64,000 nt of DNA from Yoonia tamlensis (lineage in GTDB: Bacteria; Pseudomonadota; Alphaproteobacteria; Rhodobacterales; Rhodobacteraceae), in contig NZ_FOYP01000001.1 of NCBI RefSeq assembly GCF_900115105.1, positions 1,452,097 to 1,516,096 on the forward strand, written 5' to 3'. Positions within the stretch are counted from its first letter, which is position 1; each line of letters starts with the position of its first letter. The position numbers were made by a program, and so were the translations under genes. The notes under the pieces were generated by a model. The model saw only the letters and a list, made by a program, of their open reading frames with translations, had not been told where the DNA came from and made no database searches. Shown here in pieces: positions 1 to 64,000 of this stretch.

Positions 1-51
1 GCGGTATGTTCCCGAGACGCAGCTTTGGCTGCGAAGCATTTTGATAAACAT
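1..51 (-). CDS. Partial phage gene downstream of the capsid gene (3' part outside window)
   Basis: An ATG at 51-49 is preceded by an AAGGGG ribosome-binding site about eight bases upstream and opens a frame reading MFIKMLRSQSCVSG up to the window edge. It lies just after the major capsid gene on the same strand, where HK97-type phages carry small head-completion or connector genes. Only 17 codons are visible, so the product cannot be named. Confidence 0.45.
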   Translation of the reverse strand, partial: MFIKMLRSQSCVSGTYR

Positions 52-81
52 AATTGGCCCCTTGCCATTGGTCATTTGAAT

Positions 82-110
82 TTGCCGGGAAGCAACAGGC
101 CGCCCGGCAA
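82..110 (-). other. Stem-loop after the capsid gene
   Basis: Eight-base inverted repeat TTGCCGGG/CCCGGCAA (82-89 and 103-110) with a 13-base loop, starting 20 bases past the capsid stop codon. No T-run follows on the minus strand, so it is not a standard intrinsic terminator. It may protect or partly terminate the very abundant capsid message. Confidence 0.4.
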
Positions 111-129
111 TGTCACGTCAGCGCCGCGC

Positions 130-1446
130 TTATGCGAAGGTGAAGTCGCCAGTCACCAACGACGTTGGGCGTGTGACGGCCAGCGCGAGGCGCTTTGTCG
201 ATTTCACAGTGACCATGCCAGTGACGAAGTTCTGATCGTGCTCGGTCGAAATCAGGATCTCGTTTTGCTGGCGATCATAAAGCTTGGCCGCCATATACAT
301 TGACCCGACCAGCCATTCCCCTGCGGTCATGGTGTTGCTTTCGACAACGGGCAGGCGCCACAACGCAGGTGAAGCCGCTGTGCCAGGAACACCAAACAAG
401 AACGCGCCGCCCGCAGTTTCGCGCATCAATTCAATTGCGGCCCAATCTGTCGGGTTCAGGACAATGCCGTCAGCCGCATAGTCAGCCAAAGTTACCTGCA
501 AAATGGCAAGGCGCAGGCGCTCGATGCGATCCGTGTTTGGAAGGCCGGCCGCAGCAGAAAACGCAGTTGCTTCGGTGATCAAGCCCGACAGGTTTTGACC
601 CGTACCGTCGCCGCTGAGCGTTTGCGCTTCTTCTGCCAAGTCGGTGCCATAGGCCAGTTCACCATCGATTTCGCCCGCAAGCTGGTCGCTATCAGCCAAT
701 GCTTCTTCGCTGACATTGATGTGATGGCCAATTTTCTTGACGCTTGCCTGCGCGATTTCCCAGCCGTAATCCGATTCAGGAAGCGCCGCGCCCTCGGCAG
801 TCATTGCCGCATTGTTGGTCCGCAAGACCTGCTTGGAATAATCAACAGCGTTGGATCCGGTTGGCACCACATTCAGCAGGTTCCGGATGAACAATTGACG
901 ACGCGGCAAATTCACCGGCGTCTTGTCGCGTTCAGACCAGATCAGACCGCCCGCATCCCCGGACACAGACGTGATCGCGGCTTTCGGGTCATATTTGAAC
1001 TGGCCTTGTGCACCACCTGCAATATGCGCTTTGAACGCATCGCTTTCAGCCATTTCGCGGCCAGCAGACACCCGATCCGACTTACCACGACCGGAACCGG
1101 CAATCGCCTGCGCCAGATCGAGGTTTGCGGTTTCAAGCGCTTCAATCTGGCCTTGTAGCTTCTTTTGTTCGCCAGATGCCGCGTTGTAATCAGCTAGCAC
1201 CTTATCGATTGATGCCTTCAACTCATCCGTCAGCTTTTCGCCTTTGGCAGCAAGTTTGAGCGCCTCTTCGGCTTTTGGCATGACATCTTCACGCAATGCC
1301 TTGATGCTCGCACCAACTTCCGTCAACTGCGCAGACACACCGCCCGCATCAGCGCGCGGTGCTTGCAGCAGGCCGTCAGGAGTGTTTGCGGCATGCGCCA
1401 TCAAGGCGGGCACTGAAAGCGCCGCCGTCATCATCGTCTTTTTCAT
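130..1446 (-). CDS. Phage major capsid protein, HK97 fold
   Basis: This is the shell-forming subunit of the phage head. The 438-residue product has the two-part layout of HK97 capsid precursors: a long charged coiled-coil N-terminal delta (scaffold) region, about residues 35-115, then a Gly/Ser-rich joint and the capsid fold. The ATG at 1446 is preferred over an upstream in-frame start because AAGGA lies just ahead of it and it is four bases past the protease stop. Neighbours (protease, portal, TerL) fix the assignment. The first 20 residues (MKKTMMTAALSVPALMAHAA) look like a Sec signal peptide with an A-H-A site, which is odd for a cytoplasmic capsid precursor. Cleavage by the neighbouring ClpP-like protease would normally remove the whole delta region. 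Confidence 0.93.
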   Translation of the reverse strand: MKKTMMTAALSVPALMAHAANTPDGLLQAPRADAGGVSAQLTEVGASIKALREDVMPKAEEALKLAAKGEKLTDELKASIDKVLADYNAASGEQKKLQGQIEALETANLDLAQAIAGSGRGKSDRVSAGREMAESDAFKAHIAGGAQGQFKYDPKAAITSVSGDAGGLIWSERDKTPVNLPRRQLFIRNLLNVVPTGSNAVDYSKQVLRTNNAAMTAEGAALPESDYGWEIAQASVKKIGHHINVSEEALADSDQLAGEIDGELAYGTDLAEEAQTLSGDGTGQNLSGLITEATAFSAAAGLPNTDRIERLRLAILQVTLADYAADGIVLNPTDWAAIELMRETAGGAFLFGVPGTAASPALWRLPVVESNTMTAGEWLVGSMYMAAKLYDRQQNEILISTEHDQNFVTGMVTVKSTKRLALAVTRPTSLVTGDFTFA

Positions 1447-1450
1447 TGGA

Positions 1451-2299
1451 TTATCCTTTGAGTGATTTAACTTGCGCAAGAAGGTCGGCGACCCCTGCGT
1501 CGATTTCGGCAGCGCCAGACATGCCGGATGGGGCAGCGCCAGACTTGCCCCCTTTCAAGCTGGCGAGCAGATCCCGCCCAGCAGATTTCGTAACGCCCGC
1601 GCGGGCAGCCATGACATCGAACATGCGCTCTGCGCGCTGTGCCGATGCCGTAGCATCTTCGTCGTGAGACACGCTCACCTGGTCGCGCGGCAGAAAATCG
1701 TCAGCAAAGCCAAGATCAACAGCATCCTTGCCACCGATCCAGGTTTCTTTGTCCATCATGTCGGTCAAGCTCTTGACGTCTTGGCCGCTGCGATCGGCGT
1801 AGATTTCGGCCATTGATCCATCGAACGGCGCCAGCCAATCTGCCACCTCGCGCAGCGCATGCTGGTCACCCATCGCGATGACCCATGAATTGTGGATCAT
1901 AAAGAACCCGGATTTGGCGATTTGGATTTCATCGCCGGCCATCGCGATGAATGACGCCGCGCTTGCCGCAAGCCCGATCACTTTGACCGTGACCGCTGCC
2001 GGGTGTTCGCGCAGCAAATTGTAGATCGCGAGACCTTCAAACACGTCGCCGCCCGGCGAATTGATTGTGACCGTCACCGGGTTGTCGCCGATGGCACGCA
2101 GCTGCGCCGCGATGCGCTTGGCTGTGATCCCGTCGCCCCAAAAATCCTGCCCGATCACATCAAGAATTGAGATCGTGTTCTCGGTTTCAGTTGATGCCAG
2201 CAAGTCAGGCGTCCAGCGCGACAGGGCTTGCTGGCTAATATCCGAACGCACACCGGGTTTTGCACCAATGTCAGCGGCTGGTAGTTTGCGCAAAGTCAT
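1451..2299 (-). CDS. ClpP-like prohead maturation protease (S14)
   Basis: Serine protease that trims capsid precursors and scaffold during head maturation. The 282-residue protein has the ClpP core at residues 45-200. INSPGGDV is the oxyanion-loop glycine strand, the nucleophile is probably Ser113 in GLAASAAS, and His136 lies in MIHNSW. The last 80 residues are a phage-type tail. Its start overlaps the portal stop by four bases (ATGA), and the capsid gene begins four bases after its stop, so the three head genes are translationally coupled. Confidence 0.92.
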   Translation of the reverse strand: MTLRKLPAADIGAKPGVRSDISQQALSRWTPDLLASTETENTISILDVIGQDFWGDGITAKRIAAQLRAIGDNPVTVTINSPGGDVFEGLAIYNLLREHPAAVTVKVIGLAASAASFIAMAGDEIQIAKSGFFMIHNSWVIAMGDQHALREVADWLAPFDGSMAEIYADRSGQDVKSLTDMMDKETWIGGKDAVDLGFADDFLPRDQVSVSHDEDATASAQRAERMFDVMAARAGVTKSAGRDLLASLKGGKSGAAPSGMSGAAEIDAGVADLLAQVKSLKG

Positions 2300-3528
2300 G
2301 TTTCGCTCGCTTTCGTGATAAGTTGTTCCAAACCAGCCATTGCGGTCTGGGCCATGAGTTCATCAGCCGCGCCACCGCGCCGCTCTTCGTTGAGTTTCAC
2401 ACGGGCCTCGTCGCGGCTGATGATGCCGACAGAAACCATCTTGGACAGGAATTCGGACTTCGCTTTGCTGTCCATCTGCATCATCGCGTCGCGGTTCCAT
2501 TCCCAGTACCAGACATCGCGCTTATTGGCCGGGATCAGGTCACGGTTGATCCGTGCCTCGATCCGCCGCAGCAGCGGGTTGATCCCCATCGTGCGCCACG
2601 CCAGCATGATCGATTCAACGCCGCTGCCCCACATCGTCGTGCCTTCGGATGCATGGCCGATGACAATCGGCGGCGTGCCAAACCAGCGGCAAATATCGTC
2701 GACTTGGAAACGCCGCGTTTCAAGCAACTGGGCGTCTTCGGGGTTCATGCTGATCTGTTGGTATTTCAGCCCAGCTTCAAGCGTGAGCGTCTTGCCTGCT
2801 TTCTTCGATCCGATGAACGTCGAAAGAAGGGTCTGCAAATCTGCGCGCTGTTCCGATGACAATGTCTGATCTGATTGGATAACCCCGCCAACGGTCAAGC
2901 CATTGGCAAAGACCGTGCCAGCAGCTTCATCCGCTGACAGGGCTGAACCCAGCGACTGCACACCATAGCGCACCGCCGACAATCCATCGCCGTCACCCGC
3001 ACCAAAACCCGGAATGTGAAACACCTGATCGGCTGCCAAAGTGCGCAGCCGGCCATTTTCGCGCACCTCAAAAACGACCTTGCCGTCGCGCTTGATCCGG
3101 CGCTTGGCATTGAACAATGGGCGCAGGCCCACAAGCCGCCCCCCGATCATCAGCTTTTCATTGTAACCATTACCCTGCAGCAGGATTTGCGCAGTATTGC
3201 CTTCCCAAAACTCGAAACCCGTTTGCCCCGGATTTGGTTGCGCCGCGAGAATGCGGGAAAGATCGTTGACGACCTTCTTGCGACCACCATCTGCCTGACG
3301 CTCATAAAGCGCGCCGGGCAATGAACCGATCAATCCCGATGTCCGCGCCACACATGCCCAAACCGCCGACAGCTGCAGCACCGACTGCTGATTTACGTTC
3401 TGTCCGGACTTCGATACCGCACCAAGCACATTAAGCGCCTGCTGCTGGGTCATGCTCATCCAGCCGCTATCGCCAGCTGCGATTTCAGCACGAACGCCGC
3501 GAACGGCTGCTTTGATAAACCGCCTCAT
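2296..3528 (-). CDS. Phage portal protein, HK97 family
   Basis: Forms the dodecameric ring at one capsid vertex through which DNA is packaged and ejected. The 410 residues match the usual size of HK97-type portals. The sequence has the typical N-terminal QQALNVLGAVSKSG segment, a central stem/wing region with LIGSLPGALYE and FWEGNTAQILLQGNGY, and a C-terminal IFGTPP-like element (ICRWFGTPPIVIG) common in this family. It overlaps TerL upstream and the protease downstream by four bases each. Confidence 0.93.
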   Translation of the reverse strand: MRRFIKAAVRGVRAEIAAGDSGWMSMTQQQALNVLGAVSKSGQNVNQQSVLQLSAVWACVARTSGLIGSLPGALYERQADGGRKKVVNDLSRILAAQPNPGQTGFEFWEGNTAQILLQGNGYNEKLMIGGRLVGLRPLFNAKRRIKRDGKVVFEVRENGRLRTLAADQVFHIPGFGAGDGDGLSAVRYGVQSLGSALSADEAAGTVFANGLTVGGVIQSDQTLSSEQRADLQTLLSTFIGSKKAGKTLTLEAGLKYQQISMNPEDAQLLETRRFQVDDICRWFGTPPIVIGHASEGTTMWGSGVESIMLAWRTMGINPLLRRIEARINRDLIPANKRDVWYWEWNRDAMMQMDSKAKSEFLSKMVSVGIISRDEARVKLNEERRGGAADELMAQTAMAGLEQLITKASET

Positions 3529-5231
3529 GCGACCATCACCGGATTTGCCAGGAACGAGCCAACATCGACAAAGTTGGACTGCGGATTCATATCCATCAGG
3601 ATTGTCGCATTGAAGAGAGCAATCAGCGGATCAATCTTCGATACCCCTGCCCGTTCTTTGGTAATCATGACGTTGTTGCCCCGCGCTTCCGCTTTTGCAT
3701 TCCCAACACACCAGGTCATCATCGGTTGCCCCGCATGCAGCAATGTTTTGTCCATCAATCGGCGCTCGATACCTTTGATAGCCCCATTCAATTTGAACCC
3801 CTGCCCCACGGCTGCGATCTGCTCGATTGTGAAACCTTCCAAGAGAAGCGCATCAACCAGACCAGCCACGCCCCAAGGGTCGAGGCCGATCGCGCTTTCC
3901 GAAGGCAGCAGCCCCGCATCGCGCACCTGGACACAGAGCGCGACCATGCCATCAACATGCGCGCCCGTATCCGCTTCGATAATCAGGTCGCCCGTTTCCG
4001 CGAGATCCAGCAACTTCGGTGCGATCTCTTTGCGACGGTCCAACACATCCGGGCTGCACCATGCTTTTGCCCAAGTCAGACGCCGCCCTGTTACCTTTTC
4101 GCGCCCCAAGACATTCAGCGATGCAAGGTCATCCGCGCCGCCCATATCGCCCCCCAAAACCGCGACTTCGCAACGGTCCAGAATTGCGGCCAGATCAAGA
4201 GCCTCATCCGTGCAGCCCGCCCAATAATCAGCGGCAAGCCATCGCTGGCTGTGCAGCCCGATGCCAATTTCAACATTCAGGTGTTGCGAGGCGAACAGCG
4301 CCATCGCATCGGCCCCATCCGCGACCGCCTTTTTGAATTCGTCGCGCAGATAGTCGAGCGACACCGACACATCGAGGTTCGGATTGATCAGGCCCCAGGT
4401 TTCCTCGTTGCGCCAAGCCTCATTTTTGGTCATCTGCGGTGGCAGTTCATAAAGCACCGCCAGGACAGGCAGCTGCTCTGTGCCATCGCGTACCGCGCGG
4501 GCCCGCATCAATTCGCGCTTGAACTGACCTTGCGGTTCTTTCTTCGACTGCGTCGTGATCGTCAGCAAGAAGCCTTCGGGGCGCGATGCCAATCCACCGC
4601 GCAGCTCGGTCATAATCTCGTCTGCCTTTGGCTTTGCGCCCAAGACATGCAGCTCATCGATCAGGATGAACGATGCTTTCGACCCGGTCACCAGATCGCC
4701 GTCAGCTGACACAATTGCGATTGTCGCTTCGGTGTTGATCAGCGTGATCATTTTGAGATGCGGCTGCACGTGAAACGTATCGCGCAATACAGGGTCAAGG
4801 GCGATGATACCCTTGCAGGTCTTGAACGAAATACTCGCAATCTTTTGCGTCGGTGCGATCAGGAACAACTCCGCCTGTGGCCGGGTGTTCATGATCGTCG
4901 CGGTCATGATGATCCCTGCGGCAATCGCAGATTTTCCGTTTTTCTTTGGGACCAGCAAGAAGAACTCGCGCAGCATGCGCTTTTTCAACACCGGATCATA
5001 TGACCCGAAAATTGTGCGCACCAGATCAAACACCCAGTCTTCGCAAACCTCACCAAACGTGGGACACCCCTCAAGATCAGGGATCCGCATCCGTTTGAAG
5101 ATCACAAGCGCCTTTTCGGCGACCGCGTCGAACAAAGGCAGTGTCGGGACCAGGCTTTCGCCGCGCACGATCCGCTGTTCCCAATCTGGAACCGCCGTTG
5201 ACCAATCTGAGGTGCGAACAGGTGCCGCCAT
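3525..5231 (-). CDS. terL: Phage terminase large subunit
   Basis: ATPase and nuclease that drives DNA into the prohead and cuts genome-length units. The 568-residue protein has a Walker A motif at about residues 94-101 (VPKKNGKS) and Walker B with catalytic Glu at 189-193 (ILIDE). A QSKKEPQG coupling segment follows near 229. The RNase-H-like nuclease half has a metal-binding Asp362 in LGGDMGG. The start shares one base with the terS stop, and the stop overlaps the portal start by four bases. Family: HK97-type terminase. Confidence 0.95.
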   Translation of the reverse strand: MAAPVRTSDWSTAVPDWEQRIVRGESLVPTLPLFDAVAEKALVIFKRMRIPDLEGCPTFGEVCEDWVFDLVRTIFGSYDPVLKKRMLREFFLLVPKKNGKSAIAAGIIMTATIMNTRPQAELFLIAPTQKIASISFKTCKGIIALDPVLRDTFHVQPHLKMITLINTEATIAIVSADGDLVTGSKASFILIDELHVLGAKPKADEIMTELRGGLASRPEGFLLTITTQSKKEPQGQFKRELMRARAVRDGTEQLPVLAVLYELPPQMTKNEAWRNEETWGLINPNLDVSVSLDYLRDEFKKAVADGADAMALFASQHLNVEIGIGLHSQRWLAADYWAGCTDEALDLAAILDRCEVAVLGGDMGGADDLASLNVLGREKVTGRRLTWAKAWCSPDVLDRRKEIAPKLLDLAETGDLIIEADTGAHVDGMVALCVQVRDAGLLPSESAIGLDPWGVAGLVDALLLEGFTIEQIAAVGQGFKLNGAIKGIERRLMDKTLLHAGQPMMTWCVGNAKAEARGNNVMITKERAGVSKIDPLIALFNATILMDMNPQSNFVDVGSFLANPVMVA

Positions 5232-5707
5232 CAGTGAGTCATCTTCGCTGGCAAGAGTTCACCCCAGCCGCTGCTCGTCGCCGCATCGTCGGCGGCCTGA
5301 ACTCTTTGTTGCTTCACGCCAATGCGCGGCGCTTTGGGCAAATCATCCCCATCGCCAAGTTCGGCAATCGCCTTTGCACGGTCGCGGTTGACCATCAGTT
5401 TGCCCAATTCCTTGAGCGCAGAAACATTGCCTTCATTCGCTAACTCGGCCAGCTGGTGCACCCGCCACAATTCGAACCGGTCACGCTGCATGTCGCGGCG
5501 CTTCAACTCGGAAAAATAATACTTGCGTAAAGTAGGCGAGGTAATCCCCAGACCGTTTGCAATCTCATCCGTGGTCATGCCCATCGCCAGCCCCAAGATC
5601 ACCTTGTCGGCAGAACTTTTTGACCATTTATGAGCAGGCCTTCCACGACGCCCCGAGGGCAGCGTGACAGCGTCCCCAAAAAGGTCAGTCGTCAAAATAT
5701 CACTCAT
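5231..5707 (-). CDS. terS: Phage terminase small subunit
   Basis: DNA-recognition partner of TerL. The 158-residue protein has a conserved basic GRRGRPAHKW segment and a helix-turn-helix at residues 45-70 (MTTDEIANGLGITSPTLRKYY), as expected for a subunit that binds the packaging site, followed by a helical oligomerisation part. It lies directly upstream of terL with a one-base overlap. The ATG at 5707 has a GGAG about a dozen bases upstream. Confidence 0.88.
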   Translation of the reverse strand: MSDILTTDLFGDAVTLPSGRRGRPAHKWSKSSADKVILGLAMGMTTDEIANGLGITSPTLRKYYFSELKRRDMQRDRFELWRVHQLAELANEGNVSALKELGKLMVNRDRAKAIAELGDGDDLPKAPRIGVKQQRVQAADDAATSSGWGELLPAKMTH

Positions 5708-5779
5708 GTCGAAAAAAATCTCCGCGTTGCTGGGCGCGGGTCTAGGGAAATCAGGGTTTCTGACTTTTGCCCTACCCCC

Positions 5780-6145
5780 CTATGCGAGGCCGCGCCGTTC
5801 TAAACTTTGCTTTGTGCTGTCGTGATAGGCTTTTGACACTGATTGCAGGTTGTCGATGTCCCAGAACAGTTTCGGGTCACCGCGATGCGGCACCTTGTGG
5901 TCGACGACCGCGCTGTCATCGGCAGGGTATGCGCCGACCAGCAGCACGGCCGTTTGTTGGCAAACGTAGCCGTCGCGCTTCAGAACCTTCAGGCGAAGCT
6001 TTTGCCAGCGCGCGGTCTTGTACCAAGCGCGCCAGCCTTGGCTGCGGTCACGCGACCGCGAGCGATCCGCATCTGATTGCAGCGGCGCGGCAAGGCGCGG
6101 CTTTGCCGAACTCAGACGCGGCTGCGCTGCAGTGAGGCGAACCAT
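5780..6145 (-). CDS. Phage HNH endonuclease upstream of terminase
   Basis: A 121-residue protein with an HNH nuclease core in its second half: a KRDGYVCQ strand, then VVDHKVPHRGD carrying the DH pair, then DNLQSVSKAYHDSTK. HNH proteins encoded beside HK97-type terminases are known to be needed for cos cleavage and packaging in several phages, so a role with TerS/TerL is likely. The first of the usual two zinc-binding CxxC pairs is reduced to a single Cys. The ATG at 6145 follows GGAG with eight-base spacing. A 72-base gap separates it from terS. Confidence 0.85.
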   Translation of the reverse strand: MVRLTAAQPRLSSAKPRLAAPLQSDADRSRSRDRSQGWRAWYKTARWQKLRLKVLKRDGYVCQQTAVLLVGAYPADDSAVVDHKVPHRGDPKLFWDIDNLQSVSKAYHDSTKQSLERRGLA

Positions 6146-6381
6146 AAGGGCGCTCCCAATTTGGTGCGGGGCTTTCCCCCGCCTGGTGCATGATGCACTC
6201 CGTTGATTTTCAGATGATCAAACGCAAAGCGCCCGACCGGAATTTCCAATCGGGCGCAGTTATGTTGCTGGCTGTTTAGCAAGGGGGCTAGGATTTCGTC
6301 AACAACTATTTTTGACACCACACGAAAAGCAAGCCACCCAGCACGGCCATGCAGCACCCCGCACAGGGCCGCGCAAAGGCA
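6146..6381 (-). promoter_or_regulatory. Leader/control region ahead of the packaging operon
   Basis: A 236-base stretch without a convincing gene (a weak 81-codon frame over it is rejected). It holds three dyads. A 6-bp stem GCGGGG/CCCCGC lies at 6166-6182. A 13-bp palindrome of GTGCAT and ATGCAC around a single G lies at 6186-6198. A perfect 8-bp stem GCGCCCGA/TCGGGCGC lies at 6229-6257. On the minus strand the last is followed by TTTGCGTTT, so it could terminate the early transcript. The position between early genes and the packaging block is where late promoters and antitermination targets usually sit. Confidence 0.45.
6229..6257 (-). terminator. Possible terminator between early and packaging genes
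   Basis: Perfect 8-bp stem (6229-6236 with 6250-6257) and 13-base loop, with a broken T-rich stretch TTTGCGTTT on the minus strand after the stem. It is weak for an intrinsic terminator, but well placed to separate early from late transcription. Confidence 0.4.
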
Positions 6382-7062
6382 TTACTGAACAAACCAAGGG
6401 CGCAGCGGTGGGAGTTGATCACTCACAACCCATGAGGTCAGATCATTCGCAAACTGGAATGTGGTGCGCAGTTCCAGCAGTGCCGCGCGGAACAGCAACC
6501 AATGGCGACGGCGCGCCGCGACAACAGCCGCACTGCCCTGCACAATCACAGGGCAATAGCGTACCGCGTCGGACACACGCACACCCTTGCGATTGACCCG
6601 CTGCTGCGCAGGCCAGCCTGTCACACCCAGCGCCGCAGCATCGGCGGTCTTGGCTGTCTCCCCGTGACGGTTGATAAACCAATCACGCGGCTTGATGGAT
6701 GTCTCAACCCGCCAATCAGGCATGGTGTTTGCGCGGGCATGTTCAACGATGGTCAATGCCATCTTCTGGCCACCGCAGCCTTCAGGCAAAACCGAAAGCG
6801 CCGAAGCCACGAGATCAGCGTCGGGATGCGGATCAGAGCGGCCGCCACCATCAACACGGCACCCCAGCTTTTCATGCTCGGCAATGATCGCGGTCATGCT
6901 GGTATAGCCAAAACCCTGCAACCAATCACCACCGAGGCCAACATGCTGCAAATCCAGTTGCGCGGCCTCGCGCTGAAATGCCCAGACGATCAGGCCCCAG
7001 ATATCAATGGATTGACGCGCACCGGTCGCCGCAGTCGGGCGCATGCCTTGCACCGCCATCAT
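6382..7062 (-). CDS. Phage protein of unknown function, last gene of the early operon
   Basis: A 226-residue protein I do not recognise. It has a SIDIWGLIVWAFQREAAQLD segment near the N-terminus and is rich in Trp, Arg and His. The ATG at 7062 is chosen because it overlaps the upstream stop as ATGA. It is the last early gene before a dyad-rich control region and the terminase block, the place taken by late regulators (Q-like antiterminators) in lambdoid phages. A late-control role is therefore a positional guess only; no Q-family motif is visible. Confidence 0.7.
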   Translation of the reverse strand: MMAVQGMRPTAATGARQSIDIWGLIVWAFQREAAQLDLQHVGLGGDWLQGFGYTSMTAIIAEHEKLGCRVDGGGRSDPHPDADLVASALSVLPEGCGGQKMALTIVEHARANTMPDWRVETSIKPRDWFINRHGETAKTADAAALGVTGWPAQQRVNRKGVRVSDAVRYCPVIVQGSAAVVAARRRHWLLFRAALLELRTTFQFANDLTSWVVSDQLPPLRPWFVQ

Positions 7063-7646
7063 GCGTCCACCCCACCTGATTGCCCTAGAGCTGCGATGTC
7101 GCGGCATTTGCGCAGCGCAGCAAGGCGACGGGCGCGCCAGCCAGACACATCAGACGAAAGCGCATCGCCGCGCGCCAGCGCCTCATCGCAGCGGGTCAAA
7201 CGGGTCACGCTGTCGCCGGCCGCCTGCTTGATCTGGGTGATCACATAGGCGTTCGGCCAACGGCGCGATTTCTTGAGTTCGGCCAGCAGCTCAGGTGCCC
7301 AACCGCCGACCAACGCATCAGCGCCCAACTGCGCGGCAAACACGGCCCGGATCAATGGCGATGCCTCATCGCTGGGCGGCTGGATCTGGCCCGCCCATTC
7401 CAGGATGCGATTGGCAATTGGAAACCGGTCACGGTCTTTGCCAGCGGGATTGGATGCCGCCTGCTCTTCGAGCGCCATAAGGTTTGGCTCGGTCATGTAG
7501 GCCAGCCGGGCGCAAAGGTCTTTGACCATTTCATCGAATTGAAGCTTGGTCAGGCTTCCCGGCTTTGCCAGACCACGCCGCTGCAACGGTTGGATCAAAA
7601 TCATATCGACGCGCTTCTCGCCATCGGCCTGTTGCGTGCTATCCAT
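7059..7646 (-). CDS. Phage early protein of unknown function
   Basis: A 195-residue, mostly helical protein with no motif I can assign. The ATG at 7646 (MDSTQQADGEKRVDM) is preferred over a GTG at 7688, because it has a strong GAGAAGGGG ribosome-binding site and the GTG would overlap the upstream gene more deeply. It sits right after the replication protein and overlaps the next gene by four bases. A replication partner (helicase loader-like) or regulator would fit the position, but nothing in the sequence proves it. Confidence 0.7.
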   Translation of the reverse strand: MDSTQQADGEKRVDMILIQPLQRRGLAKPGSLTKLQFDEMVKDLCARLAYMTEPNLMALEEQAASNPAGKDRDRFPIANRILEWAGQIQPPSDEASPLIRAVFAAQLGADALVGGWAPELLAELKKSRRWPNAYVITQIKQAAGDSVTRLTRCDEALARGDALSSDVSGWRARRLAALRKCRDIAALGQSGGVDA

Positions 7647-7671
7647 CAGCGCTTTCCCCTTCTCAGCAAAT

Positions 7672-8301
7672 CTACGTTTCGGCGACACGCAATGCGTGCG
7701 TGGTCATTTCATCGGTCGAGAGCAATTCCAAAGCTGCGATACAGCGGCGAACCCTGTCGCCAACAGCTGCAGCGTTGATGCGACCACCACCGCGAATGTG
7801 ATCGGCGATTTGCTTGGCTTCGGTGCGCTCATCGGCGGTGAAGAATGGCGCAGCATTTCTCGCGCGCGCTGTTCTTTTCTGGTTCCCTTCAGGTTCGTGT
7901 CCGACCGTCCGGACACGGGATTGGCCATTTTTCGGACACGGGATTGGCTGTTTTTCGGACACGGCTTTGGGCTTTTTCCGTGTCCGGTTTTCGGACACGG
8001 GTTTATCTACATCTTGTGGTTTTTCCTCATCACACCCCAAGACATAAAGCGTCCGTTTTTGGGTCTTCGTGCGGGCGTTTGAACGCTGGACGCGGCGGAT
8101 ATATCCGCCGTCTTCAAGCGTTTTTAGATGCAGGTTCAGAGTTGATCGCGACATCTCACACTCACTTGCAAGCAGCGCCTGCGATGGGTCACACTGCTTG
8201 GTGTGCTTGTTGTGGCAGTCCGCCAAAAAGACCAGCACAAGCTTAACGGCAGGCTTCAGGCCACGTTGACTAAAGGCCCAGCTTGTCGCCTCAATGCTCA
8301 T
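7672..8301 (-). CDS. Phage winged-helix replication initiator-like protein
   Basis: A 209-residue protein with an N-terminal winged-helix DNA-binding domain (about residues 1-90). ATSWAFSQRGLKPAVKLVLV opens it and the recognition part is LLASECEMSRSTLNLHLKTL. This is the layout of lambda O-like and other phage replication initiators. A disordered Lys/Arg-rich linker (about residues 95-140) follows, encoded by an iteron array, then a small helical C-terminal domain. An origin embedded in the initiator gene is the lambda arrangement, which supports the call. The ATG at 8301 is chosen over 8316 because GGGGGA precedes it. It overlaps the upstream gene by 11 bases. Confidence 0.75.
   Translation of the reverse strand: MSIEATSWAFSQRGLKPAVKLVLVFLADCHNKHTKQCDPSQALLASECEMSRSTLNLHLKTLEDGGYIRRVQRSNARTKTQKRTLYVLGCDEEKPQDVDKPVSENRTRKKPKAVSEKQPIPCPKNGQSRVRTVGHEPEGNQKRTARARNAAPFFTADERTEAKQIADHIRGGGRINAAAVGDRVRRCIAALELLSTDEMTTHALRVAET
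7896..7999. repeat. Iteron array, probable phage replication origin
   Basis: The 8-mer CGGACACG or its complement CGTGTCCG occurs six times in 104 bases: 7896 (reverse), 7910, 7933, 7956 (forward), 7979 (reverse) and 7992 (forward). The three forward copies head tandem 23-bp units (7910-7932, 7933-7955, 7956-7978) ending in T-rich tails; the first two units differ at two positions. A unit of 23 is not a multiple of three, so the copies fall in different reading frames of the host gene, which argues for selection on DNA rather than on protein. The array lies in the linker region of the winged-helix replication gene. Confidence 0.75.
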
Positions 8302-8857
8302 GATCAATCCCCCCATCGGATCCTGAAACTACGTCGTCGATTGATTGTGCCCGTGTCCGAATTCCGGACACGGGTTTTGCGAACCGAGCGCCCGCCTCCA
8401 GTTCGGGATATGGTTCATTGGACAGCCCATATGCCTCAAGGCGTTTGACGATGTCCGGGACTGCTCGCAGGCGGTGCCAGCGCTGCTCTATTGCGATGCA
8501 GGGACGGCCCAGCCGATCAGCAATTGCGGCAATGCCATCTCCCGCCGATTTGGCGGTCAACAGCGCGCGATCGTCGCGCGAACACCAACGCGGATGGAAC
8601 ACAGATGCGAGATCCCTGTGTATCGGTCTCCGCTGTACAGGGGGGGGCTTTACGGCCACCAGCGGGGCGACCTCATTGGGTTCGGGTACCGATTGCGCGC
8701 GGCGCAGGCCAACGCTGTTGAGCCGCCCCCGCGCCTGCGCCGAGCAGACCGCCGCAGGCTTCACACCCAAGGCACGTGCCGCCTGCGCCTGCGATAGGTA
8801 GGTGACGCCGCGGATGACGATCGGCTGGCCCTTGCGGTCAGATGCCGGTTGTGTCAT
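8291..8857 (-). CDS. Phage DNA-binding protein with NUMOD1-like repeat and HTH
   Basis: A 188-residue protein. Residues 13-50 (IRGVTYLSQAQAARALGVKP and onward) form a NUMOD1-like helix-turn-helix module, also present three times in the next gene upstream. A second helical segment at about 90-130 (LLTAKSAGDGIAAIADRLGR) resembles a homeodomain or Myb-like element. No nuclease motif is present. Near the C-terminus, residues around KPVSGIRTRA are encoded by an inverted pair of the phage iteron. It overlaps both neighbours. A role in origin binding or early regulation is inferred from content and position. Confidence 0.72.
   Translation of the reverse strand: MTQPASDRKGQPIVIRGVTYLSQAQAARALGVKPAAVCSAQARGRLNSVGLRRAQSVPEPNEVAPLVAVKPPPVQRRPIHRDLASVFHPRWCSRDDRALLTAKSAGDGIAAIADRLGRPCIAIEQRWHRLRAVPDIVKRLEAYGLSNEPYPELEAGARFAKPVSGIRTRAQSIDDVVSGSDGGIDHEH
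8351..8373. repeat. Inverted iteron pair in the neighbouring gene
   Basis: CGTGTCCG (8352-8359) and CGGACACG (8365-8372) form a dyad spaced like the 7979/7992 pair of the main array. It is in frame within a different gene and encodes K-P-V-S-x-x-R-T-R, the same peptide pattern the 7979-7999 pair encodes in the replication gene. Confidence 0.7.
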
Positions 8858-9342
8858 TGCCGCGCCCCCTTGCTGGTGGCCGCATATTGCATCGCAGCCG
8901 CAAAGACGCGTTCAAGCATGGATTGGGAATTGCGCTTAAAGGCCTTCTGAACGTAATCCTTACCAAAACCCAAAGCACGGTCTGCATCGCGCATCGACCG
9001 GAATGAAACCGGACCGATGACCACGGGCTTGGCAATGTGCTGGCCGCGCGCGTTAGGCCGGCCAATGTCGTTAGGGCGACCAGCGGCCAGTCTGCGATAG
9101 ACAACAGAGATGTGAAGCCCGAAGTGCGCCGCCGCCGCTTCAGCACTTTCAAAATCGACACCGCGCACGCACACAGGCATCGGTTCCACACCGCTTTTGC
9201 CAGCACCACACCGGTGCAATGTGCCCGCACGGGCATGGGCACGCACGTTAACGGGATGAACCTTCAATTTAGCGGCAGCATGGTCTGCGTCACGATAAGT
9301 GACACCGCGAATGGTCAAATTAGTATGGCGACGCGCTGTCAT
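8854..9342 (-). CDS. Three-repeat NUMOD1-like DNA-binding protein
   Basis: The 162 residues are almost wholly three tandem modules: residues about 9-46 (LTIRGVTYRDADHAAAKLKV), 57-95 (VCVRGVDFESAEAAAAHFGL) and 104-145 (PVVIGPVSFRSMRDADRALG). Each has a beta-hairpin start, then alanine-rich and recognition helices, as in the NUMOD1 modules that give homing endonucleases their DNA contacts. There is no nuclease domain, so this looks like a pure array DNA-binding protein. Its stop overlaps the start of the one-repeat relative downstream (ATGA). Candidate ligand: the nearby iterons. Confidence 0.7.
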   Translation of the reverse strand: MTARRHTNLTIRGVTYRDADHAAAKLKVHPVNVRAHARAGTLHRCGAGKSGVEPMPVCVRGVDFESAEAAAAHFGLHISVVYRRLAAGRPNDIGRPNARGQHIAKPVVIGPVSFRSMRDADRALGFGKDYVQKAFKRNSQSMLERVFAAAMQYAATSKGARQ

Positions 9343-9360
9343 TGCAGTCCCCCATTTTAT

Positions 9361-9897
9361 TCATGTGAAATCACCCACTTGCGATGCGTCGAGAATGCCC
9401 GCCACAGCGTCCCGACAACCAAGATCGCAAGACCGCCACAGCAGCCATTCACGCGCGGCAGGCCAGCCGTTACGGGTCGCCTCCAAAGGGTTGCGCAGCT
9501 GCACAAACAAAAACGCATCGAGATAATCGACCAGCTGCAGGCAGTCCGCGTCATCCAGCGTCAAATGTTCATCGAACCCCATCGCACGCAACACCTGCGT
9601 CTCTAGTGCGGCATGGGCGACAACAAGATCGCCACCACATTCCTTGAATGGGCGCGACAGATCACCGACGCGGCTTTCGGCAGCATCATGCGTGACAGCC
9701 GCGCGCAGCAGTGCAATCGAATGATCGGGAAACAGAGTGATCACCAGCTGGGCGCAGCGCCCCTGATGTCCGCAGTTGTAGTCATCGAAACATGACATCG
9801 CCGGGTTCATATGCCAGCGGCGGGTAAACCCCGTAGCCCAAAGCGCATAGAGGCGGTCCCCGAGACCAGTCAAACCCATATCGGCATCAGAATTCAT
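9361..9897 (-). CDS. Phage HD-domain phosphohydrolase (YfbR-like)
   Basis: A 178-residue protein with the HD-superfamily metal-binding set: His in TRRWHMNP, His in NCGHQGRC, the HD pair in AAVTHDAAES and a later Asp. Such phage enzymes are usually 5'-deoxynucleotidases that reshape nucleotide pools during infection. The ATG at 9897 is chosen because of a GGGGGTGG site upstream; a longer in-frame start at 9975 lacks one. A distantly similar host HD protein is encoded at 25348. Confidence 0.75.
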   Translation of the reverse strand: MNSDADMGLTGLGDRLYALWATGFTRRWHMNPAMSCFDDYNCGHQGRCAQLVITLFPDHSIALLRAAVTHDAAESRVGDLSRPFKECGGDLVVAHAALETQVLRAMGFDEHLTLDDADCLQLVDYLDAFLFVQLRNPLEATRNGWPAAREWLLWRSCDLGCRDAVAGILDASQVGDFT

Positions 9898-10416
9898 TGC
9901 ACCACCCCCAAGCAAGTCTGGGCGCGCGGCATCACCCACGCGCCCAGCCCCAACAGGGAGGAGGTAGAGGGGCACATCATTCGGGCCACCACGCCCCCCT
10001 CGGTATGGTGCATACAGGGGAAAGGCACCCTGCCCGGATGTTCTGACTTTGCGCGCGGCTTGGACATCCGAGCTCTGGCGCGCTCAACTAATCGTTTGAA
10101 AATGGGGGGCACATTGATTGCGACCGGCCACGCCCCCCCGGTATGACCTTCCCGGCGATCCAAGCCCCAAGTGGGAAAAAGATCGTGGTCGCATGTTTCG
10201 AAAAAAGCGGGTGCAGCGAAGGGAAACGCCGCACCCGCAGTTGGCCGCGCGGCAGTTGGTGCGCGGCTTGGCAGGATCGGATGGTTGATCACCTGGGGAG
10301 GAAGACAGGCAATCCGATCTGATAGGTAAGCGACATGATGCGCCGCCATAATTTGTGTCGGAACTTTCGTTCCTACAGGCGCAGGGTGCATGGGCTGTAC
10401 CACCATCCCCATGACC
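9898..10416. other. 519-bp stretch without a convincing gene, with a repeated 40-bp element
   Basis: A minus-strand frame spans 9894-10412 and ends as ATGA on the HD gene. Its translation is Pro-rich and irregular, and no ribosome-binding site precedes it, so I do not call it; several shorter frames are equally possible. Two imperfect direct repeats lie at 9969-10007 and 10106-10145, sharing GGGGCACAT, CCACGCCCCCC and CGGTATG blocks. The second can fold with a perfect 7-bp GGGGGGC/GCCCCCC stem. This may be a leader or regulatory segment of the early operon. Confidence 0.45.
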
Positions 10417-10752
10417 CTACGCCGCCCATTTCAAAAACGTTGCCGCACCAGCGGGATGGGTTTGATAGGCGATGGCGACCTTCGCGCCATTTGGCCCGCC
10501 GATCCCCAGCCACCATTTTTCCGCCGCCTTCTCAGTAACGCCATAGCAATAAGCGACCTCGATCTGGTTGCGGTAATGCGCATGCAAAAACGCGCGCCAC
10601 ATTTCAGGGAACGCTGCGCCAAAGGCATAAGGGTCAGCGGCCTGCGACTTTTGTGCGGATGCATTTCCAGACGACTGTCGTGGGCGCAGCGCGATAACGT
10701 TGTCGCATGGAACAGAAACTTGATTATCAGATATGCGGGCGGCTTGCGTCAT
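10417..10752 (-). CDS. Phage helix-turn-helix protein, second gene of the early operon
   Basis: A 111-residue protein with a compact domain at residues 50-110 (PEMWRAFLHAHYRNQIEVAY then GVTEKAAEKWWLG) that reads as an HTH of the small phage-regulator type. The N-terminal third is low complexity. The start overlaps the stop of the Cro-like gene (ATGA), so the two are co-translated. A CII-like or replication-linked role is possible from position. Function otherwise unknown. Confidence 0.65.
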   Translation of the reverse strand: MTQAARISDNQVSVPCDNVIALRPRQSSGNASAQKSQAADPYAFGAAFPEMWRAFLHAHYRNQIEVAYCYGVTEKAAEKWWLGIGGPNGAKVAIAYQTHPAGAATFLKWAA

Positions 10753-11000
10753 GCGGATTGACCCTCCGTCACTGGATTATCGACCGGCAATGGCTTCGCG
10801 TGCAGACGCACAATCAAGTCCGCGTCGATTGGAAAGCCGCGCGCGACACCGCACTGAATTACTTGTGCATGAAACGCCGCAGGAATTGCGTTACTCAACG
10901 CCCACTTGTGGACACGATCGGCACTTACACCAACCTCATCGGCAAGGGTTCGGCGAAACGGCCACAAATCAATCAGGTCTTTTATCGTTTGAATTTCCAT
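10749..11000 (-). CDS. Cro-like phage regulator
   Basis: An 83-residue HTH protein (TLADEVGVSADRVHKWALSN at residues about 15-34) transcribed away from the repressor gene at 11090, the usual Cro position. The ATG at 11000 is preferred; an upstream in-frame TTG at 11030 would lie inside an operator. A weak -10-like AAATAT (11013-11008) about eight bases before the ATG would make the message nearly leaderless. It is the first gene of the leftward early operon. Confidence 0.72.
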   Translation of the reverse strand: MEIQTIKDLIDLWPFRRTLADEVGVSADRVHKWALSNAIPAAFHAQVIQCGVARGFPIDADLIVRLHAKPLPVDNPVTEGQSA

Positions 11001-11014
11001 AGTCAGGATATTTC

Positions 11015-11070
11015 TGGAAGATTTTTCCAATTGTCAGCACTGGAATTTGTTTCAATAGATATTTTTTCCA
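11015..11070. promoter_or_regulatory. Three-site phage operator between cro-like and repressor genes
   Basis: A perfect dyad TGGAA-N5-TTCCA lies at 11015-11029, a one-mismatch copy at 11041-11055 and a degenerate copy (right half perfect) at 11056-11070, in the 89-bp divergent interval. Three graded sites between divergent regulators match the lambda OR layout. Two more copies at 11510 and 11540 sit on the other side of the repressor gene. Confidence 0.72.
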
Positions 11071-11089
11071 GCATGGATATGTGTGACGT

Positions 11090-11365
11090 ATGAAAATTGA
11101 CCTCGAAGGCGTCGGCATACGACTGGAAGCAATACGCTCCGCACTCCACCTCCCAAAAGGTGAATTCGCCAAATCATTTGGCGTTGATCCCTCAAGCTAT
11201 TCCAAGATCATCAAGGGCGAAAAGCCCTTGCTGGCAGATGCTGCATTTCAAATTTCAGAGCAATGGGGCGTCACAATGGACTACATCTATCGCGGGCGCC
11301 TTCTGGGGCTACCGGAAGAAATTGCAGACGACCTCCGCAAGCGCAGCGCAGCCAACCAGCCATAG
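11090..11365 (+). CDS. Short phage repressor (XRE-type HTH)
   Basis: A 91-residue HTH protein: residues 10-70 form an XRE-like domain (LPKGEFAKSFGVDPSSYSKI then KGEKPLLADAAFQISEQWGV). It lacks the S24/LexA-type C-terminal peptidase of CI repressors, so RecA-driven self-cleavage cannot be its induction route. It is divergent from the Cro-like gene, with TGGAA-N5-TTCCA dyads on both flanks, which are the likely binding sites. The ATG at 11090 has only a weak GGA upstream. Confidence 0.78.
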   Translation: MKIDLEGVGIRLEAIRSALHLPKGEFAKSFGVDPSSYSKIIKGEKPLLADAAFQISEQWGVTMDYIYRGRLLGLPEEIADDLRKRSAANQP

Positions 11366-11593
11366 GCTCTGTCAATCGAAACCCCGGTAATGCCACAAAA
11401 TCCAAGCAGCAGTCGCTCCCTTACAGGGTATTTCACAATCATAAATGTACTCCAGCAAAAAATTTACTGCTTTTGGTAGCATAGCTTTAGGTCGACGCTA
11501 TACGAAAAATGGAATATTTTTCTAATTTGCATTTGACAATGGAAACATCTTCCAATTAAACATTGCCCATCACTTCCCGATGGAGCAACAAAA
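11366..11593 (+). promoter_or_regulatory. Repressor-controlled promoter of the integrase-side operon
   Basis: AT-rich 228-bp interval. Operator dyads lie at 11510-11524 (TGGAA-N5-TTCTA) and 11540-11554 (TGGAA-N5-TTCCA, perfect). A -35 TTGACA at 11533-11538, followed 17 bases later by a weak -10 TTAAAC, brackets the perfect operator, so bound repressor would block the promoter. The first downstream gene starts at 11594 after a GGAG site. Confidence 0.65.
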
Positions 11594-11833
11594 ATGCAAA
11601 CCCAAAAGACCACGCACCCGCCTTCCAATAATCAATCCCTGCGCGATATCGTCACCGACCCGCAGCGCTGCGCGGATGACCCACAACTGCGCCGGAACAC
11701 ATGGCAGTTGCTGATGAACAGCCGCGGCAAATCCACGAACCACAAGCAGATTGTCAAAATGCAGCGCGCCGCCGGTCTCTACGGTCCATTGGCGCAGGAT
11801 CAAATCCGCACAACCGAAGCAGAGCGCGCGTGA
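11594..11833 (+). CDS. Small phage protein, first gene of the integrase-side operon
   Basis: 79 residues, polar and helical, no recognised domain. GGAG lies eight bases before the ATG. The gene follows the operator-bearing promoter directly and shares one base of its stop with the next start (TGATG). As the first product expressed on derepression it could be a recombination, anti-host or regulatory factor; nothing in the sequence decides. Confidence 0.65.
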   Translation: MQTQKTTHPPSNNQSLRDIVTDPQRCADDPQLRRNTWQLLMNSRGKSTNHKQIVKMQRAAGLYGPLAQDQIRTTEAERA

Positions 11834-12141
11834 TGGATGGGTATGCTCACCCGCTGATGGGTCTGCAAATACGCTGCGCCAATTGCGACAGACTATTGCC
11901 CCTGCAGATGCGCGAAACCGCCGACAGCTCCTTCAACGGTAGCGGCATATACCCAGAAAACTGGTCGCACACCAATAACGACCGCGAGTTTCACAAGGAC
12001 AAGCATTCGATCTATCCGCTCGTTTTCACGATGGTCGCCCACCCCTGCGAGACCTGTATCGACAATGTAACCGCCCCCGCCCGCGCGCTGACCGATGCGA
12101 TCGCCAACATCACCGATGGCAAGAAGGCGAAAAAATCATGA
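11833..12141 (+). CDS. Small phage protein with two CxxC pairs
   Basis: 102 residues with CANC at residues 16-19 and CETC near 75-78, spaced as in a zinc-ribbon-like fold. The ATG at 11833 overlaps the previous stop by one base, and the stop overlaps the next start by four. Function unknown; a zinc-binding adaptor or DNA/RNA-binding protein would fit. Confidence 0.65.
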   Translation: MDGYAHPLMGLQIRCANCDRLLPLQMRETADSSFNGSGIYPENWSHTNNDREFHKDKHSIYPLVFTMVAHPCETCIDNVTAPARALTDAIANITDGKKAKKS

Positions 12142-12467
12142 CACCACTCTTTCAGCACAGCCCTATGGTGGCGTTCCTGGACCGGCTGACCCGCGACAGC
12201 ACAGATGGCCACAACGACGCCTTCATGAACGAGGTCATGGAAAACGGCGGCAGCTATGTACCCCCAGCTGGCACCACTACGTCCAGCCACCTATTTGAAA
12301 TCAGCCTGCACAACGTCAGCGCTTTCGGTGCGACCGAGGCCGAAGCGATCCGCAACTGGATCAAGGCCGCGACTGCAATTGTCGCCCGGACCGAAGACGA
12401 CGGCTTTATCACCGTTCACCCTGCCATCGCGGAAAACTGCACAAACACGCCAATCGGTGGCCAGTGA
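12138..12467 (+). CDS. Small phage protein of unknown function
   Basis: 109 residues. The centre reads HLFEISLHNVSAFGATEAEA followed by a helix of Ala/Ile, a pattern of a small alpha/beta fold. It overlaps both neighbours (ATGA at 12138; TGATG at its stop), which supports genuine translation. No family recognised. Confidence 0.62.
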   Translation: MTPLFQHSPMVAFLDRLTRDSTDGHNDAFMNEVMENGGSYVPPAGTTTSSHLFEISLHNVSAFGATEAEAIRNWIKAATAIVARTEDDGFITVHPAIAENCTNTPIGGQ

Positions 12468-12682
12468 TGCGCAGACGCGAAAACATCCTCTATGCGCCGA
12501 CGCATTCGCAAAGCTTTCCGATCTATCGGGAACTGCTTGCCCGCGATCAGGCCAAGGCGCGGCGCGCCAAGACCCGCCGCCGGATTGTTCTACTGACCGC
12601 CCTGATCCTTGCCCCATTTTGCGCAGCGCAACCCGCCGATACCCAACAGACGCCACCAATCGCAAAGGACCAGTTTCAATGA
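12467..12682 (+). CDS. Small phage membrane or secreted protein
   Basis: 71 residues: a strongly basic N-terminal half (RDQAKARRAKTRRR), then one hydrophobic segment IVLLTALILAPFCA, then a polar tail. The layout fits a single-pass inner-membrane protein with its basic part inside. The ATG at 12467 overlaps the previous stop; the codon before it (GTG) is a possible alternative start. Confidence 0.58.
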   Translation: MRRRENILYAPTHSQSFPIYRELLARDQAKARRAKTRRRIVLLTALILAPFCAAQPADTQQTPPIAKDQFQ

Positions 12683-12807
12683 TCACTGAACCCGCATTCA
12701 TCTTGTTCGCGTTGAACCTCAAGAACACCACTGAACTCTCCGCGATCGTAGAGAAAGATGCCCCGAAGAAGCGCACTACCAAGCGCAAGGCAAAGGCATC
12801 CAAGTGA
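12679..12807 (+). CDS. Tiny basic phage protein
   Basis: A 42-residue frame: a hydrophobic start (MITEPAFILFALNL) and a lysine-rich end (PKKRTTKRKAKASK). It is linked to the previous gene by an ATGA overlap and to the next by a GTGA overlap, which is the reason to accept so short a gene. Function unknown. Confidence 0.52.
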   Translation: MITEPAFILFALNLKNTTELSAIVEKDAPKKRTTKRKAKASK

Positions 12808-13055
12808 CACGCCCCACCCCCACTACTCACGACGAAAAACAGGGGCTGGCCGCGCTGCGCCTTAGTCGGGCACAGCGACTGGGCTGGGCGCGCGGCATCC
12901 TTGACGACATCGAAACCCACTCTGATGCGCGCATCCGGCGCGCCTGCCGGACGATCTTGAACCACAGCGCCGATCACGCCGAACACCAACTGGCCAAAGA
13001 CCTGTGGCGGATGGTGAATGACGGTAAATCAGCAGAAGCGAAGGCACGCAAATGA
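12804..13055 (+). CDS. Small helical phage protein (GTG start)
   Basis: 83 residues, mainly helical and charged (LSRAQRLGWARGILDDIETH). It starts with GTG inside the previous stop (GTGA) and ends as ATGA on the next gene. No recognised domain. Confidence 0.6.
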   Translation: MTRPTPTTHDEKQGLAALRLSRAQRLGWARGILDDIETHSDARIRRACRTILNHSADHAEHQLAKDLWRMVNDGKSAEAKARK

Positions 13056-13327
13056 CCAAGCCAGAGCGCAAGCCATTCAACACGCTGGAACCCGCCCAAC
13101 AGGCAGGGATCCTGTGCAACGACCCGCAGTTCCAAAAATTCGCAGCCACGCGCAGCGGTCTGCCCGATCAACAATTCAGCGCCAGCGCAGCCGCGCAATA
13201 CCTGCGCGATTGCTGCCAAATCCAAACCCGCCGCCAGCTGGCATCCGAGCCAGCCGCCCGCACCAACTTCCAGATCCTGCGCACCGAATTTGACGCATGG
13301 GCTGGCCGCATTCAAGCACCGAGATAG
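13052..13327 (+). CDS. Small phage protein of unknown function
   Basis: 91 residues, predicted mostly helical (LEPAQQAGILCNDPQFQKFA). ATGA overlap with the gene before. No domain recognised. Confidence 0.6.
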   Translation: MTKPERKPFNTLEPAQQAGILCNDPQFQKFAATRSGLPDQQFSASAAAQYLRDCCQIQTRRQLASEPAARTNFQILRTEFDAWAGRIQAPR

Positions 13328-13330
13328 ATC

Positions 13331-13603
13331 ATGGCGGGACACACTTCATGTACAGCGGCACCCGCTACACAAGCGCCCCCTGCCATCGGCCACAATAGCC
13401 AACAAGCCATTGAACCCAATGAGCCTTTCGGGCTGCGCGCGGCATGGCTCCATTTCGCAAACATGGTCGAGGTGCGCCGCCTGGCCAAGCTTCACGGGCG
13501 GATAACCCGCCGCAAACAAAGCCTCGATGAACTGGTGGCAGAGCGCCAACTGATCATGAACCGTTGCATCCGGCGTATGCGCCGCGCTCAAGGAAAGAAT
13601 TGA
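13331..13603 (+). CDS. Small phage protein with basic helical end
   Basis: 90 residues. The C-terminal half (ARG-rich RRLAKLHGRITRRKQSLDEL and on) looks like a basic helical nucleic-acid-binding segment. It starts three bases after the previous stop, behind a GAGAT ribosome-binding site. Function unknown. Confidence 0.58.
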   Translation: MAGHTSCTAAPATQAPPAIGHNSQQAIEPNEPFGLRAAWLHFANMVEVRRLAKLHGRITRRKQSLDELVAERQLIMNRCIRRMRRAQGKN

Positions 13604-13606
13604 CAA

Positions 13607-13846
13607 ATGAAAAACAAGCTCTCCGATTTGAACGATCACCTCTTTGCGCAGCTCGAACGGCTATCCGATGAAGGCTTAAGCCCCGAGCAAATCGAGAATG
13701 AGGCAAAACGTGCAGCGGCAATCGTCTCAATTGCCGATCAGGTAAGCCGCAATACGGATCAGCGCCTGAAGGCAGCTAAGCTTTTTGCCGACCACGGGGC
13801 CGTTATCATGCCGATGCTGCCGGAGATTGGTAACGGTACAAAATGA
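13607..13846 (+). CDS. Conserved small phage protein (coiled-coil type)
   Basis: 79 residues, strongly helical: DLNDHLFAQLERLSDEGLSP, then a basic EAKRAAAIVSIADQVSRN helix. I recall this pattern from small proteins of many enterobacterial and alphaproteobacterial prophages, where it is annotated only as a phage protein. Its stop overlaps the HNH gene by four bases. Confidence 0.68.
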   Translation: MKNKLSDLNDHLFAQLERLSDEGLSPEQIENEAKRAAAIVSIADQVSRNTDQRLKAAKLFADHGAVIMPMLPEIGNGTK

Positions 13847-14493
13847 ACCGGCGCGCGATCAGATACAGCGATGCCGAACTCGCATGGATTGCCGCGCGCA
13901 AGGATTGGACGCGGCGCGAGCTTCATATCGCATTCGTCGCGCGCTTCAAGCGGCCAGACGTGAGCCGGCAGAACCTGACTTCACTGTGCAAACGCCGCAA
14001 CTGGCTGACCGGTCGCACGGGTCACTTTGTCCAGGGGCAAGTGTCGCACAACAAGGGCAAGCGCGGTGAATGCGCAGCCGGCAGTGAAAAAGGCTGGTTC
14101 AGGAAGGGTGCAAAACCCGCCAACCGCGTGCCGATGTGGACAGAGCGTAGTGGTAAAGACGGCTATATCGAAATGAAAGTGCCGTTAGAAAACCCTTACA
14201 CCGGCGCGAAGACACGGTTCATGCACAAGCACCGTTACCTTTGGGAGCAAGAGAACGGCCCGCTGCCCGATGGTCATTGCCTCAAATCGTTGGATGGCGA
14301 CAAACTCAACTGCGATCCCGCCAACTGGAAAGCCATCCCGCGCGCGCTTCTGCCACGCCTGAATGGGCGTTTCGGGCGCGATTATGACAGTGCCGCGCCC
14401 GAGGTAAAGCCGACCATCCTTGCGATCGCAGAACTCGAACATGCCGCGCGCGTCGCAAAGGCGAACAGGAAAGTCGAAAAAGCGAATGACTAG
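13843..14493 (+). CDS. Phage HNH-family endonuclease
   Basis: A 216-residue protein. An N-terminal HTH-like part (SDAELAWIAARKDWTRRELH) is followed by the phage HNH module at about residues 105-165: GYIEMKVPLENPYTGAKTRF, then KHRYLWEQENGPLPDGH, then LDGDKLNCDPANW. The DGD-N part of the site is present; the usual second His position is taken by K-S, a variation also seen in relatives. Probable free-standing HNH nuclease acting on phage or host DNA. ATGA overlap with the gene before. Confidence 0.82.
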   Translation: MNRRAIRYSDAELAWIAARKDWTRRELHIAFVARFKRPDVSRQNLTSLCKRRNWLTGRTGHFVQGQVSHNKGKRGECAAGSEKGWFRKGAKPANRVPMWTERSGKDGYIEMKVPLENPYTGAKTRFMHKHRYLWEQENGPLPDGHCLKSLDGDKLNCDPANWKAIPRALLPRLNGRFGRDYDSAAPEVKPTILAIAELEHAARVAKANRKVEKAND

Positions 14494-14833
14494 ACAACTC
14501 CTAACTATTGATGACGCCGCCCTTGAATGGGGTATCCCAAAGGCCCCGCTATTGCGTGCCGCCGAAAAACACGGCTATCTGATACGATTCGGGCGATCAT
14601 CACGCATCTACGCCCGCGAAATGCCGGAGCTTATTGAAAAATGCCGATGCCCTCAAAAGGTGCCCGTCTCTTCTTACGAAAACGAAAAGGGCGAAAACCA
14701 ACCTTCGTCATCAAGGATTCTGGCGCCGAAATCAGCACAGGCACGTCAGATCGCGGAGCAGCTGAAGTCCAGCTTGCACAATACATCTCGACCAAAAACC
14801 GCCGCAGTGGTCCAGTTGAAACCCGCGAAATAA
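14486..14833 (+). CDS. Excisionase-like HTH protein
   Basis: 115 residues. Residues 5-50 form a winged-HTH of the excisionase type (LTIDDAALEWGIPKAPLLRA then GRSSRIYAREMPELIEKC). The tail from about residue 52 on overlaps the integrase gene for 193 bases in another frame. The tail (AEQLKSSLHN then PKTAAVVQLKPAK) resembles what I remember from relatives, so the long overlap may be real. It probably directs integrase toward excision. Confidence 0.72.
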   Translation: MTRQLLTIDDAALEWGIPKAPLLRAAEKHGYLIRFGRSSRIYAREMPELIEKCRCPQKVPVSSYENEKGENQPSSSRILAPKSAQARQIAEQLKSSLHNTSRPKTAAVVQLKPAK

Positions 14834-15717
14834 CGATATCGGATATTCTGTCGATTTACGGCAGCGAACACGCACCCACGGTCGCAGACCCCGTACGGAT
14901 CGGCTACGCGATGTCCGCCTTGCTGCCGTTTTGGGGTGATCTTGCAGCCGATGCCGTCAAAGGCGAAACATGCAGGCGGTACGCAAAAATGCGCAACCGC
15001 GCACCCGGTACCGTCCGTCGTGAATTAAACACACTGCAGGCCGCGCTCAATTATTGCCAGCGCGAGGGTTACATCCTCACTGCCCCCAACGTAACGATGC
15101 CGGCCACACCAGAAACAAACCAGCGTGCCCTAACCCGTGATGAAGTCGCAGCATTGATCCGCGCCGCACGCGCCCGCAAACAAGATCACATCGCTCGATT
15201 CATCTTGGTCAGCATCTACACAGGAACGCGCAAAGCAGCCGCACTCAACCGGCGCCTTGCTGGCCCGTCCGTGAATGGTGGTTGGTTCGACCTCGACGCC
15301 GGCCTTCTTTATCGCCGTGGCGAAGGCGAGAGAATCACAAACAAGCGACGCACCCCCGTCCGGCTACCACGCCAGCTCTGGGCGCACGCCAACCGGTGGC
15401 AGCGCTCTGGGAATACATGGGCAGTCGAATGGCGCGGCCAACGCATTGCCGACCTCAAGACCGCGTGGGCCAAGATCGTCAATGATGCGGTCGACGATGA
15501 GGATTCAGTTCTGGATTGGAAGCCCACACCGCACAGCCTCAAGCACACAGCTATCACCTGGGCAATCCAAGGCGGCGCATCAGTCGCAGACGCTGCAGGC
15601 TTTTTCGCAACCAGCATTGAGACAATCGAGCGAACCTATTGGCATCTTTCGCCCCATTTTCAAAGCGGGGCACTTGCCGCAATCGAGGGGAACCGAGGGC
15701 GAAACAGGGGCCAATAA
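14641..15717 (+). CDS. int: Tyrosine integrase of the prophage
   Basis: Site-specific recombinase for insertion into and excision from tRNA-Arg. The 358 residues comprise a short N-terminal arm-binding part, a SAM-like core-binding domain (about 65-150) and a catalytic domain (165-340). Catalytic residues seen are Arg197 in YTGTRKAAAL, Lys235, His298, His302/His335 and Tyr333 in ERTYWHLSP. The box-II Arg of the H-x-x-R motif is Lys301 (HSLKHT). The gene ends 31 bases from the tRNA 3' end, the normal place for int of a tRNA-targeting phage. Confidence 0.93.
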   Translation: MPMPSKGARLFLRKRKGRKPTFVIKDSGAEISTGTSDRGAAEVQLAQYISTKNRRSGPVETREITISDILSIYGSEHAPTVADPVRIGYAMSALLPFWGDLAADAVKGETCRRYAKMRNRAPGTVRRELNTLQAALNYCQREGYILTAPNVTMPATPETNQRALTRDEVAALIRAARARKQDHIARFILVSIYTGTRKAAALNRRLAGPSVNGGWFDLDAGLLYRRGEGERITNKRRTPVRLPRQLWAHANRWQRSGNTWAVEWRGQRIADLKTAWAKIVNDAVDDEDSVLDWKPTPHSLKHTAITWAIQGGASVADAAGFFATSIETIERTYWHLSPHFQSGALAAIEGNRGRNRGQ

Positions 15718-15748
15718 AGTAGAACAAGAACAAAAGTCTTTATTTTAT

Positions 15749-15825
<77 letters not shown>

Positions 15826-15896
15826 GTTCGGGCCCTGATACCGAGGCTCTCTCTCTAGCGCAAGTCATTCTCACCGGTTGCTACCGCAATTTTGGG

Positions 15897-17120
15897 TTAA
15901 CCGAAAAGATCGTGACAGAGTTCAAGCGCATCAATCAGCGTGTCGACCTCTTGGGCCGTGTTGTACATTCCGAAAGATGCCCGGCACGTGGCGCCCACAC
16001 CCATATGCGCCATCAATGGCATCGCACAATGGGTGCCCGCCCGCACGGCTACGCCTTTTTTGTCGAGCACGGTCGAAATATCATGCGCATGGGCCGCGCC
16101 ATCAATGGTGAATGAAAAAATTGCGCCTTTGGTTGCGGAATTTCCCTGTATATTCAGCCAGTTCAAACCGTCCAATCGGTCACGGGCATAGGCACATAAC
16201 TGCTTTTCATGGGTCGCAATCTGCGCCATCCCGATATCCATCATGTAATCAAGTGCTGCGCCAAAGCCGATTGTTTGCACAATGCCGGGGGTGCCTGCCT
16301 CGAACATCATCGGCGGATCATTATAGGTCACCGCGTCGCGCGTAACCTCGCGGATCATATCGCCGCCGCCCATAAAGGGCTGCATTTCGCGCATCCGTTC
16401 AGGCGAAACATAGATCGCGCCAGAGCCGGAAGGGCCATAAAGCTTGTGCCCTGTAATCGCATAAAAATCGCAACCGATATCGGCCACATTGACCGGTATA
16501 TGGACAGCAGCCTGCGATCCGTCGACCAGTACAGGCACGCCCTTGGCATGGGCGCCTTCGGTGATTGCTTTGACATCAACAACAGTGCCAAGCACATTTG
16601 ACATATGGGTGATGGCAACCAGTTTCGTGTTCGGCCCGATCGCAGCAATTACCTTTTGCGGGTCAAGATCGCCATTGGCATCGACATCCACCCATTTGAT
16701 CACAACGCCCAAACGTTCGCGCAGGAAATGCCAAGGCACAATATTGGCGTGATGTTCCATGATTGACAGCACGATTTCGTCGCCAGCCTGCATCCGCGGC
16801 ATCGCCCATGCATAGGCAACCATATTGATGCCTTCGGTCGTGCCGGAATTGAATATGATGCTATCTTCGGAAGGCGCATTCAGGAATTTGGCGACCTTTC
16901 CACGGACAGATTCGTAGCGGTCTGTCGAAAGATTACTAAGATAATGCAGGCCACGGTGCACATTGGCGTATTCATGGGCATAGCCGCGCGTGATCGCATC
17001 AATGACGGCCTGCGGTTTTTGCGCACTTGCACCATTATCGAGATAAACCAACGGCTTGCCGTTCACTTCGCGCGACAGGATTGGAAAATCCGCGCGTATT
17101 TTCTGGACATCAAAGCTCAT
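15897..17120 (-). CDS. sufS: Cysteine desulfurase SufS (group II)
   Basis: PLP enzyme that takes sulfur from cysteine for Fe-S cluster building on SufBCD. The 407 residues match the family length. The PLP lysine is Lys226 (TGHKLYG), and the persulfide-carrying Cys365 lies in RAGTHCAMP, the group-II pattern. It is the last gene of the Suf operon and overlaps the upstream membrane gene by four bases. No sufA, sufT or sufE follows before the tRNA and the prophage. Confidence 0.95.
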   Translation of the reverse strand: MSFDVQKIRADFPILSREVNGKPLVYLDNGASAQKPQAVIDAITRGYAHEYANVHRGLHYLSNLSTDRYESVRGKVAKFLNAPSEDSIIFNSGTTEGINMVAYAWAMPRMQAGDEIVLSIMEHHANIVPWHFLRERLGVVIKWVDVDANGDLDPQKVIAAIGPNTKLVAITHMSNVLGTVVDVKAITEGAHAKGVPVLVDGSQAAVHIPVNVADIGCDFYAITGHKLYGPSGSGAIYVSPERMREMQPFMGGGDMIREVTRDAVTYNDPPMMFEAGTPGIVQTIGFGAALDYMMDIGMAQIATHEKQLCAYARDRLDGLNWLNIQGNSATKGAIFSFTIDGAAHAHDISTVLDKKGVAVRAGTHCAMPLMAHMGVGATCRASFGMYNTAQEVDTLIDALELCHDLFG

Positions 17121-17704
17121 GTCATATCTCCGGAAGGGGTGATCCCCAGCAGCGCCATCAATATGACGACCGCAATAATTGTACCGATCAATGCGACGAT
17201 CAACGTGACCGTCGCCTTTCCAAGCGAATTGAACCCGTGCAGCACGTTGACAAAGTTAACCGTGCACCACGCCAGCGCAAAAAGCGCCGCAAAGCCAAAG
17301 AAAACGGCAATCAGCGGACTGAGCAGCATCAACAGGATTTGCGCCCCGTCAAGCGTAAGCCCGACGGCCTGCAACCAAACCACCGCCGTCAGCGCGCCGT
17401 CAAGATCGCCCACCCCGCCAAACATCCGGCCGATTTTCGCAATCGCCGCGGCAAGGATACACATGCTTCCCGCAATCAATATCACGAGCGAAAGCGGCGT
17501 TACATGCACCGCGCCATCGATCGATGTGGGGGTGATGAGGCTGACAATTGCCAGCAATATCATATTTATAATGGACAGGACGACAACGGCCTGCAGCAAG
17601 GTGGACCGCGCAAAGCGATAGGAAAACACCCGCTCGGCCGCAGCGTCGGGTTCTTTTAGCGTCGCGGTAATTGCGTCAAACCAACCTTGCAGGGACAGCT
17701 TCAT
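17117..17704 (-). CDS. YIP1-like membrane protein in the Suf operon (second of two)
   Basis: 195 residues with about five hydrophobic helices (for example LLQAVVVLSIINMILLAIVS and VTLIVALIGTIIAVVILMAL), a short cytoplasmic N-terminus and no enzymatic motif; the pattern is that of YIP1-family proteins. It overlaps its paralogue upstream and sufS downstream by four bases each, so it is co-translated with the Fe-S assembly genes. Biochemical role unknown; membrane tethering or metal/sulfur traffic would be speculation. Confidence 0.75.
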   Translation of the reverse strand: MKLSLQGWFDAITATLKEPDAAAERVFSYRFARSTLLQAVVVLSIINMILLAIVSLITPTSIDGAVHVTPLSLVILIAGSMCILAAAIAKIGRMFGGVGDLDGALTAVVWLQAVGLTLDGAQILLMLLSPLIAVFFGFAALFALAWCTVNFVNVLHGFNSLGKATVTLIVALIGTIIAVVILMALLGITPSGDMT

Positions 17705-18201
17705 GGTGCTTCCGTTTCGCGCATACATTGGATCCAGATATAGCCGAACACGACAGCCCAAATCCCGCCGATCAAAACCGACTGCGTTCCAGGCCCGATA
17801 AACCCGCGCACAAGACCGTGCAAAAGCAAAAGCGGTGTCGTGGTTAACAAGGCCCAAAACAAGGAGAGCCGCGCCGCATACCAGCTGCCCTGCCCGCCCA
17901 AAGCCCGCGCGACCAGATGCGCAACCGCCGCAAGCCCGTACATGACCAACGGCAACATGATCACAACCGCGTAAAACGTATAGGTCATCATGCCTTCGAA
18001 ATTGATCTCGGGCGGCCATGGGGATGGCTCGAACCCGTTTGCGATTCGCGACAGCCGCGGCCATTGCGCGACAAAGATCAAAAAGCACGCGATCATGACA
18101 AAGGCGACAGCGCGATCTTCGCGCCGCCCCTGGTCAAGCAAGCGGCGGATGACGGTGCGCGGTGCGCGCCATGTGCGTATGATATCGGCGGTCAGTGCCA
18201 T
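17701..18201 (-). CDS. YIP1-like membrane protein in the Suf operon (first of two)
   Basis: 166 residues, about four transmembrane helices (VAFVMIACFLIFVAQWP, FYAVVIMLPLVMYGLAAVAH and others) after a basic N-terminus with RRLLDQGRREDR. It shares one base with the sufD stop and overlaps the next gene by four. It resembles the following gene in size and layout, so the pair may be a heteromeric membrane unit. Confidence 0.75.
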   Translation of the reverse strand: MALTADIIRTWRAPRTVIRRLLDQGRREDRAVAFVMIACFLIFVAQWPRLSRIANGFEPSPWPPEINFEGMMTYTFYAVVIMLPLVMYGLAAVAHLVARALGGQGSWYAARLSLFWALLTTTPLLLLHGLVRGFIGPGTQSVLIGGIWAVVFGYIWIQCMRETEAP

Positions 18202-19487
18202 CAGCCGTGCCGCGCCAGCCAGCCCTCGAGCCGATCACGCAATTCATCTGCCAAGGCAGAATCAGCAATTTCATCAAGCGCTTCGGCCATGAACGAAAGG
18301 GTCAGCAGATTGCGCGCCACACGTACTGGCACCCCGCGCGAACGCAGGTAAAACAAGGCTGTTTCATCAATCGCCCCAGATGTGGACCCATGCGAACAAG
18401 CCACGTCATCGGCGTAGATTTCCAGCTCTGGTTTGGCCAGAAACTGTGCGTCTTCGTCAAGCAAAAGCGATTGGCTGATCTGGTAGCCGTCGGTTTTTTG
18501 GGCGCCTGCCTTGACCAAAATCTTGCCTTGGAACACGCCTGTGGCCCCGTTGCGCAGCACCTTTTTGAACACCTGCCGGCTTTCGCCATTCAGCGCGTCA
18601 TGGGTAATGAACACGGTATCATCATGGTGGAAATCCTTGCCATCACCCACACAGACACCCGCAACATGCGCAACCGCGTCATCGCCGATAATGTCCAAGA
18701 CGCATTCATTGCGCGTCAGCACGCCGTTGACTGTCACGGTGAATGATTTGAACGTGGATTCCGCGCCAACCCTTGCAAAACAATGGGTTACAGTGCGGCG
18801 TTCATGGTCGCGTCCCTGCGTGCGTACGTGATGAAACGCGCCCGTGTCGGCAATATCAACCTCAAGACAGGTTGAAAAACGCGCAGCACCGGGGCCGGTT
18901 TCAAGCAATGTCACCTCGGCGCCCGCATCGACCTTGACCAGATTATGCAAGTTCGCATCGGATGTTTCATCCGCATGCAGGTAAGAGATATGGATCGGCT
19001 TGGCGACTTTGGCTGTGGCGTGGATCACGACACCATCGGTTGCCAGCGCCGTATTCAGCGCGGCCAATGGCCGTTCCACTGGGACCTGCCCGCGCGTTTC
19101 AAGCACACCGTACAGGTCTTTGGCCCAATGAATATCTGCCGCCATCGCATCACAAAGACGCATGATTTCAATGCCTTCGCCCGCCAGCGGGTCAGATGCC
19201 TGCGCATCGAACACGCCATCAACAAAGACAATATTCAGACATTCCTTGTCACCAAACAGCGGGGCTTCGCCGCCGTCGAACAGCGCAGCAGAAGGCGCAT
19301 CAACCGCCGTCAGATCTGACGGGTTGGTGTATTTCCAGTATTCGTCACGCTTGGACGGCAGGCCCATCGCGCGCACCCGTGCTAATGCATCGCCCCGCGC
19401 GGCGCGCGCCCATTGGGCGCCATCAGGCAAGGTGACACCGGCCAGCCGCGCCTCTGTGGCGTCTGCTTTCAGTTTCGCAATCGCCAT
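18201..19487 (-). CDS. sufD: Fe-S cluster assembly protein SufD
   Basis: Scaffold partner of SufB in the SufBC2D complex. 428 residues with the right-handed beta-helix core and the conserved C-terminal SufB/D part: CSHGSTSGAIDETALFYLRSRGV, read in two pieces as CSHGSTSG and the LFYLRSRG motif. The start shares one base with the sufC stop. Sits between sufC and the YIP1-like genes. Confidence 0.95.
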   Translation of the reverse strand: MAIAKLKADATEARLAGVTLPDGAQWARAARGDALARVRAMGLPSKRDEYWKYTNPSDLTAVDAPSAALFDGGEAPLFGDKECLNIVFVDGVFDAQASDPLAGEGIEIMRLCDAMAADIHWAKDLYGVLETRGQVPVERPLAALNTALATDGVVIHATAKVAKPIHISYLHADETSDANLHNLVKVDAGAEVTLLETGPGAARFSTCLEVDIADTGAFHHVRTQGRDHERRTVTHCFARVGAESTFKSFTVTVNGVLTRNECVLDIIGDDAVAHVAGVCVGDGKDFHHDDTVFITHDALNGESRQVFKKVLRNGATGVFQGKILVKAGAQKTDGYQISQSLLLDEDAQFLAKPELEIYADDVACSHGSTSGAIDETALFYLRSRGVPVRVARNLLTLSFMAEALDEIADSALADELRDRLEGWLARHG

Positions 19488-20242
19488 CAGGACACCTCTG
19501 CCAGAATGTCGGCGTAACCGTTGTTTTCCACCTCGAGCGCCAGTTCCGGCCCGCCTGTTTTCACAATCCGGCCATCGGCCATGATATGCACGACATCCGG
19601 TTTGATATGATCCAACAGCCGCTGGTAGTGGGTGATCACAAGGAACGACCGCCCCGCATCACGCAGCGCGTTCACGCCGTCGGCGACAAGCTTCATCGCG
19701 TCGACATCAAGCCCAGAATCGGTTTCATCCAAGATGCACATTTTGGGCGAAAGCATTGCCATCTGCAGGATTTCATTGCGCTTTTTCTCGCCACCCGAGA
19801 AACCGACGTTGACAGGGCGTTTGAGCATATCGGCGTCGATTTTCAGATCTTTTGCCTTGGCGCGTACTTCTTTCAGAAAATCGCCCGCGCTCAGCTCTTC
19901 TTGCCCGCGCGCTTTGCGTTGTGCGTTCACGGCGGTGCGCAGGAATGTCATATTGCCAACACCAGGGATTTCCACGGGGTATTGGAACGCCAAAAACAGG
20001 CCTAATGCGGCGCGCTCTTCTGGCTCCATCTCGAGCAGGTCGTCGCCCTCAAGAGTTGCGGAACCTTCGGTGACCTCATAGCCATCTTTTCCGGCAAGCA
20101 CATAAGACAGCGTCGATTTACCCGACCCGTTCGGCCCCATAATGGCATGTACTTTGCCAGTCTCGACGGTCAGGTCCAACCCTTTGAGGATTTGCTTGTC
20201 TTCATCTTCAAGTTTGACCTTCAGGCCTTTGATTTCTAGCAT
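19487..20242 (-). CDS. sufC: Fe-S cluster assembly ATPase SufC
   Basis: ABC-type ATPase that drives conformational change of SufB-SufD. 251 residues; Walker A GPNGSGKS at 36-43, signature VGFSGGEKKRNEI, Walker B with the typical SufC sequence CILDETDSGLD, and a switch His in VITHYQRLL. The ATG at 20242 (MLEIKG) is used because an AAGGAA site precedes it; a longer in-frame start is unsupported. Confidence 0.96.
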   Translation of the reverse strand: MLEIKGLKVKLEDEDKQILKGLDLTVETGKVHAIMGPNGSGKSTLSYVLAGKDGYEVTEGSATLEGDDLLEMEPEERAALGLFLAFQYPVEIPGVGNMTFLRTAVNAQRKARGQEELSAGDFLKEVRAKAKDLKIDADMLKRPVNVGFSGGEKKRNEILQMAMLSPKMCILDETDSGLDVDAMKLVADGVNALRDAGRSFLVITHYQRLLDHIKPDVVHIMADGRIVKTGGPELALEVENNGYADILAEVS

Positions 20243-20402
20243 TTTATTTCCTTCGGCATAGCGGCACGACTGCGCGCACAAGTGGTGAGGCGACGCCGGA
20301 AACCCGACGTTGCAATTTGTAAATCTGGATTGATTGGAACAGCATAAATCACCCCGTACGGGGCGTTATCAGCTGGTAAAAACGGTGTGTGCGGGCGGTC
20401 GT

Positions 20403-20921
20403 CTAGTTTGACATGAACGCAAAAACGTTGCCCTGAACGACAATCGAACCGACCTCGGTTGTGGCTTGAACCTCGGCGACATATTCCGGCGTATAGATTT
20501 TGCCCATCAGGTCCGGCCATTTCCAGATCAGATTGTGGCCGGCAACCAACATGGCGCAAAGCCCCGCGATCTGCCCAAGCCGCCCGATCGGCTGGCGCCG
20601 TTGCATCAGTGCGGAAAGCACCAGCACGAACCAGAACCCGATCAGAATATCGGTGAACGTCACCGCGGTATTCCCGCCCGACAGGCCCAGATACCGCACC
20701 CGCACGACCTGCGCGCCGAACATCGCGACCCCGCCCAAGACCATCGACACCAAGAACGCTGTTAACGCCTCGTTGCTTTTTGACGGTGGCTTTTCGATCT
20801 TGGAACGCGCGACGCGTTTGGGGATATGCATCTGCAAATCGGGGTCGTAATAGGAATTGTTGCGCGGGTTCTTGATACGCTTGATCCGCGCGTCGAAATC
20901 CTTTTGCCCCATATTCGCCAT
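20403..20921 (-). CDS. Conserved membrane protein between sufB and sufC
   Basis: 172 residues. A basic, soluble N-terminus (QKDFDARIKRIKNPRNNSYY) is followed by three to four hydrophobic helices between about residues 50 and 130 and a soluble C-terminus. No family recognised. It lies inside the Suf operon with about 160 bases to sufC and 120 to sufB, so it may be transcribed with them or separately. Confidence 0.75.
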   Translation of the reverse strand: MANMGQKDFDARIKRIKNPRNNSYYDPDLQMHIPKRVARSKIEKPPSKSNEALTAFLVSMVLGGVAMFGAQVVRVRYLGLSGGNTAVTFTDILIGFWFVLVLSALMQRRQPIGRLGQIAGLCAMLVAGHNLIWKWPDLMGKIYTPEYVAEVQATTEVGSIVVQGNVFAFMSN

Positions 20922-21038
20922 CGTTTATCGCTCCGGATTGCAATTTATCACAACCGTTTACGCGCAAACTACGGCAACTTTCGGGCCGCGCGGTGGCGCT
21001 TGCTAGGCAAGATCGCGTATGTCCAAAGACATGTCGCA

Positions 21039-22562
21039 TCAGCCCACAGACCCTTCCAGTGAGATCGCGACAAGCGCTTGCGCTTCCATCGCAAATTCCA
21101 TCGGCAGCGCTTGCAGCACCTCTTTGCAGAACCCGTTGACGACCAAAGCGACGGCTTCTTCTTCGTCCATTCCGCGTGCGCGACAGTAGAACAATTGTTC
21201 GTCGTCAACCTTCGAAGTGGTCGCTTCGTGCTCGACGCGGCTGCTGTTATTTTTGACCTCGATATAGGGCACTGTGTGGGCGCCGCATTTATCGCCGATC
21301 AACAGGCTGTCACACTGCGTATAATTGCGCGATTCCTTGGCTTTGGGGTGCATCGACACAAGCCCGCGGTAGGTGTTTTGCGCCTTGCCCGCCGAAATCC
21401 CTTTGGACACGATCCGCGATTTTGTGTTCTTGCCCAGATGCACCATTTTGGTGCCGGTATCGGCCTGCTGCATGTTGTTGGCGATGGCGATGGAATAGAA
21501 TTCGCCTTGGCTTTCATTGCCGCGCAGGATGCAGCTTGGGTATTTCCAAGTCACCGCCGAACCTGTTTCGACTTGCGTCCACATGATCTTGGCGCGATCA
21601 CCACGGCAATCGGCGCGTTTGGTTACAAAATTATAGATCCCGCCAACACCGTTTTCATCACCCGGATACCAGTTTTGTACGGTCGAATACTTCACTTCCG
21701 CGTCTTCTTCGATGATGATCTCCACCACCGCCGCGTGTAGCTGCGCTGTGTCGCGTTTCGGGGCGGTACAGCCTTCCAGATAGGACACGTATGAGCCCTT
21801 GTCGGCGATGATCAGCGTGCGTTCAAACTGGCCGGTGTTCTCGGCGTTGATCCGGAAATAGGTCGACAATTCCATCGGGCAGCGCACGCCAGGCGGCACA
21901 TAGACGAACGAACCATCTGAAAACACGGCGGAATTCAGCGTGGCATAAAAATTGTCGGATGGTGGCACGACGGTGCCAAGGTATTTCTTAACCAACTCAG
22001 GATGTTTTTCGATCGCTTCCGAGATTGAACAGAAAATCACGCCGGCCTTTTCCAGTTCTTTCTGGAACGTCGTGCCGACCGACACCGAATCAAACACCGC
22101 ATCGACGGCCACTTTGCGGCCCTCGGCGGGGGCATCTTCGGCGCCCTCAACACCCGCAAGGATCATCTGTTCCTTCAGCGGAATGCCCAGTTTCTTGTAG
22201 GTTTCCAAAAGCTTGGGATCGACATCATCCAATGACTTGGGCTTTTCGGCCATGCTTTTGGGGCGGGCATAGTAATAGATGTCCTGAAAATCGATTTCGG
22301 GATAACTGACCATCGCCCAAGTGGGTTCTTCGATCTGTTCCCAACGGGCAAAGGCCGAAAGCCGCCATTCGGTCATCCAGTCGGGCTCGTTATTCTTGCC
22401 CGAAATCAGCTTGACGATATCGGTGTTCACGCCTTTTGGGGCATAATCCATCTCGATCTCGGTATTCCAGCCGTATTTATAGGTACCAGACAGTTTGGAC
22501 ACCGCATCAACGGTTTCCTGATCAACGCCATCTTTGACTTCTACGTCTTTGATATCAGACAT
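21039..22562 (-). CDS. sufB: Fe-S cluster assembly protein SufB
   Basis: Main scaffold of the SufBC2D complex. 507 residues with the beta-helix core and the conserved C-terminal motif [11 protein letters not shown]; the residue GCTAPKRD carries the cysteine thought to accept sulfur in the core. The ATG at 22562 (MSDIKDVEV) follows GAGGAAAAGAAA; the longer in-frame start at 22610 would lie in the upstream gene. Confidence 0.96.
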
Positions 22563-22573
22563 TTTCTTTTCCT

Positions 22574-23608
22574 CTAGGCGGCCCGAAGCCGCGCCCGTTT
22601 TTGCGTCCAAGCCTGCACAAAGCGCATGACTTCATCTTCTGTTGTTTCAATCCCCAGCGACACGCGAAGCGCGCTTGCTGCGGCATCATTATCCAGTCCC
22701 AACGCGCCCAGCACACGGCTGGTTTTCACCTTACCCGAAGAACAGGCCGACCCTGCCGACACGGCAAATCCGGCCAGATCCATCGCCATCACTTGGGTTT
22801 CACCCTTCCAGCCAGGCGTTGCAAAGCAACTGGTGTTGGGCAATCTGTTCGCGTCTTTCCCGACAAAAATAGTGTTCTTTTCGGCGGTCTCAATGGCCTT
22901 TTCTAGAATATTTCTAAGTTGTGCAACCCGTTCCCAACGGCCAGCGGCCAAATCCGCCTGCGCAGCCATGGCTGCGGCGCCCATTCCGGCAATGGCGATC
23001 ACGTTTTCCGTGCCCGAACGGCGGCCCATTTCCTGCCCGCCACCCTTGATTTGCGCGGCGACATCTGTTCCTGCGGGAAAGATCAGCGCGCCCACACCTT
23101 TGGGGCCGCCGAATTTATGCGCCGACAGAAAAACCATCTGCACCCCCGACCACGCAAAGGCAAAAGGCACTTTGCCAAACCCTTGGGTGATATCGCTGAC
23201 AGCCAGCCCTGCTGGCAAATCCTGCACAACGCCCGTTTCGGAATTGGCAAGCTGCAATGTCGCCACCGCCGGATCATCCACAACCGCAAGCCCGTCATGC
23301 AGGCGTAAAACCGGATCTATCCATGCATGCACCGCGTCATGCTCAATCATCGCACCCTTCAGACCGCGCCCCGCCAACGCCAGCGCCGCGGCCTCGGTCG
23401 CGCCTGATGTAAACACCACATCCGCGCCGGATGCGCCCACCGCTTCGGCCAGCTGCAACCGCGCTTTTTCAACAATTGCCTTGGCCGCACGGCCTTCTGC
23501 ATGCACCGATGACGGGTTGCCCACCACATCCATCGCCGCAATCATCGCCGCGCGCGCCTCGGCCCGCAAAGGCGTGGTCGCATTATGATCCAGATAGGTT
23601 CTTCTCAT
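22574..23608 (-). CDS. Cysteine desulfurase, NifS/IscS type (group I)
   Basis: PLP enzyme giving persulfide sulfur. 344 residues, shorter than IscS (about 400). PLP-lysine Lys165 in [10 protein letters not shown]; active-site Cys289 in the flexible loop [11 protein letters not shown], a group-I pattern. A second desulfurase (sufS) ends the same operon, so two sulfur donors are co-transcribed. The PLP-binding region reads SDITQGFGK instead of the commoner VDAVQAAGK. The ATG at 23608 follows an intergenic hairpin element. Confidence 0.92.
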
Positions 23609-23638
23609 ATCATCTTGCCAAAACTACTCCGGGGGAGG
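23609..23638 (-). repeat. Intergenic hairpin element, copy A (ahead of nifS-like gene)
   Basis: On the minus strand: a short CTCC/GGAG stem, then TAGTTTTGGCAAGATGAT directly before the ATG at 23608. It is the same element as copies at 35813, 45964 and 51026, here between iscR and the desulfurase gene. Confidence 0.6.
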
Positions 23639-23664
23639 CCGCAGGCCGGGGGCAGCGCCCCTCT

Positions 23665-24126
23665 TTATTCCTCATCAACAACCTCGAACAATGCGGGCAC
23701 CGCAGGACAGGGGGCCAGACCATTGGCAACAACATCCGAAAGTCGCGCCTGATGCAAAAACACATAGACATGCGCACTTAGCCCCTCCCACAACCGGTTA
23801 GTCAGCGATTGTGCGCGCGACCCCGACGCGCCGCCCGATGCCCCTGCCCCTTTGTGCATGGCTGAAACGGTTTCGTCGACGGCGCCCAAAATTTCAGACA
23901 CCCGCATCTCGGACGCGGGGCGGGCCAGCCGGTAGCCCCCACCCGGCCCACGTACGGAATCGACCAATCCGGCGCGACGCAGCTTGACAAAAAGCTGTTC
24001 AAGATAGGGTAGCGAAATATCCTGACGCTTTGATATCTCGGTCAGGTTCACCAATGTGTCTTTGGGTTGCAGCGCCAAATCGGCCAGTGCGACCATCGCA
24101 TAGCGACCTTTTGTGCTTAATTTCAT
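23665..24126 (-). CDS. iscR: IscR-type Rrf2 regulator lacking cluster cysteines
   Basis: Transcription factor heading the Suf operon. 153 residues; N-terminal winged helix (MKLSTKGRYAMVALADLAL; recognition helix ISLPYLEQLFVKLRRAGLV; wing VRGPGGGYRL) followed by the dimer helix. In E. coli IscR three cysteines (92, 98, 104) bind a 2Fe-2S cluster. Here that loop (residues 88-110, DETVSAMHKGAGASGG and on) has none, and the only Cys is residue 140. Rhodobacter IscR is reported to have unusual cluster binding with fewer cysteines; this one goes further. Likely represses its own operon. Confidence 0.92.
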   Translation of the reverse strand: MKLSTKGRYAMVALADLALQPKDTLVNLTEISKRQDISLPYLEQLFVKLRRAGLVDSVRGPGGGYRLARPASEMRVSEILGAVDETVSAMHKGAGASGGASGSRAQSLTNRLWEGLSAHVYVFLHQARLSDVVANGLAPCPAVPALFEVVDEE

Positions 24127-24218
24127 CGCTTAATCCCTTATGCAGGCGCAATTTCATTGACGGCGCGGCGCTGCGTGATTACTTCACCGTGACCAGATAA
24201 TGTGGGATCTCTCCCAGA

Positions 24219-24233
24219 TTAGAACCTTTCTAA
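24219..24233. promoter_or_regulatory. ICE-box-like Irr site ahead of iscR-suf
   Basis: Perfect dyad TTAGAA-CCT-TTCTAA, 93 bases upstream of iscR and about 57 upstream of the divergent hydrolase gene. It fits the core of the iron control element bound by Irr in alphaproteobacteria (TTTAGAA-N3-TTCTAAA). Irr represses suf genes under iron limitation in relatives; the use here is inferred. Confidence 0.7.
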
Positions 24234-24290
24234 GGTGCCTGAGCGTTTTCGTCAACAATGCACAAGCACCACAGCAGCGACGGAATCTCA

Positions 24291-24944
24291 ATGCCCGAAG
24301 TCATCTTTCCCGGACCCGAAGGACGCCTCGAAGGGCGTTACCACCCGCAAAAAGACCGCGATGCACCTATTGCCATCGTCTTGCATCCGCATCCGCAGTT
24401 TGGCGGCACGATGAACAATCGCGTTGTCTATAACCTGCATTACGCATTTTATAACATGGGATTTACGGTTTTGCGGTTCAACTTCCGCGGTGTTGGGCGC
24501 TCTCAGGGTGAATATGACCAAGGCGTTGGCGAATTGTCGGATGCGGCATCGGCGCTGGATTACCTGCAATCCATGAACAGCAACTCCAAACATTGCTGGG
24601 TTGCCGGTTTTTCATTCGGGGCATGGATCGGCATGCAGCTTTTGATGCGCCGCCCCGAAATTACAGGGTTTATTTCCGTCAGCCCGCCCGCGAATATGTA
24701 TGATTTCAGCTTCCTTGCGCCCTGCCCTTCTTCGGGCTTGATCATTAACGGATCAAACGACCGTGTCGCGCCGCCAGCCGATACTGTCAATCTGGTCAAC
24801 AAGCTGCACGAACAAAAAGGCATCACCGTCACCCATGACGAAATGCAGGGCGCGGGCCACTTCTTTGAAGATCCCTATATGGATCCGATGATTGACACCG
24901 TCAAAACCTATGTGCGGCGGCGATTGACAGAAAACACACGGTAG
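24291..24944 (+). CDS. Alpha/beta hydrolase (COG2945-like)
   Basis: 217 residues, cytoplasmic. Nucleophile motif GFSFGAW (Ser near residue 112), acid region NGSNDRVAP and a C-terminal His in GAGHFFED complete the catalytic triad. Early HPHPQFGGTMNN is typical of this family of small carboxylesterase/dienelactone-hydrolase-like proteins; substrate unknown. Start at 24291 (MPEVIFPG) follows GGA and agrees with family N-termini. Divergent from iscR. Confidence 0.85.
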   Translation: MPEVIFPGPEGRLEGRYHPQKDRDAPIAIVLHPHPQFGGTMNNRVVYNLHYAFYNMGFTVLRFNFRGVGRSQGEYDQGVGELSDAASALDYLQSMNSNSKHCWVAGFSFGAWIGMQLLMRRPEITGFISVSPPANMYDFSFLAPCPSSGLIINGSNDRVAPPADTVNLVNKLHEQKGITVTHDEMQGAGHFFEDPYMDPMIDTVKTYVRRRLTENTR

Positions 24945-24948
24945 CAAC

Positions 24949-25347
24949 ATGGCTGATTCCTATCTTGATAAGGTCGCAGACGAGCTGGCTGATCTGGCAT
25001 TGGCGGATCAGGCAGCGTCCGGTGATATTGCGATTACGGAAACCATTGGCACGCTGTTGGGTGCCTCATCGCAAACCCTGCAAGAGGCGTTTTTGACCGC
25101 CGTGCGCGTGCGCCGCGCCGAAGAACGCGCACGCGCCCTGCTTGCCGAACGCAAGGCCAATAACTACCAAGATGGGCCCAAGCCCCAAGCCGCACCGCTG
25201 CAAGGGCTGTCGGACGAAGAAAAAGAAGCGCAGCTTGACGAAGAGGTTGCTGATCTATGGGGCGGCACGGTCAAACCGTCAGAAGACGAAGCAGACGCGC
25301 CAGAGCCGGAACCATCCGTCAACATGCCGCGCCGCGTCAAACGCTAG
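24949..25347 (+). CDS. Hypothetical acidic protein
   Basis: 132 residues, soluble; the N-terminal two thirds are helical (ADELADLALADQAASGDIAI), the end is acidic and proline-rich (SEDEADAPEPEPSV) with a basic last patch. It starts four bases after the hydrolase and stops directly before the HD gene, so the three form an operon. No function recognised. Confidence 0.75.
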   Translation: MADSYLDKVADELADLALADQAASGDIAITETIGTLLGASSQTLQEAFLTAVRVRRAEERARALLAERKANNYQDGPKPQAAPLQGLSDEEKEAQLDEEVADLWGGTVKPSEDEADAPEPEPSVNMPRRVKR

Positions 25348-25929
25348 ATGGCGGACCGGATCACCGCGCAGCTTGCGTTTTTGACTGAGGCCGACAAGCT
25401 CAAATCAACCCTGCGCGCGACCACGCTATGCGATGCATCACGGCGCGAAAATTCCGGCGAACATAGCTGGCATATCGCACTATATGCGATGGTCATGGCC
25501 GAACATGCGGTGCGGCCCGTGCAAATCGACCGCGTAATCAAGATGCTGTTGATCCACGATATTGTCGAAATCGACGCGGGCGATGCGCCCATTCACGGCG
25601 ATCATGACCCTGCGGCCCAAGAGGCCATCGAACAGGCCGCCGCCGACCGGATATTCGGGCTTTTGCCCGCTGATCAGGCGGACGCATTCCGCGCGCTTTG
25701 GGATGAATTCGAAGCCGCCCAAACCGATGATGCGGTCTTTGCCAAATCCATCGACAGGGTGCAGCCCGTGATCGCGAACCTTGAAACAGGTGGCGGCACA
25801 TGGCCCACCTATAACGTCACGCCCGCGCAGCTTGAAACCCGTGTCGGGGCCAAGGTCACACGCGGCGCGCCCGCGATCTGGGCGGCGCTAAAGGCGCGCA
25901 TTGATCGCTGGTTTTTACAAAACACCTAA
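25348..25929 (+). CDS. HD-domain phosphohydrolase, YfbR-like
   Basis: 193 residues with His in RRENSGEHSWHIAL, the HD pair in MLLIHDIVEIDAGD and a later Asp in the helical C-terminus, the pattern of YfbR/HDDC2-type 5'-deoxynucleotidases. It probably removes phosphate from (deoxy)nucleoside monophosphates. Begins on the base after the preceding stop codon. Confidence 0.83.
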   Translation: MADRITAQLAFLTEADKLKSTLRATTLCDASRRENSGEHSWHIALYAMVMAEHAVRPVQIDRVIKMLLIHDIVEIDAGDAPIHGDHDPAAQEAIEQAAADRIFGLLPADQADAFRALWDEFEAAQTDDAVFAKSIDRVQPVIANLETGGGTWPTYNVTPAQLETRVGAKVTRGAPAIWAALKARIDRWFLQNT

Positions 25930-26025
25930 ATTAACGCTATTATTAGCCGTAACATCACGTCTTACCCCTATACAAACGCGGCCCTTGCGCGTAGTGCGCA
26001 CGCTTACCCGCCAGAAAGCCCCCCG

Positions 26026-28212
26026 ATGACCACGATGATCCAGACACTTGCCGACGCCCTTGCCAAACAGGGCTACACCGAATTGACCCCCGTCCAAGAG
26101 GCCGTCACAGCGCCCGAATTGGAAGGCAAAGACCTGCTGGTTTCAGCGCAGACCGGATCAGGCAAGACCGTGGGTTTCGGGCTTGCGATTGGATCAACAA
26201 TTTTGGGCGAAGATGGCCATTTTGGCCCTGCAGGCAGACCATTGGCATTGGTGATCGCACCAACACGCGAACTGGCGTTGCAGGTGAAACGCGAATTGCA
26301 GTGGCTTTATGCGGGTGCGGGCGTGACGATGGCGTCAACCGTGGGCGGCATGGACATGCGCGATGAACGCCGTGCGCTGGATCGCGGTGCGCATATTGTT
26401 GTCGCGACACCGGGCCGTCTAAAAGACCACATCATGCGCGGCAGCCTTGATATGTCCGACATGCGCGCGATTGTTTTGGACGAAGCCGATGAAATGCTTG
26501 ACCTCGGGTTCCGCGAAGATCTTGAATTCATTTTGGGCGAAGCCCCCGAAACACGCCGCACCTTGATGTTCTCGGCGACTGTGCCGCCGATGATTGCCAA
26601 GCTCGCAAAGTCGTACCAGCGCGATTCCATCCGTGTTGCGACCGTTAGCAAGGAATCCCAGCACAGCGATATCGAATACCGCGCACTGACCGTCGCCAAC
26701 CATGATATTGACGCTGCGATTATCAACTGCCTGCGGTTTTATGATGCGCCGAATGCGATTGTGTTTTGTAACACGCGCGCCTCGGTCACACGGCTGACGA
26801 CGCGCCTGTCCAACCGTGGCTTTGCCACAGTGGCCCTTTCAGGCGAATTGTCACAAAACGAACGTTCGCACGCGCTACAAGCCATGCGCGACGGGCGCGC
26901 GCGGGTTTGTGTGGCGACGGATGTTGCCGCGCGCGGGATCGACCTGCCGAACCTTGAACTGGTAATCCACGCCGAACTGCCAACCAACGCCGAAACCTTG
27001 TTGCACCGCTCTGGCCGGACGGGTCGCGCGGGCCGCAAAGGGATTTCCGCACTGATCGCTCCTGCGAAAATGCGCCGCCGCGCGGAAAACCTGCTCAAAT
27101 GGGGCAAGCTGACCGCAACATGGGCCGTGCCGCCAACTGCAGATGAGGTCAAAGCGCGTGACGAAGAACGCCTGCTGCAAGATCCGGTCTGGTCTGAAGA
27201 ATTCAGCGAAAGCGAACAGGAATTCGCAACACGGCTATTGGCCGCGCATGCGCCCGAACAAATCGCGGCGGCCTATCTGCGGCTATATGCGGGCAAGCAA
27301 TCCGCGCCAGAACATCTGTCGGAATACGCAGACGGACCGCAACGCGCCGAACGCGGCGACCGCCCCGAACGCGCGCCGCGCGAACACAAGGCCTTTGGCC
27401 CGTCCAAATGGTTCAGCGTCGATGTTGGCCGCGAAGGCAAGGCAGAAGCCCGTTGGTTGCTGCCGATGATCTGCAAGGCCGGTGACATCACCAAGAATGA
27501 AATCGGTGCGATCCGCATCCAGCCCAACGAGACCTTTGTCGAGATTGCAGAACCAGCGGTTGCCGGATTTTTGAAATCCGTCGGCAGCGATATGAAGCTC
27601 GAAAATCAGGCCAACCTGACCGCACTGGACAGCCCGCCACAATTGGGTGAACGCGGACCGCGCAAGACCAAGCGTGATTATGACGACCGCCCGAAACGCG
27701 ATTTTGGCGACAAGCCCAAACGTGACTATGGCGATAAACCCAAACGTGACTATGGCGATAAACCCAAACGCGCGGCCCCGCGCGACCGTGGCGCCCCGCC
27801 CCCGTCTTCGCAGCATGATGTCGCAGCAATCCAGCCCGTACCGGGTGCCGCCGACGATTATTCCGCACGCAAACCGCGCCATAAACCCGAACGCCGCGAT
27901 CACGGTGACGCGCTTGTCGCGAAAAAGGGCAAGCCGCCTTATAAGGCAAAATCAGACAGTGGAAAGCCGCCCTATAAGGGAAAATCCGACGGAGCAAAGC
28001 CAGCCTATAAAGGCAAATCCGACGGCGGCAAGCCAGCCTATAAGGGCAAGTCCGACGGCGGAAAACCGGCCTACAAAGGCAAGTCAGACGGCGGCAAGCC
28101 TGCTTTCAAGGGCAAATCTGATGGCGGCAAGCCACGTGCAAAAGCCAATGACACCTCCAAGCGGTTCACCCCGCCAGGCGGCAAGGCCAAACCGCGCAAG
28201 CCACGCAGTTAA
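26026..28212 (+). CDS. DEAD-box RNA helicase with DbpA domain and repetitive tail
   Basis: 728 residues. Q-motif region GYTELTPVQ; Walker A AQTGSGKT at 41-48; PTREL near 80; DEAD at 152-155; SAT in FSATVPP; HRSGRTGRAGRKG near 330. A DbpA-type RNA-binding domain (KWFSVDVGREGKAEARWLLP and on) spans about 460-525, which suggests a ribosome-assembly role. The basic tail has KRDYGDKP repeats (24-bp units, about 27691-27773) and a ten-residue unit around YKGKSDGGKP repeated six to seven times (27931-28140). Start at 26026. Confidence 0.92.
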   Translation: MTTMIQTLADALAKQGYTELTPVQEAVTAPELEGKDLLVSAQTGSGKTVGFGLAIGSTILGEDGHFGPAGRPLALVIAPTRELALQVKRELQWLYAGAGVTMASTVGGMDMRDERRALDRGAHIVVATPGRLKDHIMRGSLDMSDMRAIVLDEADEMLDLGFREDLEFILGEAPETRRTLMFSATVPPMIAKLAKSYQRDSIRVATVSKESQHSDIEYRALTVANHDIDAAIINCLRFYDAPNAIVFCNTRASVTRLTTRLSNRGFATVALSGELSQNERSHALQAMRDGRARVCVATDVAARGIDLPNLELVIHAELPTNAETLLHRSGRTGRAGRKGISALIAPAKMRRRAENLLKWGKLTATWAVPPTADEVKARDEERLLQDPVWSEEFSESEQEFATRLLAAHAPEQIAAAYLRLYAGKQSAPEHLSEYADGPQRAERGDRPERAPREHKAFGPSKWFSVDVGREGKAEARWLLPMICKAGDITKNEIGAIRIQPNETFVEIAEPAVAGFLKSVGSDMKLENQANLTALDSPPQLGERGPRKTKRDYDDRPKRDFGDKPKRDYGDKPKRDYGDKPKRAAPRDRGAPPPSSQHDVAAIQPVPGAADDYSARKPRHKPERRDHGDALVAKKGKPPYKAKSDSGKPPYKGKSDGAKPAYKGKSDGGKPAYKGKSDGGKPAYKGKSDGGKPAFKGKSDGGKPRAKANDTSKRFTPPGGKAKPRKPRS
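27931..28140 (+). repeat. Tandem 30-bp coding repeats in the helicase tail
   Basis: Six to seven near-identical 30-bp units encoding K-P-x-Y-K-G-K-S-D-G-G. The array stays in frame and gives a basic, disordered tail. A second array of 24-bp units lies at about 27691-27773. Such repeats readily change copy number by slippage. Confidence 0.8.
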
Positions 28213-28293
28213 CAAATCAACAGCCGCATCCATTGATTTGGGTGCGGCTTGATTTCTCTGGGCATCCTTTTGCGCTGCGCGTATTCTGGACGC

Positions 28294-28611
28294 ATGACAG
28301 CGCTGACATCCATCAAAAATATCGGCCCCGCTTTTGAAAAATCGCTCAAGGCTGCCGGGATAACGACCGCCGAGCAACTGCGCGAAATGGGCGCGGACGC
28401 GGCCTATCGCCGGTTGCTTGAAAATGGCGGACGCCCGCATTTCATAGGCTATTACGTGCTGCATATGGCCCTGCAAGGCCGCCCGTGGAATGATTGCAAA
28501 GGCGAAGAGAAAAAGGCGCTGCGCAAATCATTCGACCAGATCAAAGCGGGCAGTTTCGACGCTGACCGGTCCGAGCTGGAACAGTTTTTGGACCGCATTG
28601 GTGTCAGATAG
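28294..28611 (+). CDS. TfoX C-terminal-domain protein
   Basis: 105 residues with the helical TfoX/Sxy C-terminal domain (SIKNIGPAFEKSLKAAGITT, then AEQLREMGADAAYRRLLENG), related to helix-hairpin-helix folds. Lacks the N-terminal TfoX domain of competence regulators, so a role in transformation is uncertain. The ATG at 28294 matches family N-termini; an in-frame upstream start is not needed. Confidence 0.85.
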   Translation: MTALTSIKNIGPAFEKSLKAAGITTAEQLREMGADAAYRRLLENGGRPHFIGYYVLHMALQGRPWNDCKGEEKKALRKSFDQIKAGSFDADRSELEQFLDRIGVR

Positions 28612-28711
28612 GCCGACACGCGGACCTATGGCCACACATTGGTTAATGCCTATTCACATACCGCTGCCCATGCTAGGCAGGCCACGCACAAATCATTTCC
28701 GAGGATAGATT

Positions 28712-29278
28712 ATGAATATCCATACTGGCATTGTTGCGCTGGCACTCGCGGCAATGTCGCAGGCAGTATCCGCGCAAACGCTTTCATACGAAGCCTACCT
28801 TGGCGGCGCATTCGACCTTACCGCCGACGGGCTTGGCTACAATGGCATTGATTACCCGCTGGATAATGGCGGCGCGATTGGCTTTGGCGTCTATACCGAC
28901 CAGTTTGGTGAGATCGAAGTCGGTGTCGATGTCATGGCCACCGACCGTGGGTACACAGAATATGGGGATCACCTGCAAAGCCTGTCTTTGATGGTTGTTG
29001 GTCGCTATCCCATTGCTGACTTCGGCGTCGGAAACGCCTACGCGGCCGCTGGTTTGGGCGTGATTAATGTGCGTTATGACGGCAAGGATGCCTACCCTGA
29101 TGCTACTGGCAGCGCGATCACAACAGGTGGCCAAATTGGCCTTGGCGCGCGGTTCCAAGCTGGTAGCGGTCAGATATTTACCGAACTCAAATATCAAACG
29201 GCATTTGACATGGTCGATATTGTTGACCCCGACATTGAATATAACAGCACGTCTTTGATTGTCGGCTATCGGTTCTAG
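28712..29278 (+). CDS. Outer-membrane beta-barrel protein
   Basis: 188 residues: signal peptide MNIHTGIVALALAAMSQAVS with AQA-like cleavage near residue 21, then alternating amphipathic strands with Gly/Tyr (LGGAFDLTADGLGY, IGFGVYTDQFGEIEVGVDVM) and a terminal aromatic (VGYRF) as needed for BAM recognition. It is a small eight-stranded OmpW/OmpA-like barrel of unknown substrate. GAGGA precedes the ATG. Confidence 0.82.
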   Translation: MNIHTGIVALALAAMSQAVSAQTLSYEAYLGGAFDLTADGLGYNGIDYPLDNGGAIGFGVYTDQFGEIEVGVDVMATDRGYTEYGDHLQSLSLMVVGRYPIADFGVGNAYAAAGLGVINVRYDGKDAYPDATGSAITTGGQIGLGARFQAGSGQIFTELKYQTAFDMVDIVDPDIEYNSTSLIVGYRF

Positions 29279-29297
29279 ATCGCCTTACGTCAAACAG

Positions 29298-29331
29298 CTC
29301 GCCCTACAGGTCGTCGGGCGAGTTATTTTTT
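29298..29331 (+). terminator. Intrinsic terminator after the outer-membrane protein gene
   Basis: CTCGCCC (29298-29304) pairs with GGGCGAG (29316-29322), followed by TTATTTTTT. Good intrinsic terminator on the plus strand, 20 bases past the stop codon. Confidence 0.85.
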
Positions 29332-29389
29332 ACCCTGCGCCGAAGTAAATACCCTTCACATTTACGCGCGAATCGTTTATGTTAACGTC

Positions 29390-29812
29390 ATGAACATTGA
29401 ACAAGACATTGATTTTGAACTGTCCCGCCTGCGCAAAACCGCGCAGCGTATGGACGCGCTTTTCTATATTCCGCGCACCCGCGTGTCTGTGGGGTTTGAT
29501 AATATATTGGGGCTTGTGCCGGTTGTCGGTGACTTCGCGGCACTTATCCCGTCGCTGTGGATGATCAAACAGGCGCACCGTCTTGGCGCAACACCGGGCA
29601 CTTTGGTCTATATGCTGGCGAATACGCTGCTTGATTTTGCCATCGGGTCGATCCCTGTGGTCGGCGACCTGTTCGACCTTTTGTATAATGCCAATATCCG
29701 CAACTATCGCGCGCTTGAAATCAATCTGAACAAAAAAGCCGCCCGCGCCAAATCGGTGCGGACGGCCCCAAAAGATATTGCTTGGGCGCACCCAAACCTG
29801 CTGGCGGATTAA
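29390..29812 (+). CDS. DUF4112 membrane protein
   Basis: 140 residues. The signature [19 protein letters not shown] near residues 35-55 and the repeated [18 protein letters not shown] identify the DUF4112 family; two hydrophobic hairpins suggest membrane association. Function unknown. Its TAA overlaps the ndk stop on the other strand (TTAA). Confidence 0.88.
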
Positions 29813-30231
29813 CCGACCAGTTCAAGACCCGAGAAGAAGAAAGCGATTTCTTCTGCGGCTGTTTCAGGTGCGTCTGACCCGTGAACAGAGTTTTCACCGA
29901 TAGACAGCGCGAATTCCTTGCGGATTGTGCCTTCGGCCGCGTCTGCTGGGTTTGTTGCGCCCATAACTTCGCGGTTTTTCGCGATCGCGTCTTCGCCTTC
30001 CAGAACCTGTACGACGATTGGCTCTGAAATCATGAATTCGCAAAGTTCACCAAAGAACGGACGCTCGGAATGCACACCGTAGAATTGCTGTGCCTGTGCC
30101 AGTGTCAGCTGGATACGCTTGGACGCAACGATGCGCAGGCCGGCTTCTTCGAATTTAGCGGCGATTGCGCCAGTCAGGTTACGTTTTGTCGCGTCAGGTT
30201 TGATGATCGAAAATGTACGCTGGATAGCCAT
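29809..30231 (-). CDS. ndk: Nucleoside diphosphate kinase
   Basis: Balances NTP/dNTP pools by phosphate transfer through a phospho-His. 140 residues, standard length; active-site His117 in ENSVHGSD, N-terminal [14 protein letters not shown]. Convergent with the DUF4112 gene, the two stop codons overlapping by four bases. Confidence 0.97.
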
Positions 30232-30333
30232 GTTTTTAGGTCTTTCATTGCGATGGGTTTACTTTGTGGCACCCCCTAACATGGGGCGGGCGCTGTGAAA
30301 AGACCTCGCTTGTCGACTTTGCACAAAACAACA

Positions 30334-30362
30334 GCAGCCGCCCGAAGCGATCGGGCGGCTGC
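30334..30362 (-). terminator. Intrinsic terminator of the phytase/esterase-like gene
   Basis: Perfect 12-bp stem GCAGCCGCCCGA/TCGGGCGGCTGC with a five-base loop, followed on the minus strand by TGTTGTTTTGTG. It lies 22 bases after the stop at 30384. Confidence 0.8.
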
Positions 30363-30383
30363 AGCTAAACGGCGCGGCGGCGC

Positions 30384-32543
30384 CTAGTTGTCCAGACCGT
30401 CAATCGCCCAGAACATCGTTTCACCCGAATGATCATCAACGCCGTCATTGTCGGTGACCACATAGGCAGTGCCGTTTGGCGTGAAGGTCAACCCTTCAAC
30501 TTTATCAAGCACATAACCACCGGTTGATGTCAGGTCGGGGATCAGGTCGCGCACAATTTCCTTGCGCACGACAGGCAGATCGCCACCCAATGGCGCGGGC
30601 ACCATCTGGTCAAGCGACACGCGGGTGATTTGTTTCACAACAGCATTCGCGCCGATCTGGTTGTCGCGTTCGATCAGGTAGACATAATCACCTTGCGCGA
30701 CGATCTCGGACAGGCCGATCCAGCCTGTTGCAGGCGTCTCAAGCGGATAATGCACTGCACCCCATTCCCCGGTCTCAAGGTTATAGGCGACGAGCTTTGC
30801 CAAACCTGCGGCGTCGTCTTCCCATTCGCGCTGTACGGCCACCCAAAGCGTATCACCGACAAGGGTGATCCCTTCGAACCCAAACCGTTTCTGGACACCC
30901 AGCAACGCGTTCGGCAGGCCGATTTCCTGATCAATCGCCCCATCTGCATCCACATGGTAGATCGCGTGTGGCACGTTCCGGTCGATCCGGCCTTCGGAAG
31001 CGACCCAATAGCCGCCCTGCCCGTCCACGGCGATCCCTTCCATATCCATCAATTGCGCAGGGTAGCCCGCGCGGGTCACAGGCGTAGCCGCGATGATTTG
31101 CGCAGGTGTGACGCTGACATCAACGGTAAAGATTGTTGGCTGGTAGCTGTAAAAGCTGTCGTTGATTGCAACCAATGTGCTGTCATCAACTGCCGCCAGC
31201 CCCGAAAGCGCGCCCCAGCCAATCAGGCTGTCTGCACCCGCCGAAGTGATCATCGGATATGTGGCATCTGCGTCTGAATATTCAAAGATCATCACATGGC
31301 TGCGCACGCCGCCATCTGCGATAAGGTCGACCTCGTTTGCGGAAACAAGCAGGTTGCGCGATGGAATGGCAACATAGCCTTCTGGCCCGATCCCTGACGG
31401 CAATAGCTGGGTCAGGACGGGCGCTGACAGATCGGACACATCATAAACCCCGACCATTGACGCGCGCTCAGCGCCGACAAACACCATTGGCGTTTCGCCA
31501 AATGTTGCTGTTTCAATGGATTCAGGCTCGACACCTTTGCTGTCGGACCGTTTATCAGGGTAGTGGCCCGCCTGAATAATCGCATATTCAAAAGATGTGC
31601 CTGCATCATAAACGACTGTGCCGTCAGCGTTGAAAATGGTCCAGCCACGTGTCCCGCCGTCCATGTCGCCTTCGTTCGCGGTGGCAAAATGCGTGTCGTC
31701 GATCCATTTTACTGCATCAGGTTCGCGCGGCAGACCGGATTGGCTTTCGGTGAATAGCAGTGCCGCGCGTTCATCAGTGGCGTCGATCCCATCAAGATCA
31801 ACGGTGCCCGCGCTAAAGTGGTTTTTGATCGCACCGTCACGGCCTACAACGACCATATGGTTGTTTTCTTGCATGCTGACGATCACGTCACCTGCGGCGT
31901 TAATGTCCACGAATTCGGGTTCGGGGTCTTCGGGGCTGATCGCGGCCAGATCGGTCATCGCAACATTGATCAGCGTGTCGCAATCGGCAACACCATCCGC
32001 GATTTGCACCAGTGTCAGCGCACCGGCAGGCAGTTGGCCGGTGCGGCCATCGCCCAAATCCTCGTCACGCTCGTTTTCAATCGCCACCGCAACAAACGAA
32101 CCGTCTTTGGCAACCGCAATACTGTCCGGCTGCCCTGGCAGTTCACAGCTTGCCAGCTCTGCGCCGGTTGCAATATCGACAGCAGCCAAACGTCCCGACG
32201 GCGCGGTATAGCTTTCCGAGGTATTCACCCCGACAAAGGCCACGTTGCCCACGATCCCAACCGATGTCGGTTCACCGTTCATATCGATATTGCCAAGCGG
32301 CGCAGGGTTGGCAGGGTCGGTAATATCAATCCGGCCAATCGCACCCAAGGGGCTGTCAGTATATACAAGCGTCATGCCATCGGCGGTCGCTGCGATGATC
32401 TCGGCGGATGTTTCAACGGCTTGGTCGCCCGCGCCGATATTCAAATGCGTGGGGAATGATGCAATGCGGTTAAATGTGTCGGCTTGCGCAATTCCAGCGG
32501 TCAGCGCAATCACGGATGTCAGACAGTAAAAACGATAGGTCAT
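30384..32543 (-). CDS. Periplasmic beta-propeller protein with phytase/esterase-like domain
   Basis: 719 residues. Signal peptide MTYRFYCLTSVIALTAGIAQ with an A-Q-A site. Residues about 25-400 form a YncE/choice-of-anchor-I-like propeller (repeats such as GEPTSVGIVGNVAFVGVNTS and ADGSFVAV-type blades). Residues about 430-715 match the esterase-like-activity-of-phytase family (LIGWGALSGLAAVDDSTLVA, LMDMEGIAVDGQGGYWVASE, RFGFEGITLVGDTLWVAVQR). Probably hydrolyses phosphoesters in the periplasm; substrate unknown. Start at 32543 behind GAGGATC. Single gene with its own terminator. Confidence 0.82.
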   Translation of the reverse strand: MTYRFYCLTSVIALTAGIAQADTFNRIASFPTHLNIGAGDQAVETSAEIIAATADGMTLVYTDSPLGAIGRIDITDPANPAPLGNIDMNGEPTSVGIVGNVAFVGVNTSESYTAPSGRLAAVDIATGAELASCELPGQPDSIAVAKDGSFVAVAIENERDEDLGDGRTGQLPAGALTLVQIADGVADCDTLINVAMTDLAAISPEDPEPEFVDINAAGDVIVSMQENNHMVVVGRDGAIKNHFSAGTVDLDGIDATDERAALLFTESQSGLPREPDAVKWIDDTHFATANEGDMDGGTRGWTIFNADGTVVYDAGTSFEYAIIQAGHYPDKRSDSKGVEPESIETATFGETPMVFVGAERASMVGVYDVSDLSAPVLTQLLPSGIGPEGYVAIPSRNLLVSANEVDLIADGGVRSHVMIFEYSDADATYPMITSAGADSLIGWGALSGLAAVDDSTLVAINDSFYSYQPTIFTVDVSVTPAQIIAATPVTRAGYPAQLMDMEGIAVDGQGGYWVASEGRIDRNVPHAIYHVDADGAIDQEIGLPNALLGVQKRFGFEGITLVGDTLWVAVQREWEDDAAGLAKLVAYNLETGEWGAVHYPLETPATGWIGLSEIVAQGDYVYLIERDNQIGANAVVKQITRVSLDQMVPAPLGGDLPVVRKEIVRDLIPDLTSTGGYVLDKVEGLTFTPNGTAYVVTDNDGVDDHSGETMFWAIDGLDN

Positions 32544-32679
32544 GATGATCCTCAGGGTTAGTTGCCTTCGCCGCATGCGCCCGCGATGTGACAACGGTGT
32601 AAAGCTTCGGTGACGATTTCATGACCGAAGAAAAATCACCGGATTGACCCGCCCGTTAGGATCGCGCATAGCCCCTCTC

Positions 32680-34533
32680 ATGCTTAAAATATCTGACATC
32701 ACATATTCCGTCGAAGGCCGCACATTGGTCGAACACGCCACCGTCACGATCCCCACAGGCCACAAGGTTGGTCTGGTCGGGCGCAACGGGTCGGGCAAGA
32801 CAACCCTGTTCCGTGTGATCCGCGGCGAAATGGTGCTTGATACCGGCACGGTGACCATCCCGCGCGGCTGGAAAATCGGCGGTGTCAGCCAAGAGGTTCC
32901 CGGCAACGAAGTGTCACTGATCGACACCGTGCTGCGCGCCGATACCGAACGCGAGGCCCTGCTGGCCGAAGCCGAAACCGCAACCGACCCCGACCGTATC
33001 GCCGAGGTGCAAACGCGGCTTGCCGATATCGACGCATGGTCCGCCGAAGCCCGCGCCGCCACGATCCTCAAGGGGCTCGGGTTTACGCACGAAGAACAAC
33101 AACAGCCTTGTTCCGCCTTTTCGGGCGGCTGGCGGATGCGCGTGGCGCTTGCGGCAGTCCTGTTCAGCGAACCGGACCTCTTGCTGCTCGACGAACCGAC
33201 AAACTATCTTGATCTTGAAGGCGCGCTCTGGCTCGAGGCCTATCTGGTCAAATACCCGCATACCGTGCTGATCGTCAGCCATGACCGCGAATTGCTCAAC
33301 CGCTCTGTGGGCGGGATCTTGCATCTCGAAGACAAGGGGCTGATCTACTACACTGGCACCTATGATATGTTCGCCAAACAACGCGCCGCCAACCGTGCGG
33401 TGCAGGCTGCGGCGGCCAAAAAACAAGACGCGCAGCGCCAGCATTTGCAGGCCTTTGTCGACCGGTTCAAAGCCAAAGCATCCAAAGCCAAGCAAGCCCA
33501 GTCACGGGTCAAGGCGCTTGAAAAAATGGAAACCATCCGCGCGCCAGAAGATGCTGCGCGCACTGTGTTCACATTCCCCGAACCCGAAGAATTATCTCCC
33601 CCCATCATCGCAACCGAAGGCGCATCCGTGGGTTATGGCGAAACCGTTATCCTGCGCGACCTGAACCTGCGCATCGACCAGGATGACCGCATCGCGCTAT
33701 TGGGGCGCAACGGTGAAGGGAAATCCACACTTTCCAAGATGTTATCAGGTCGTCTTGATGTGATGAACGGCAAGATGGTGACATCAAACAAGCTGCGCAT
33801 CGGCTTTTTTGCACAGCATCAGGTGGATGAATTGCGGGTCGAAGAAACCCCGCTCGATCACCTGTTCCGCGAACGCGCGCACGAAGGTCAGGCCAAACTG
33901 CGCGCGCGGCTCGCGGGCTTTGGGCTTGGCGCCGATCAAGCCGATACAGAGGTCGGTCGTCTGTCCGGTGGGCAAAAGGCACGCCTGTCACTGCTGCTGG
34001 CCACCCTGCCCGCGCCGCATCTGTTGATCCTCGACGAGCCGACAAACCACCTTGATATCGAAAGCCGCGAAGCGCTGGTCGAAGCGCTCACCGCCTATTC
34101 GGGTGCTGTCATCCTTGTCAGCCACGATATGCACCTGCTTTCTATGGTCGCGGATCGTCTGTGGCTGGTCAAAGACGGGCATGTGGACCCCTATGATGAC
34201 GATCTCGAATCGTACCGTAAGCTTTTGCTGACCCCTGAAAAGCAGCTTGAAAAAGCAAAGCCGAAACCCGCAGCCGCGCCCAAGCCCAGCCGCGAGAAAA
34301 TTCAGGCGATGCGCGCGGACGTGCGCAAAAACGAAGAACGCGTCAATAAAATCAACGACATGCGCGACAAACTTGCCAAAAAGCTCGCTGATCCAGCGCT
34401 TTATGAGGACGGCAAAGCAGGCGAATTGGCGACATGGAACAAGAAATATGCCGAAGTCATGGATGCCCATGCCCGCGCTGAATCCATGTGGATGGTGGCC
34501 CTTGAACGGCTGGAAAAGGCAGAGAAGGCGTAA
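32680..34533 (+). CDS. ABC-F family ATPase (YheS/Uup-like)
   Basis: Cytoplasmic ribosome-associated ATPase, not a transporter. 617 residues with two ABC domains: Walker A GRNGSGKT near 34-41 and GRNGEGKS in the second; signatures AFSGGWRMR and RLSGGQKAR; Walker B LLLLDEPTNYLD and LLILDEPTNHLD. The interdomain P-site linker (QAFVDRFKAKASKAKQAQSR) is of ABC-F type, and there is a coiled C-terminal end. The ATG at 32680 is chosen by alignment with ABC-F starts (MLKISDI). A paralogue is at 55534. Confidence 0.93.
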   Translation: MLKISDITYSVEGRTLVEHATVTIPTGHKVGLVGRNGSGKTTLFRVIRGEMVLDTGTVTIPRGWKIGGVSQEVPGNEVSLIDTVLRADTEREALLAEAETATDPDRIAEVQTRLADIDAWSAEARAATILKGLGFTHEEQQQPCSAFSGGWRMRVALAAVLFSEPDLLLLDEPTNYLDLEGALWLEAYLVKYPHTVLIVSHDRELLNRSVGGILHLEDKGLIYYTGTYDMFAKQRAANRAVQAAAAKKQDAQRQHLQAFVDRFKAKASKAKQAQSRVKALEKMETIRAPEDAARTVFTFPEPEELSPPIIATEGASVGYGETVILRDLNLRIDQDDRIALLGRNGEGKSTLSKMLSGRLDVMNGKMVTSNKLRIGFFAQHQVDELRVEETPLDHLFRERAHEGQAKLRARLAGFGLGADQADTEVGRLSGGQKARLSLLLATLPAPHLLILDEPTNHLDIESREALVEALTAYSGAVILVSHDMHLLSMVADRLWLVKDGHVDPYDDDLESYRKLLLTPEKQLEKAKPKPAAAPKPSREKIQAMRADVRKNEERVNKINDMRDKLAKKLADPALYEDGKAGELATWNKKYAEVMDAHARAESMWMVALERLEKAEKA

Positions 34534-34543
34534 TTCAACCGCT

Positions 34544-35713
34544 CTATTCGCCAAGTGCGACTGCCGCATCTGCTATGCACTGCGGCAGCAATCCATTGAA
34601 CATATACGGCTCCTCTCTTGCCGCCATATTCGACAGGCCTTTCATCAGCGCCGACACTGCCCGTTCAGAGTTGTCGTAATCGCTTGACGCGATCAACCCG
34701 CTACTGAAAAAATCTCGGGTAAATCGGTCAAGTCCGACAATCTCGCCACGCGCGACACATTCCGCGACTTCTGCGCCGCATAAACGTTCGCAAACAGTCA
34801 CCAAAGGACGCAGTGACGTCGTATAGTCTGCCTCTGCGATCAATAAGTCGCCCATCGTGACCAAGTTATCATCCCCATCCAAAGACTCCGGATTACGGTC
34901 TCTAACCATAATCGTTTGCAGATAGAATTCGGCTACTTTTTCATGCTGTTCAGCATACCTAAGCTCTTCGATAATCGAAGGTCGAAAACTGGGTAGATAC
35001 GCGCGCAATTGAACAGCGTGCCAACGCCCATCGCGCAGGGCCGCATCGAGCGCATACGTGTCCTCGGCCCGCCAAGGCAAGCCACCCCAATGCGCCACGA
35101 TCGCTTCCGCTTCGCCCGGTTCAAGCATGTTATTGGCCTCAACAAGACCCGCGTGGAACATGCGCATCCACCAAACAGTTGCGCGTATCTCCATATCTAA
35201 GGGAAATCTTGTTTCAAGATAGCGCGCGATGTCGATTTCCAGCAAACGCCTATTGTTTCTCAAAGCCGTTACCATACGTGGCTGATACCCTGCGGCCCAT
35301 GTGCGTTCTGCCAGCGCGATCCAAGTATCAATATCTTCGACACGATCAATTTCTCTAAGCGCGGCCATCGCGGGAACCGTACCCGAATCAACATAATATG
35401 GTGAAGATATCGTCGTTCGCGCGCCTGACCGATCCGCAGGAACCAACGCCTTGCGTTCGTTCCGATCAAGTTCTGGAAAGTCGATATCCATATGAACCGC
35501 ACCCATTATTCGGTTGACGAACATCCGCGCCGCAATATTTCCATCAGCGGCAATTTCACCCAAAGCCCAAAGATCCTCAGCTGGGCTTTCATTACCCAAC
35601 CAACGCTGCGCCGCGATACGCAATACTGGGTCATCAGCGCCAGAGATCACCTGAGCAACCGCGGGCTGCATCATGAAAGTGATCCCAAAGACCAACGAGA
35701 GTGATTTCAGCAT
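34544..35713 (-). CDS. Hypothetical exported helical-repeat protein
   Basis: 389 residues. N-terminal signal peptide MLKSLSLVFGITFMMQPAVA with AQ after it; the rest is helical with Sel1/TPR-like spacing (PAEDLWALGEIAADGNIAARM) but no clear family. A longer frame from 35812 would add a hydrophobic N-terminus; I prefer 35713 because of the clean signal peptide. The sequence looks less GC-rich than its neighbours, which hints at separate history. Convergent with the ABC-F gene, 10 bases apart. Confidence 0.68.
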   Translation of the reverse strand: MLKSLSLVFGITFMMQPAVAQVISGADDPVLRIAAQRWLGNESPAEDLWALGEIAADGNIAARMFVNRIMGAVHMDIDFPELDRNERKALVPADRSGARTTISSPYYVDSGTVPAMAALREIDRVEDIDTWIALAERTWAAGYQPRMVTALRNNRRLLEIDIARYLETRFPLDMEIRATVWWMRMFHAGLVEANNMLEPGEAEAIVAHWGGLPWRAEDTYALDAALRDGRWHAVQLRAYLPSFRPSIIEELRYAEQHEKVAEFYLQTIMVRDRNPESLDGDDNLVTMGDLLIAEADYTTSLRPLVTVCERLCGAEVAECVARGEIVGLDRFTRDFFSSGLIASSDYDNSERAVSALMKGLSNMAAREEPYMFNGLLPQCIADAAVALGE

Positions 35714-35812
35714 GGCATAATCCAAAAACCTGTTTGAACGAAACCTAAGCGAGGCAAACACCCAATACAACCATAGCATTGCATGGACAAAACCGACAGA
35801 AACGCGCTGCAT

Positions 35813-35866
35813 ATCATCTTGCCAAAAATACTCCCGCCGGAGGCATCAAATTCCTAGGAATTTGAT
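35813..35866 (-). repeat. Intergenic composite element, copy B
   Basis: On the minus strand: a perfect 22-bp palindrome (35845-35866, half-site ATCAAATTCCT), then a CTCC/GGAG hairpin (35831-35842), then TATTTTTGGCAAGATGAT, directly before an ATG at 35812. It shares its layout with the copies at 23609, 45964 and 51026. It lies between the exported-protein gene and marC. Confidence 0.65.
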
Positions 35867-35889
35867 CGGCCTTGCCGCATAAGGTTGCC

Positions 35890-36519
35890 ATGACAGATAT
35901 TACCGCGCTTATCGCTGCCTTCACCACGATGTTCATTATCATCGATCCGCCTGGCCTTGCGCCTGTGTTTATTGCCATGACCCAAGGCATGAATGCTGCG
36001 CAACGCCGCGCAATTGCGATCCGCGCTTGTCTTGTTTCTGCCTGCCTGATGATGGTATTTTTGTTTCTGGGCGAGGCCGTGCTCGGCTTTATCGGTATTT
36101 CGATGGATGCGTTCCGGATTGCGGGGGGTATCTTGTTGTTCCTGACCGCGCTGGACATGCTGTTTCAAAAACGTCAGGCCCGCCGCGAAGATAACGCCGC
36201 CGAAGGGTTGGAAGAACATCACGACGACCCTTCCGTATTTCCACTGGCTTTGCCGCTGATCGTCGGACCGGGCGCGATCACCACAATCATCCTGCTGGCC
36301 GGCCAAGCCCAAGGGGCCAGCGATTTTGTGGCCATTACGGGCGTGATCTTGCTGGTGCTGTTTATTGTGCTTTTGGCGTTTCTGGCATCAAACACGATCG
36401 AACGCGCCTTGGGTAAAACCGGCCTGAACATTCTGACGCGGGTCTTGGGGATGCTGCTGGCCGCGCTTGCGGTGCAGTTCATTCTGGACGGGTTGCGCGG
36501 TTTTGGCATTGGCGGTTAA
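35890..36519 (+). CDS. MarC family integral membrane protein
   Basis: 209 residues with six hydrophobic helices; FTTMFIIIDPPGLAPVFIAM and FPLALPLIVGPGAITTIILL are the two family-defining repeats. MarC-family proteins are inner-membrane proteins of unknown transport function; the old link to multiple antibiotic resistance was not upheld. The ATG at 35890 follows AAGGTTGCC. Confidence 0.9.
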   Translation: MTDITALIAAFTTMFIIIDPPGLAPVFIAMTQGMNAAQRRAIAIRACLVSACLMMVFLFLGEAVLGFIGISMDAFRIAGGILLFLTALDMLFQKRQARREDNAAEGLEEHHDDPSVFPLALPLIVGPGAITTIILLAGQAQGASDFVAITGVILLVLFIVLLAFLASNTIERALGKTGLNILTRVLGMLLAALAVQFILDGLRGFGIGG

Positions 36520-36528
36520 GGGCGGATC

Positions 36529-37107
36529 ATGACCGGCGATCAAATCGCGCGTGCGCTGTATCTTGGGATCTTGGGGCTCGCGATTGCGGGGTCGGTTCTG
36601 GTCTCGGGGCGCGAAAACCTGAACCGGACAGTGCAACAGGCCATGATCTGGCTGTTTATTTTTCTCGGGGTGATCGGGGCCTACGGGCTTTGGGGGGATA
36701 TCAGCCGCGACGTGGCGGGCGGTCAGGCGCAACGCGCCGACGGGCGGATATCTGTGCCGCTGGCGCGCGACGGGCATTACTATCTGACCTTGCAGGTAAA
36801 CGGTGTCGACGTTGCATTTGTGATCGACACGGGCGCCAGCAGCGTTGTGCTGACCCAATCGGACGCCCGCGCATTGGGGTTTGACCCGATAGCGCTGGAT
36901 TATAACGGGGTCGCGATGACAGCCAATGGCAGCGTTTCAACCGCCACAATCACGCTTGACCGCGTCTCATTGGGCGATCAGACCGATCTTGCGGTGCCAG
37001 CGTTTGTGAATGGTGGCACGATGGATCAGTCATTGCTTGGAATGTCCTATCTCAACCGCTTTGCGCATATTGAAATTTCGAACAATTACATGGTGTTGAC
37101 CCGATGA
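36529..37107 (+). CDS. Membrane-anchored retropepsin-like aspartic protease (TIGR02281)
   Basis: 192 residues. Two N-terminal membrane helices (LYLGILGLAIAGSVLVSG and MIWLFIFLGVIGAYGLWG), then a single retroviral-type aspartic protease domain with the active site VIDTGASSVVLT (Asp near 102) and the end LLGMSYLNRF. Works as a dimer in this fold. Periplasmic target unknown. Follows marC closely and overlaps a tiny lipoprotein gene (ATGA). Confidence 0.9.
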   Translation: MTGDQIARALYLGILGLAIAGSVLVSGRENLNRTVQQAMIWLFIFLGVIGAYGLWGDISRDVAGGQAQRADGRISVPLARDGHYYLTLQVNGVDVAFVIDTGASSVVLTQSDARALGFDPIALDYNGVAMTANGSVSTATITLDRVSLGDQTDLAVPAFVNGGTMDQSLLGMSYLNRFAHIEISNNYMVLTR

Positions 37108-37199
37108 AATATGTTGTTCTTTCTCTCTTGGTATTGGCGGCCTGCGCCCCTGCCCCCACTGAACTGCCCGAAGATTTTGATTCAAGTTTTACCTTCTAA
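37104..37199 (+). CDS. Tiny lipoprotein, 31 residues
   Basis: A 31-codon frame beginning in the ATGA of the protease stop: MKYVVLSLLVLAACAPAPTE, then a short acidic end. Basic-hydrophobic start with a lipobox L-A-A-C (Cys14) is a full type-II signal, leaving an 18-residue mature lipopeptide. The stop overlap and the complete lipobox argue for a real gene. Possible partner or inhibitor of the membrane protease upstream; function unknown. Confidence 0.6.
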   Translation: MKYVVLSLLVLAACAPAPTELPEDFDSSFTF

Positions 37200-37248
37200 G
37201 GCCGGCGCAATTTACCCGCACTTAATGATTTGCCGCGAAGCTGCTGCA

Positions 37249-37389
37249 ATGGATCAAACCCGCCAATTGCACCCGACGGTCATCGCGGTCATGGCAAGCT
37301 GTGCGTTTTGCCTGACATTGGCCGCGGCACAATGGGTACAGGGCAATCTTTGGGTCTGGGACATGCTGCGCGCGCTTTGCGGCGGCTAG
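37249..37389 (+). CDS. Small membrane protein, 46 residues
   Basis: One hydrophobic segment (VIAVMASCAFCLTLAAAQWV) after a short polar start, ending in tryptophans and CGG. An ATG at 37225 in the same frame is a possible alternative start. The stop TAG overlaps the holC stop as CTAG, the same four-base convergent overlap seen at three other places here, which favours a real gene. No good ribosome-binding site. Confidence 0.45.
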   Translation: MDQTRQLHPTVIAVMASCAFCLTLAAAQWVQGNLWVWDMLRALCGG

Positions 37390-37841
37390 TTCTTTTGCGC
37401 CTTTAGCACCCAACGCCCGTCTTCTTGCGCGTGATATTGTGCGGTGCATCCCGCATCGGTCAGGGCCTTCCACTGGCTGCGTGCATGCGCAAGCGCCGCC
37501 TCGTCCCAGCCGTCGAACATAATACAGCTGCGCGCCAGCGCTGTGACCTCTGCCGCGGTCAGATCGGCCCCGCCGACACAAATTACATAGTCAAACCCCT
37601 TAACAGGTACATCGCCGATCAGCACGGGTTGCGCGTCATCATGCGGCCCGCCCGCGATCCCGTGCGGCAAAAACGATGCATCCGGCCCTTTCCACAACAC
37701 AGCGTCCAGCCGCGCGGCCAAATCAGGATCAGCCGTGCGGATCAGCACCCGCAGGCCTTGCGCGCGCGCCATGACGACGAGTTTGGGCAGCGCCACGTCA
37801 AGCGGGCTTTCCTTAAGCTGATAAAATTTGGCCGCGCCCAT
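37386..37841 (-). CDS. holC: DNA polymerase III chi subunit
   Basis: 151 residues with the HolC fold: KFYQLKESPLDVALPKLVVM at the start, VLIRTADPDLAARLDAVLW, and the DASFLPHGIAGGP segment facing the psi/SSB sites. Binds SSB at the replication fork. One base separates it from pepA upstream; holC is commonly found next to pepA. Confidence 0.92.
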   Translation of the reverse strand: MGAAKFYQLKESPLDVALPKLVVMARAQGLRVLIRTADPDLAARLDAVLWKGPDASFLPHGIAGGPHDDAQPVLIGDVPVKGFDYVICVGGADLTAAEVTALARSCIMFDGWDEAALAHARSQWKALTDAGCTAQYHAQEDGRWVLKAQKN

Positions 37842-37842
37842 A

Positions 37843-39309
37843 TCAGTTTTCGTATTTATCCGCGATCAACCGGTTAAGCGCCATCACTCCCCAGCCAGTC
37901 GCGCCCGCAGGCGCAAGTGCGGTTTCGGATTTCACGCTAGCCACACCGGCAATATCGATATGGCACCACGGCACATCTTCTTTGACGAATCGTTGCAGGA
38001 ATTGCGCGGCGGTGATCGATCCGGCCATGCGCCCGCCAATGTTTTTCATGTCTGCAATGCGCGATTTGAGCATATCATCATAGGCTTTGCCCATCGGCAT
38101 GCGCCATGCGCCTTCGCCTTCGGCGCCTGCGGCTTTGATGAATGCATCCGACAGATCATCCGAATTCGAAAATACCCCTGCGTTTTCATGGCCCAATGCA
38201 ACCAGAATAGCGCCTGTCAGCGTGGCAAGGTTGATCATGCCCACTGGTCTGAACCGTTCTTGCGCATACCACATCACATCGGCCAGCACCAAACGGCCTT
38301 CGGCGTCGGTGTTGATCACCTCGATCGTGTCGCCCTTCATGGATTTCACCACATCACCCGGGCGCACCGCATTGCCCGATGGCATGTTTTCGACCAGCCC
38401 AACCAGCCCGACAACATTGGCCTTGGCCTTGCGCAGCGCCAGCGTGCGCATGACACCGGCCACAACACCTGCGCCGCCCATATCCATGGTCATGTCTTCC
38501 ATGCCTGCAGCCGGTTTGATGCTGATCCCGCCAGTGTCGAACACCACCCCTTTGCCAACCAGCGCAAACGGGGCCTCATCGCCGCCGCCGTTCCACGACA
38601 TGACAACAACCTTGCTCGGGCTATCAGACCCCTGCCCGACGCACAGCAAGCTGCCCATGCCGAGCCGTTCAAGATCATCTTCTTCAAGGATTTCGACCTC
38701 CAGCCCCAGTTCATGCATCGCCGCCAGCCGCGCCGCGAAATCATCCGTGGTCAGGATATTGGCGGGCTCGTTCGTCAGGTCACGGGTGAAAAACACGCCT
38801 TCAGAGATTGCGGCCATCGGGGCGGCGGATTTTGCGACAGCTTCGGGTTTGGCCACCATAAAGGTCACCGCGCCTCTGGCGGGTTTGTCCCCTGTTTTAT
38901 GGCTGTCAAAACGGTAGTCACGCAGCGCAAGCCCAAGCGCGATTTCATCCGCGCGCGCAATGCTGCCCGCGACCACGGTGATATCGGCGTCACCCATCAG
39001 CTTGGCCAGTTGTGCACCCGCTTTGCGTGCCTGTGCCTCGCTGGGGCGGCGCGGTAGTTTGGCCACCAGCACCGTTTCCGCCGCCAGCCCGACCGGATAG
39101 GCAAGCACCGCTACATCGCCCTGCGCCATTTTTTCGAACTTTTCGCCATCCACAAACCGCGCGATCGCCTTACGCGTCAGCGTGTTCACCTTGCGCGCGC
39201 CCGCGTCAAGCTTGCCGTCTTCTCCAACAAAAATGGCAATAACCCCGCGGGCCGTTGCAAGTTGATCAAGATTGACGTCTTTGAACTGAATTTCGGCGGG
39301 CGTTGTCAT
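37843..39309 (-). CDS. pepA: Leucyl aminopeptidase (M17)
   Basis: Cytoplasmic di-metal exopeptidase, hexameric. 488 residues; signature NTDAEGRLVLADVM near 330, metal-binding Lys/Asp in FDTGGISIKPAAGMEDMTMD, N-terminal regulatory domain. Start at 39309 (MTTPAEIQF) follows AAGGAG; divergent from lptF. Confidence 0.95.
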   Translation of the reverse strand: MTTPAEIQFKDVNLDQLATARGVIAIFVGEDGKLDAGARKVNTLTRKAIARFVDGEKFEKMAQGDVAVLAYPVGLAAETVLVAKLPRRPSEAQARKAGAQLAKLMGDADITVVAGSIARADEIALGLALRDYRFDSHKTGDKPARGAVTFMVAKPEAVAKSAAPMAAISEGVFFTRDLTNEPANILTTDDFAARLAAMHELGLEVEILEEDDLERLGMGSLLCVGQGSDSPSKVVVMSWNGGGDEAPFALVGKGVVFDTGGISIKPAAGMEDMTMDMGGAGVVAGVMRTLALRKAKANVVGLVGLVENMPSGNAVRPGDVVKSMKGDTIEVINTDAEGRLVLADVMWYAQERFRPVGMINLATLTGAILVALGHENAGVFSNSDDLSDAFIKAAGAEGEGAWRMPMGKAYDDMLKSRIADMKNIGGRMAGSITAAQFLQRFVKEDVPWCHIDIAGVASVKSETALAPAGATGWGVMALNRLIADKYEN

Positions 39310-39446
39310 GGTGGCTCCTTGGGGTGGATATGTTTCGCGCATTGGTAGCGCGCGCCCTGCGTAAATACCAGATAGCTGTTCAATCCCGCCTGTGAATGCG
39401 ATAGCTTGGCAGATATACAAGCCCCGCTTGCAACAAGGATATCCGA

Positions 39447-40577
39447 TTGGCCAAGTTCGACCGATACTTGCTGTCTCAATTGATGGTGATGTTTGGCTTT
39501 TTCAGCCTTGTTCTGGTGCTGATCTACTGGATCAACCGGGCGGTTGTTCTGTTTGACCAGCTGATCGCCGACGGGCAATCGGCGGGGGTTTTCCTTGAAT
39601 TTACCGCGCTTTCCTTGCCATCGGTGATCCGGCTTGCGCTGCCTTTGGCGGCATTTGCGGCGGCAGTTTATGTGACCAACCGGATGACAACCGAATCTGA
39701 ACTGGTAGTGGTGCAAGCCACGGGCTATTCCGCGTTCCGTCTGGCGCGTCCGGTGTTCTATTTCGGGTTGATTGTGGCTTTGCTCATGTCGCTGTTGATG
39801 CATTACCTTGTACCGCTCAGCTCTGCGCGGCTGGATCAGCGGCAGGCGGATATTTCGCGCAACATCACCGCACGGCTGTTGACCGAAGGCCAGTTTATCG
39901 AGCCGGTCAACGGGATCACCTTCTACATCCGCGACATCACACAGGCCGGCGAATTGCAGGATATTTTCCTGTCGGACATCCGCAATCCCGAGGAACAGGT
40001 CACCTATACCGCCACGCGCGCGTTTTTGGTGAATGACACCGCCGAGACACAATTGGTCATGATCGACGGGCTGGTGCAGGTGTTCGACACAAGCACCGAG
40101 CGGCTGACCACGACCGCGTTTGACGATTTTGCCTATAATATCGGAAGCCTGTTCACGGCCCAAGGATCGACCAAACGCAAGGAAAACCATCTTTCAACCG
40201 CCGAATTGCTATGGCCCACGCCAGAAATTATCGCCGAAACCAACCGCAGCGCCGCTGTGCTGATAGCGCGCGGCCATGACCGGTTCAGCCAAACCCTGCT
40301 GGGGACGGTCGCAGCACTGCTGGGTTTTTCTGCGCTGATGGTCGGGGGGTTCAGCCGCTTTGGTGTCTGGCGCCAGATAATCGCGGCGATTCTATTGATT
40401 GTCGTCGTCAAAGCCATGGAAACCGCAGGGATCAACGCCGCACGCAGCGATGACCGGCTGTGGTTTGCAGTCTATTTGCCGGTTGTGGCCGGATTTCTGA
40501 TCATCTGGTTCCTTTTGTTTTGGGCCACTCGCCCACATCTCTTCAAGCGCCGCCGCAATGCGAGGGTCGCGCCATGA
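39447..40577 (+). CDS. lptF: LPS export permease LptF (TTG start)
   Basis: Inner-membrane subunit of the LptB2FG transporter that extracts lipopolysaccharide. 376 residues: three N-terminal helices (LMVMFGFFSLVLVLIYWIN and on), a periplasmic beta-jellyroll, three C-terminal helices. Starts with TTG at 39447 (behind AAGGATATCCGA), because the next ATG would remove the conserved AKFDRYLLSQL start. ATGA overlap with lptG. Confidence 0.93.
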   Translation: MAKFDRYLLSQLMVMFGFFSLVLVLIYWINRAVVLFDQLIADGQSAGVFLEFTALSLPSVIRLALPLAAFAAAVYVTNRMTTESELVVVQATGYSAFRLARPVFYFGLIVALLMSLLMHYLVPLSSARLDQRQADISRNITARLLTEGQFIEPVNGITFYIRDITQAGELQDIFLSDIRNPEEQVTYTATRAFLVNDTAETQLVMIDGLVQVFDTSTERLTTTAFDDFAYNIGSLFTAQGSTKRKENHLSTAELLWPTPEIIAETNRSAAVLIARGHDRFSQTLLGTVAALLGFSALMVGGFSRFGVWRQIIAAILLIVVVKAMETAGINAARSDDRLWFAVYLPVVAGFLIIWFLLFWATRPHLFKRRRNARVAP

Positions 40578-41668
40578 TTTTGCACCTGTATTTTGCGCGC
40601 CGTTTCCTGATGACGTTTCTGGGCGTTCTGGGCATTTTCTTTGTGATCATGTTGTTCTTGGACATCGTTGAACAATTGCGCCGCTATGCAACGGCGGATG
40701 CGAGTTTTTTTGATATTCTGGCGTTGTCGTTGCTGAATATCCCCCAAGGCGTCTATGTCATCTTACCGCTGATCATGATCCTTGCCGCGATTGCATTGTT
40801 TCTTGCACTGGCGCGTTCTTCTGAAATGGTGGTGACCCGCGCGGCGGGGCGTTCCGCGCTGCGGGCGCTTGTCGCGCCCTTGGTCGTTGCCTTGATGATC
40901 GGCGTTATCGCTGTCGGCGTGGGTAATCCGATCGTGGCAAGCACATCCAAAGAATATGAATCGCGTTCCGGCGCGCTCCGCGGGCGCGAATCTGTGCTGT
41001 CTGTCGGGTCTTCGGGGCTTTGGCTGCGGCAAGGCACAGACGCGGGCCAATCCGTGATCCGTGCGCAAAGCGCAAATCTGGACGGCACGCGGCTGACCGA
41101 TGTGAGCTTTATCCGCTTCGGGCGCGACGGCACGCCCACACAGCGCGTCAACGCCAAGACTGCGCAGCTTGTGCCTGGTGCCTGGGCGTTAACCGACGCA
41201 AAGCAGTGGTTTTTTGGCACCGGCGTAAACCCCGAAGCCGCCGCGATCAGCCACGCGACATTCAGCATTACATCGACACTAACGCCGGATCAGATCCGCG
41301 ACAGTTTTGGCACGCCTTCCTCGATTCCGATTTGGGAATTGCCTACCTTTATCAAGCGGTTGCAGACCGCCGGATTTTCCGCGCAGCGGCATCTAGTCTG
41401 GTTCCACGTCGAACTGGCACAGCCGCTATTTCTGGTCGCGATGGTGCTGATCGGCGCGGCCTTTACCGTGCGCCACCAGCGCGGCGGGCGCACGGGGCTG
41501 ATGGTGATGTTTGCGATATTGCTTGCATTCGTGATCTACTTTATCCGCAACTTTGCGCAGGTCTTGGGCGAAAACGGGCAATTGCCAGCTGTTCTTGCGG
41601 CATGGGCGCCGCCATTGGCCGCGATCGGCATCGCCTTTGGTATTTTGCTGCATAACGAGGATGGCTGA
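40574..41668 (+). CDS. lptG: LPS export permease LptG
   Basis: Partner of LptF, same six-helix plus jellyroll layout. 364 residues; conserved ILHLYFARRFLMTFLGVLGI start. Begins in the ATGA of lptF and shares a base with lptD (TGATG), so lptF-lptG-lptD are coupled. LptB, LptA and LptC are not in the window. Confidence 0.95.
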   Translation: MILHLYFARRFLMTFLGVLGIFFVIMLFLDIVEQLRRYATADASFFDILALSLLNIPQGVYVILPLIMILAAIALFLALARSSEMVVTRAAGRSALRALVAPLVVALMIGVIAVGVGNPIVASTSKEYESRSGALRGRESVLSVGSSGLWLRQGTDAGQSVIRAQSANLDGTRLTDVSFIRFGRDGTPTQRVNAKTAQLVPGAWALTDAKQWFFGTGVNPEAAAISHATFSITSTLTPDQIRDSFGTPSSIPIWELPTFIKRLQTAGFSAQRHLVWFHVELAQPLFLVAMVLIGAAFTVRHQRGGRTGLMVMFAILLAFVIYFIRNFAQVLGENGQLPAVLAAWAPPLAAIGIAFGILLHNEDG

Positions 41669-43767
41669 TGCGCCTGATTGCGATACTTTTGCTGCTTGTT
41701 CTTCCCCAGACCGGTCTCGCGCAGGGCGCGGCAAGCCTGATTGCGGATCAGGTCCGGCTGACCACGGACCAGCAGTTGATCGCCAGCGGCAATATCGAAG
41801 TGCTTTATGACGGCACGCGACTGACCGCGACGCAGATTACCTATGACCGCGCCAGCGACCGACTGAGCATTGTCGGGCCTATCGTCATCCAATTGGCCGA
41901 TGGCACTGTTGTTCTTGCCGATAGCGGCGCGTTGGATCCGACTTTGGAAAACGGGATATTGCGCGGCGCGCGTATTGTGCTTGACCAGCAATTGCAACTT
42001 GCGGCCAATCAGGTCGACCGTATCGACGGGCGTTATTCGCAGCTTTACAGGACTGTCGCGTCATCCTGTCAGGTTTGCGCGGATCAGGCGCCGCTTTGGT
42101 CGATCCGTGCGCAAAGGGTGGTCCATGACAGCGTTGAGCAGCAATTATACTTTGAAAACGCAACGCTGTTCATTCGCAATGCGCCGGTGTTCTGGCTGCC
42201 TATGATGCGCCTGCCTGATCCAAGCCTTGAACGGGCAACAGGGTTCCTGATCCCAAGGCAGCGCAATAACACCCAATTGGGTTTCGGGATCAAAGTGCCG
42301 TATTTCATCACCTTGGGCGATCACCGCGATTTGACGCTAACGCCTTATGTGTCGGCGGAAACGCGCACGCTGGAACTGATCTACAGGCAGGCATTTCGTA
42401 ACGGGAACCTGCGGATACAGGGCGCGGCCAGCGATGATACGCTAGAGGATGACAACCGGTCCTATGTGTTTGCGCAGGGCGCGTTTGAACTTTCCGGCGG
42501 TTACCAGCTGGATTTCGATATCGAAGCGGTCAGCGACACCGCCTATTTGCAGGACTACGGCTATTCCTCAAAGGACCGGCTCGACAGCGCGATATCGGTG
42601 ACACGTGCGACGCCCGACAGCCTGCAGCAGGTGCATCTGACCTATTACCAGACCCTGCGCGACGACGAATCAAATGCATCATTGCCACCCCTCGTTGCCG
42701 ATGCCCAATACGAGACCCGCCAGCCCGCACGATGGGGCGGCACGTTGACCTATGGCGCCAGTATCGACAGCGCCTATCGCTATAGCAGCACTGACGGGGA
42801 TGCGGGGCGCGATGTAACACGGGTCGGCGGCTTTGGCAGCTGGGAAGAAAGCCGCATCCTGTCAGGCGGGTTTGTCGCCCAGACCAAACTTTCGCTGCGC
42901 GCCGATTATTATGCGGTGCAAGACGACAGCAGCTATGCCGCGGGCGCAGTACAGGTGGTGCCATCCTCGCAGGTCACATTACGTTGGCCCTTGGCCGCTT
43001 ATAGCGACAGCGGTGCCGCACATTTGCTGACACCTGTGGTCAGCCTAGCTTGGGCCGATGCCTATGGCGATACACCCCCAAACGAGGACAGCACCCGCAG
43101 CGAATTGGACCGCGGCAATCTTTTTGATCTGTCGCGGTTCACCGGCGAGGACGCCGTTGAAACAGGCGGGCAGATGGCGGTCGGGCTGACCTATACGCGC
43201 ATTGGCTCTGCGGGGCTGGATACGACACTGGCGTTCGGACGGATCTTGCGCAGCGAGGCGCAGGAAGATTTCACCAGCGCCTCTGGTTTGGACGGGTTGC
43301 AATCCGACTGGCTGGTTGCAGGGCAGATTGCGGGCAATAACGGTTTCTTGTTTGACGCGCGCGCATTGTTTGACGACCGTGACGGGCTTACGGTCGCAGA
43401 TGCGCGTATTGCGTGGCAAAACACACGGGTTTCGCTGGCGGCGCATTATATCTGGCAATCTGCGGATGCCGCAGAAAACCTGACCAGCACCGTGTCGGAA
43501 TGGACCGTTGATGCGGGCGTTGTTTTGTCGGACCGCTGGCGCGTTGAACTTGACGGGCGCTATGACATTGCCGCCGATTCCCCCGTCAGCGCGGGGATCG
43601 TACTGGGATGGCAAAACGAATGTGTGAAAATAGACGTTTCCGCCTCGCGTAGCTATACGTCTTCCACTACAGTTGATCCAAGCACGACTTTTGGGCTAAG
43701 TGGCTCTTTGACAGGCTTTTCTGCAGGGCGTTCTGCAGCGGGCCGCGCCACGAGTTGCCGGAATTGA
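41668..43767 (+). CDS. lptD: Outer-membrane LPS assembly protein LptD
   Basis: Beta-barrel that inserts LPS in the outer leaflet with LptE. 699 residues: signal peptide MRLIAILLLLVLPQTGLAQG, an OstA/LptA-like N-terminal domain (about 25-140), then a 26-strand barrel. A cysteine pair ASSCQVCADQ near residue 133 and late Cys residues fit the disulfides of the family. Overlaps surA by some bases before its likely start. Confidence 0.94.
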   Translation: MRLIAILLLLVLPQTGLAQGAASLIADQVRLTTDQQLIASGNIEVLYDGTRLTATQITYDRASDRLSIVGPIVIQLADGTVVLADSGALDPTLENGILRGARIVLDQQLQLAANQVDRIDGRYSQLYRTVASSCQVCADQAPLWSIRAQRVVHDSVEQQLYFENATLFIRNAPVFWLPMMRLPDPSLERATGFLIPRQRNNTQLGFGIKVPYFITLGDHRDLTLTPYVSAETRTLELIYRQAFRNGNLRIQGAASDDTLEDDNRSYVFAQGAFELSGGYQLDFDIEAVSDTAYLQDYGYSSKDRLDSAISVTRATPDSLQQVHLTYYQTLRDDESNASLPPLVADAQYETRQPARWGGTLTYGASIDSAYRYSSTDGDAGRDVTRVGGFGSWEESRILSGGFVAQTKLSLRADYYAVQDDSSYAAGAVQVVPSSQVTLRWPLAAYSDSGAAHLLTPVVSLAWADAYGDTPPNEDSTRSELDRGNLFDLSRFTGEDAVETGGQMAVGLTYTRIGSAGLDTTLAFGRILRSEAQEDFTSASGLDGLQSDWLVAGQIAGNNGFLFDARALFDDRDGLTVADARIAWQNTRVSLAAHYIWQSADAAENLTSTVSEWTVDAGVVLSDRWRVELDGRYDIAADSPVSAGIVLGWQNECVKIDVSASRSYTSSTTVDPSTTFGLSGSLTGFSAGRSAAGRATSCRN

Positions 43768-43787
43768 TGATAAGAACGAGGACCCCG

Positions 43788-45005
43788 ATGCGCGTATTTA
43801 CCTATTTCGCCCTGATGCTGGCTTTTGCGCAGACGCTTGGCACGCAAGCCAGCGCGCAGGGGCAGCTGACCCCTGTGATCACAGTTAACGACATGGTTAT
43901 CACCCGCTATGAGCTTGACCAGCGCATGCGGCTGCTTGAACTGTTTCGCACCCCTGGCGATCTGAACGAGGTCGCGCGCGAAGGACTGATCGAAGACCGG
44001 CTCAAGCAGCAGGAAATGGACCGCGTCGGACTGCGCCTAAACCCGGGCACGCTTGAAACCGCGCTCGAGGATTTTGCGGGCCGTGCCAATATGACCTTGC
44101 CGCAGTTCACCAATGTTCTTGCGCAAAACAACGTTGATCTTGAAACCTTGCGCGACTTTGTAAAGGTCGGGGTTGCATGGCGTGACTATATCCGCGCGCG
44201 TTATAGCCGCGAGGTCACCGTGACCGATGCCGATGTCGAACGCGCGATTCAGGCCCGCGGCACCCAGCCGACCCAGATCGAGGTCCTGCTTTCCGAAATC
44301 ATCATCGCACCGCCGCCGGACCGGATTGCCCAAGCACAACAAGCAGCGCGCGAAATCTCGCAATTGCGCTCTTTTGCCGAATTCGAGGCCGCCGCGCGCC
44401 AGGTCTCTGCACTGCCATCACGTGAAAACGGTGGCCGTTTGGGCTGGTTGCCAATTTCCAACTACCCGCCGCAATTGCAGCAGGTCCTGCTTGACCTTGC
44501 ACCGGGCGAAGTCACCGAACCGATTGATATTCCCAATGCGATTGCCCTGTTCCAAAAACGCGGCATGCGCGAGGCAACCCGCCCGCAACAGCCGCCATTA
44601 AGCATTGATTACGCGGCCTATTATATCCCAGGCGGTCAGTCCGACGCGGCATTGCGGATCGCGGCAGATGTTAAGGATAACGTGGATAGCTGCGACGATC
44701 TTTACGGGGTTGCGCGCAACCAGCCTGCCGAAATGCTTGACCGTCTGGTCGTCGCCCCGTCAGAGATTTCAGGCGATGTCGCACTGGAACTGGCGCGGCT
44801 TGATCCGGGCGAAGTGTCCTATAACCTGACCCGCGACAACGGGCAGACATTGGTGTTCTTGATGATGTGCGCGCGCAATCATGCCGGCAGTGAAGGGCTC
44901 GACGCGGGCACTGTGCGCAACCAGATTGTCAGTCAGCGGCTTGCCGGACTGGCCGAAGCATTGGTCGCGGATTTGCGTGCATCGGCTGTGATCACCGCCC
45001 GATGA
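43788..45005 (+). CDS. surA: SurA-like periplasmic chaperone/peptidyl-prolyl isomerase
   Basis: Guides outer-membrane proteins such as LptD. 405 residues: signal peptide MRVFTYFALMLAFAQTLGTQ, SurA N-terminal helical domain (VITVNDMVITRYELDQRMRL), parvulin domain near 170-275 (SALPSRENGGRLGWLPISNY), C-terminal helices. Start at 43788 is set by ACGAGGACCCCG; earlier in-frame ATGs lie in lptD. ATGA overlap with pdxA. Confidence 0.93.
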   Translation: MRVFTYFALMLAFAQTLGTQASAQGQLTPVITVNDMVITRYELDQRMRLLELFRTPGDLNEVAREGLIEDRLKQQEMDRVGLRLNPGTLETALEDFAGRANMTLPQFTNVLAQNNVDLETLRDFVKVGVAWRDYIRARYSREVTVTDADVERAIQARGTQPTQIEVLLSEIIIAPPPDRIAQAQQAAREISQLRSFAEFEAAARQVSALPSRENGGRLGWLPISNYPPQLQQVLLDLAPGEVTEPIDIPNAIALFQKRGMREATRPQQPPLSIDYAAYYIPGGQSDAALRIAADVKDNVDSCDDLYGVARNQPAEMLDRLVVAPSEISGDVALELARLDPGEVSYNLTRDNGQTLVFLMMCARNHAGSEGLDAGTVRNQIVSQRLAGLAEALVADLRASAVITAR

Positions 45006-45976
45006 AACCCGTCGCGATCAGCTGCGGTGAACCTGCGGGCATCGGCCCGGAGGTTGCGGCGGCAGCTTGGGCGGCGCTGCGGAATGAATTGCCACTGTTA
45101 TGGATTGGTGATCCCGCGCATTTGCCCGCAGGCACCCCGTTTCAAGTGGTCCGCGACGCCGCCGATGCGGGCGGCATAAGCGCCGATGTGCTGCCAGTTC
45201 TGGCACAGGATTTCGGCCCCGCAGCCACGCATGGCACGGCCAATCCGGCCCATGCCCAAGGCGTGATCGACGCGATTGCAACAGGGGTCGCGTTGACCCA
45301 AAGCGGCGCGGCAAGCGCGCTTTGCACCGCGCCTATCCATAAGGCCGCGCTGATTGACGGGGCAGATTTCCCCTATCCCGGCCATACCGAATATCTCGCG
45401 GCTTTGGCCAAGGTCGACCGCGTTGTGATGATGCTTGCCTGTGATGCATTGCGCGTTGTGCCGACCACCATTCATATCGCGATTGACGCAGTGGCCGCCC
45501 AGCTGACCGCCAGCCTGCTGACCGATACCATGCTGATCACACATGCGGCGCTGCGCCGCGATTTCGGGGTTGCCGCGCCGCGTATCGCGGTGGCCGGTCT
45601 GAACCCGCATGCCGGCGAAAACGGCAAGATGGGCATGCAAGAAATCGACATGATCACCCCCGTGCTGGACGCTTTGCGCGCGCAGGGAATGAATATTGCA
45701 GGCCCCTTGCCCGCAGATACGATGTTTCATGCAGGCGCACGGGCGCAATATGACGTTGCTGTGTGCATGTATCATGATCAGGCCCTAATCCCGATCAAGA
45801 CTTTGGATTTTGCAGGCGGCGTCAATATCACCTTGGGATTGCCGTTTATTCGCACCTCACCGGATCATGGCACTGCGTTTGATATCGCGGGCAAAGGCAT
45901 TGCCGACCCGACATCGATGATCGCGGCCCTGCGTATGGCGGCAAGAATGGCACATAGTCGCGCGCAAATTTCGTAA
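45002..45976 (+). CDS. pdxA: 4-hydroxythreonine-4-phosphate dehydrogenase
   Basis: Vitamin B6 (DXP-dependent) pathway enzyme, metal- and NAD-dependent. 324 residues; [13 protein letters not shown] start, [20 protein letters not shown] and [14 protein letters not shown] motifs are all present. Translationally coupled to surA. The stop codon lies inside the palindrome of the intergenic element that precedes rsmA. Confidence 0.96.
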
Positions 45977-46020
45977 ATTTGCACGCCGCTCCGCGGGGAG
46001 TATTTATGGGAAAAAAGAAG
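45964..46020 (+). repeat. Intergenic composite element, copy C (ahead of rsmA)
   Basis: Plus strand: palindrome GCAAATTT-CGT-AAATTTGC (45964-45982), then hairpin CTCC/GGAG (45989-46000), then TATTTATGGGAAAAAAGAAG leading to the rsmA ATG at 46023. Same order of parts as copy B at 35813. The pdxA stop (45974-45976) is within the palindrome. Confidence 0.65.
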
Positions 46021-46022
46021 AC

Positions 46023-46871
46023 ATGAGCACCATTGATAACCTGCCTGCGCTGCGTGACGTGATTGCAAAGCATGAACTGGCGGCGAAGAAGTCGCTGGGT
46101 CAGAATTTTCTGCTGGATCTTAATCTGACCGCAAGGATTGCACGGTTGGCGGGCGATGTTTCGGCGGCGGATGTGCTTGAAATCGGGCCTGGTCCGGGCG
46201 GTTTGACCCGCGGGCTTTTGGCCGAAGGCGCGCGCCGTGTTCTGGCGATTGAAAAGGATCCCCGTTGCATGGCGGCGCTGGCGGAAATCTCGGATGCCTA
46301 TCCGGACCGGTTTCAGGTGATCAATGGCGATGCGCTGGAGGTGGACCCGCTTGCGTATTTGACGCCCCCGATCAAGGTTGCCGCCAATCTGCCCTATAAT
46401 GTCGGCACCGAATTGTTGGTGCGCTGGCTGACCCCGCCCGCATGGCCACCGTTCTGGCAAAGCCTGACCTTGATGTTCCAGCGCGAAGTTGCGCAACGCA
46501 TTGTGGCGCAGCCGGGCAGCAAGGCCTATGGGCGGCTTGCCCTGCTTGCGCAGTGGCGCAGCGATCCGCGTATTGTTCTTGAACTGCCGCCCGAGGCCTT
46601 TAGCCCGCCACCAAAGGTGAATTCGGCAGTGGTGCATCTGACCGCACTGCCCGCGCCGCGTTTTCCGGCGGATCCTGCGATTTTGAACAAAGTGGTCGCC
46701 GCCGCCTTTAACCAGCGTCGCAAGATGCTGCGGTCGGCGTTGAAATCCGTCAGCCCTGATATCGAAGCGCATTTGACGGCAGTGGGCATCAAACCGACAG
46801 AGCGCGGCGAACAGATCGGACTAGAGGCCTATTGCGCCCTTGCCCGCCGGATTGCCGACAACCCCGCCTAA
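46023..46871 (+). CDS. rsmA: 16S rRNA dimethyladenosine transferase
   Basis: Dimethylates A1518 and A1519 of 16S rRNA late in 30S assembly. 282 residues; [14 protein letters not shown] start, SAM motif [14 protein letters not shown] near 56, catalytic NLPYNVGTE near 122. Purine-rich AAAAAAGAAG serves as the ribosome-binding site, contributed by the intergenic element. Confidence 0.96.
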
Positions 46872-46872
46872 G

Positions 46873-46898
46873 AAAAAGCCCCCCGCAAACCGGAGGGC
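46873..46898 (-). terminator. Intrinsic terminator of the DUF4167 gene
   Basis: On the minus strand GCCCTCCG pairs with CGGGGGGC (one G-U) around a short loop, followed by TTTTT (46877-46873). It lies between the convergent rsmA and DUF4167 genes. Confidence 0.75.
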
Positions 46899-46905
46899 CA
46901 ATCGT

Positions 46906-47448
46906 TTAATCCGCGGCTTCTGTTGTGTTATCGCTTGGCGGTGTCTTGGGCTTGCGCGGTGCGCGTGGTTTGCGCGGGCGCGGCTTTGGCTTTTCTTCGG
47001 GGGTGTCCACCAGCCCCGAACCGCCATCATCGTTTGACGTGGCATCGACATGCTGGTCAATTGCGTCTTGCGGTTGCGCATGGTCAGGCTGCGCGTTTGC
47101 GGCGGCTTCCTGCGCGCTGATCCGGTCCTGGCGTTCGCGGTCCCGTTCGGCCTGACGTTCGCGGTTTTGCGCCTCTTGCTCTTCGCGCCGTTGATCAACC
47201 TCGCGCTGCGCCTCGGCCAGAAGCCGTGTGTAATATTCGGCGTGTTGGGCAAAGTTTTCGGCATTCACCCGATCGCCTGCCAACTGCGCATCCCTGTGCA
47301 ATTGATTATATTTTTCAATGATCTGCTGAGGTGTTCCGCGTACTTTACCATCCGGACCGGAGCTATCAAACACGCGGTTGATAATGTTACCACCCGACGG
47401 GCGTGGATTGCGGTTCTTGTTCCGTGACCGGGACTTAGATGATCTCAT
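46906..47448 (-). CDS. DUF4167 protein
   Basis: 180 residues. The conserved N-terminal region (NIINRVFDSSGPDGKVRGTP, then a coiled-coil) defines this alphaproteobacterial family; the rest is charged coiled-coil and a proline/lysine-rich tail (EKPKPRPRKPRAPRKPKTPP). The basic N-terminus RSSKSRSRNKNRNPR suggests nucleic-acid or ribosome contact. Function unknown. Next gene upstream is 220 bases away; that gap shows nothing clear. Confidence 0.88.
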   Translation of the reverse strand: MRSSKSRSRNKNRNPRPSGGNIINRVFDSSGPDGKVRGTPQQIIEKYNQLHRDAQLAGDRVNAENFAQHAEYYTRLLAEAQREVDQRREEQEAQNRERQAERDRERQDRISAQEAAANAQPDHAQPQDAIDQHVDATSNDDGGSGLVDTPEEKPKPRPRKPRAPRKPKTPPSDNTTEAAD

Positions 47449-47668
47449 TGATTTGCTTTCAAGCCTTTGGCTGTCGTTGCGCTTGCCATTTCACGCCTTA
47501 TGCGCGTCTTGAATATTTGGCCTTGCGATGTTTTGGCGACTAATCGGGGAGAGATCCAAGCGGGCTCTCTTACCGTCCGATGCATTTGAATAACCATGTG
47601 CTGCGGGTCAAGACAAGTAAAAATTTCGCAATTGCTGTGCTTTTTGCGCCAATATCACTGAAAACCCG

Positions 47669-48514
47669 CTATTGCGGCATATGGGCCGCAACAATTCTGT
47701 CGCGCCCGTCAAGATCTTGCAGCACCTGCACCTGAACCAACCCTGCGTCTTGCATCATTTGTGAAACGGCCGCGGCCTGTGTTGGCCCGATTTCAACCAT
47801 CAACCGCCCTTGCCACGTCAGATATGCCGGTGCCTGCGCGCAAATGGTCCGATATGCCGATAGCCCGTCCGCCTCGTCGGTCAGCGCCAGCCGCGGCTCG
47901 TGCAATTGCACTTCTGGCTGGAGCCCGTCCATTTCGTCAAGCGCGATATAGGGCGGATTGCTGACGATCAGATCAAACGTGCCGTCGATGGCCTGAAACC
48001 AGCGCGATTGCACGAAACCGATCCGGTCAGCAACAGCAAGGCTTTCGGCATTGCGCCCAGCCACGTCCAAAGCCTGCACCGAAATATCTGTGGCAATCCC
48101 TGTCGTTGCGGGCCGCTCTGCGGCAAGCGTCACAGCAATGGCGCCGCTTCCGGTGCCAAGGTCCAAAAACGTGGCAAAAGGCGCCGCGAGCGCCGCAGCG
48201 ATCAGGCATTCCGTCTCGGGGCGCGGGTCAAGCACATCTGGCGTGACCGTAAACCAGCGGCCATAAAATTCGCGCCCACCCAAAAGATGCGAAACAGGAA
48301 CACGCGCCGCCCGTTTTGTCAGCAACCCGTCAAACGCGATTTGTGCAAACGCATCAAAATCATCTAGCGGATCATGCATATGCAGGCTGATCCGGTCGGG
48401 CGCGATACCCAAAGCCGAGGCCAAAAGCCGCCGTGCGTCCTTTGGTGCCGTATCGATACCCGCCGCGCGCAGCTGCGCAACAGCCGCAAAAAGCGCCTGC
48501 TGGACAGTTGTCAC
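47669..48514 (-). CDS. prmC: Peptide chain release factor glutamine methyltransferase
   Basis: Methylates the GGQ glutamine of release factors. 281 residues; helical N-terminal domain, SAM motif [16 protein letters not shown], catalytic NPPY near 185. ATGA-type overlap with prfA upstream, its substrate gene. Confidence 0.95.
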
Positions 48515-49566
48515 GCGCCCATTTCCGCAAGCAATGTTGCTTGGGCATCTGCCTGCAAGGCCGAAATCGTTTCCTCAAGATCGCCCTGCATCACCTGATT
48601 AAGCGAATAAAGCGTCAGGTTGATGCGGTGGTCGGTCATCCGCCCTTGCGGGAAATTATAGGTGCGTATGCGTTCCGACCGATCCCCTGACCCGACCTGC
48701 GCCTTGCGGTCCGCAGACCGTTCACCGTCCACCCGTTGCCGTTCAAGGTCAAACAGCCGCGTCTTAAGCACCTGCATCGCAATTTCGCGGTTGCGGTGTT
48801 GTGACTTTTCGGCGCTGACAACGATGATCCCCGTCGGAATATGCAAGATACGCACTGCAGAATCGGTTGTGTTGACGTGCTGCCCGCCGGACCCTGACGC
48901 GCGCATCGTATCAATGCGCAGATCGCCCGGATTGATTTGCACGTCGACGTCTTCGGCCTCTGGCAGGACGGCCACGGTCGCCGCCGATGTGTGGATGCGC
49001 CCGCCGCTTTCGGTTTCGGGCACGCGCTGCACACGGTGCACGCCGCTTTCATATTTCAGCTTGGCAAAAACGCCATCGCCCGCGACCCGCGCGACAACTT
49101 CCTTGATCCCGCCCAGTTCGGTTTCGGACATTTCCAGAATTTCGAACTTCCAGCCCTGCCCTTCGGCATAGCGCTGGTACATGCGCAGCAAATCCCCCGC
49201 AAAAAGTGAGGCCTCATCGCCGCCCGTACCGGGGCGGATTTCAATCAATGCGGGGCGTCCGTCGGCGGCATCTTTGGGCAAAAGCGCTAGCTGCACCTCA
49301 TGCTCTGACGCGGCCAGTGCCGCCTTGAGATCGGGCAGTTCGGCTTCGGCAAGCTCTTTCATTTCCGGATCGGAAAGCATGGCGCGTGCGTCGGCAATTT
49401 GCGCGACTAGCGCCTTATAGGCGGTCACGGTTTCGACAACCGGACGCAGCTCTGCATATTCGCGGCCAAGTGTTGCAATTTCCTGCCCCACAGAACCATC
49501 GGCCATCTTGGCCTCGAGGAACTGGAACCGGTCGATAATTTGTTCAATTTTGTCAGGTGCTATCAT
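48511..49566 (-). CDS. prfA: Peptide chain release factor 1
   Basis: Reads UAA/UAG and triggers peptide release. 351 residues; GGQ in [10 protein letters not shown] near residue 228; the tripeptide-anticodon region ([11 protein letters not shown] neighbourhood) is in the expected place. ATG at 49566 ([10 protein letters not shown]) preferred over a GTG two codons earlier. Operon with prmC. Confidence 0.96.
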
Positions 49567-49584
49567 GCCCACCGGATTGGCGGA

Positions 49585-50019
49585 TCACAGCGGTTCGGTC
49601 AAGGGGGCAAGCGCGCGCAACCAGCCCAAGATGCGGGTTTTATTGACCCCCATATCCGACCGGCCATAGCGCAAGTGCCCCGCAATCACGACAAGATCGC
49701 CCTGAATGGCGATCACGGTATAATCCGGAAACCCCCAAAAAGCGGAACGGGTCTCAAAGGTCAGCGACCCTTTTGCAATATCGCCGGCAATCTGTCGGCT
49801 GCGCGGCGTGGCCAGCACGGCTTGCGATGCTGCTTCAAGCACCTTTGCAGGTGGCGCCGTGATCCTGCGCGCCGCCTGAAACCCGCCCGCGCGCAGCACA
49901 TCACCTGGGGCGCTCTGCGCGCGCTGCTCATGAATTGCGCCCATATGCAAAGGTGCAAAACGGACATAGACCCACAGACAAGCTGCGGCTAGTACAAGAA
50001 ACAATACGATATATTTCAA
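49585..50019 (-). CDS. DUF1499 protein
   Basis: 144 residues; an N-terminal membrane anchor (YIVLFLVLAAACLWVYV), then the DUF1499 domain ending in SDMGVNKTRILGWLRAL, which is the family hallmark. Membrane-anchored with the domain in the periplasm. Function unknown. It lies 18 bases upstream of prfA, same strand. Confidence 0.87.
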   Translation of the reverse strand: MKYIVLFLVLAAACLWVYVRFAPLHMGAIHEQRAQSAPGDVLRAGGFQAARRITAPPAKVLEAASQAVLATPRSRQIAGDIAKGSLTFETRSAFWGFPDYTVIAIQGDLVVIAGHLRYGRSDMGVNKTRILGWLRALAPLTEPL

Positions 50020-50044
50020 AATCTTACCTGCCGAACCTTATGCG

Positions 50045-51019
50045 CTATCCGCGCGTTTCGCGTCTATTCCAAAGTGCCAGACAACACAGCTCCATCGCAA
50101 TATGCGCACCCGCAACCGCCGTGGCGCCAGTGGTGTCGTAGGGGGGCGATACCTCGACAATATCACCGCCCACCATATTGATCCCCGCCAGATCACGCAG
50201 CATCGCAGCCGCCTGCCAGCTTGCCAGCCCGCCCCAAACAGGCGTGCCTGTGCCTGGCGCAAAGGCAGGGTCAAGCGCGTCGATATCAAAGGTCACATAG
50301 GTCGGATGCGCGCCGACAATCTGCTTGATCTGTGCCACCACGTCCGCCGTGCCGCGTTCGTGACAGGCGCGCGCGTCTATATAGGTCATGCCCAGATAAT
50401 CATCGCATTCGGTGCGGATACCCACCTGCACCGACCGCGCCACATCCACCAGACCCAGCTTTACGGCCTTATACATGAATGTCCCGTGATCTATCCGGCT
50501 CATGTCGTCATCGGCCCAAAGATCCGAATGCGCGTCAAACTGGATCACCGCTAGCGGCCCGTATTTCGCCGCATAGGCGCGCAAAATCGGCAAGGTCATG
50601 AAATGATCCCCGCCCAAGGCGACAGTGCCCGGCCCGGCATGCAAAATGCGGGCAAAATGTGCTTCGATGAGCGAAGGCACCTGCGCCACATTGGCATAGT
50701 CGAACGGCATATCGCCATAATCAATGATCGCAAATTCGGACAGCGGGTCGAACCCGTCCCAGCCATATGGCGGATCATAGGGCTGCAAACACGATGCCTC
50801 GCGGATCGCGCGCGGGCCAAATCTTGTGCCAGGGCGATGCGTCACCGCCTGATCAAAGGCAATGCCGGTAATCGCCAGATCCACATCCGACAAATCCTTT
50901 GTATAGGTCCGGCGTAAAAACGACGGCGCGCCCGAAAACGCGTTCTCATAAGCCAGCCCTTTGCGGCCCTCGCGCGTAAACGCCAGATCTACCTGCCCCT
51001 TTGCATCCTCAAGCGCCAT
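50045..51019 (-). CDS. speB: Agmatinase (ureohydrolase family)
   Basis: Hydrolyses agmatine (or a related guanidino compound) to putrescine and urea with two Mn ions. 324 residues; metal ligands in GGDHFMTLP, FDAHSDLWADD and FDIDALDPAFAPGTGTP. Roseobacters have several paralogues with other substrates, so the exact substrate is not certain. Preceded by an intergenic hairpin element; follows an M20 amidohydrolase gene. Confidence 0.9.
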   Translation of the reverse strand: MALEDAKGQVDLAFTREGRKGLAYENAFSGAPSFLRRTYTKDLSDVDLAITGIAFDQAVTHRPGTRFGPRAIREASCLQPYDPPYGWDGFDPLSEFAIIDYGDMPFDYANVAQVPSLIEAHFARILHAGPGTVALGGDHFMTLPILRAYAAKYGPLAVIQFDAHSDLWADDDMSRIDHGTFMYKAVKLGLVDVARSVQVGIRTECDDYLGMTYIDARACHERGTADVVAQIKQIVGAHPTYVTFDIDALDPAFAPGTGTPVWGGLASWQAAAMLRDLAGINMVGGDIVEVSPPYDTTGATAVAGAHIAMELCCLALWNRRETRG

Positions 51020-51025
51020 CGCCTA

Positions 51026-51063
51026 TCCCTTCTTTTTTCCAACAAATACTCCCCCCGGAGGGG
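51026..51063 (-). repeat. Intergenic hairpin element, copy D (ahead of agmatinase)
   Basis: Minus strand: CCCCTCCGGGGGGAG hairpin, then TATTTGTTGGAAAAAAGAAGG, seven bases before the ATG region of the agmatinase gene. Resembles copy C most. The AT palindrome of copies B and C is missing. Confidence 0.6.
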
Positions 51064-51071
51064 ACGACAGA

Positions 51072-52229
51072 TCAACCTAGCGGCAAGGCCCGCTCGACCA
51101 GACGCGCAAAATAGGACGCGCCGTAAGGCGCCGCCTCATCATCAAAATCAAATTGCGGATGATGCAGACCGGCCGTATTCCCGTTGCCGATAAACAGATA
51201 GGCGCCGGGGCGTTTTTCCAGCAGATAGGCAAAATCCTCGGCCCCCATATCGCGGCTGGCGGTATCATCGACATCGGCGGAAATTTCGCGCGCGACATCC
51301 ACGGCAAAGGCGGTGCGTTCAGGATCGTTGATCGTGGCAGGATAGCCGACCTCATAGGTCAATTCCGCCTGCACGCCAAAGGCCGCCGCCTGCCCTGCGA
51401 CAATTTGCTCTAGCCGTTTCATCACCATCGCCTGCACATCGCGGTTAAACGTGCGCACCGTGCCGCTTAATTGCGCAGATTCGGCAATCACGTTATCAGC
51501 CGATCCTGCATGCATCTGGGTGATCGATACCACCAGATCTTCTTGGGTGAAATGATTGCGGCTGACGATGGTTTGTACGGCATTATAGATCGCAACGGCC
51601 ACAACAAGCGGATCATTGGTTTCGTGTGGCAGCGCGGCATGGCCACCGACACCGGTAATTTGCACGCGAAATTCATCCACCGCTGCCAAAACCGGCCCTG
51701 GCGTTGCGTAAAACGCGCCTACAGGCGTGCCCGGCGCATTATGCAGCGCATAGACCTGCGCGATATCGAACCGTTCGAGCATACCTTCGCGCACCATCAC
51801 ATCGCCACCGCCGCCCGCCTCTTCGGCGGGTTGAAAAATAAGCGCGACACGGCCCGCAAAATTGCGCGTTTCTGCCAGATATTTCGCCGCCCCCAAAAGC
51901 ATGGTCGTATGCCCGTCATGGCCACAGGCATGCATCTTGCCGGGTACGGTTGATGCATAATCCAGCCCCGTCAGTTCATCCATCGGTAGCGCATCCATAT
52001 CCGCGCGCAGGCCTATGGTCGGGCCTGCCGCATTGCCTTCGATGATGGCAACAACGCCGGACGTGGCGATGCCTTCGTGGATGTCCGAAATCCCGAATTC
52101 GCGCAGCCGTTCCACCACAAAAGCCGCCGTTTTATGGCAATCGAACTGGATTTCAGGATGCATATGCAAATGCCGCCGCCAAGTTTTCATGTCTTCGGCG
52201 TAATCGGCAATCCGGTTGATAATGGGCAT
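51072..52229 (-). CDS. M20 family amidohydrolase (hippurate hydrolase-like)
   Basis: 385 residues. Metal-binding parts: GLRADMDALPM, HACGHDGHTTMLLG, FQPAEEAGGG and a C-terminal GAEDFAYLLEKRPGAY. It splits an N-acyl or amide bond of an amino-acid derivative; the closest family members are hippurate, N-acetyl-amino-acid and indole-acetyl-amino-acid hydrolases. Start MPIINRIADYAEDMKTWRRH fits the family. Operon with agmatinase. Confidence 0.9.
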   Translation of the reverse strand: MPIINRIADYAEDMKTWRRHLHMHPEIQFDCHKTAAFVVERLREFGISDIHEGIATSGVVAIIEGNAAGPTIGLRADMDALPMDELTGLDYASTVPGKMHACGHDGHTTMLLGAAKYLAETRNFAGRVALIFQPAEEAGGGGDVMVREGMLERFDIAQVYALHNAPGTPVGAFYATPGPVLAAVDEFRVQITGVGGHAALPHETNDPLVVAVAIYNAVQTIVSRNHFTQEDLVVSITQMHAGSADNVIAESAQLSGTVRTFNRDVQAMVMKRLEQIVAGQAAAFGVQAELTYEVGYPATINDPERTAFAVDVAREISADVDDTASRDMGAEDFAYLLEKRPGAYLFIGNGNTAGLHHPQFDFDDEAAPYGASYFARLVERALPLG

Positions 52230-52364
52230 AGTCGGCTTTCTGAAAGACTTTTCTGATCCGACCGAGAAGCAGCCAAATCCGCGTGGCTGTCAAGCCCTGT
52301 CAAGGCAGGCTTGGCGCGGGCGCGCAGCTTGGCTAAGGTCCGCCGGAACAACAAAGGTCCAATA

Positions 52365-53186
52365 ATGCCCGATGATACCCTGATCCACGACCCCGCTGGC
52401 GGATTGCCGCGTCTGCTTGAAATCATGCGCCGCTTGCGTGACCCCGACACCGGCTGTCCTTGGGATATCGAGCAGGATTTTGACAGTATCGCCCCCTATA
52501 CGATCGAAGAATCATACGAGGTTGCCGATGCTATCGCCCGCAAGGACTGGCCCGAATTGGAAGGCGAATTGGGCGATCTGCTGCTGCAAACCGTCTATCA
52601 CACGCAAATGGGTGCCGAGGCCGGATTGTTTGACTTTGAATCGGTAGTGAAATCCGTAGCCGACAAGATGGTCGCGCGCCATCCGCATGTGTTTGGCGAC
52701 GAATCGCGCGATAAATCCGCCGAACAGCAGACCGCCGATTGGGAAAAGATCAAAGCTGCGGAACGTGCGGGCAAGGCGCAGGAACGCACGTTGGACGGGG
52801 TGGCAACCGGCCTGCCCGCGCTGACCCGCGCGGTCAAATTGCAAAAACGCGCCGCGCGTGTCGGGTTTGACTGGCCCGAAACCACCCAGGTTATCGCCAA
52901 AATCCAGGAAGAAGCCGCCGAACTGGTCGAAGCGCGCGACACATTGACCCAAGCCGAGATCGACGAGGAATTTGGCGATCTGATGTTTGTGATGGCCAAT
53001 CTGGGGCGGCATCTGGGCGTCGATCCTGAAACCGCGCTGCGCCAAGCAAATGCCAAGTTTACAAGGCGCTTTGAGGGGGTTGAGGACGCGTTAGCAGCCC
53101 GTGGCAAGCTGCCATCAGAAAGCAATCTGGCGGAAATGGATTCGCTTTGGGACGCCGTGAAAGCGGGAGAAAAAATGCCAAAGTAA
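52365..53186 (+). CDS. mazG: Nucleoside triphosphate pyrophosphohydrolase MazG
   Basis: House-cleaning NTP pyrophosphatase. 273 residues with two tandem MazG domains; first LRDPDTGCPWDIEQDFDSIA with the EESYEVADAI and ELGDLLLQ metal motifs, second KIQEEAAELVEARD and EEFGDLMFVMAN. The ATG at 52365 is behind AAAGGTCC. Divergent from the M20 gene. Confidence 0.95.
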   Translation: MPDDTLIHDPAGGLPRLLEIMRRLRDPDTGCPWDIEQDFDSIAPYTIEESYEVADAIARKDWPELEGELGDLLLQTVYHTQMGAEAGLFDFESVVKSVADKMVARHPHVFGDESRDKSAEQQTADWEKIKAAERAGKAQERTLDGVATGLPALTRAVKLQKRAARVGFDWPETTQVIAKIQEEAAELVEARDTLTQAEIDEEFGDLMFVMANLGRHLGVDPETALRQANAKFTRRFEGVEDALAARGKLPSESNLAEMDSLWDAVKAGEKMPK

Positions 53187-53199
53187 AAAAGTCACCTAT

Positions 53200-53220
53200 T
53201 GACCCGAGTAAAATAGTCAG
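53200..53220. promoter_or_regulatory. Candidate iron-responsive operator ahead of the iron-binding protein gene
   Basis: Outer dyad TGAC/GTCA (53200-53203, 53216-53219) around an inner GAGTAAAATAGTC, 36 bases before the ATG. On the minus strand GACTATTTTA resembles one half of an E. coli IscR type-1 site (GACT-RWWWY-AGTC). An iron regulator of the IscR/RirA kind would suit the gene; the match is partial. Confidence 0.4.
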
Positions 53221-53255
53221 ATTAAAGCAGGGCAACCAATAACGGAGCCTTGGAC

Positions 53256-54260
53256 ATGACCCTACGTACAACCTTGCTTGCAACTGCCTGCGCGGCAATC
53301 GCCGCCCCTGCCGTCGCTGATGTGAACATCTACACAACCCGCCAGCCTGAATTGATCCAACCGGTGATGGATGCGTTTACCGCACAAACCGGTATTGCGG
53401 TAAACCTTGCCTATGTCGACGACGGGCTTGTTGAGCGGCTCAAGGCCGAAGGCGCGCGTTCACCCGCCGATCTGGTGATGACTGTCGATATCGCCAACCT
53501 GATGCAAATCGTCGAAGCGGGTGTGATCCAGCCCGTCGAAAGCGATGTGTTGACCGCGGCCGTGCCTGAAAACCTGCGCAGCAGCGACAACCTGTGGTTT
53601 GGCCTGACAACACGCGCGCGCATCATCTACGCATCCCGCGACCGCGTGGCCGATGGCGAAGTCACCACCTACGAAGATCTTGCTTCCGACAAATGGGAAG
53701 GCCGCATTTGCACCCGTTCCGGCGTGCATAACTATAACCTTGCGCTGACATCCGCCGTAATTGCTCATCTGGGCGAAGAAGGTGCATCGGCTTGGGCCGC
53801 TGGCGTGCATGAAAACCTTGCGCGCAAACCCGAAGGCAACGACCGCGCGCAGGTCAAAGCGATCTGGGCCGGCGAATGCGACATCAGCCTTGGCAACACA
53901 TATTACATGGGCCAGATGCTGTCGGATCCGGAACAGACCGAATGGGCAAATTCCGTGCGCATCATCTTCCCGACGTTTGAAAACGGCGGCACACATGTGA
54001 ATATTTCCGGCGTTGCCATGACAAACGCGGCCCCGAACCGCGCCGAAGCCCTGCAACTGATGGAATATCTTGTCTCGCCCGAGGCGCAGGCCATCTATGC
54101 CGAATCCAACTTTGAATACCCTGTGCTTGCGGATGCGCCACTGTCTGAACTGGTCGCAAGCTGGGGCACATTTGACGCCGATACCGTCAAGCTCGATGAG
54201 CTCGCCGGACACCGCCCAACAGCGTTGCGGATCATGGAAGAAGTCAACTTCGACGGCTAA
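53256..54260 (+). CDS. Fe(3+) ABC transporter substrate-binding protein
   Basis: 334 residues; signal peptide MTLRTTLLATACAAIAAPAV with AVADVN cleavage, then a class II periplasmic binding fold of the FbpA/FutA type (VNIYTTRQPELIQPVMDAFT). The iron-binding Tyr pair is in GNTYYMGQM near 215, with early Tyr in NIYTTR. No permease or ATPase gene is next to it in the window. ATG at 53256 chosen over an in-frame TTG at 53250, since the GGAG fits. Confidence 0.92.
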   Translation: MTLRTTLLATACAAIAAPAVADVNIYTTRQPELIQPVMDAFTAQTGIAVNLAYVDDGLVERLKAEGARSPADLVMTVDIANLMQIVEAGVIQPVESDVLTAAVPENLRSSDNLWFGLTTRARIIYASRDRVADGEVTTYEDLASDKWEGRICTRSGVHNYNLALTSAVIAHLGEEGASAWAAGVHENLARKPEGNDRAQVKAIWAGECDISLGNTYYMGQMLSDPEQTEWANSVRIIFPTFENGGTHVNISGVAMTNAAPNRAEALQLMEYLVSPEAQAIYAESNFEYPVLADAPLSELVASWGTFDADTVKLDELAGHRPTALRIMEEVNFDG

Positions 54261-54272
54261 ATGACACCAAAC

Positions 54273-54295
54273 GGGCGGGGGCAATGCCCCTGCCC
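54273..54295 (+). terminator. Possible terminator after the iron-binding protein gene
   Basis: Strong GC stem: GGGC-G-GGGGC with GCCCC-T-GCCC around AAT. No T-run follows, so it may act as an mRNA-protecting hairpin or a Rho-assisted stop. Confidence 0.4.
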
Positions 54296-54346
54296 ACCCC
54301 ATTGTAGTGGCTTGCACATCTGGTCCTGACTTCGCATTGTTGCGCC

Positions 54347-55537
54347 ATGTCAGATGTGCGCGACCAATATGAATCCTTTCCCTATCCCGCCCGCGATCCA
54401 CGTGATGAGGCCAAGCGGCTGATCACCGGATCGCCTTCGATTCCTATCGAGATGGATCACTGTCTTTGGGCCGGTCAGCGCGATTGGTCGCAGCCGCTGC
54501 GTGTGCTGGTCGCGGGCGGCGGGACGGGTGACGGGCTGGTGCAATTGGCGCAATTGCTGACAGATGCCGGCAAACCCTATGCGATCACCTATGTCGATCT
54601 GTCGACAGCATCGCGCAAAGTCGCCGAGGCGCGGATCAAGGCGCGCGGGCTGACTGGTGTCAGCTTTCACACCGGATCATTGCTGGACGCGCCCGATTTC
54701 GGGGTCTTCGACTATATCGACTGCTGCGGTGTACTGCACCACCTGCCCGATCCGCGCGCCGGATTGCAGGCGCTGCGCGCCGCACTGGCCCCCGGTGGCG
54801 GGCTTGGGTTTATGGTTTACGCGCCATACGGGCGTAGCGGCGTTTACCCGTTGCAAGCCGCGTTCAACCGGCTTTACGGGCATCTGCCGCCACGCGCGCG
54901 GCTCAAACACGCCAAAAAAGCCTTTGCTGCGATCCCCGAAACCCACCCGCTGCACCGCAACCCGCATCTGGGCGATCATAAACAAAGTGACGCAGGCTTT
55001 TACGATCTTTTGGTGCATAGTCAGGATCAGGCCTTTGATGTGGCAGCATGGGTTGGCGCGCTGAACGATACCGGCTGGGCGCTTGCCGCATTTGCGCAGC
55101 CGGGGCTATATGATCTGGGACGGTTGGTTGACGTGCCTGAAAACATGGATGACATCACCCGATTGGCCACGGCCGAACAGCTGCGCGGCACGATCAAGGT
55201 GCATGTCGGCTACGCCCGTGCCGCCACTGACCCCACCCCGCATTGGCAGGCTGCGCCCGACCGTGTGCCGCATTTGCATAACGTGCCTGCCGCCGCTTTT
55301 GCGGCAGCGATCGCCGCGCAGAAAATCCCGAAACTGCGCATGGGGACCGAACAAATCGACGTGCAAATCCCCGCGGCAGCGGCCCCGTTGGTTGCGGGCA
55401 TCAACGGGCAAAACAGCATTAGGGCAATCGCGCAAGACGCTGGTATTGCCGAGGAAAAAGCTCTGAAGCTTTGGACAAAAATAGACGCAGCACTGACCCC
55501 TTGGGGGACGCTGCGCTATTCTGGCATTACCCGTTAA
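54347..55537 (+). CDS. SAM-dependent methyltransferase
   Basis: 396 residues. N-terminal DQYESFPYPARDP segment, Rossmann SAM site VLVAGGGTGDGLVQL near 53-67, YVDLSTAS acid strand, and motif post-II GVLHHLPDPRAGL. A 150-residue C-terminal extension may bind the substrate. The YESFPYP opening is found in a family of uncharacterised tetratricopeptide/cyanobacterial-type methyltransferases. Substrate unknown. Its stop overlaps the ABC-F stop on the other strand (TTAA). Confidence 0.85.
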   Translation: MSDVRDQYESFPYPARDPRDEAKRLITGSPSIPIEMDHCLWAGQRDWSQPLRVLVAGGGTGDGLVQLAQLLTDAGKPYAITYVDLSTASRKVAEARIKARGLTGVSFHTGSLLDAPDFGVFDYIDCCGVLHHLPDPRAGLQALRAALAPGGGLGFMVYAPYGRSGVYPLQAAFNRLYGHLPPRARLKHAKKAFAAIPETHPLHRNPHLGDHKQSDAGFYDLLVHSQDQAFDVAAWVGALNDTGWALAAFAQPGLYDLGRLVDVPENMDDITRLATAEQLRGTIKVHVGYARAATDPTPHWQAAPDRVPHLHNVPAAAFAAAIAAQKIPKLRMGTEQIDVQIPAAAAPLVAGINGQNSIRAIAQDAGIAEEKALKLWTKIDAALTPWGTLRYSGITR

Positions 55538-57342
55538 CCCGCCGCTTTTTCTTCCAGCATCAGCCATTCGTCTTCGGCGTCCGAACGCGCGTTCTGGCGC
55601 GCGATCAGCGCATCGGTTGCCTTCTGGAATTTGGCCGGATGTTTGGTAAACAATTCCGGATCGGCCAGCAGTTCTTCTAGCTTGGCGATTTCGGCTGTCA
55701 GTTTGTCAATCACGCCAGGCAATTCTTCAAGCCGGTGTTTTTCCGTGAACGACAGGCCGGATGTAGATTTCTTTTCGGCCTGTTTTTGCTTTTTAGCCAA
55801 AGGCTTGGACGCCTCTTTGCTTTCAAAGAAATCCCCGCCCCGCTGCGCGCGGTAATCAGTCCAGCCGCCCGCATAAACGACCGCCTGCCCGTTGCCTTCC
55901 ATCGCGACTGTCGTAGTCGCCACGCGGTCCAGAAAATCACGGTCGTGGCTGACCAGCAGCACGGTGCCGTCATAATCGCCCAGAATATCCTGCAACAGAT
56001 CCAGCGTTTCGATATCGAGATCATTGGTCGGTTCGTCCAAGATCAACAGGTTGCTTTCGCGTGCCATCAACCGCGCCAGTAGCAGACGCGCCTTTTCGCC
56101 ACCCGACAGCGACCGGACAGGCGCGCGGGCTTGGGCCTCGTCGAACAGGAATTCTTTTAGATAGCCGACAACATGTTTGGGCTGTCCGCGTACCATGATC
56201 TGGTCCGATTTGCCGCTGACCCCAAGCACCGGATCAGTGGCAAGGTTTTCCCAAAGTGTCATGTCAGGGTTCAAGGCCGCGCGCGTCTGGTCGAACACCG
56301 CGATGTCAAGGTTGGTGCCTAGTTTGACAGTGCCTGCATCTGGTTCAACCTGACCCAGCAGCATTTTGATAAGGCTTGTTTTTCCGACACCGTTGGGGCC
56401 GACAAATGCAATCCTGTCACCGCGCTGCACAGTAAGGTCCAGCCCCTGCACAATTTGTTTTCCGTCAAAGGCTTTGGTCAGGCCGATTGCTTCGACCACT
56501 TTTTTGCCTGATGTGCTGCCGCCATCAAACGCCATCGCCGCGGTGCCCTGACGCCGGATTTGCCCTGCTTTTTCGGCACGCAAATCCTGCAGTGCGCGCA
56601 GCCGCCCTTGGTTACGGGTACGGCGGGCAGAGATGCCTTCAACGGCCCAGCGGGCCTCGGCCTTGATTTTGCGGTTCAGCTTGTGGCGCTGCTGGTCTTC
56701 TTCTTCCCAGATTTTGTCGCGCCATTCTTCGAATCCGTCAAACCCCTGTTCAGCGCGGCGCACGGCCCCACGATCAATCCACAGGGTTGCACGGGTCAGC
56801 GCGCGCAGGAACGCACGGTCGTGGCTGATCAGCACAAAGGCCGCGCGCGTTGTTTTCAGCTCGTTTTCAAGCCACGCAATTGCTTCGATATCCAGATGGT
56901 TTGTCGGCTCGTCCAGCAGCATCAATTCCGGTGCTTCGGCCATCAGTTTGGCCAATGCCGCGCGGCGGCGTTCCCCGCCTGATGCGGTTGCGACCTTGCC
57001 ATTGGGGTCAAATTTCAACCCTTCGGCGACCATATCGACCTTATAGGCCTCGTCTATGTCCAGCCCGCTGGCGGCATATTCGCCAAGGGTTTCAAACCCC
57101 TCCATCGTCGGGTCCTGTTCCATATAGCCGACCTGCACGCCCGGTGATGCCACGCGGGTGCCGCTGTCGGCCTCGACCAATCCGGCCATGACTTTCATCA
57201 AGGTGGATTTGCCCGATCCGTTGCGCCCGACAAGCGCCACGCGGTCGCCAGGTTGAACCACCAGCGACAAGTCTTGAAATACGGGATCGCCGCCGAATGT
57301 CAGCGCGATGTCGGAAATTTGGAGTAAGGGTGCTCTAGCCAT
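55534..57342 (-). CDS. uup: ABC-F family ATPase (Uup type)
   Basis: 602 residues, two ABC domains: Walker A GRNGSGKS and GPNGVGKT; signatures ASGGERRRA and SLSGGEKAR; Walker B LMLLDEPTNHLD and LLILDEPTNDLD. The interdomain linker is that of ABC-F proteins and a C-terminal coiled-coil (DKLTAEIAKLEELLADPELF) is the Uup DNA/ribosome-binding end. Probably handles stalled ribosomes or branched DNA. Paralogue of the gene at 32680. Confidence 0.92.
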   Translation of the reverse strand: MARAPLLQISDIALTFGGDPVFQDLSLVVQPGDRVALVGRNGSGKSTLMKVMAGLVEADSGTRVASPGVQVGYMEQDPTMEGFETLGEYAASGLDIDEAYKVDMVAEGLKFDPNGKVATASGGERRRAALAKLMAEAPELMLLDEPTNHLDIEAIAWLENELKTTRAAFVLISHDRAFLRALTRATLWIDRGAVRRAEQGFDGFEEWRDKIWEEEDQQRHKLNRKIKAEARWAVEGISARRTRNQGRLRALQDLRAEKAGQIRRQGTAAMAFDGGSTSGKKVVEAIGLTKAFDGKQIVQGLDLTVQRGDRIAFVGPNGVGKTSLIKMLLGQVEPDAGTVKLGTNLDIAVFDQTRAALNPDMTLWENLATDPVLGVSGKSDQIMVRGQPKHVVGYLKEFLFDEAQARAPVRSLSGGEKARLLLARLMARESNLLILDEPTNDLDIETLDLLQDILGDYDGTVLLVSHDRDFLDRVATTTVAMEGNGQAVVYAGGWTDYRAQRGGDFFESKEASKPLAKKQKQAEKKSTSGLSFTEKHRLEELPGVIDKLTAEIAKLEELLADPELFTKHPAKFQKATDALIARQNARSDAEDEWLMLEEKAAG

Positions 57343-57372
57343 AGCGCCTGCTAGAGCGCGGCGCGTGCGCCG

Positions 57373-58086
57373 TCAACTGGCAACCGTACGCAGCCGCGCT
57401 ACACGGGCCGCAGACATGGCAGCAACGGGCAGACAGGTGAACACATGCAGGGTGTTCATTGCAGGGTCAATCACCGCATGATCGCCGACCCATCCCCCTA
57501 AGGAGAGGTATGATTTGAGCAGCGCAGGCATTGGCGCAATACCGCGCGGCGCGATATCTGCAAGCCGGACCGCCTGCGCCGCCGTGACCGCCGGCAGCAG
57601 CGCATCAGGCCCTTGGTGGTTGCGCAAAAGCCGCTGGAACGCCGCCCCGTAGATAGCGGGGTCGGTACCTGCAAAGCTTGTGCAGCCGAACAGCAATTGC
57701 ACGCGGTGCCGGTCGACAATCCGCGTCAGCGCCCCCCAAAGCATCCGCAGCAAATCCGCATCCAGATCACCACGCGCTGTGCAAAAGCGCCCGATTTCAA
57801 GAAAGGGGCCTGCCTGCCCGTCCCAGCCTGACAAATCATAATATTGCGCCACATAGCCCTGCGCCAGATCGCGGGGTGTTTGCGCCAGCCGGAACCGCAA
57901 TGTGGCCCGCAGCACCCCCGCCCTGTCATGGATCATCAGATGTTGGAATGCAGGGTCCAGCGGGTCCGCATCCGCACCCGCACGCCCATAAAAACAAAGA
58001 TGCCGAAGGCCCTGACAGGCGCGCAAATCCGCCGCATGCGCTGCCAAGCGCGCGCATAGCTGTCCCTTTTGATACGGAAATGTCAT
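57373..58086 (-). CDS. olsB: Ornithine N-acyltransferase OlsB-like (GNAT)
   Basis: First step of ornithine-lipid synthesis: transfers a 3-hydroxyacyl group from ACP to ornithine. 237 residues with hemolysin/GNAT signatures LEIGRFCTARGDLDADLLRM and VQLLFGCTSFAGTDP. Start M at 58086 (a GTG one codon earlier is possible). olsA is not next to it. Lies upstream of uup on the same strand, 30 bases apart. Confidence 0.85.
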   Translation of the reverse strand: MTFPYQKGQLCARLAAHAADLRACQGLRHLCFYGRAGADADPLDPAFQHLMIHDRAGVLRATLRFRLAQTPRDLAQGYVAQYYDLSGWDGQAGPFLEIGRFCTARGDLDADLLRMLWGALTRIVDRHRVQLLFGCTSFAGTDPAIYGAAFQRLLRNHQGPDALLPAVTAAQAVRLADIAPRGIAPMPALLKSYLSLGGWVGDHAVIDPAMNTLHVFTCLPVAAMSAARVARLRTVAS

Positions 58087-58157
58087 CACGGCATCCCTTG
58101 GCGATCCTCTTGCATCAGCTTAGGTTAGATCCGAGAAATGCAAAAGGATTATGACCG

Positions 58158-58547
58158 ATGGGTAAGATCGTGAAAACGGACGCTGAATGGCGCGCGCAAC
58201 TGTCCGATGAGGCTTATCGCGTCGCCCGCAAACACGGGACCGAACGCGCAGGCACGCATGACAATTTCCCCAAGGGCCCGGGTACATTTAGTTGCGTCTG
58301 TTGCGATGCGCCGCTGTTTGACCAATCCGCCAAGTTTGAAAGCGGCACCGGCTGGCCATCGTTCTTTCAACCGATCAGCGCTGACGCGGTGGGCGAAAGC
58401 GTGGACCGCAAGTTTTTCATGAAACGCACCGAAATCCACTGCGCGCGCTGCGACGCCCACCTCGGCCATGTCTTTCCCGACGGCCCGCAGCCCACAGGGC
58501 TACGGTACTGTATGAATGGGGTGACGATGGTGTTTGAGGGGGATTAA
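58158..58547 (+). CDS. msrB: Peptide-methionine (R)-S-oxide reductase MsrB
   Basis: Repairs oxidised methionine. 129 residues; zinc cysteines 46, 49, 95 and 98 (CVCC and CARC), catalytic Cys118 in GLRYCMNG, substrate-binding [10 protein letters not shown]. No signal peptide, so cytoplasmic. Its stop overlaps the ribN stop (TTAA). Confidence 0.95.
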
Positions 58548-59407
58548 CCCGCTTCGTCCTTCATCACCCAGGCGCTTGCCCCAATAATCACAGCCGCGCC
58601 GATCCACATCATGCCAGGTGGTGCAAAGCCGAAGAAGATGATCCCAAGCCCGACATTGAGCGGCAGTTTCAGGTGGTCAAACGGCTGGAGATACGCGGCA
58701 TCCGCCACCGAATAGGCCTTTGCGATCAGGTATTGCGCGGCGGCGATCAGCAGTCCCGACAGCGCCACAAGCCAAAGCGCCGAAGCCGTGACCGCAAATC
58801 CGCTGCTGATAGCCGCGACCCCGTTGATCGGCACTAAAAGCACCAAAAGTGCCAACGTCAGCGTGCCTGCATTCTCAGACTTGGTCAGTTCCTTGGTCAC
58901 CACGGATGAGGCCGCCCAGAACGCTGCGGCGCCCACCGGCAAAAGTGCAGATAGTTGGAACGCATCGGCCCAAGGGTCCAGAATAATTGTGCCACCGACG
59001 GCCCCGACAAGAACTGCAAGCACGCGCGGGGGTGTCATCCGCTCGCCCAGAAACAGCCAAGCACCAAGCGTGACAAATAGGGGCGAAGTAAGAATCAGCG
59101 CAATCGCCTGCCAGATCGGCACAACGGCCAGCCCTGCGACCCAGAATTGCACCCCGATTGCCGCCAAACCCACGCGCAACAAATGCGCCAGCGGGCGGTC
59201 ACTGCGCCATGGTGCGCGCCAGACCAGCGGGATTACAATCGCGCAGGCCAGCGCATATTGCCAGAATGCAATCGTGGCCGATGGCACCCCGTGGATCATG
59301 CCAGCGCCCTGCACGGCTGTATTGGCGCCCGCAAACAATGCGCCAGCAGCGACAAAATAAAGCGGGCCCATGATGGCACCGCTGTTCATGACTTTCATTT
59401 GGATCAT
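58544..59407 (-). CDS. ribN: Riboflavin transporter RibN (EamA/DMT family)
   Basis: Ten-helix drug/metabolite-type inner-membrane transporter of 287 residues with two EamA repeats ([20 protein letters not shown] and [20 protein letters not shown]). An FMN riboswitch immediately upstream identifies it as the RibN riboflavin importer known from Rhizobium and Rhodobacteraceae. The ATG at 59407 is set by the AAGGA inside the riboswitch expression platform; the longer frame to 59485 runs into the riboswitch. Confidence 0.88.
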
Positions 59408-59412
59408 CGCAT

Positions 59413-59455
59413 CTGTCCTTTCATCTTGCGCGTGACCCAAGGCAAAACAGGACAG
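59413..59455 (-). promoter_or_regulatory. Ribosome-site sequestering hairpin of the FMN switch
   Basis: AGGACAG with the ribosome-binding site (59419-59413) pairs perfectly with CTGTCCT (59455-59449). FMN binding could free or form this hairpin, so control is probably on translation. A second hairpin GGTGCG-TTTT-CGCGCC lies between it and the aptamer and may be the competing structure. Confidence 0.55.
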
Positions 59456-59486
59456 ACCCGGCGCGAAAACGCACCTGGTTTGCACT

Positions 59487-59622
59487 ATTCTCTTTCATCC
59501 GGACTATGACCGTCGGCTCAGGCATCGCACCTGATCTGCTGACCAAGGGAAAACCCCTTGCGCTCGCGGGCTTATCCCATCGGGACATACCGCCGGTGGG
59601 GAATTGCGCCCCGCCCTGAGAA
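59487..59622 (-). ncRNA. FMN riboswitch (RFN element)
   Basis: All conserved blocks in order on the minus strand: CAGGGCGGGG, CAATTCCCCACCGGCGGT, AGCCCGCGAGCG, GGTCAGCAGATC, GGTGCGATGCC, GAGCCGACGGTCATAGTC, CGGATGAAAGAGAAT. The aptamer senses FMN. Downstream gene is a RibN-type transporter rather than a riboflavin biosynthesis gene. Confidence 0.96.
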
Positions 59623-59697
59623 TATGCCGGCACAATTGCACCGACCCCATGCCCGATAGGCAAAAGGCGGTCCAAATTCAAGCGCAGATTGAATGGC

Positions 59698-60171
59698 TTA
59701 GCTATCGCCGAGGAATGTGCCCGCGTCGATCCGGCCCAATGAGCCCAGCAATTGCCCGATAAAGGTAATATCCTGAATCCCGTCGTCCGTGACGCGCCGG
59801 TCAAGCGACACGACCTGCCCGTCTTGCAACGTATAGCGCGCAACGTCTTGGGTGATGTTGTTTTCGTCAAAGCGGAAAGCCACAACCTGCCGGTCGACCT
59901 CTTTGGGGGCGAAGGCACCAAAATGCACAAACTGGCTCGAGGCGTAGTAAACCGCGTTATTGGCAAGCGTGCCTTCGGACATGGGCGGGCCAAAACGCGC
60001 GACTACTTCGGCGCGGGTGGTCAGGCCAGGCGTAATTTCGGTCAATTCTTCGGGCGCAGGCGCGTAGCCGTGGAATTTGTCGATCTTGCTGCAGGCCGAT
60101 GTGGCCGCCAAAACCAGCGCAATCCCTGCGATCCGTGCAGCGATTTGGAATTTTCCTGATGTCTTGCTCAT
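59698..60171 (-). CDS. bamE: Outer-membrane assembly lipoprotein BamE
   Basis: Part of the BAM complex. 157 residues: lipoprotein signal ending LVLAATSAC (Cys27), then the SmpA/OmlA fold (ITPGLTTRAEVVARFGPPM). C-terminal tail is longer than in E. coli BamE. Start at 60171 (MSKTSGKF). Divergent from yceD. Confidence 0.92.
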   Translation of the reverse strand: MSKTSGKFQIAARIAGIALVLAATSACSKIDKFHGYAPAPEELTEITPGLTTRAEVVARFGPPMSEGTLANNAVYYASSQFVHFGAFAPKEVDRQVVAFRFDENNITQDVARYTLQDGQVVSLDRRVTDDGIQDITFIGQLLGSLGRIDAGTFLGDS

Positions 60172-60240
60172 GACTGGCCTCTTGCTTTGGCGACTTATGC
60201 CTTTTATCCCCACTATATCACCGCCCGCCCCTGATCAAGA

Positions 60241-60798
60241 ATGGAAGCACCATTGGCCCAATTGCCGTCATCACTGTTACGTTTTGCCGACCTGCCAACC
60301 CGCAAAGCCACGGGGTTTGAACTGATACCCACCGCCGAGCAACGCAAAGCGATTGCGCAGCTGTTGAATATTGTTGCGGTGAAAAAGCTGCGCTTTACCG
60401 GCGATCTGGCCCCGCAAGGGCGCAAGGACTGGACGCTGAACGCGTCGCTGGGCGCAACCGTGGTGCAGTCTTGTGTTGTCTCGCTTGATCCGGTGACCAC
60501 CCGCATCGACGAAAACGTCAGCCGCCGCTACATGTCGGATATCGCCGAAATCGAAGCCGCCGAGATCGAGATGCCCGAGGATGACACGATTGATCCTTTG
60601 CCCGACTCGCTTGATGTGGCGCAGGTGATGATCGAGGCCTTATCACTGGCCCTGCCCGCCTATCCGCGCGTCCCGGGGGCCGATATTACACAGGTAAATT
60701 TTAGCGCACCGGGCGCCGCACCAATGACCGACGAGCAGGCAAAACCGTTTGCAGGCCTAAGTTCGTTAAAAGAAGCCCTTGAAAAAAAGGACAAATAG
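60241..60798 (+). CDS. yceD: DUF177 protein (YceD family)
   Basis: 185 residues; DUF177 core with VQSCVVSLDPVTTRIDENVS and the acidic EAAEIEMPEDDTIDPL. The family is encoded just ahead of rpmF in most bacteria and is linked to 23S rRNA/50S maturation. No zinc cysteines beyond the conserved SCVVS one. Confidence 0.9.
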   Translation: MEAPLAQLPSSLLRFADLPTRKATGFELIPTAEQRKAIAQLLNIVAVKKLRFTGDLAPQGRKDWTLNASLGATVVQSCVVSLDPVTTRIDENVSRRYMSDIAEIEAAEIEMPEDDTIDPLPDSLDVAQVMIEALSLALPAYPRVPGADITQVNFSAPGAAPMTDEQAKPFAGLSSLKEALEKKDK

Positions 60799-60960
60799 GC
60801 GTCTAAGCCGGATATCGCAAAAAAGGTTGCGTCACAATTAAATCGCAGTATGTTCGCGACCTCTTTTATATCTCTCTCGACAGGGCTGCCATATTGGCGT
60901 AGGACCCGCCGAGAATGCACGAAATCAGGGCCGCGGCCCTACTTATCATAGGGTTGAGAC
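60799..60960 (+). promoter_or_regulatory. rpmF leader with two mutually exclusive hairpins
   Basis: Perfect 14-bp palindrome AGGGCCGCGGCCCT (60927-60940) overlaps a second stem CCCTA (60937-60941) with TAGGG (60949-60953). The TAGGG holds the ribosome-binding GGG seven bases before the ATG. Either fold excludes the other, so the leader could switch L32 translation. No function is proven. Confidence 0.45.
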
Positions 60961-61167
60961 ATGGCTGTCCAGCAGAATAAAGTATCCAAATCACGTCGTA
61001 ATAACCGGCGCGCGCACGATTCACTTGTCGCGGCGAACCCCAACGAATGCGACAACTGTGGTGAGCTCAAGCGCCCACACCACGTTTGCCCATCATGCGG
61101 CCACTACGCGACTCGCGAAGTGATTGCAGACACAACAGAAATCGATCTGGACGAAGACGCAGCGTAA
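60961..61167 (+). CDS. rpmF: 50S ribosomal protein L32
   Basis: 68 residues; start [20 protein letters not shown], zinc-ribbon cysteines 30, 33, 43 and 46 (CDNC, CPSC), so the zinc-binding form. Acidic tail typical for alphaproteobacteria. First gene ahead of plsX-fabH. Confidence 0.97.
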
Positions 61168-61189
61168 GCTGCGGCATAGGTACCTGTTG

Positions 61190-62311
61190 ATGCAAGATAG
61201 CCAGATGGACAACGCTCCTTTGCCGGCTACCAATGCATCTAATGTGCTGTCGGTCGACGCCATGGGCGGAGATAAAGGGCCTGCAACAGTTGTTGCGGGC
61301 CTTTCCAAGTTTCTGGGCAAGAATCCCGATGCGCAGGTCATACTGCATGGCCCGGAATCAGAACTGGCCCCGCTGCTTGCCAAACATAAGATCACCGGTC
61401 GTGTCGCTATTCATGACGCCGCCGAAGTGGTCAAAATGACCGACAAGCCCAAGGATGCGTTCCGTAAGGGTGCCGCCACGTCGATGTGGTCGGCGATTGC
61501 GGCTGTGCGTTCTGGTGATGCGTCTGTCTGTGTCAGCTGCGGCAACACAGGCGCGTTGATGTTGATGTCAACAATCCGGTTGCGCAAGACCGACGGGGTG
61601 AACCGCCCCGCCATTGCCTGCCTTTGGCCGTCACGTAACCCTGCGGGGTTCAATGTGATGCTGGATGCGGGTGCCGATATCAGCGCCGATCAGGATGATC
61701 TTTTGACCTATGCGCTGATGGGGGCGTCTTATGCGCGCAACGGGCTCGACATCGCGCGCCCGCGCGTCGGGCTTTTGAATGTCGGGACCGAAGACCACAA
61801 AGGCCGCGCCGAACTGAAGGTCGCGCATGAAATGATTGCAGCGGCGGCGGATGCCGGCGGGTTCGACTATATCGGCTTTGTCGAAGGTGGCGATCTGCCA
61901 ACCGATAAGGTCGACGTTATTGTCACCGATGGGTTTACTGGCAATGTCGCTCTCAAAACCGGTGAAGGCACGGCATCGCTGATTGGTGATCTGCTGCGCG
62001 AAAGCCTGCTCAAGACACCGCTTTCGATGCTTGGCGCGTTGCTAGCGCGCGGGTCTCTCAAGCGCTTGCAAAAACGCATTGATCCGCGCCGTGTCAACGG
62101 CGGCGTGTTTTTGGGTCTGAACCAAACCGTGATCAAAAGCCACGGTTCATCCGATGCAACCGGTGTCGCGGCCGCGCTGCATCTTGCTTACCGCTTGGCG
62201 CAAAACGGTTTTTCGGAAAAATTGGCGGCGCGGGTTGCATCTGTCGCGGCTCTTGCCCAAGATGTCCCACATGACGCTGGCACCGACAAACCAGGCACCA
62301 AAACAGGTTAA
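61190..62311 (+). CDS. plsX: Phosphate acyltransferase PlsX
   Basis: Makes acyl-phosphate from acyl-ACP for phospholipid synthesis. 373 residues with LSVDAMGGDKGPATVVAG near the start and NVGTEDHKGRAE and VDVIVTDGFTGNVALKT later. ATG at 61190 follows AGG with good spacing; a second ATG at 61205 is possible. Peripheral membrane enzyme, partner of PlsY. Confidence 0.95.
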   Translation: MQDSQMDNAPLPATNASNVLSVDAMGGDKGPATVVAGLSKFLGKNPDAQVILHGPESELAPLLAKHKITGRVAIHDAAEVVKMTDKPKDAFRKGAATSMWSAIAAVRSGDASVCVSCGNTGALMLMSTIRLRKTDGVNRPAIACLWPSRNPAGFNVMLDAGADISADQDDLLTYALMGASYARNGLDIARPRVGLLNVGTEDHKGRAELKVAHEMIAAAADAGGFDYIGFVEGGDLPTDKVDVIVTDGFTGNVALKTGEGTASLIGDLLRESLLKTPLSMLGALLARGSLKRLQKRIDPRRVNGGVFLGLNQTVIKSHGSSDATGVAAALHLAYRLAQNGFSEKLAARVASVAALAQDVPHDAGTDKPGTKTG

Positions 62312-62316
62312 TACGT

Positions 62317-63288
62317 ATGACACGCCGCGCTGTTGTTAAGGGAATCGGACACTATCTTCCCGAACGCGTTGTCCCGAACGCCGAATTCGAAAAGACCCTT
62401 GAAACATCCAGTGAATGGATTATCGCGCGCTCGGGGATCGAGCGCCGCCATTTTGCCGCGACGGGTGAAACCACTTCCCAGCTTGCCACCCATGCCGCCA
62501 AAGCCGCGCTCGCGATGGCGCAGATGGATGCCGACGATATCGACGCAATCATTGTTGCGACCTCGACCGCTGACAACACCTTCCCTTCTGCGGCGACCAT
62601 GGTGCAGGCCGCACTTGGCAATACTTCCGGCTTTGCCTTTGATATACAGGCCGTTTGCGCCGGATTCGTCTATGCGCTGAGCAATGCAAATGCGCTGATC
62701 CTGTCAGGTCAGGCAGAGCGGGTTTTGGTCATTGGTGCCGAAACATTCAGCCGGATCATGGATTGGACCGACCGGTCTACCTGTGTGCTGTTCGGTGATG
62801 GTGCGGGCGCGCTGATTCTTGAAGCGCAAGAAGGCACAGGCGACACTAGCGACCGCGGGATTCTGGCGACTGATCTGAATTCCGATGGCCGCTACAAAGA
62901 CCTGCTTTATGTTGATGGCGGGGTGGCCACGCAAAATACCGGCGTGCTGCGCATGGAAGGCAAAGAAGTCTTTCGCCACGCCGTCGAAAAGCTGGCGCAA
63001 ACAGCCGATACAGCACTCGAAAAGGTCGGGCTGACAGCGGATGACGTCGATTGGGTTGTGCCGCATCAGGCCAATATCCGGATCATCCAGTCGACGGCCA
63101 AAAAGCTCGGCGTTGAAATGGACCGCGTGATCGTCACGGTTCAGGACCACGGCAATACCTCTGCGGCATCGATTCCTCTGGCGCTCTCGGTTGGGGTCGC
63201 GCAGGGCAAGATCACGCCTGGCGACCTTGTCGTGACCGAAGCCATCGGCGGCGGGCTCGCTTGGGGTGCGGTTGTACTGCGCTGGTAG
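62317..63288 (+). CDS. fabH: Beta-ketoacyl-ACP synthase III FabH
   Basis: Starts fatty acid synthesis by condensing acetyl-CoA with malonyl-ACP. 323 residues; triad Cys114 (QAVCAGF), His250 (PHQANIR), Asn280 (HGNTSAA). Five bases after plsX, same operon. Confidence 0.97.
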   Translation: MTRRAVVKGIGHYLPERVVPNAEFEKTLETSSEWIIARSGIERRHFAATGETTSQLATHAAKAALAMAQMDADDIDAIIVATSTADNTFPSAATMVQAALGNTSGFAFDIQAVCAGFVYALSNANALILSGQAERVLVIGAETFSRIMDWTDRSTCVLFGDGAGALILEAQEGTGDTSDRGILATDLNSDGRYKDLLYVDGGVATQNTGVLRMEGKEVFRHAVEKLAQTADTALEKVGLTADDVDWVVPHQANIRIIQSTAKKLGVEMDRVIVTVQDHGNTSAASIPLALSVGVAQGKITPGDLVVTEAIGGGLAWGAVVLRW

Positions 63289-63385
63289 CCGCAAATGACC
63301 GTGTTAAAGCGACTTGCCAAGCCCTTGTTATTGACTCTGAATTTCCTGCGCGCCTATGCTGGGCAAAATAGGTAGGGGAAGAGTA

Positions 63386-63688
63386 ATGGTCGACAAAACA
63401 TTAACACGTATGGATCTTGCGGACGCTGTCCATTCACAAGTGGGCCTTTCGCGCAATGACAGTGCCGATTTGGTCGAAAGCGTGCTGACCCATGTGTCGG
63501 ATTCTTTGGTCGCTGGCGAATCCGTGAAGATCTCGTCTTTCGGGACATTCTCGGTCCGTGAAAAGGCCGCCCGCGTCGGCCGTAACCCCAAGACCGGTGA
63601 AGAAGTGCCTATTCACCCGCGCCGTGTCCTGACATTCCGCCCCTCGCATCTGATGAAAGATCGCGTAGCCGCAGGAAACAAGTCCTAG
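63386..63688 (+). CDS. ihfA: Integration host factor alpha subunit
   Basis: 100 residues, HU/IHF fold; [20 protein letters not shown], and the DNA-bending arm [20 protein letters not shown] with the intercalating Pro. ATG at 63386 behind GGGGAAGAG. Follows fabH as usual in Rhodobacterales. Confidence 0.96.
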
Positions 63689-63692
63689 CACT

Positions 63693-64000
63693 ATGGCCAA
63701 AGCCAAAGACGCATTTCGAACGATCAGCGAAGTCGCTGAATGGCTTGATACGCCCACCCATGTCTTGCGATTCTGGGAAACGAAATTTTCCCAGATCAAA
63801 CCCGTCAAAGGTGCGGGCAGCCGCCGCTATTACCGGCCGGCCGATATGGAATTGCTTGCCGGCATCAAACAGCTATTGCACGAAGACGGGCTGACCATCA
63901 AAGGCGCACAAAAAATGCTGCGCGAACATGGCGTGAAACATGTGGCCAGCTTGGGCAAATCGCTGGTCCCTGCCGCCAATTCGCCCGCGCCGCCATCTGC
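63693..64000 (+). CDS. MerR family regulator (3' end outside window)
   Basis: The first 102 codons are visible. N-terminal MerR winged helix: [20 protein letters not shown], then [20 protein letters not shown] and [20 protein letters not shown]. The W-E-T-K-F-x-x-I-K-P pattern is the subfamily that follows ihfA in alphaproteobacteria; effector unknown. Starts four bases after the ihfA stop. Confidence 0.9.

Follow-up and report, generated by a model that had tools for sequence, protein, structure and literature searches.

A probable replication origin within the winged-helix initiator gene of a Yoonia tamlensis prophage

Introduction

Repeated DNA within a coding sequence raises the question of whether it is retained as DNA or as peptide, and, if as DNA, which protein reads it and what it does. 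This question is posed by a stretch of 64,000 nucleotides from Yoonia tamlensis (contig NZ_FOYP01000001.1, positions 1,452,097 to 1,516,096; hereafter the window), in which a gene for a small winged-helix protein contains a compact array of one 8-bp sequence, CGGACACG. Origins inside O genes are textbook knowledge for lambdoid phages, according to the passages cited here (PMC5043065, PMC7466680, PMC6022878). In lambda, four palindromic iterons are each bound by a dimer, as stated in the cited part of PMC5043065, and lambda-type origins are described in the cited sections as dimer sites together with an A+T-rich region (PMC5043065, PMC7466680). Here we report a comparative analysis of the array, of the protein that appears to read it and of the DNA on either side.

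Results

The gene that contains the array (Table 1) encodes a protein with a Pfam HTH_36 match (E 1.1e-11) and with matches to PHROG 270, 391, 345 and 1032, all "replication initiation" (E 2e-19 to 1e-16); 62 phage records matched it, including 11 Rhodobacter phages. Its AlphaFold model consists of a winged helix-turn-helix domain (residues 1-90, with helices 3-11, 17-28, 41-47 and 52-64 and wing strands 68-75 and 80-88), a disordered, low-confidence linker at about 91-150 and three C-terminal helices (156-201), and by model and coordinates the linker is the part encoded by the array. Its PDB relatives by sequence were MarR-like regulators only, a Foldseek search of the PDB with the model returned no match at E 0.001 or better, and the viral Foldseek matches included O proteins, e.g., at rank 7 of the list. 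PHROG 391, 345 and 678 matched both this protein and lambda O. In PHROG 391, however, lambda O was matched at 133-288 and the window initiator only at 1-145, and by this comparison a lambda O-like C-terminal domain is absent from the latter.

Gene order around the initiator resembles that of lambda: repressor-like genes lie divergently at 10749-11365, then comes the initiator, and the late genes lie farther on. The tRNA-Arg end of the integrase-like gene is likely the prophage attachment site, and the PHROG 9306 protein could be a late regulator. The product of the next gene belongs to no Pfam or NCBIfam family, and a PDB fold search with its model gave nothing better than E 1.6; lacking both kinds of match, it was rejected as a helicase loader of known type, and neither such a loader nor a recognisable P gene was found. 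The two NUMOD-like proteins gave weak I-TevI DNA-binding or NUMOD1 matches, with no nuclease domain seen.

Table 1. Features of the initiator locus, in window coordinates
Feature	Position	Strand	Remark
Winged-helix replication initiator gene	7672..8301	-	209 aa from ATG 8301; ORF open to 8316
First dyad of array	7978..8001	-	half-sites 7992-7999 and 7979-7986
Single half-site, tandem unit 1	7956..7963	-	CGGACACG copy
Single half-site, tandem unit 2	7933..7940	-	CGGACACG copy
Last dyad	7896..7917	-	tandem unit 3 (7910-7917) and inverted partner 7896-7903
A-rich GAACC-type repeats, candidate DNA-unwinding element	7870..7895	-	directly after array on gene strand; from family consensus, codon bias and A+T
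Alternating CGCGCGCGC run	7861..7869	.	adjoins A-rich element
Extra perfect 25-bp dyad, same half-site	8350..8374	.	49 bp upstream of ATG, within end of preceding ORF
Next gene, all-helical 193-aa protein, candidate helicase-loader partner	7062..7640	-	predicted model; relatives beside similar initiators
NUMOD-like proteins	8294-8857, 8857-9342	-	repeated "IRGVTYxxxxxAAxxLxV" modules
PHROG 9306 protein	6382-7107	-	relatives close to initiator in many fetched loci
Integrase-like gene, ends beside tRNA-Arg gene	14641-15825		tRNA-Arg 15749-15825

The 8-mer CGGACACG occurs eight times in the window against 2.81 expected (at least eight in 1 of 100 shuffles), with all eight copies confined to 7896-8372. 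Six of them form the array, at 7896(-), 7910(+), 7933(+), 7956(+), 7979(-) and 7992(+), corresponding to nucleotides 303-406 of the gene, and the other two make up the perfect dyad upstream of the gene at 8350-8374. When the window was dinucleotide-shuffled 40 times, the maximum for any 8-mer per 104 bp was three copies (23 shuffles) or two (17), and the six-copy array is far beyond chance. The steps are 23 and 23 bp between head-to-tail units, and 14 and 13 bp within the two closing inverted pairs. Read along the minus strand, which carries the gene, the array consists of a forward-reverse dyad, a forward copy, a forward copy and a second forward-reverse dyad, the last three forward copies lying at 23-bp steps. 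The six sites fall in three reading frames and along the gene are translated as PVSE, RTRK, AVSE, PCPK, RVRT and VGHE. These results bear out the initial annotation, which had described six copies in both orientations within 104 bp, three head-to-tail 23-bp units flanked on both sides by inverted pairs at 13-14 bp, and repeats that yield different peptides in different frames. In a pattern search of the host's own genome that allowed up to two mismatches, full dyads were found only at the initiator locus, two in all.

Conservation is seen in two close relatives, L003 and L006, whose proteins are 77% and 79% identical to the window initiator and whose genes both retain the array layout. The four forward copies of L003 have all become TGTCCA in place of TGTCCG, in three frames; the two reverse copies differ as well, at the adjacent base, and neither CGGACA nor TGTCCG remains in the gene. 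The amino-acid changes produced differ from frame to frame. The initial annotation had named homologues with the same linker peptides but without conserved 8-mers as contrary evidence; in L003 the 8-mers did change, but the forward copies did so alike in three frames, which speaks against that refutation.

The wider family comprised 194 distinct homologous genes drawn from 225 loci, and a tandem triple was called strong when at least 8 of 10 columns were identical. Strong triples were found in 152 of the 194 genes, the remaining 42 lying under the threshold, some with only two units, and none of 582 codon shuffles reached it. The step was 23 bp in 146 of the 152 triples, 12 in four, 22 in one and 36 in one. 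Half-sites vary among homologues, with CCGTGTCCGG, CCGTGTCCAG, CCATCTCCGG, CCGTGTCTCA, CCGTCTCCAG, CCGTGTGCAA and others represented. This retention of the 23-bp spacing while the half-site sequence changes favours an iteron array bound by the initiator. The layout is also shared: an inverted partner accompanies tandem unit 1 in 1 of 146 arrays and unit 2 likewise in 1 of 146, as against 91 of 146 for unit 3 (7 or 8 of 8 letters), and a full dyad lies within 130 nt before the tandem units in 121 of 146. In the homologous genes, the first tandem unit lies at a median of about 370 nt inside the gene. A separate clade with the recognition motif ..TLF.. is represented by 11 whole-genome relatives (L199, L200, L203, L204, L206-L209, L211, L214 and L034), none of which has a strong triple.

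Which protein reads the half-sites was approached through covariation. A further scan yielded 37 genes with steps of 22-24, of which 27 were added to give 173 arrays for base and residue counts. Base 5 was G in 114 of 114 genes with Arg52 and C in 59 of 59 with any other residue there; base 3 was G in 124 of 124 with Gln81 and A in 35 of 35 with Arg81 (14 genes have another residue at 81); and base 9 was C in 17 of 17 with Arg57, G in 70 of 72 with Asp or Glu57 and A in 32 of 34 with Asn57. In the model, positions 52-64 form a helix and 80-88 a wing strand. Mutual information, computed over 146 genes (effective number 63), placed R52 at the top for base 5 (0.81, next 0.45) and Q81 for base 3 (0.57, next 0.37), and ranked L57 first for bases 8, 9 and 10.

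Co-change was then evaluated on a single short-domain tree with weak branches, from which residues 52, 53, 54, 57 and 81 had been left out; all branches were treated as equal. On this tree, changes in base 3 and residue 81 coincided in 7 of 8 cases (p 2.6e-10; next column 8.3e-5), and changes in base 5 coincided with those in residue 52 in all four cases (p 3.7e-7; next column 7.7e-3). For base 9, the best column was T54 (9 of 20, p 2.0e-6) and residue 57 did not stand out; among disjoint close pairs, residue 57 ranked third for this base. The association of base 9 with residue 57 has strong backing from mutual information and the held-out genes but weak backing from the tree and the matched pairs. 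On well-supported branches, independent switches amounted to two pairs for residue 52 and two for residue 81, too few for a sign test.

New genes provided a further test. Additional scans returned 84 distinct new domains, with a triple at 23 in 64, at 12 in 13 and none in 7. The 64 genes obeyed the pairing at base 5 in 62 of 62 scorable cases, at base 3 in 56 of 56 and at base 9 in 48 of 53; leaving aside six unanchorable genes of the Rhizobium-phage type, the counts were 58 of 58, 56 of 56 and 48 of 50. Agreement was complete in the 26 genes at most 90% identical to any earlier gene (26/26, 25/25 and 21/21 for bases 5, 3 and 9) and in 13 genes whose half-site is unlike that of the nearest earlier gene (13/13, 13/13 and 12/12). 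L547 carries Arg at 81 among Gln81 neighbours, and its base 3 is A, as expected. Because half-site bases follow the DNA-reading residues, in new genes as well, it is well supported at the sequence level that the gene's own product binds the array through its winged helix. In many relatives, repeats and DNA-reading residues change together, and the pairing is largely readable from sequence.

Initiators of the Rhizobium-phage type (L046, L526, L534, L541, L542, L543 and L545) depart from this pattern. Six of these genes have 23-bp triples and L046 has half-sites at 23-bp steps, but the half-sites do not fit the anchor or the code; the array is perhaps turned round.

The DNA beside the array was also found to be constrained. 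Immediately beyond the last dyad, the family consensus of the gene strand is about TAACCcTGTAAGgGAACC..TAAG..AACC. Within this A-rich element, every gene that has the peptide encodes its valine by GTA (107 of 107), a codon used for 232 of 2122 valines in the rest of these genes, and the following arginine is always encoded by AGA or AGG (99 of 99, as against 453 of 4394 in the rest); this codon bias indicates that the element is constrained as DNA rather than as peptide. The two 20-nt bins that cover it have an A+T content of 0.55 and 0.58, the highest of 27 bins (0.25-0.53 in the other 25), and by analogy with lambda we propose it as an unwinding element. Alternating GC runs follow it in 108 of 146 genes, at 10.3 per kb in the 110 nt after the array against 1.1 elsewhere in the genes; peptide selection may be their cause. 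Upstream of the gene, a dyad of the gene's own motif within up to 400 nt was present in only 2 of 173 genes, namely the window gene and L241, and was absent from the aligned stretches of L003 and L006. A family-wide operator was rejected on these counts, and the upstream dyad may be a private operator of the window locus. The perfect inverted pair at 8350-8374 and the A-rich repeated element at about 7870-7895 of the plus strand had both been missed in the initial annotation.

Discussion

Our results strongly favour the view that the array consists of iterons of the winged-helix initiator encoded by the same gene and is most likely the replication origin of the prophage. Origin function is suggested by the O-like protein family, the place of the array within the gene, the A-rich element and the lambda-like gene order. 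The initial annotation had proposed an iteron-type origin inside a phage replication gene; an initiator-bound iteron array is supported, and origin activity is probable by comparison with lambda. Its parallel with the lambda origin in O holds for the location of the sites inside the initiator gene, whereas the layout differs in that only the outer sites are palindromic here.

A four-step mechanism can be envisaged. The N-terminal winged helix would read CCGTGTCCG-type half-sites, a step for which covariation gives good support: residue 52, where the recognition helix starts, would read base 5, residue 57 of this helix together with 53-54 would read bases 9-10, and wing residue 81 would read base 3. 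As the conserved layout suggests, a pair of proteins would then occupy each outer dyad and single subunits the two inner half-sites spaced by 23 bp, giving one oriented nucleoprotein complex. By analogy with lambda, this complex may strain and open the A-rich element of GAACC repeats next to the last dyad, and the C-terminal helices, perhaps with the product of the next gene, may recruit the host helicase. Since the linker peptide can vary freely, the sites are able to evolve although they lie in coding DNA.

Three other explanations were considered. An operator role, in which a winged-helix transcription regulator represses its own operon and the sites have no part in replication, is improbable but the best of the three: the fold is close to that of MarR-type regulators, the window gene has the extra upstream dyad, and the covariation, as sequence evidence, speaks for binding and not for replication. 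Against it, an upstream dyad is found in only 2 of 173 genes, a position about 370 nt inside the gene (median) is an odd place for an operator, the protein families are those of replication initiators, and a DNA-constrained A-rich element adjoins the array. Operator and origin roles may coexist in the window. Even less probable is binding by another protein, such as a host factor or the NUMOD-like proteins just upstream. Two of the latter adjoin the initiator gene, but half-site identity tracks the winged helix's own residues, relatives of the upstream proteins occur in only a few fetched loci while arrays occur in most, and there is no sign that the NUMOD-like proteins bind the sites. Finally, selection on a repetitive disordered peptide, with the DNA repeats as a by-product, has a negligible chance of being correct and was rejected: although the array encodes the low-confidence linker, the 23-bp step runs through three frames and gives different peptides, nearly all strong triples (146/152) keep 23 bp and not 21 or 24, the L003 substitutions have frame-dependent effects on the protein, and half-site bases covary with contact residues.

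The nearest known system is that of lambda and Stx-phage O, which likewise has a winged-helix-type initiator, sites mid-gene between the DNA-binding and C-terminal parts, a last iteron step of 23 bp and an A-rich purine strand after the array. In the lambda O gene, four iterons start 348 nt into O at steps of 20, 24 and 23. All lambda iterons are palindromic, whereas two outer dyads and two single half-sites are found here, and the window initiator differs in its C-terminus and in lacking a recognisable P gene. The Paracoccus plasmids pAES7, pMARC3 and pMOS2 encode HTH_36 Rep proteins with iteron-like repeats, as described in the cited part of PMC3832669, and share with the window initiator the same Pfam domain (compared at the domain level only). 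Their oriV structures are different, with 2 direct repeats and one inverted part-iteron overlapping the rep start codon, and no mid-gene array is described for them in the cited sections (PMC3832669). For an iteron plasmid replicon, the origin would be expected outside the rep coding part, with direct repeats bound by monomers, whereas the window array is intragenic and has a dyad at either end. The O-like initiators of Pectobacterium phage ZF40, Stenotrophomonas phage BUCT708 and their relatives (70 genes) belong to the same domain family and also have repeats where the linker is encoded, but these are of the CTGTGCC or CTATGCC type at mixed steps, with strong triples in 17 of 70 genes, at 21 or 24 bp, and a replicative helicase gene lies next door. 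The cited passages on R. capsulatus phages, alphaproteobacterial phages and the Paracoccus virome name no such origin or iteron (PMC8601537, PMC10783043, PMC6536676), and no description of the array or of a recognition code was found in the open-licence papers searched. As far as that literature shows, the array appears to be a previously undescribed variation on the lambda-O kind of origin. Initiator genes annotated just as "helix-turn-helix protein" in Rhodobacteraceae phages gain a likely function and a likely origin.

A broader reading, to which we give an even chance, combines these observations: a three-position code (residue 52 for base 5, 81 for base 3, and 57 with 53-54 for bases 8-10) would fix origin specificity, prophages would sort into specificity groups predictable from the protein, and the fixed array of dyad, half-site, half-site and dyad would give the initiation complex a built-in direction. 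Each gene carries both the site and its reader, and the family therefore offers a natural experiment on how protein and DNA coevolve, in which specificity switches are accessible via natural pairs. Array typing is also relevant to the coexistence of several related prophages in a cell. Among the eight genomes with at least two typed arrays, half-site types differed in six (G507, G461, G568, G462, G428 and G250) and were of one type in two (G237 and G573), and the mixed types hint at replication incompatibility between co-resident prophages.
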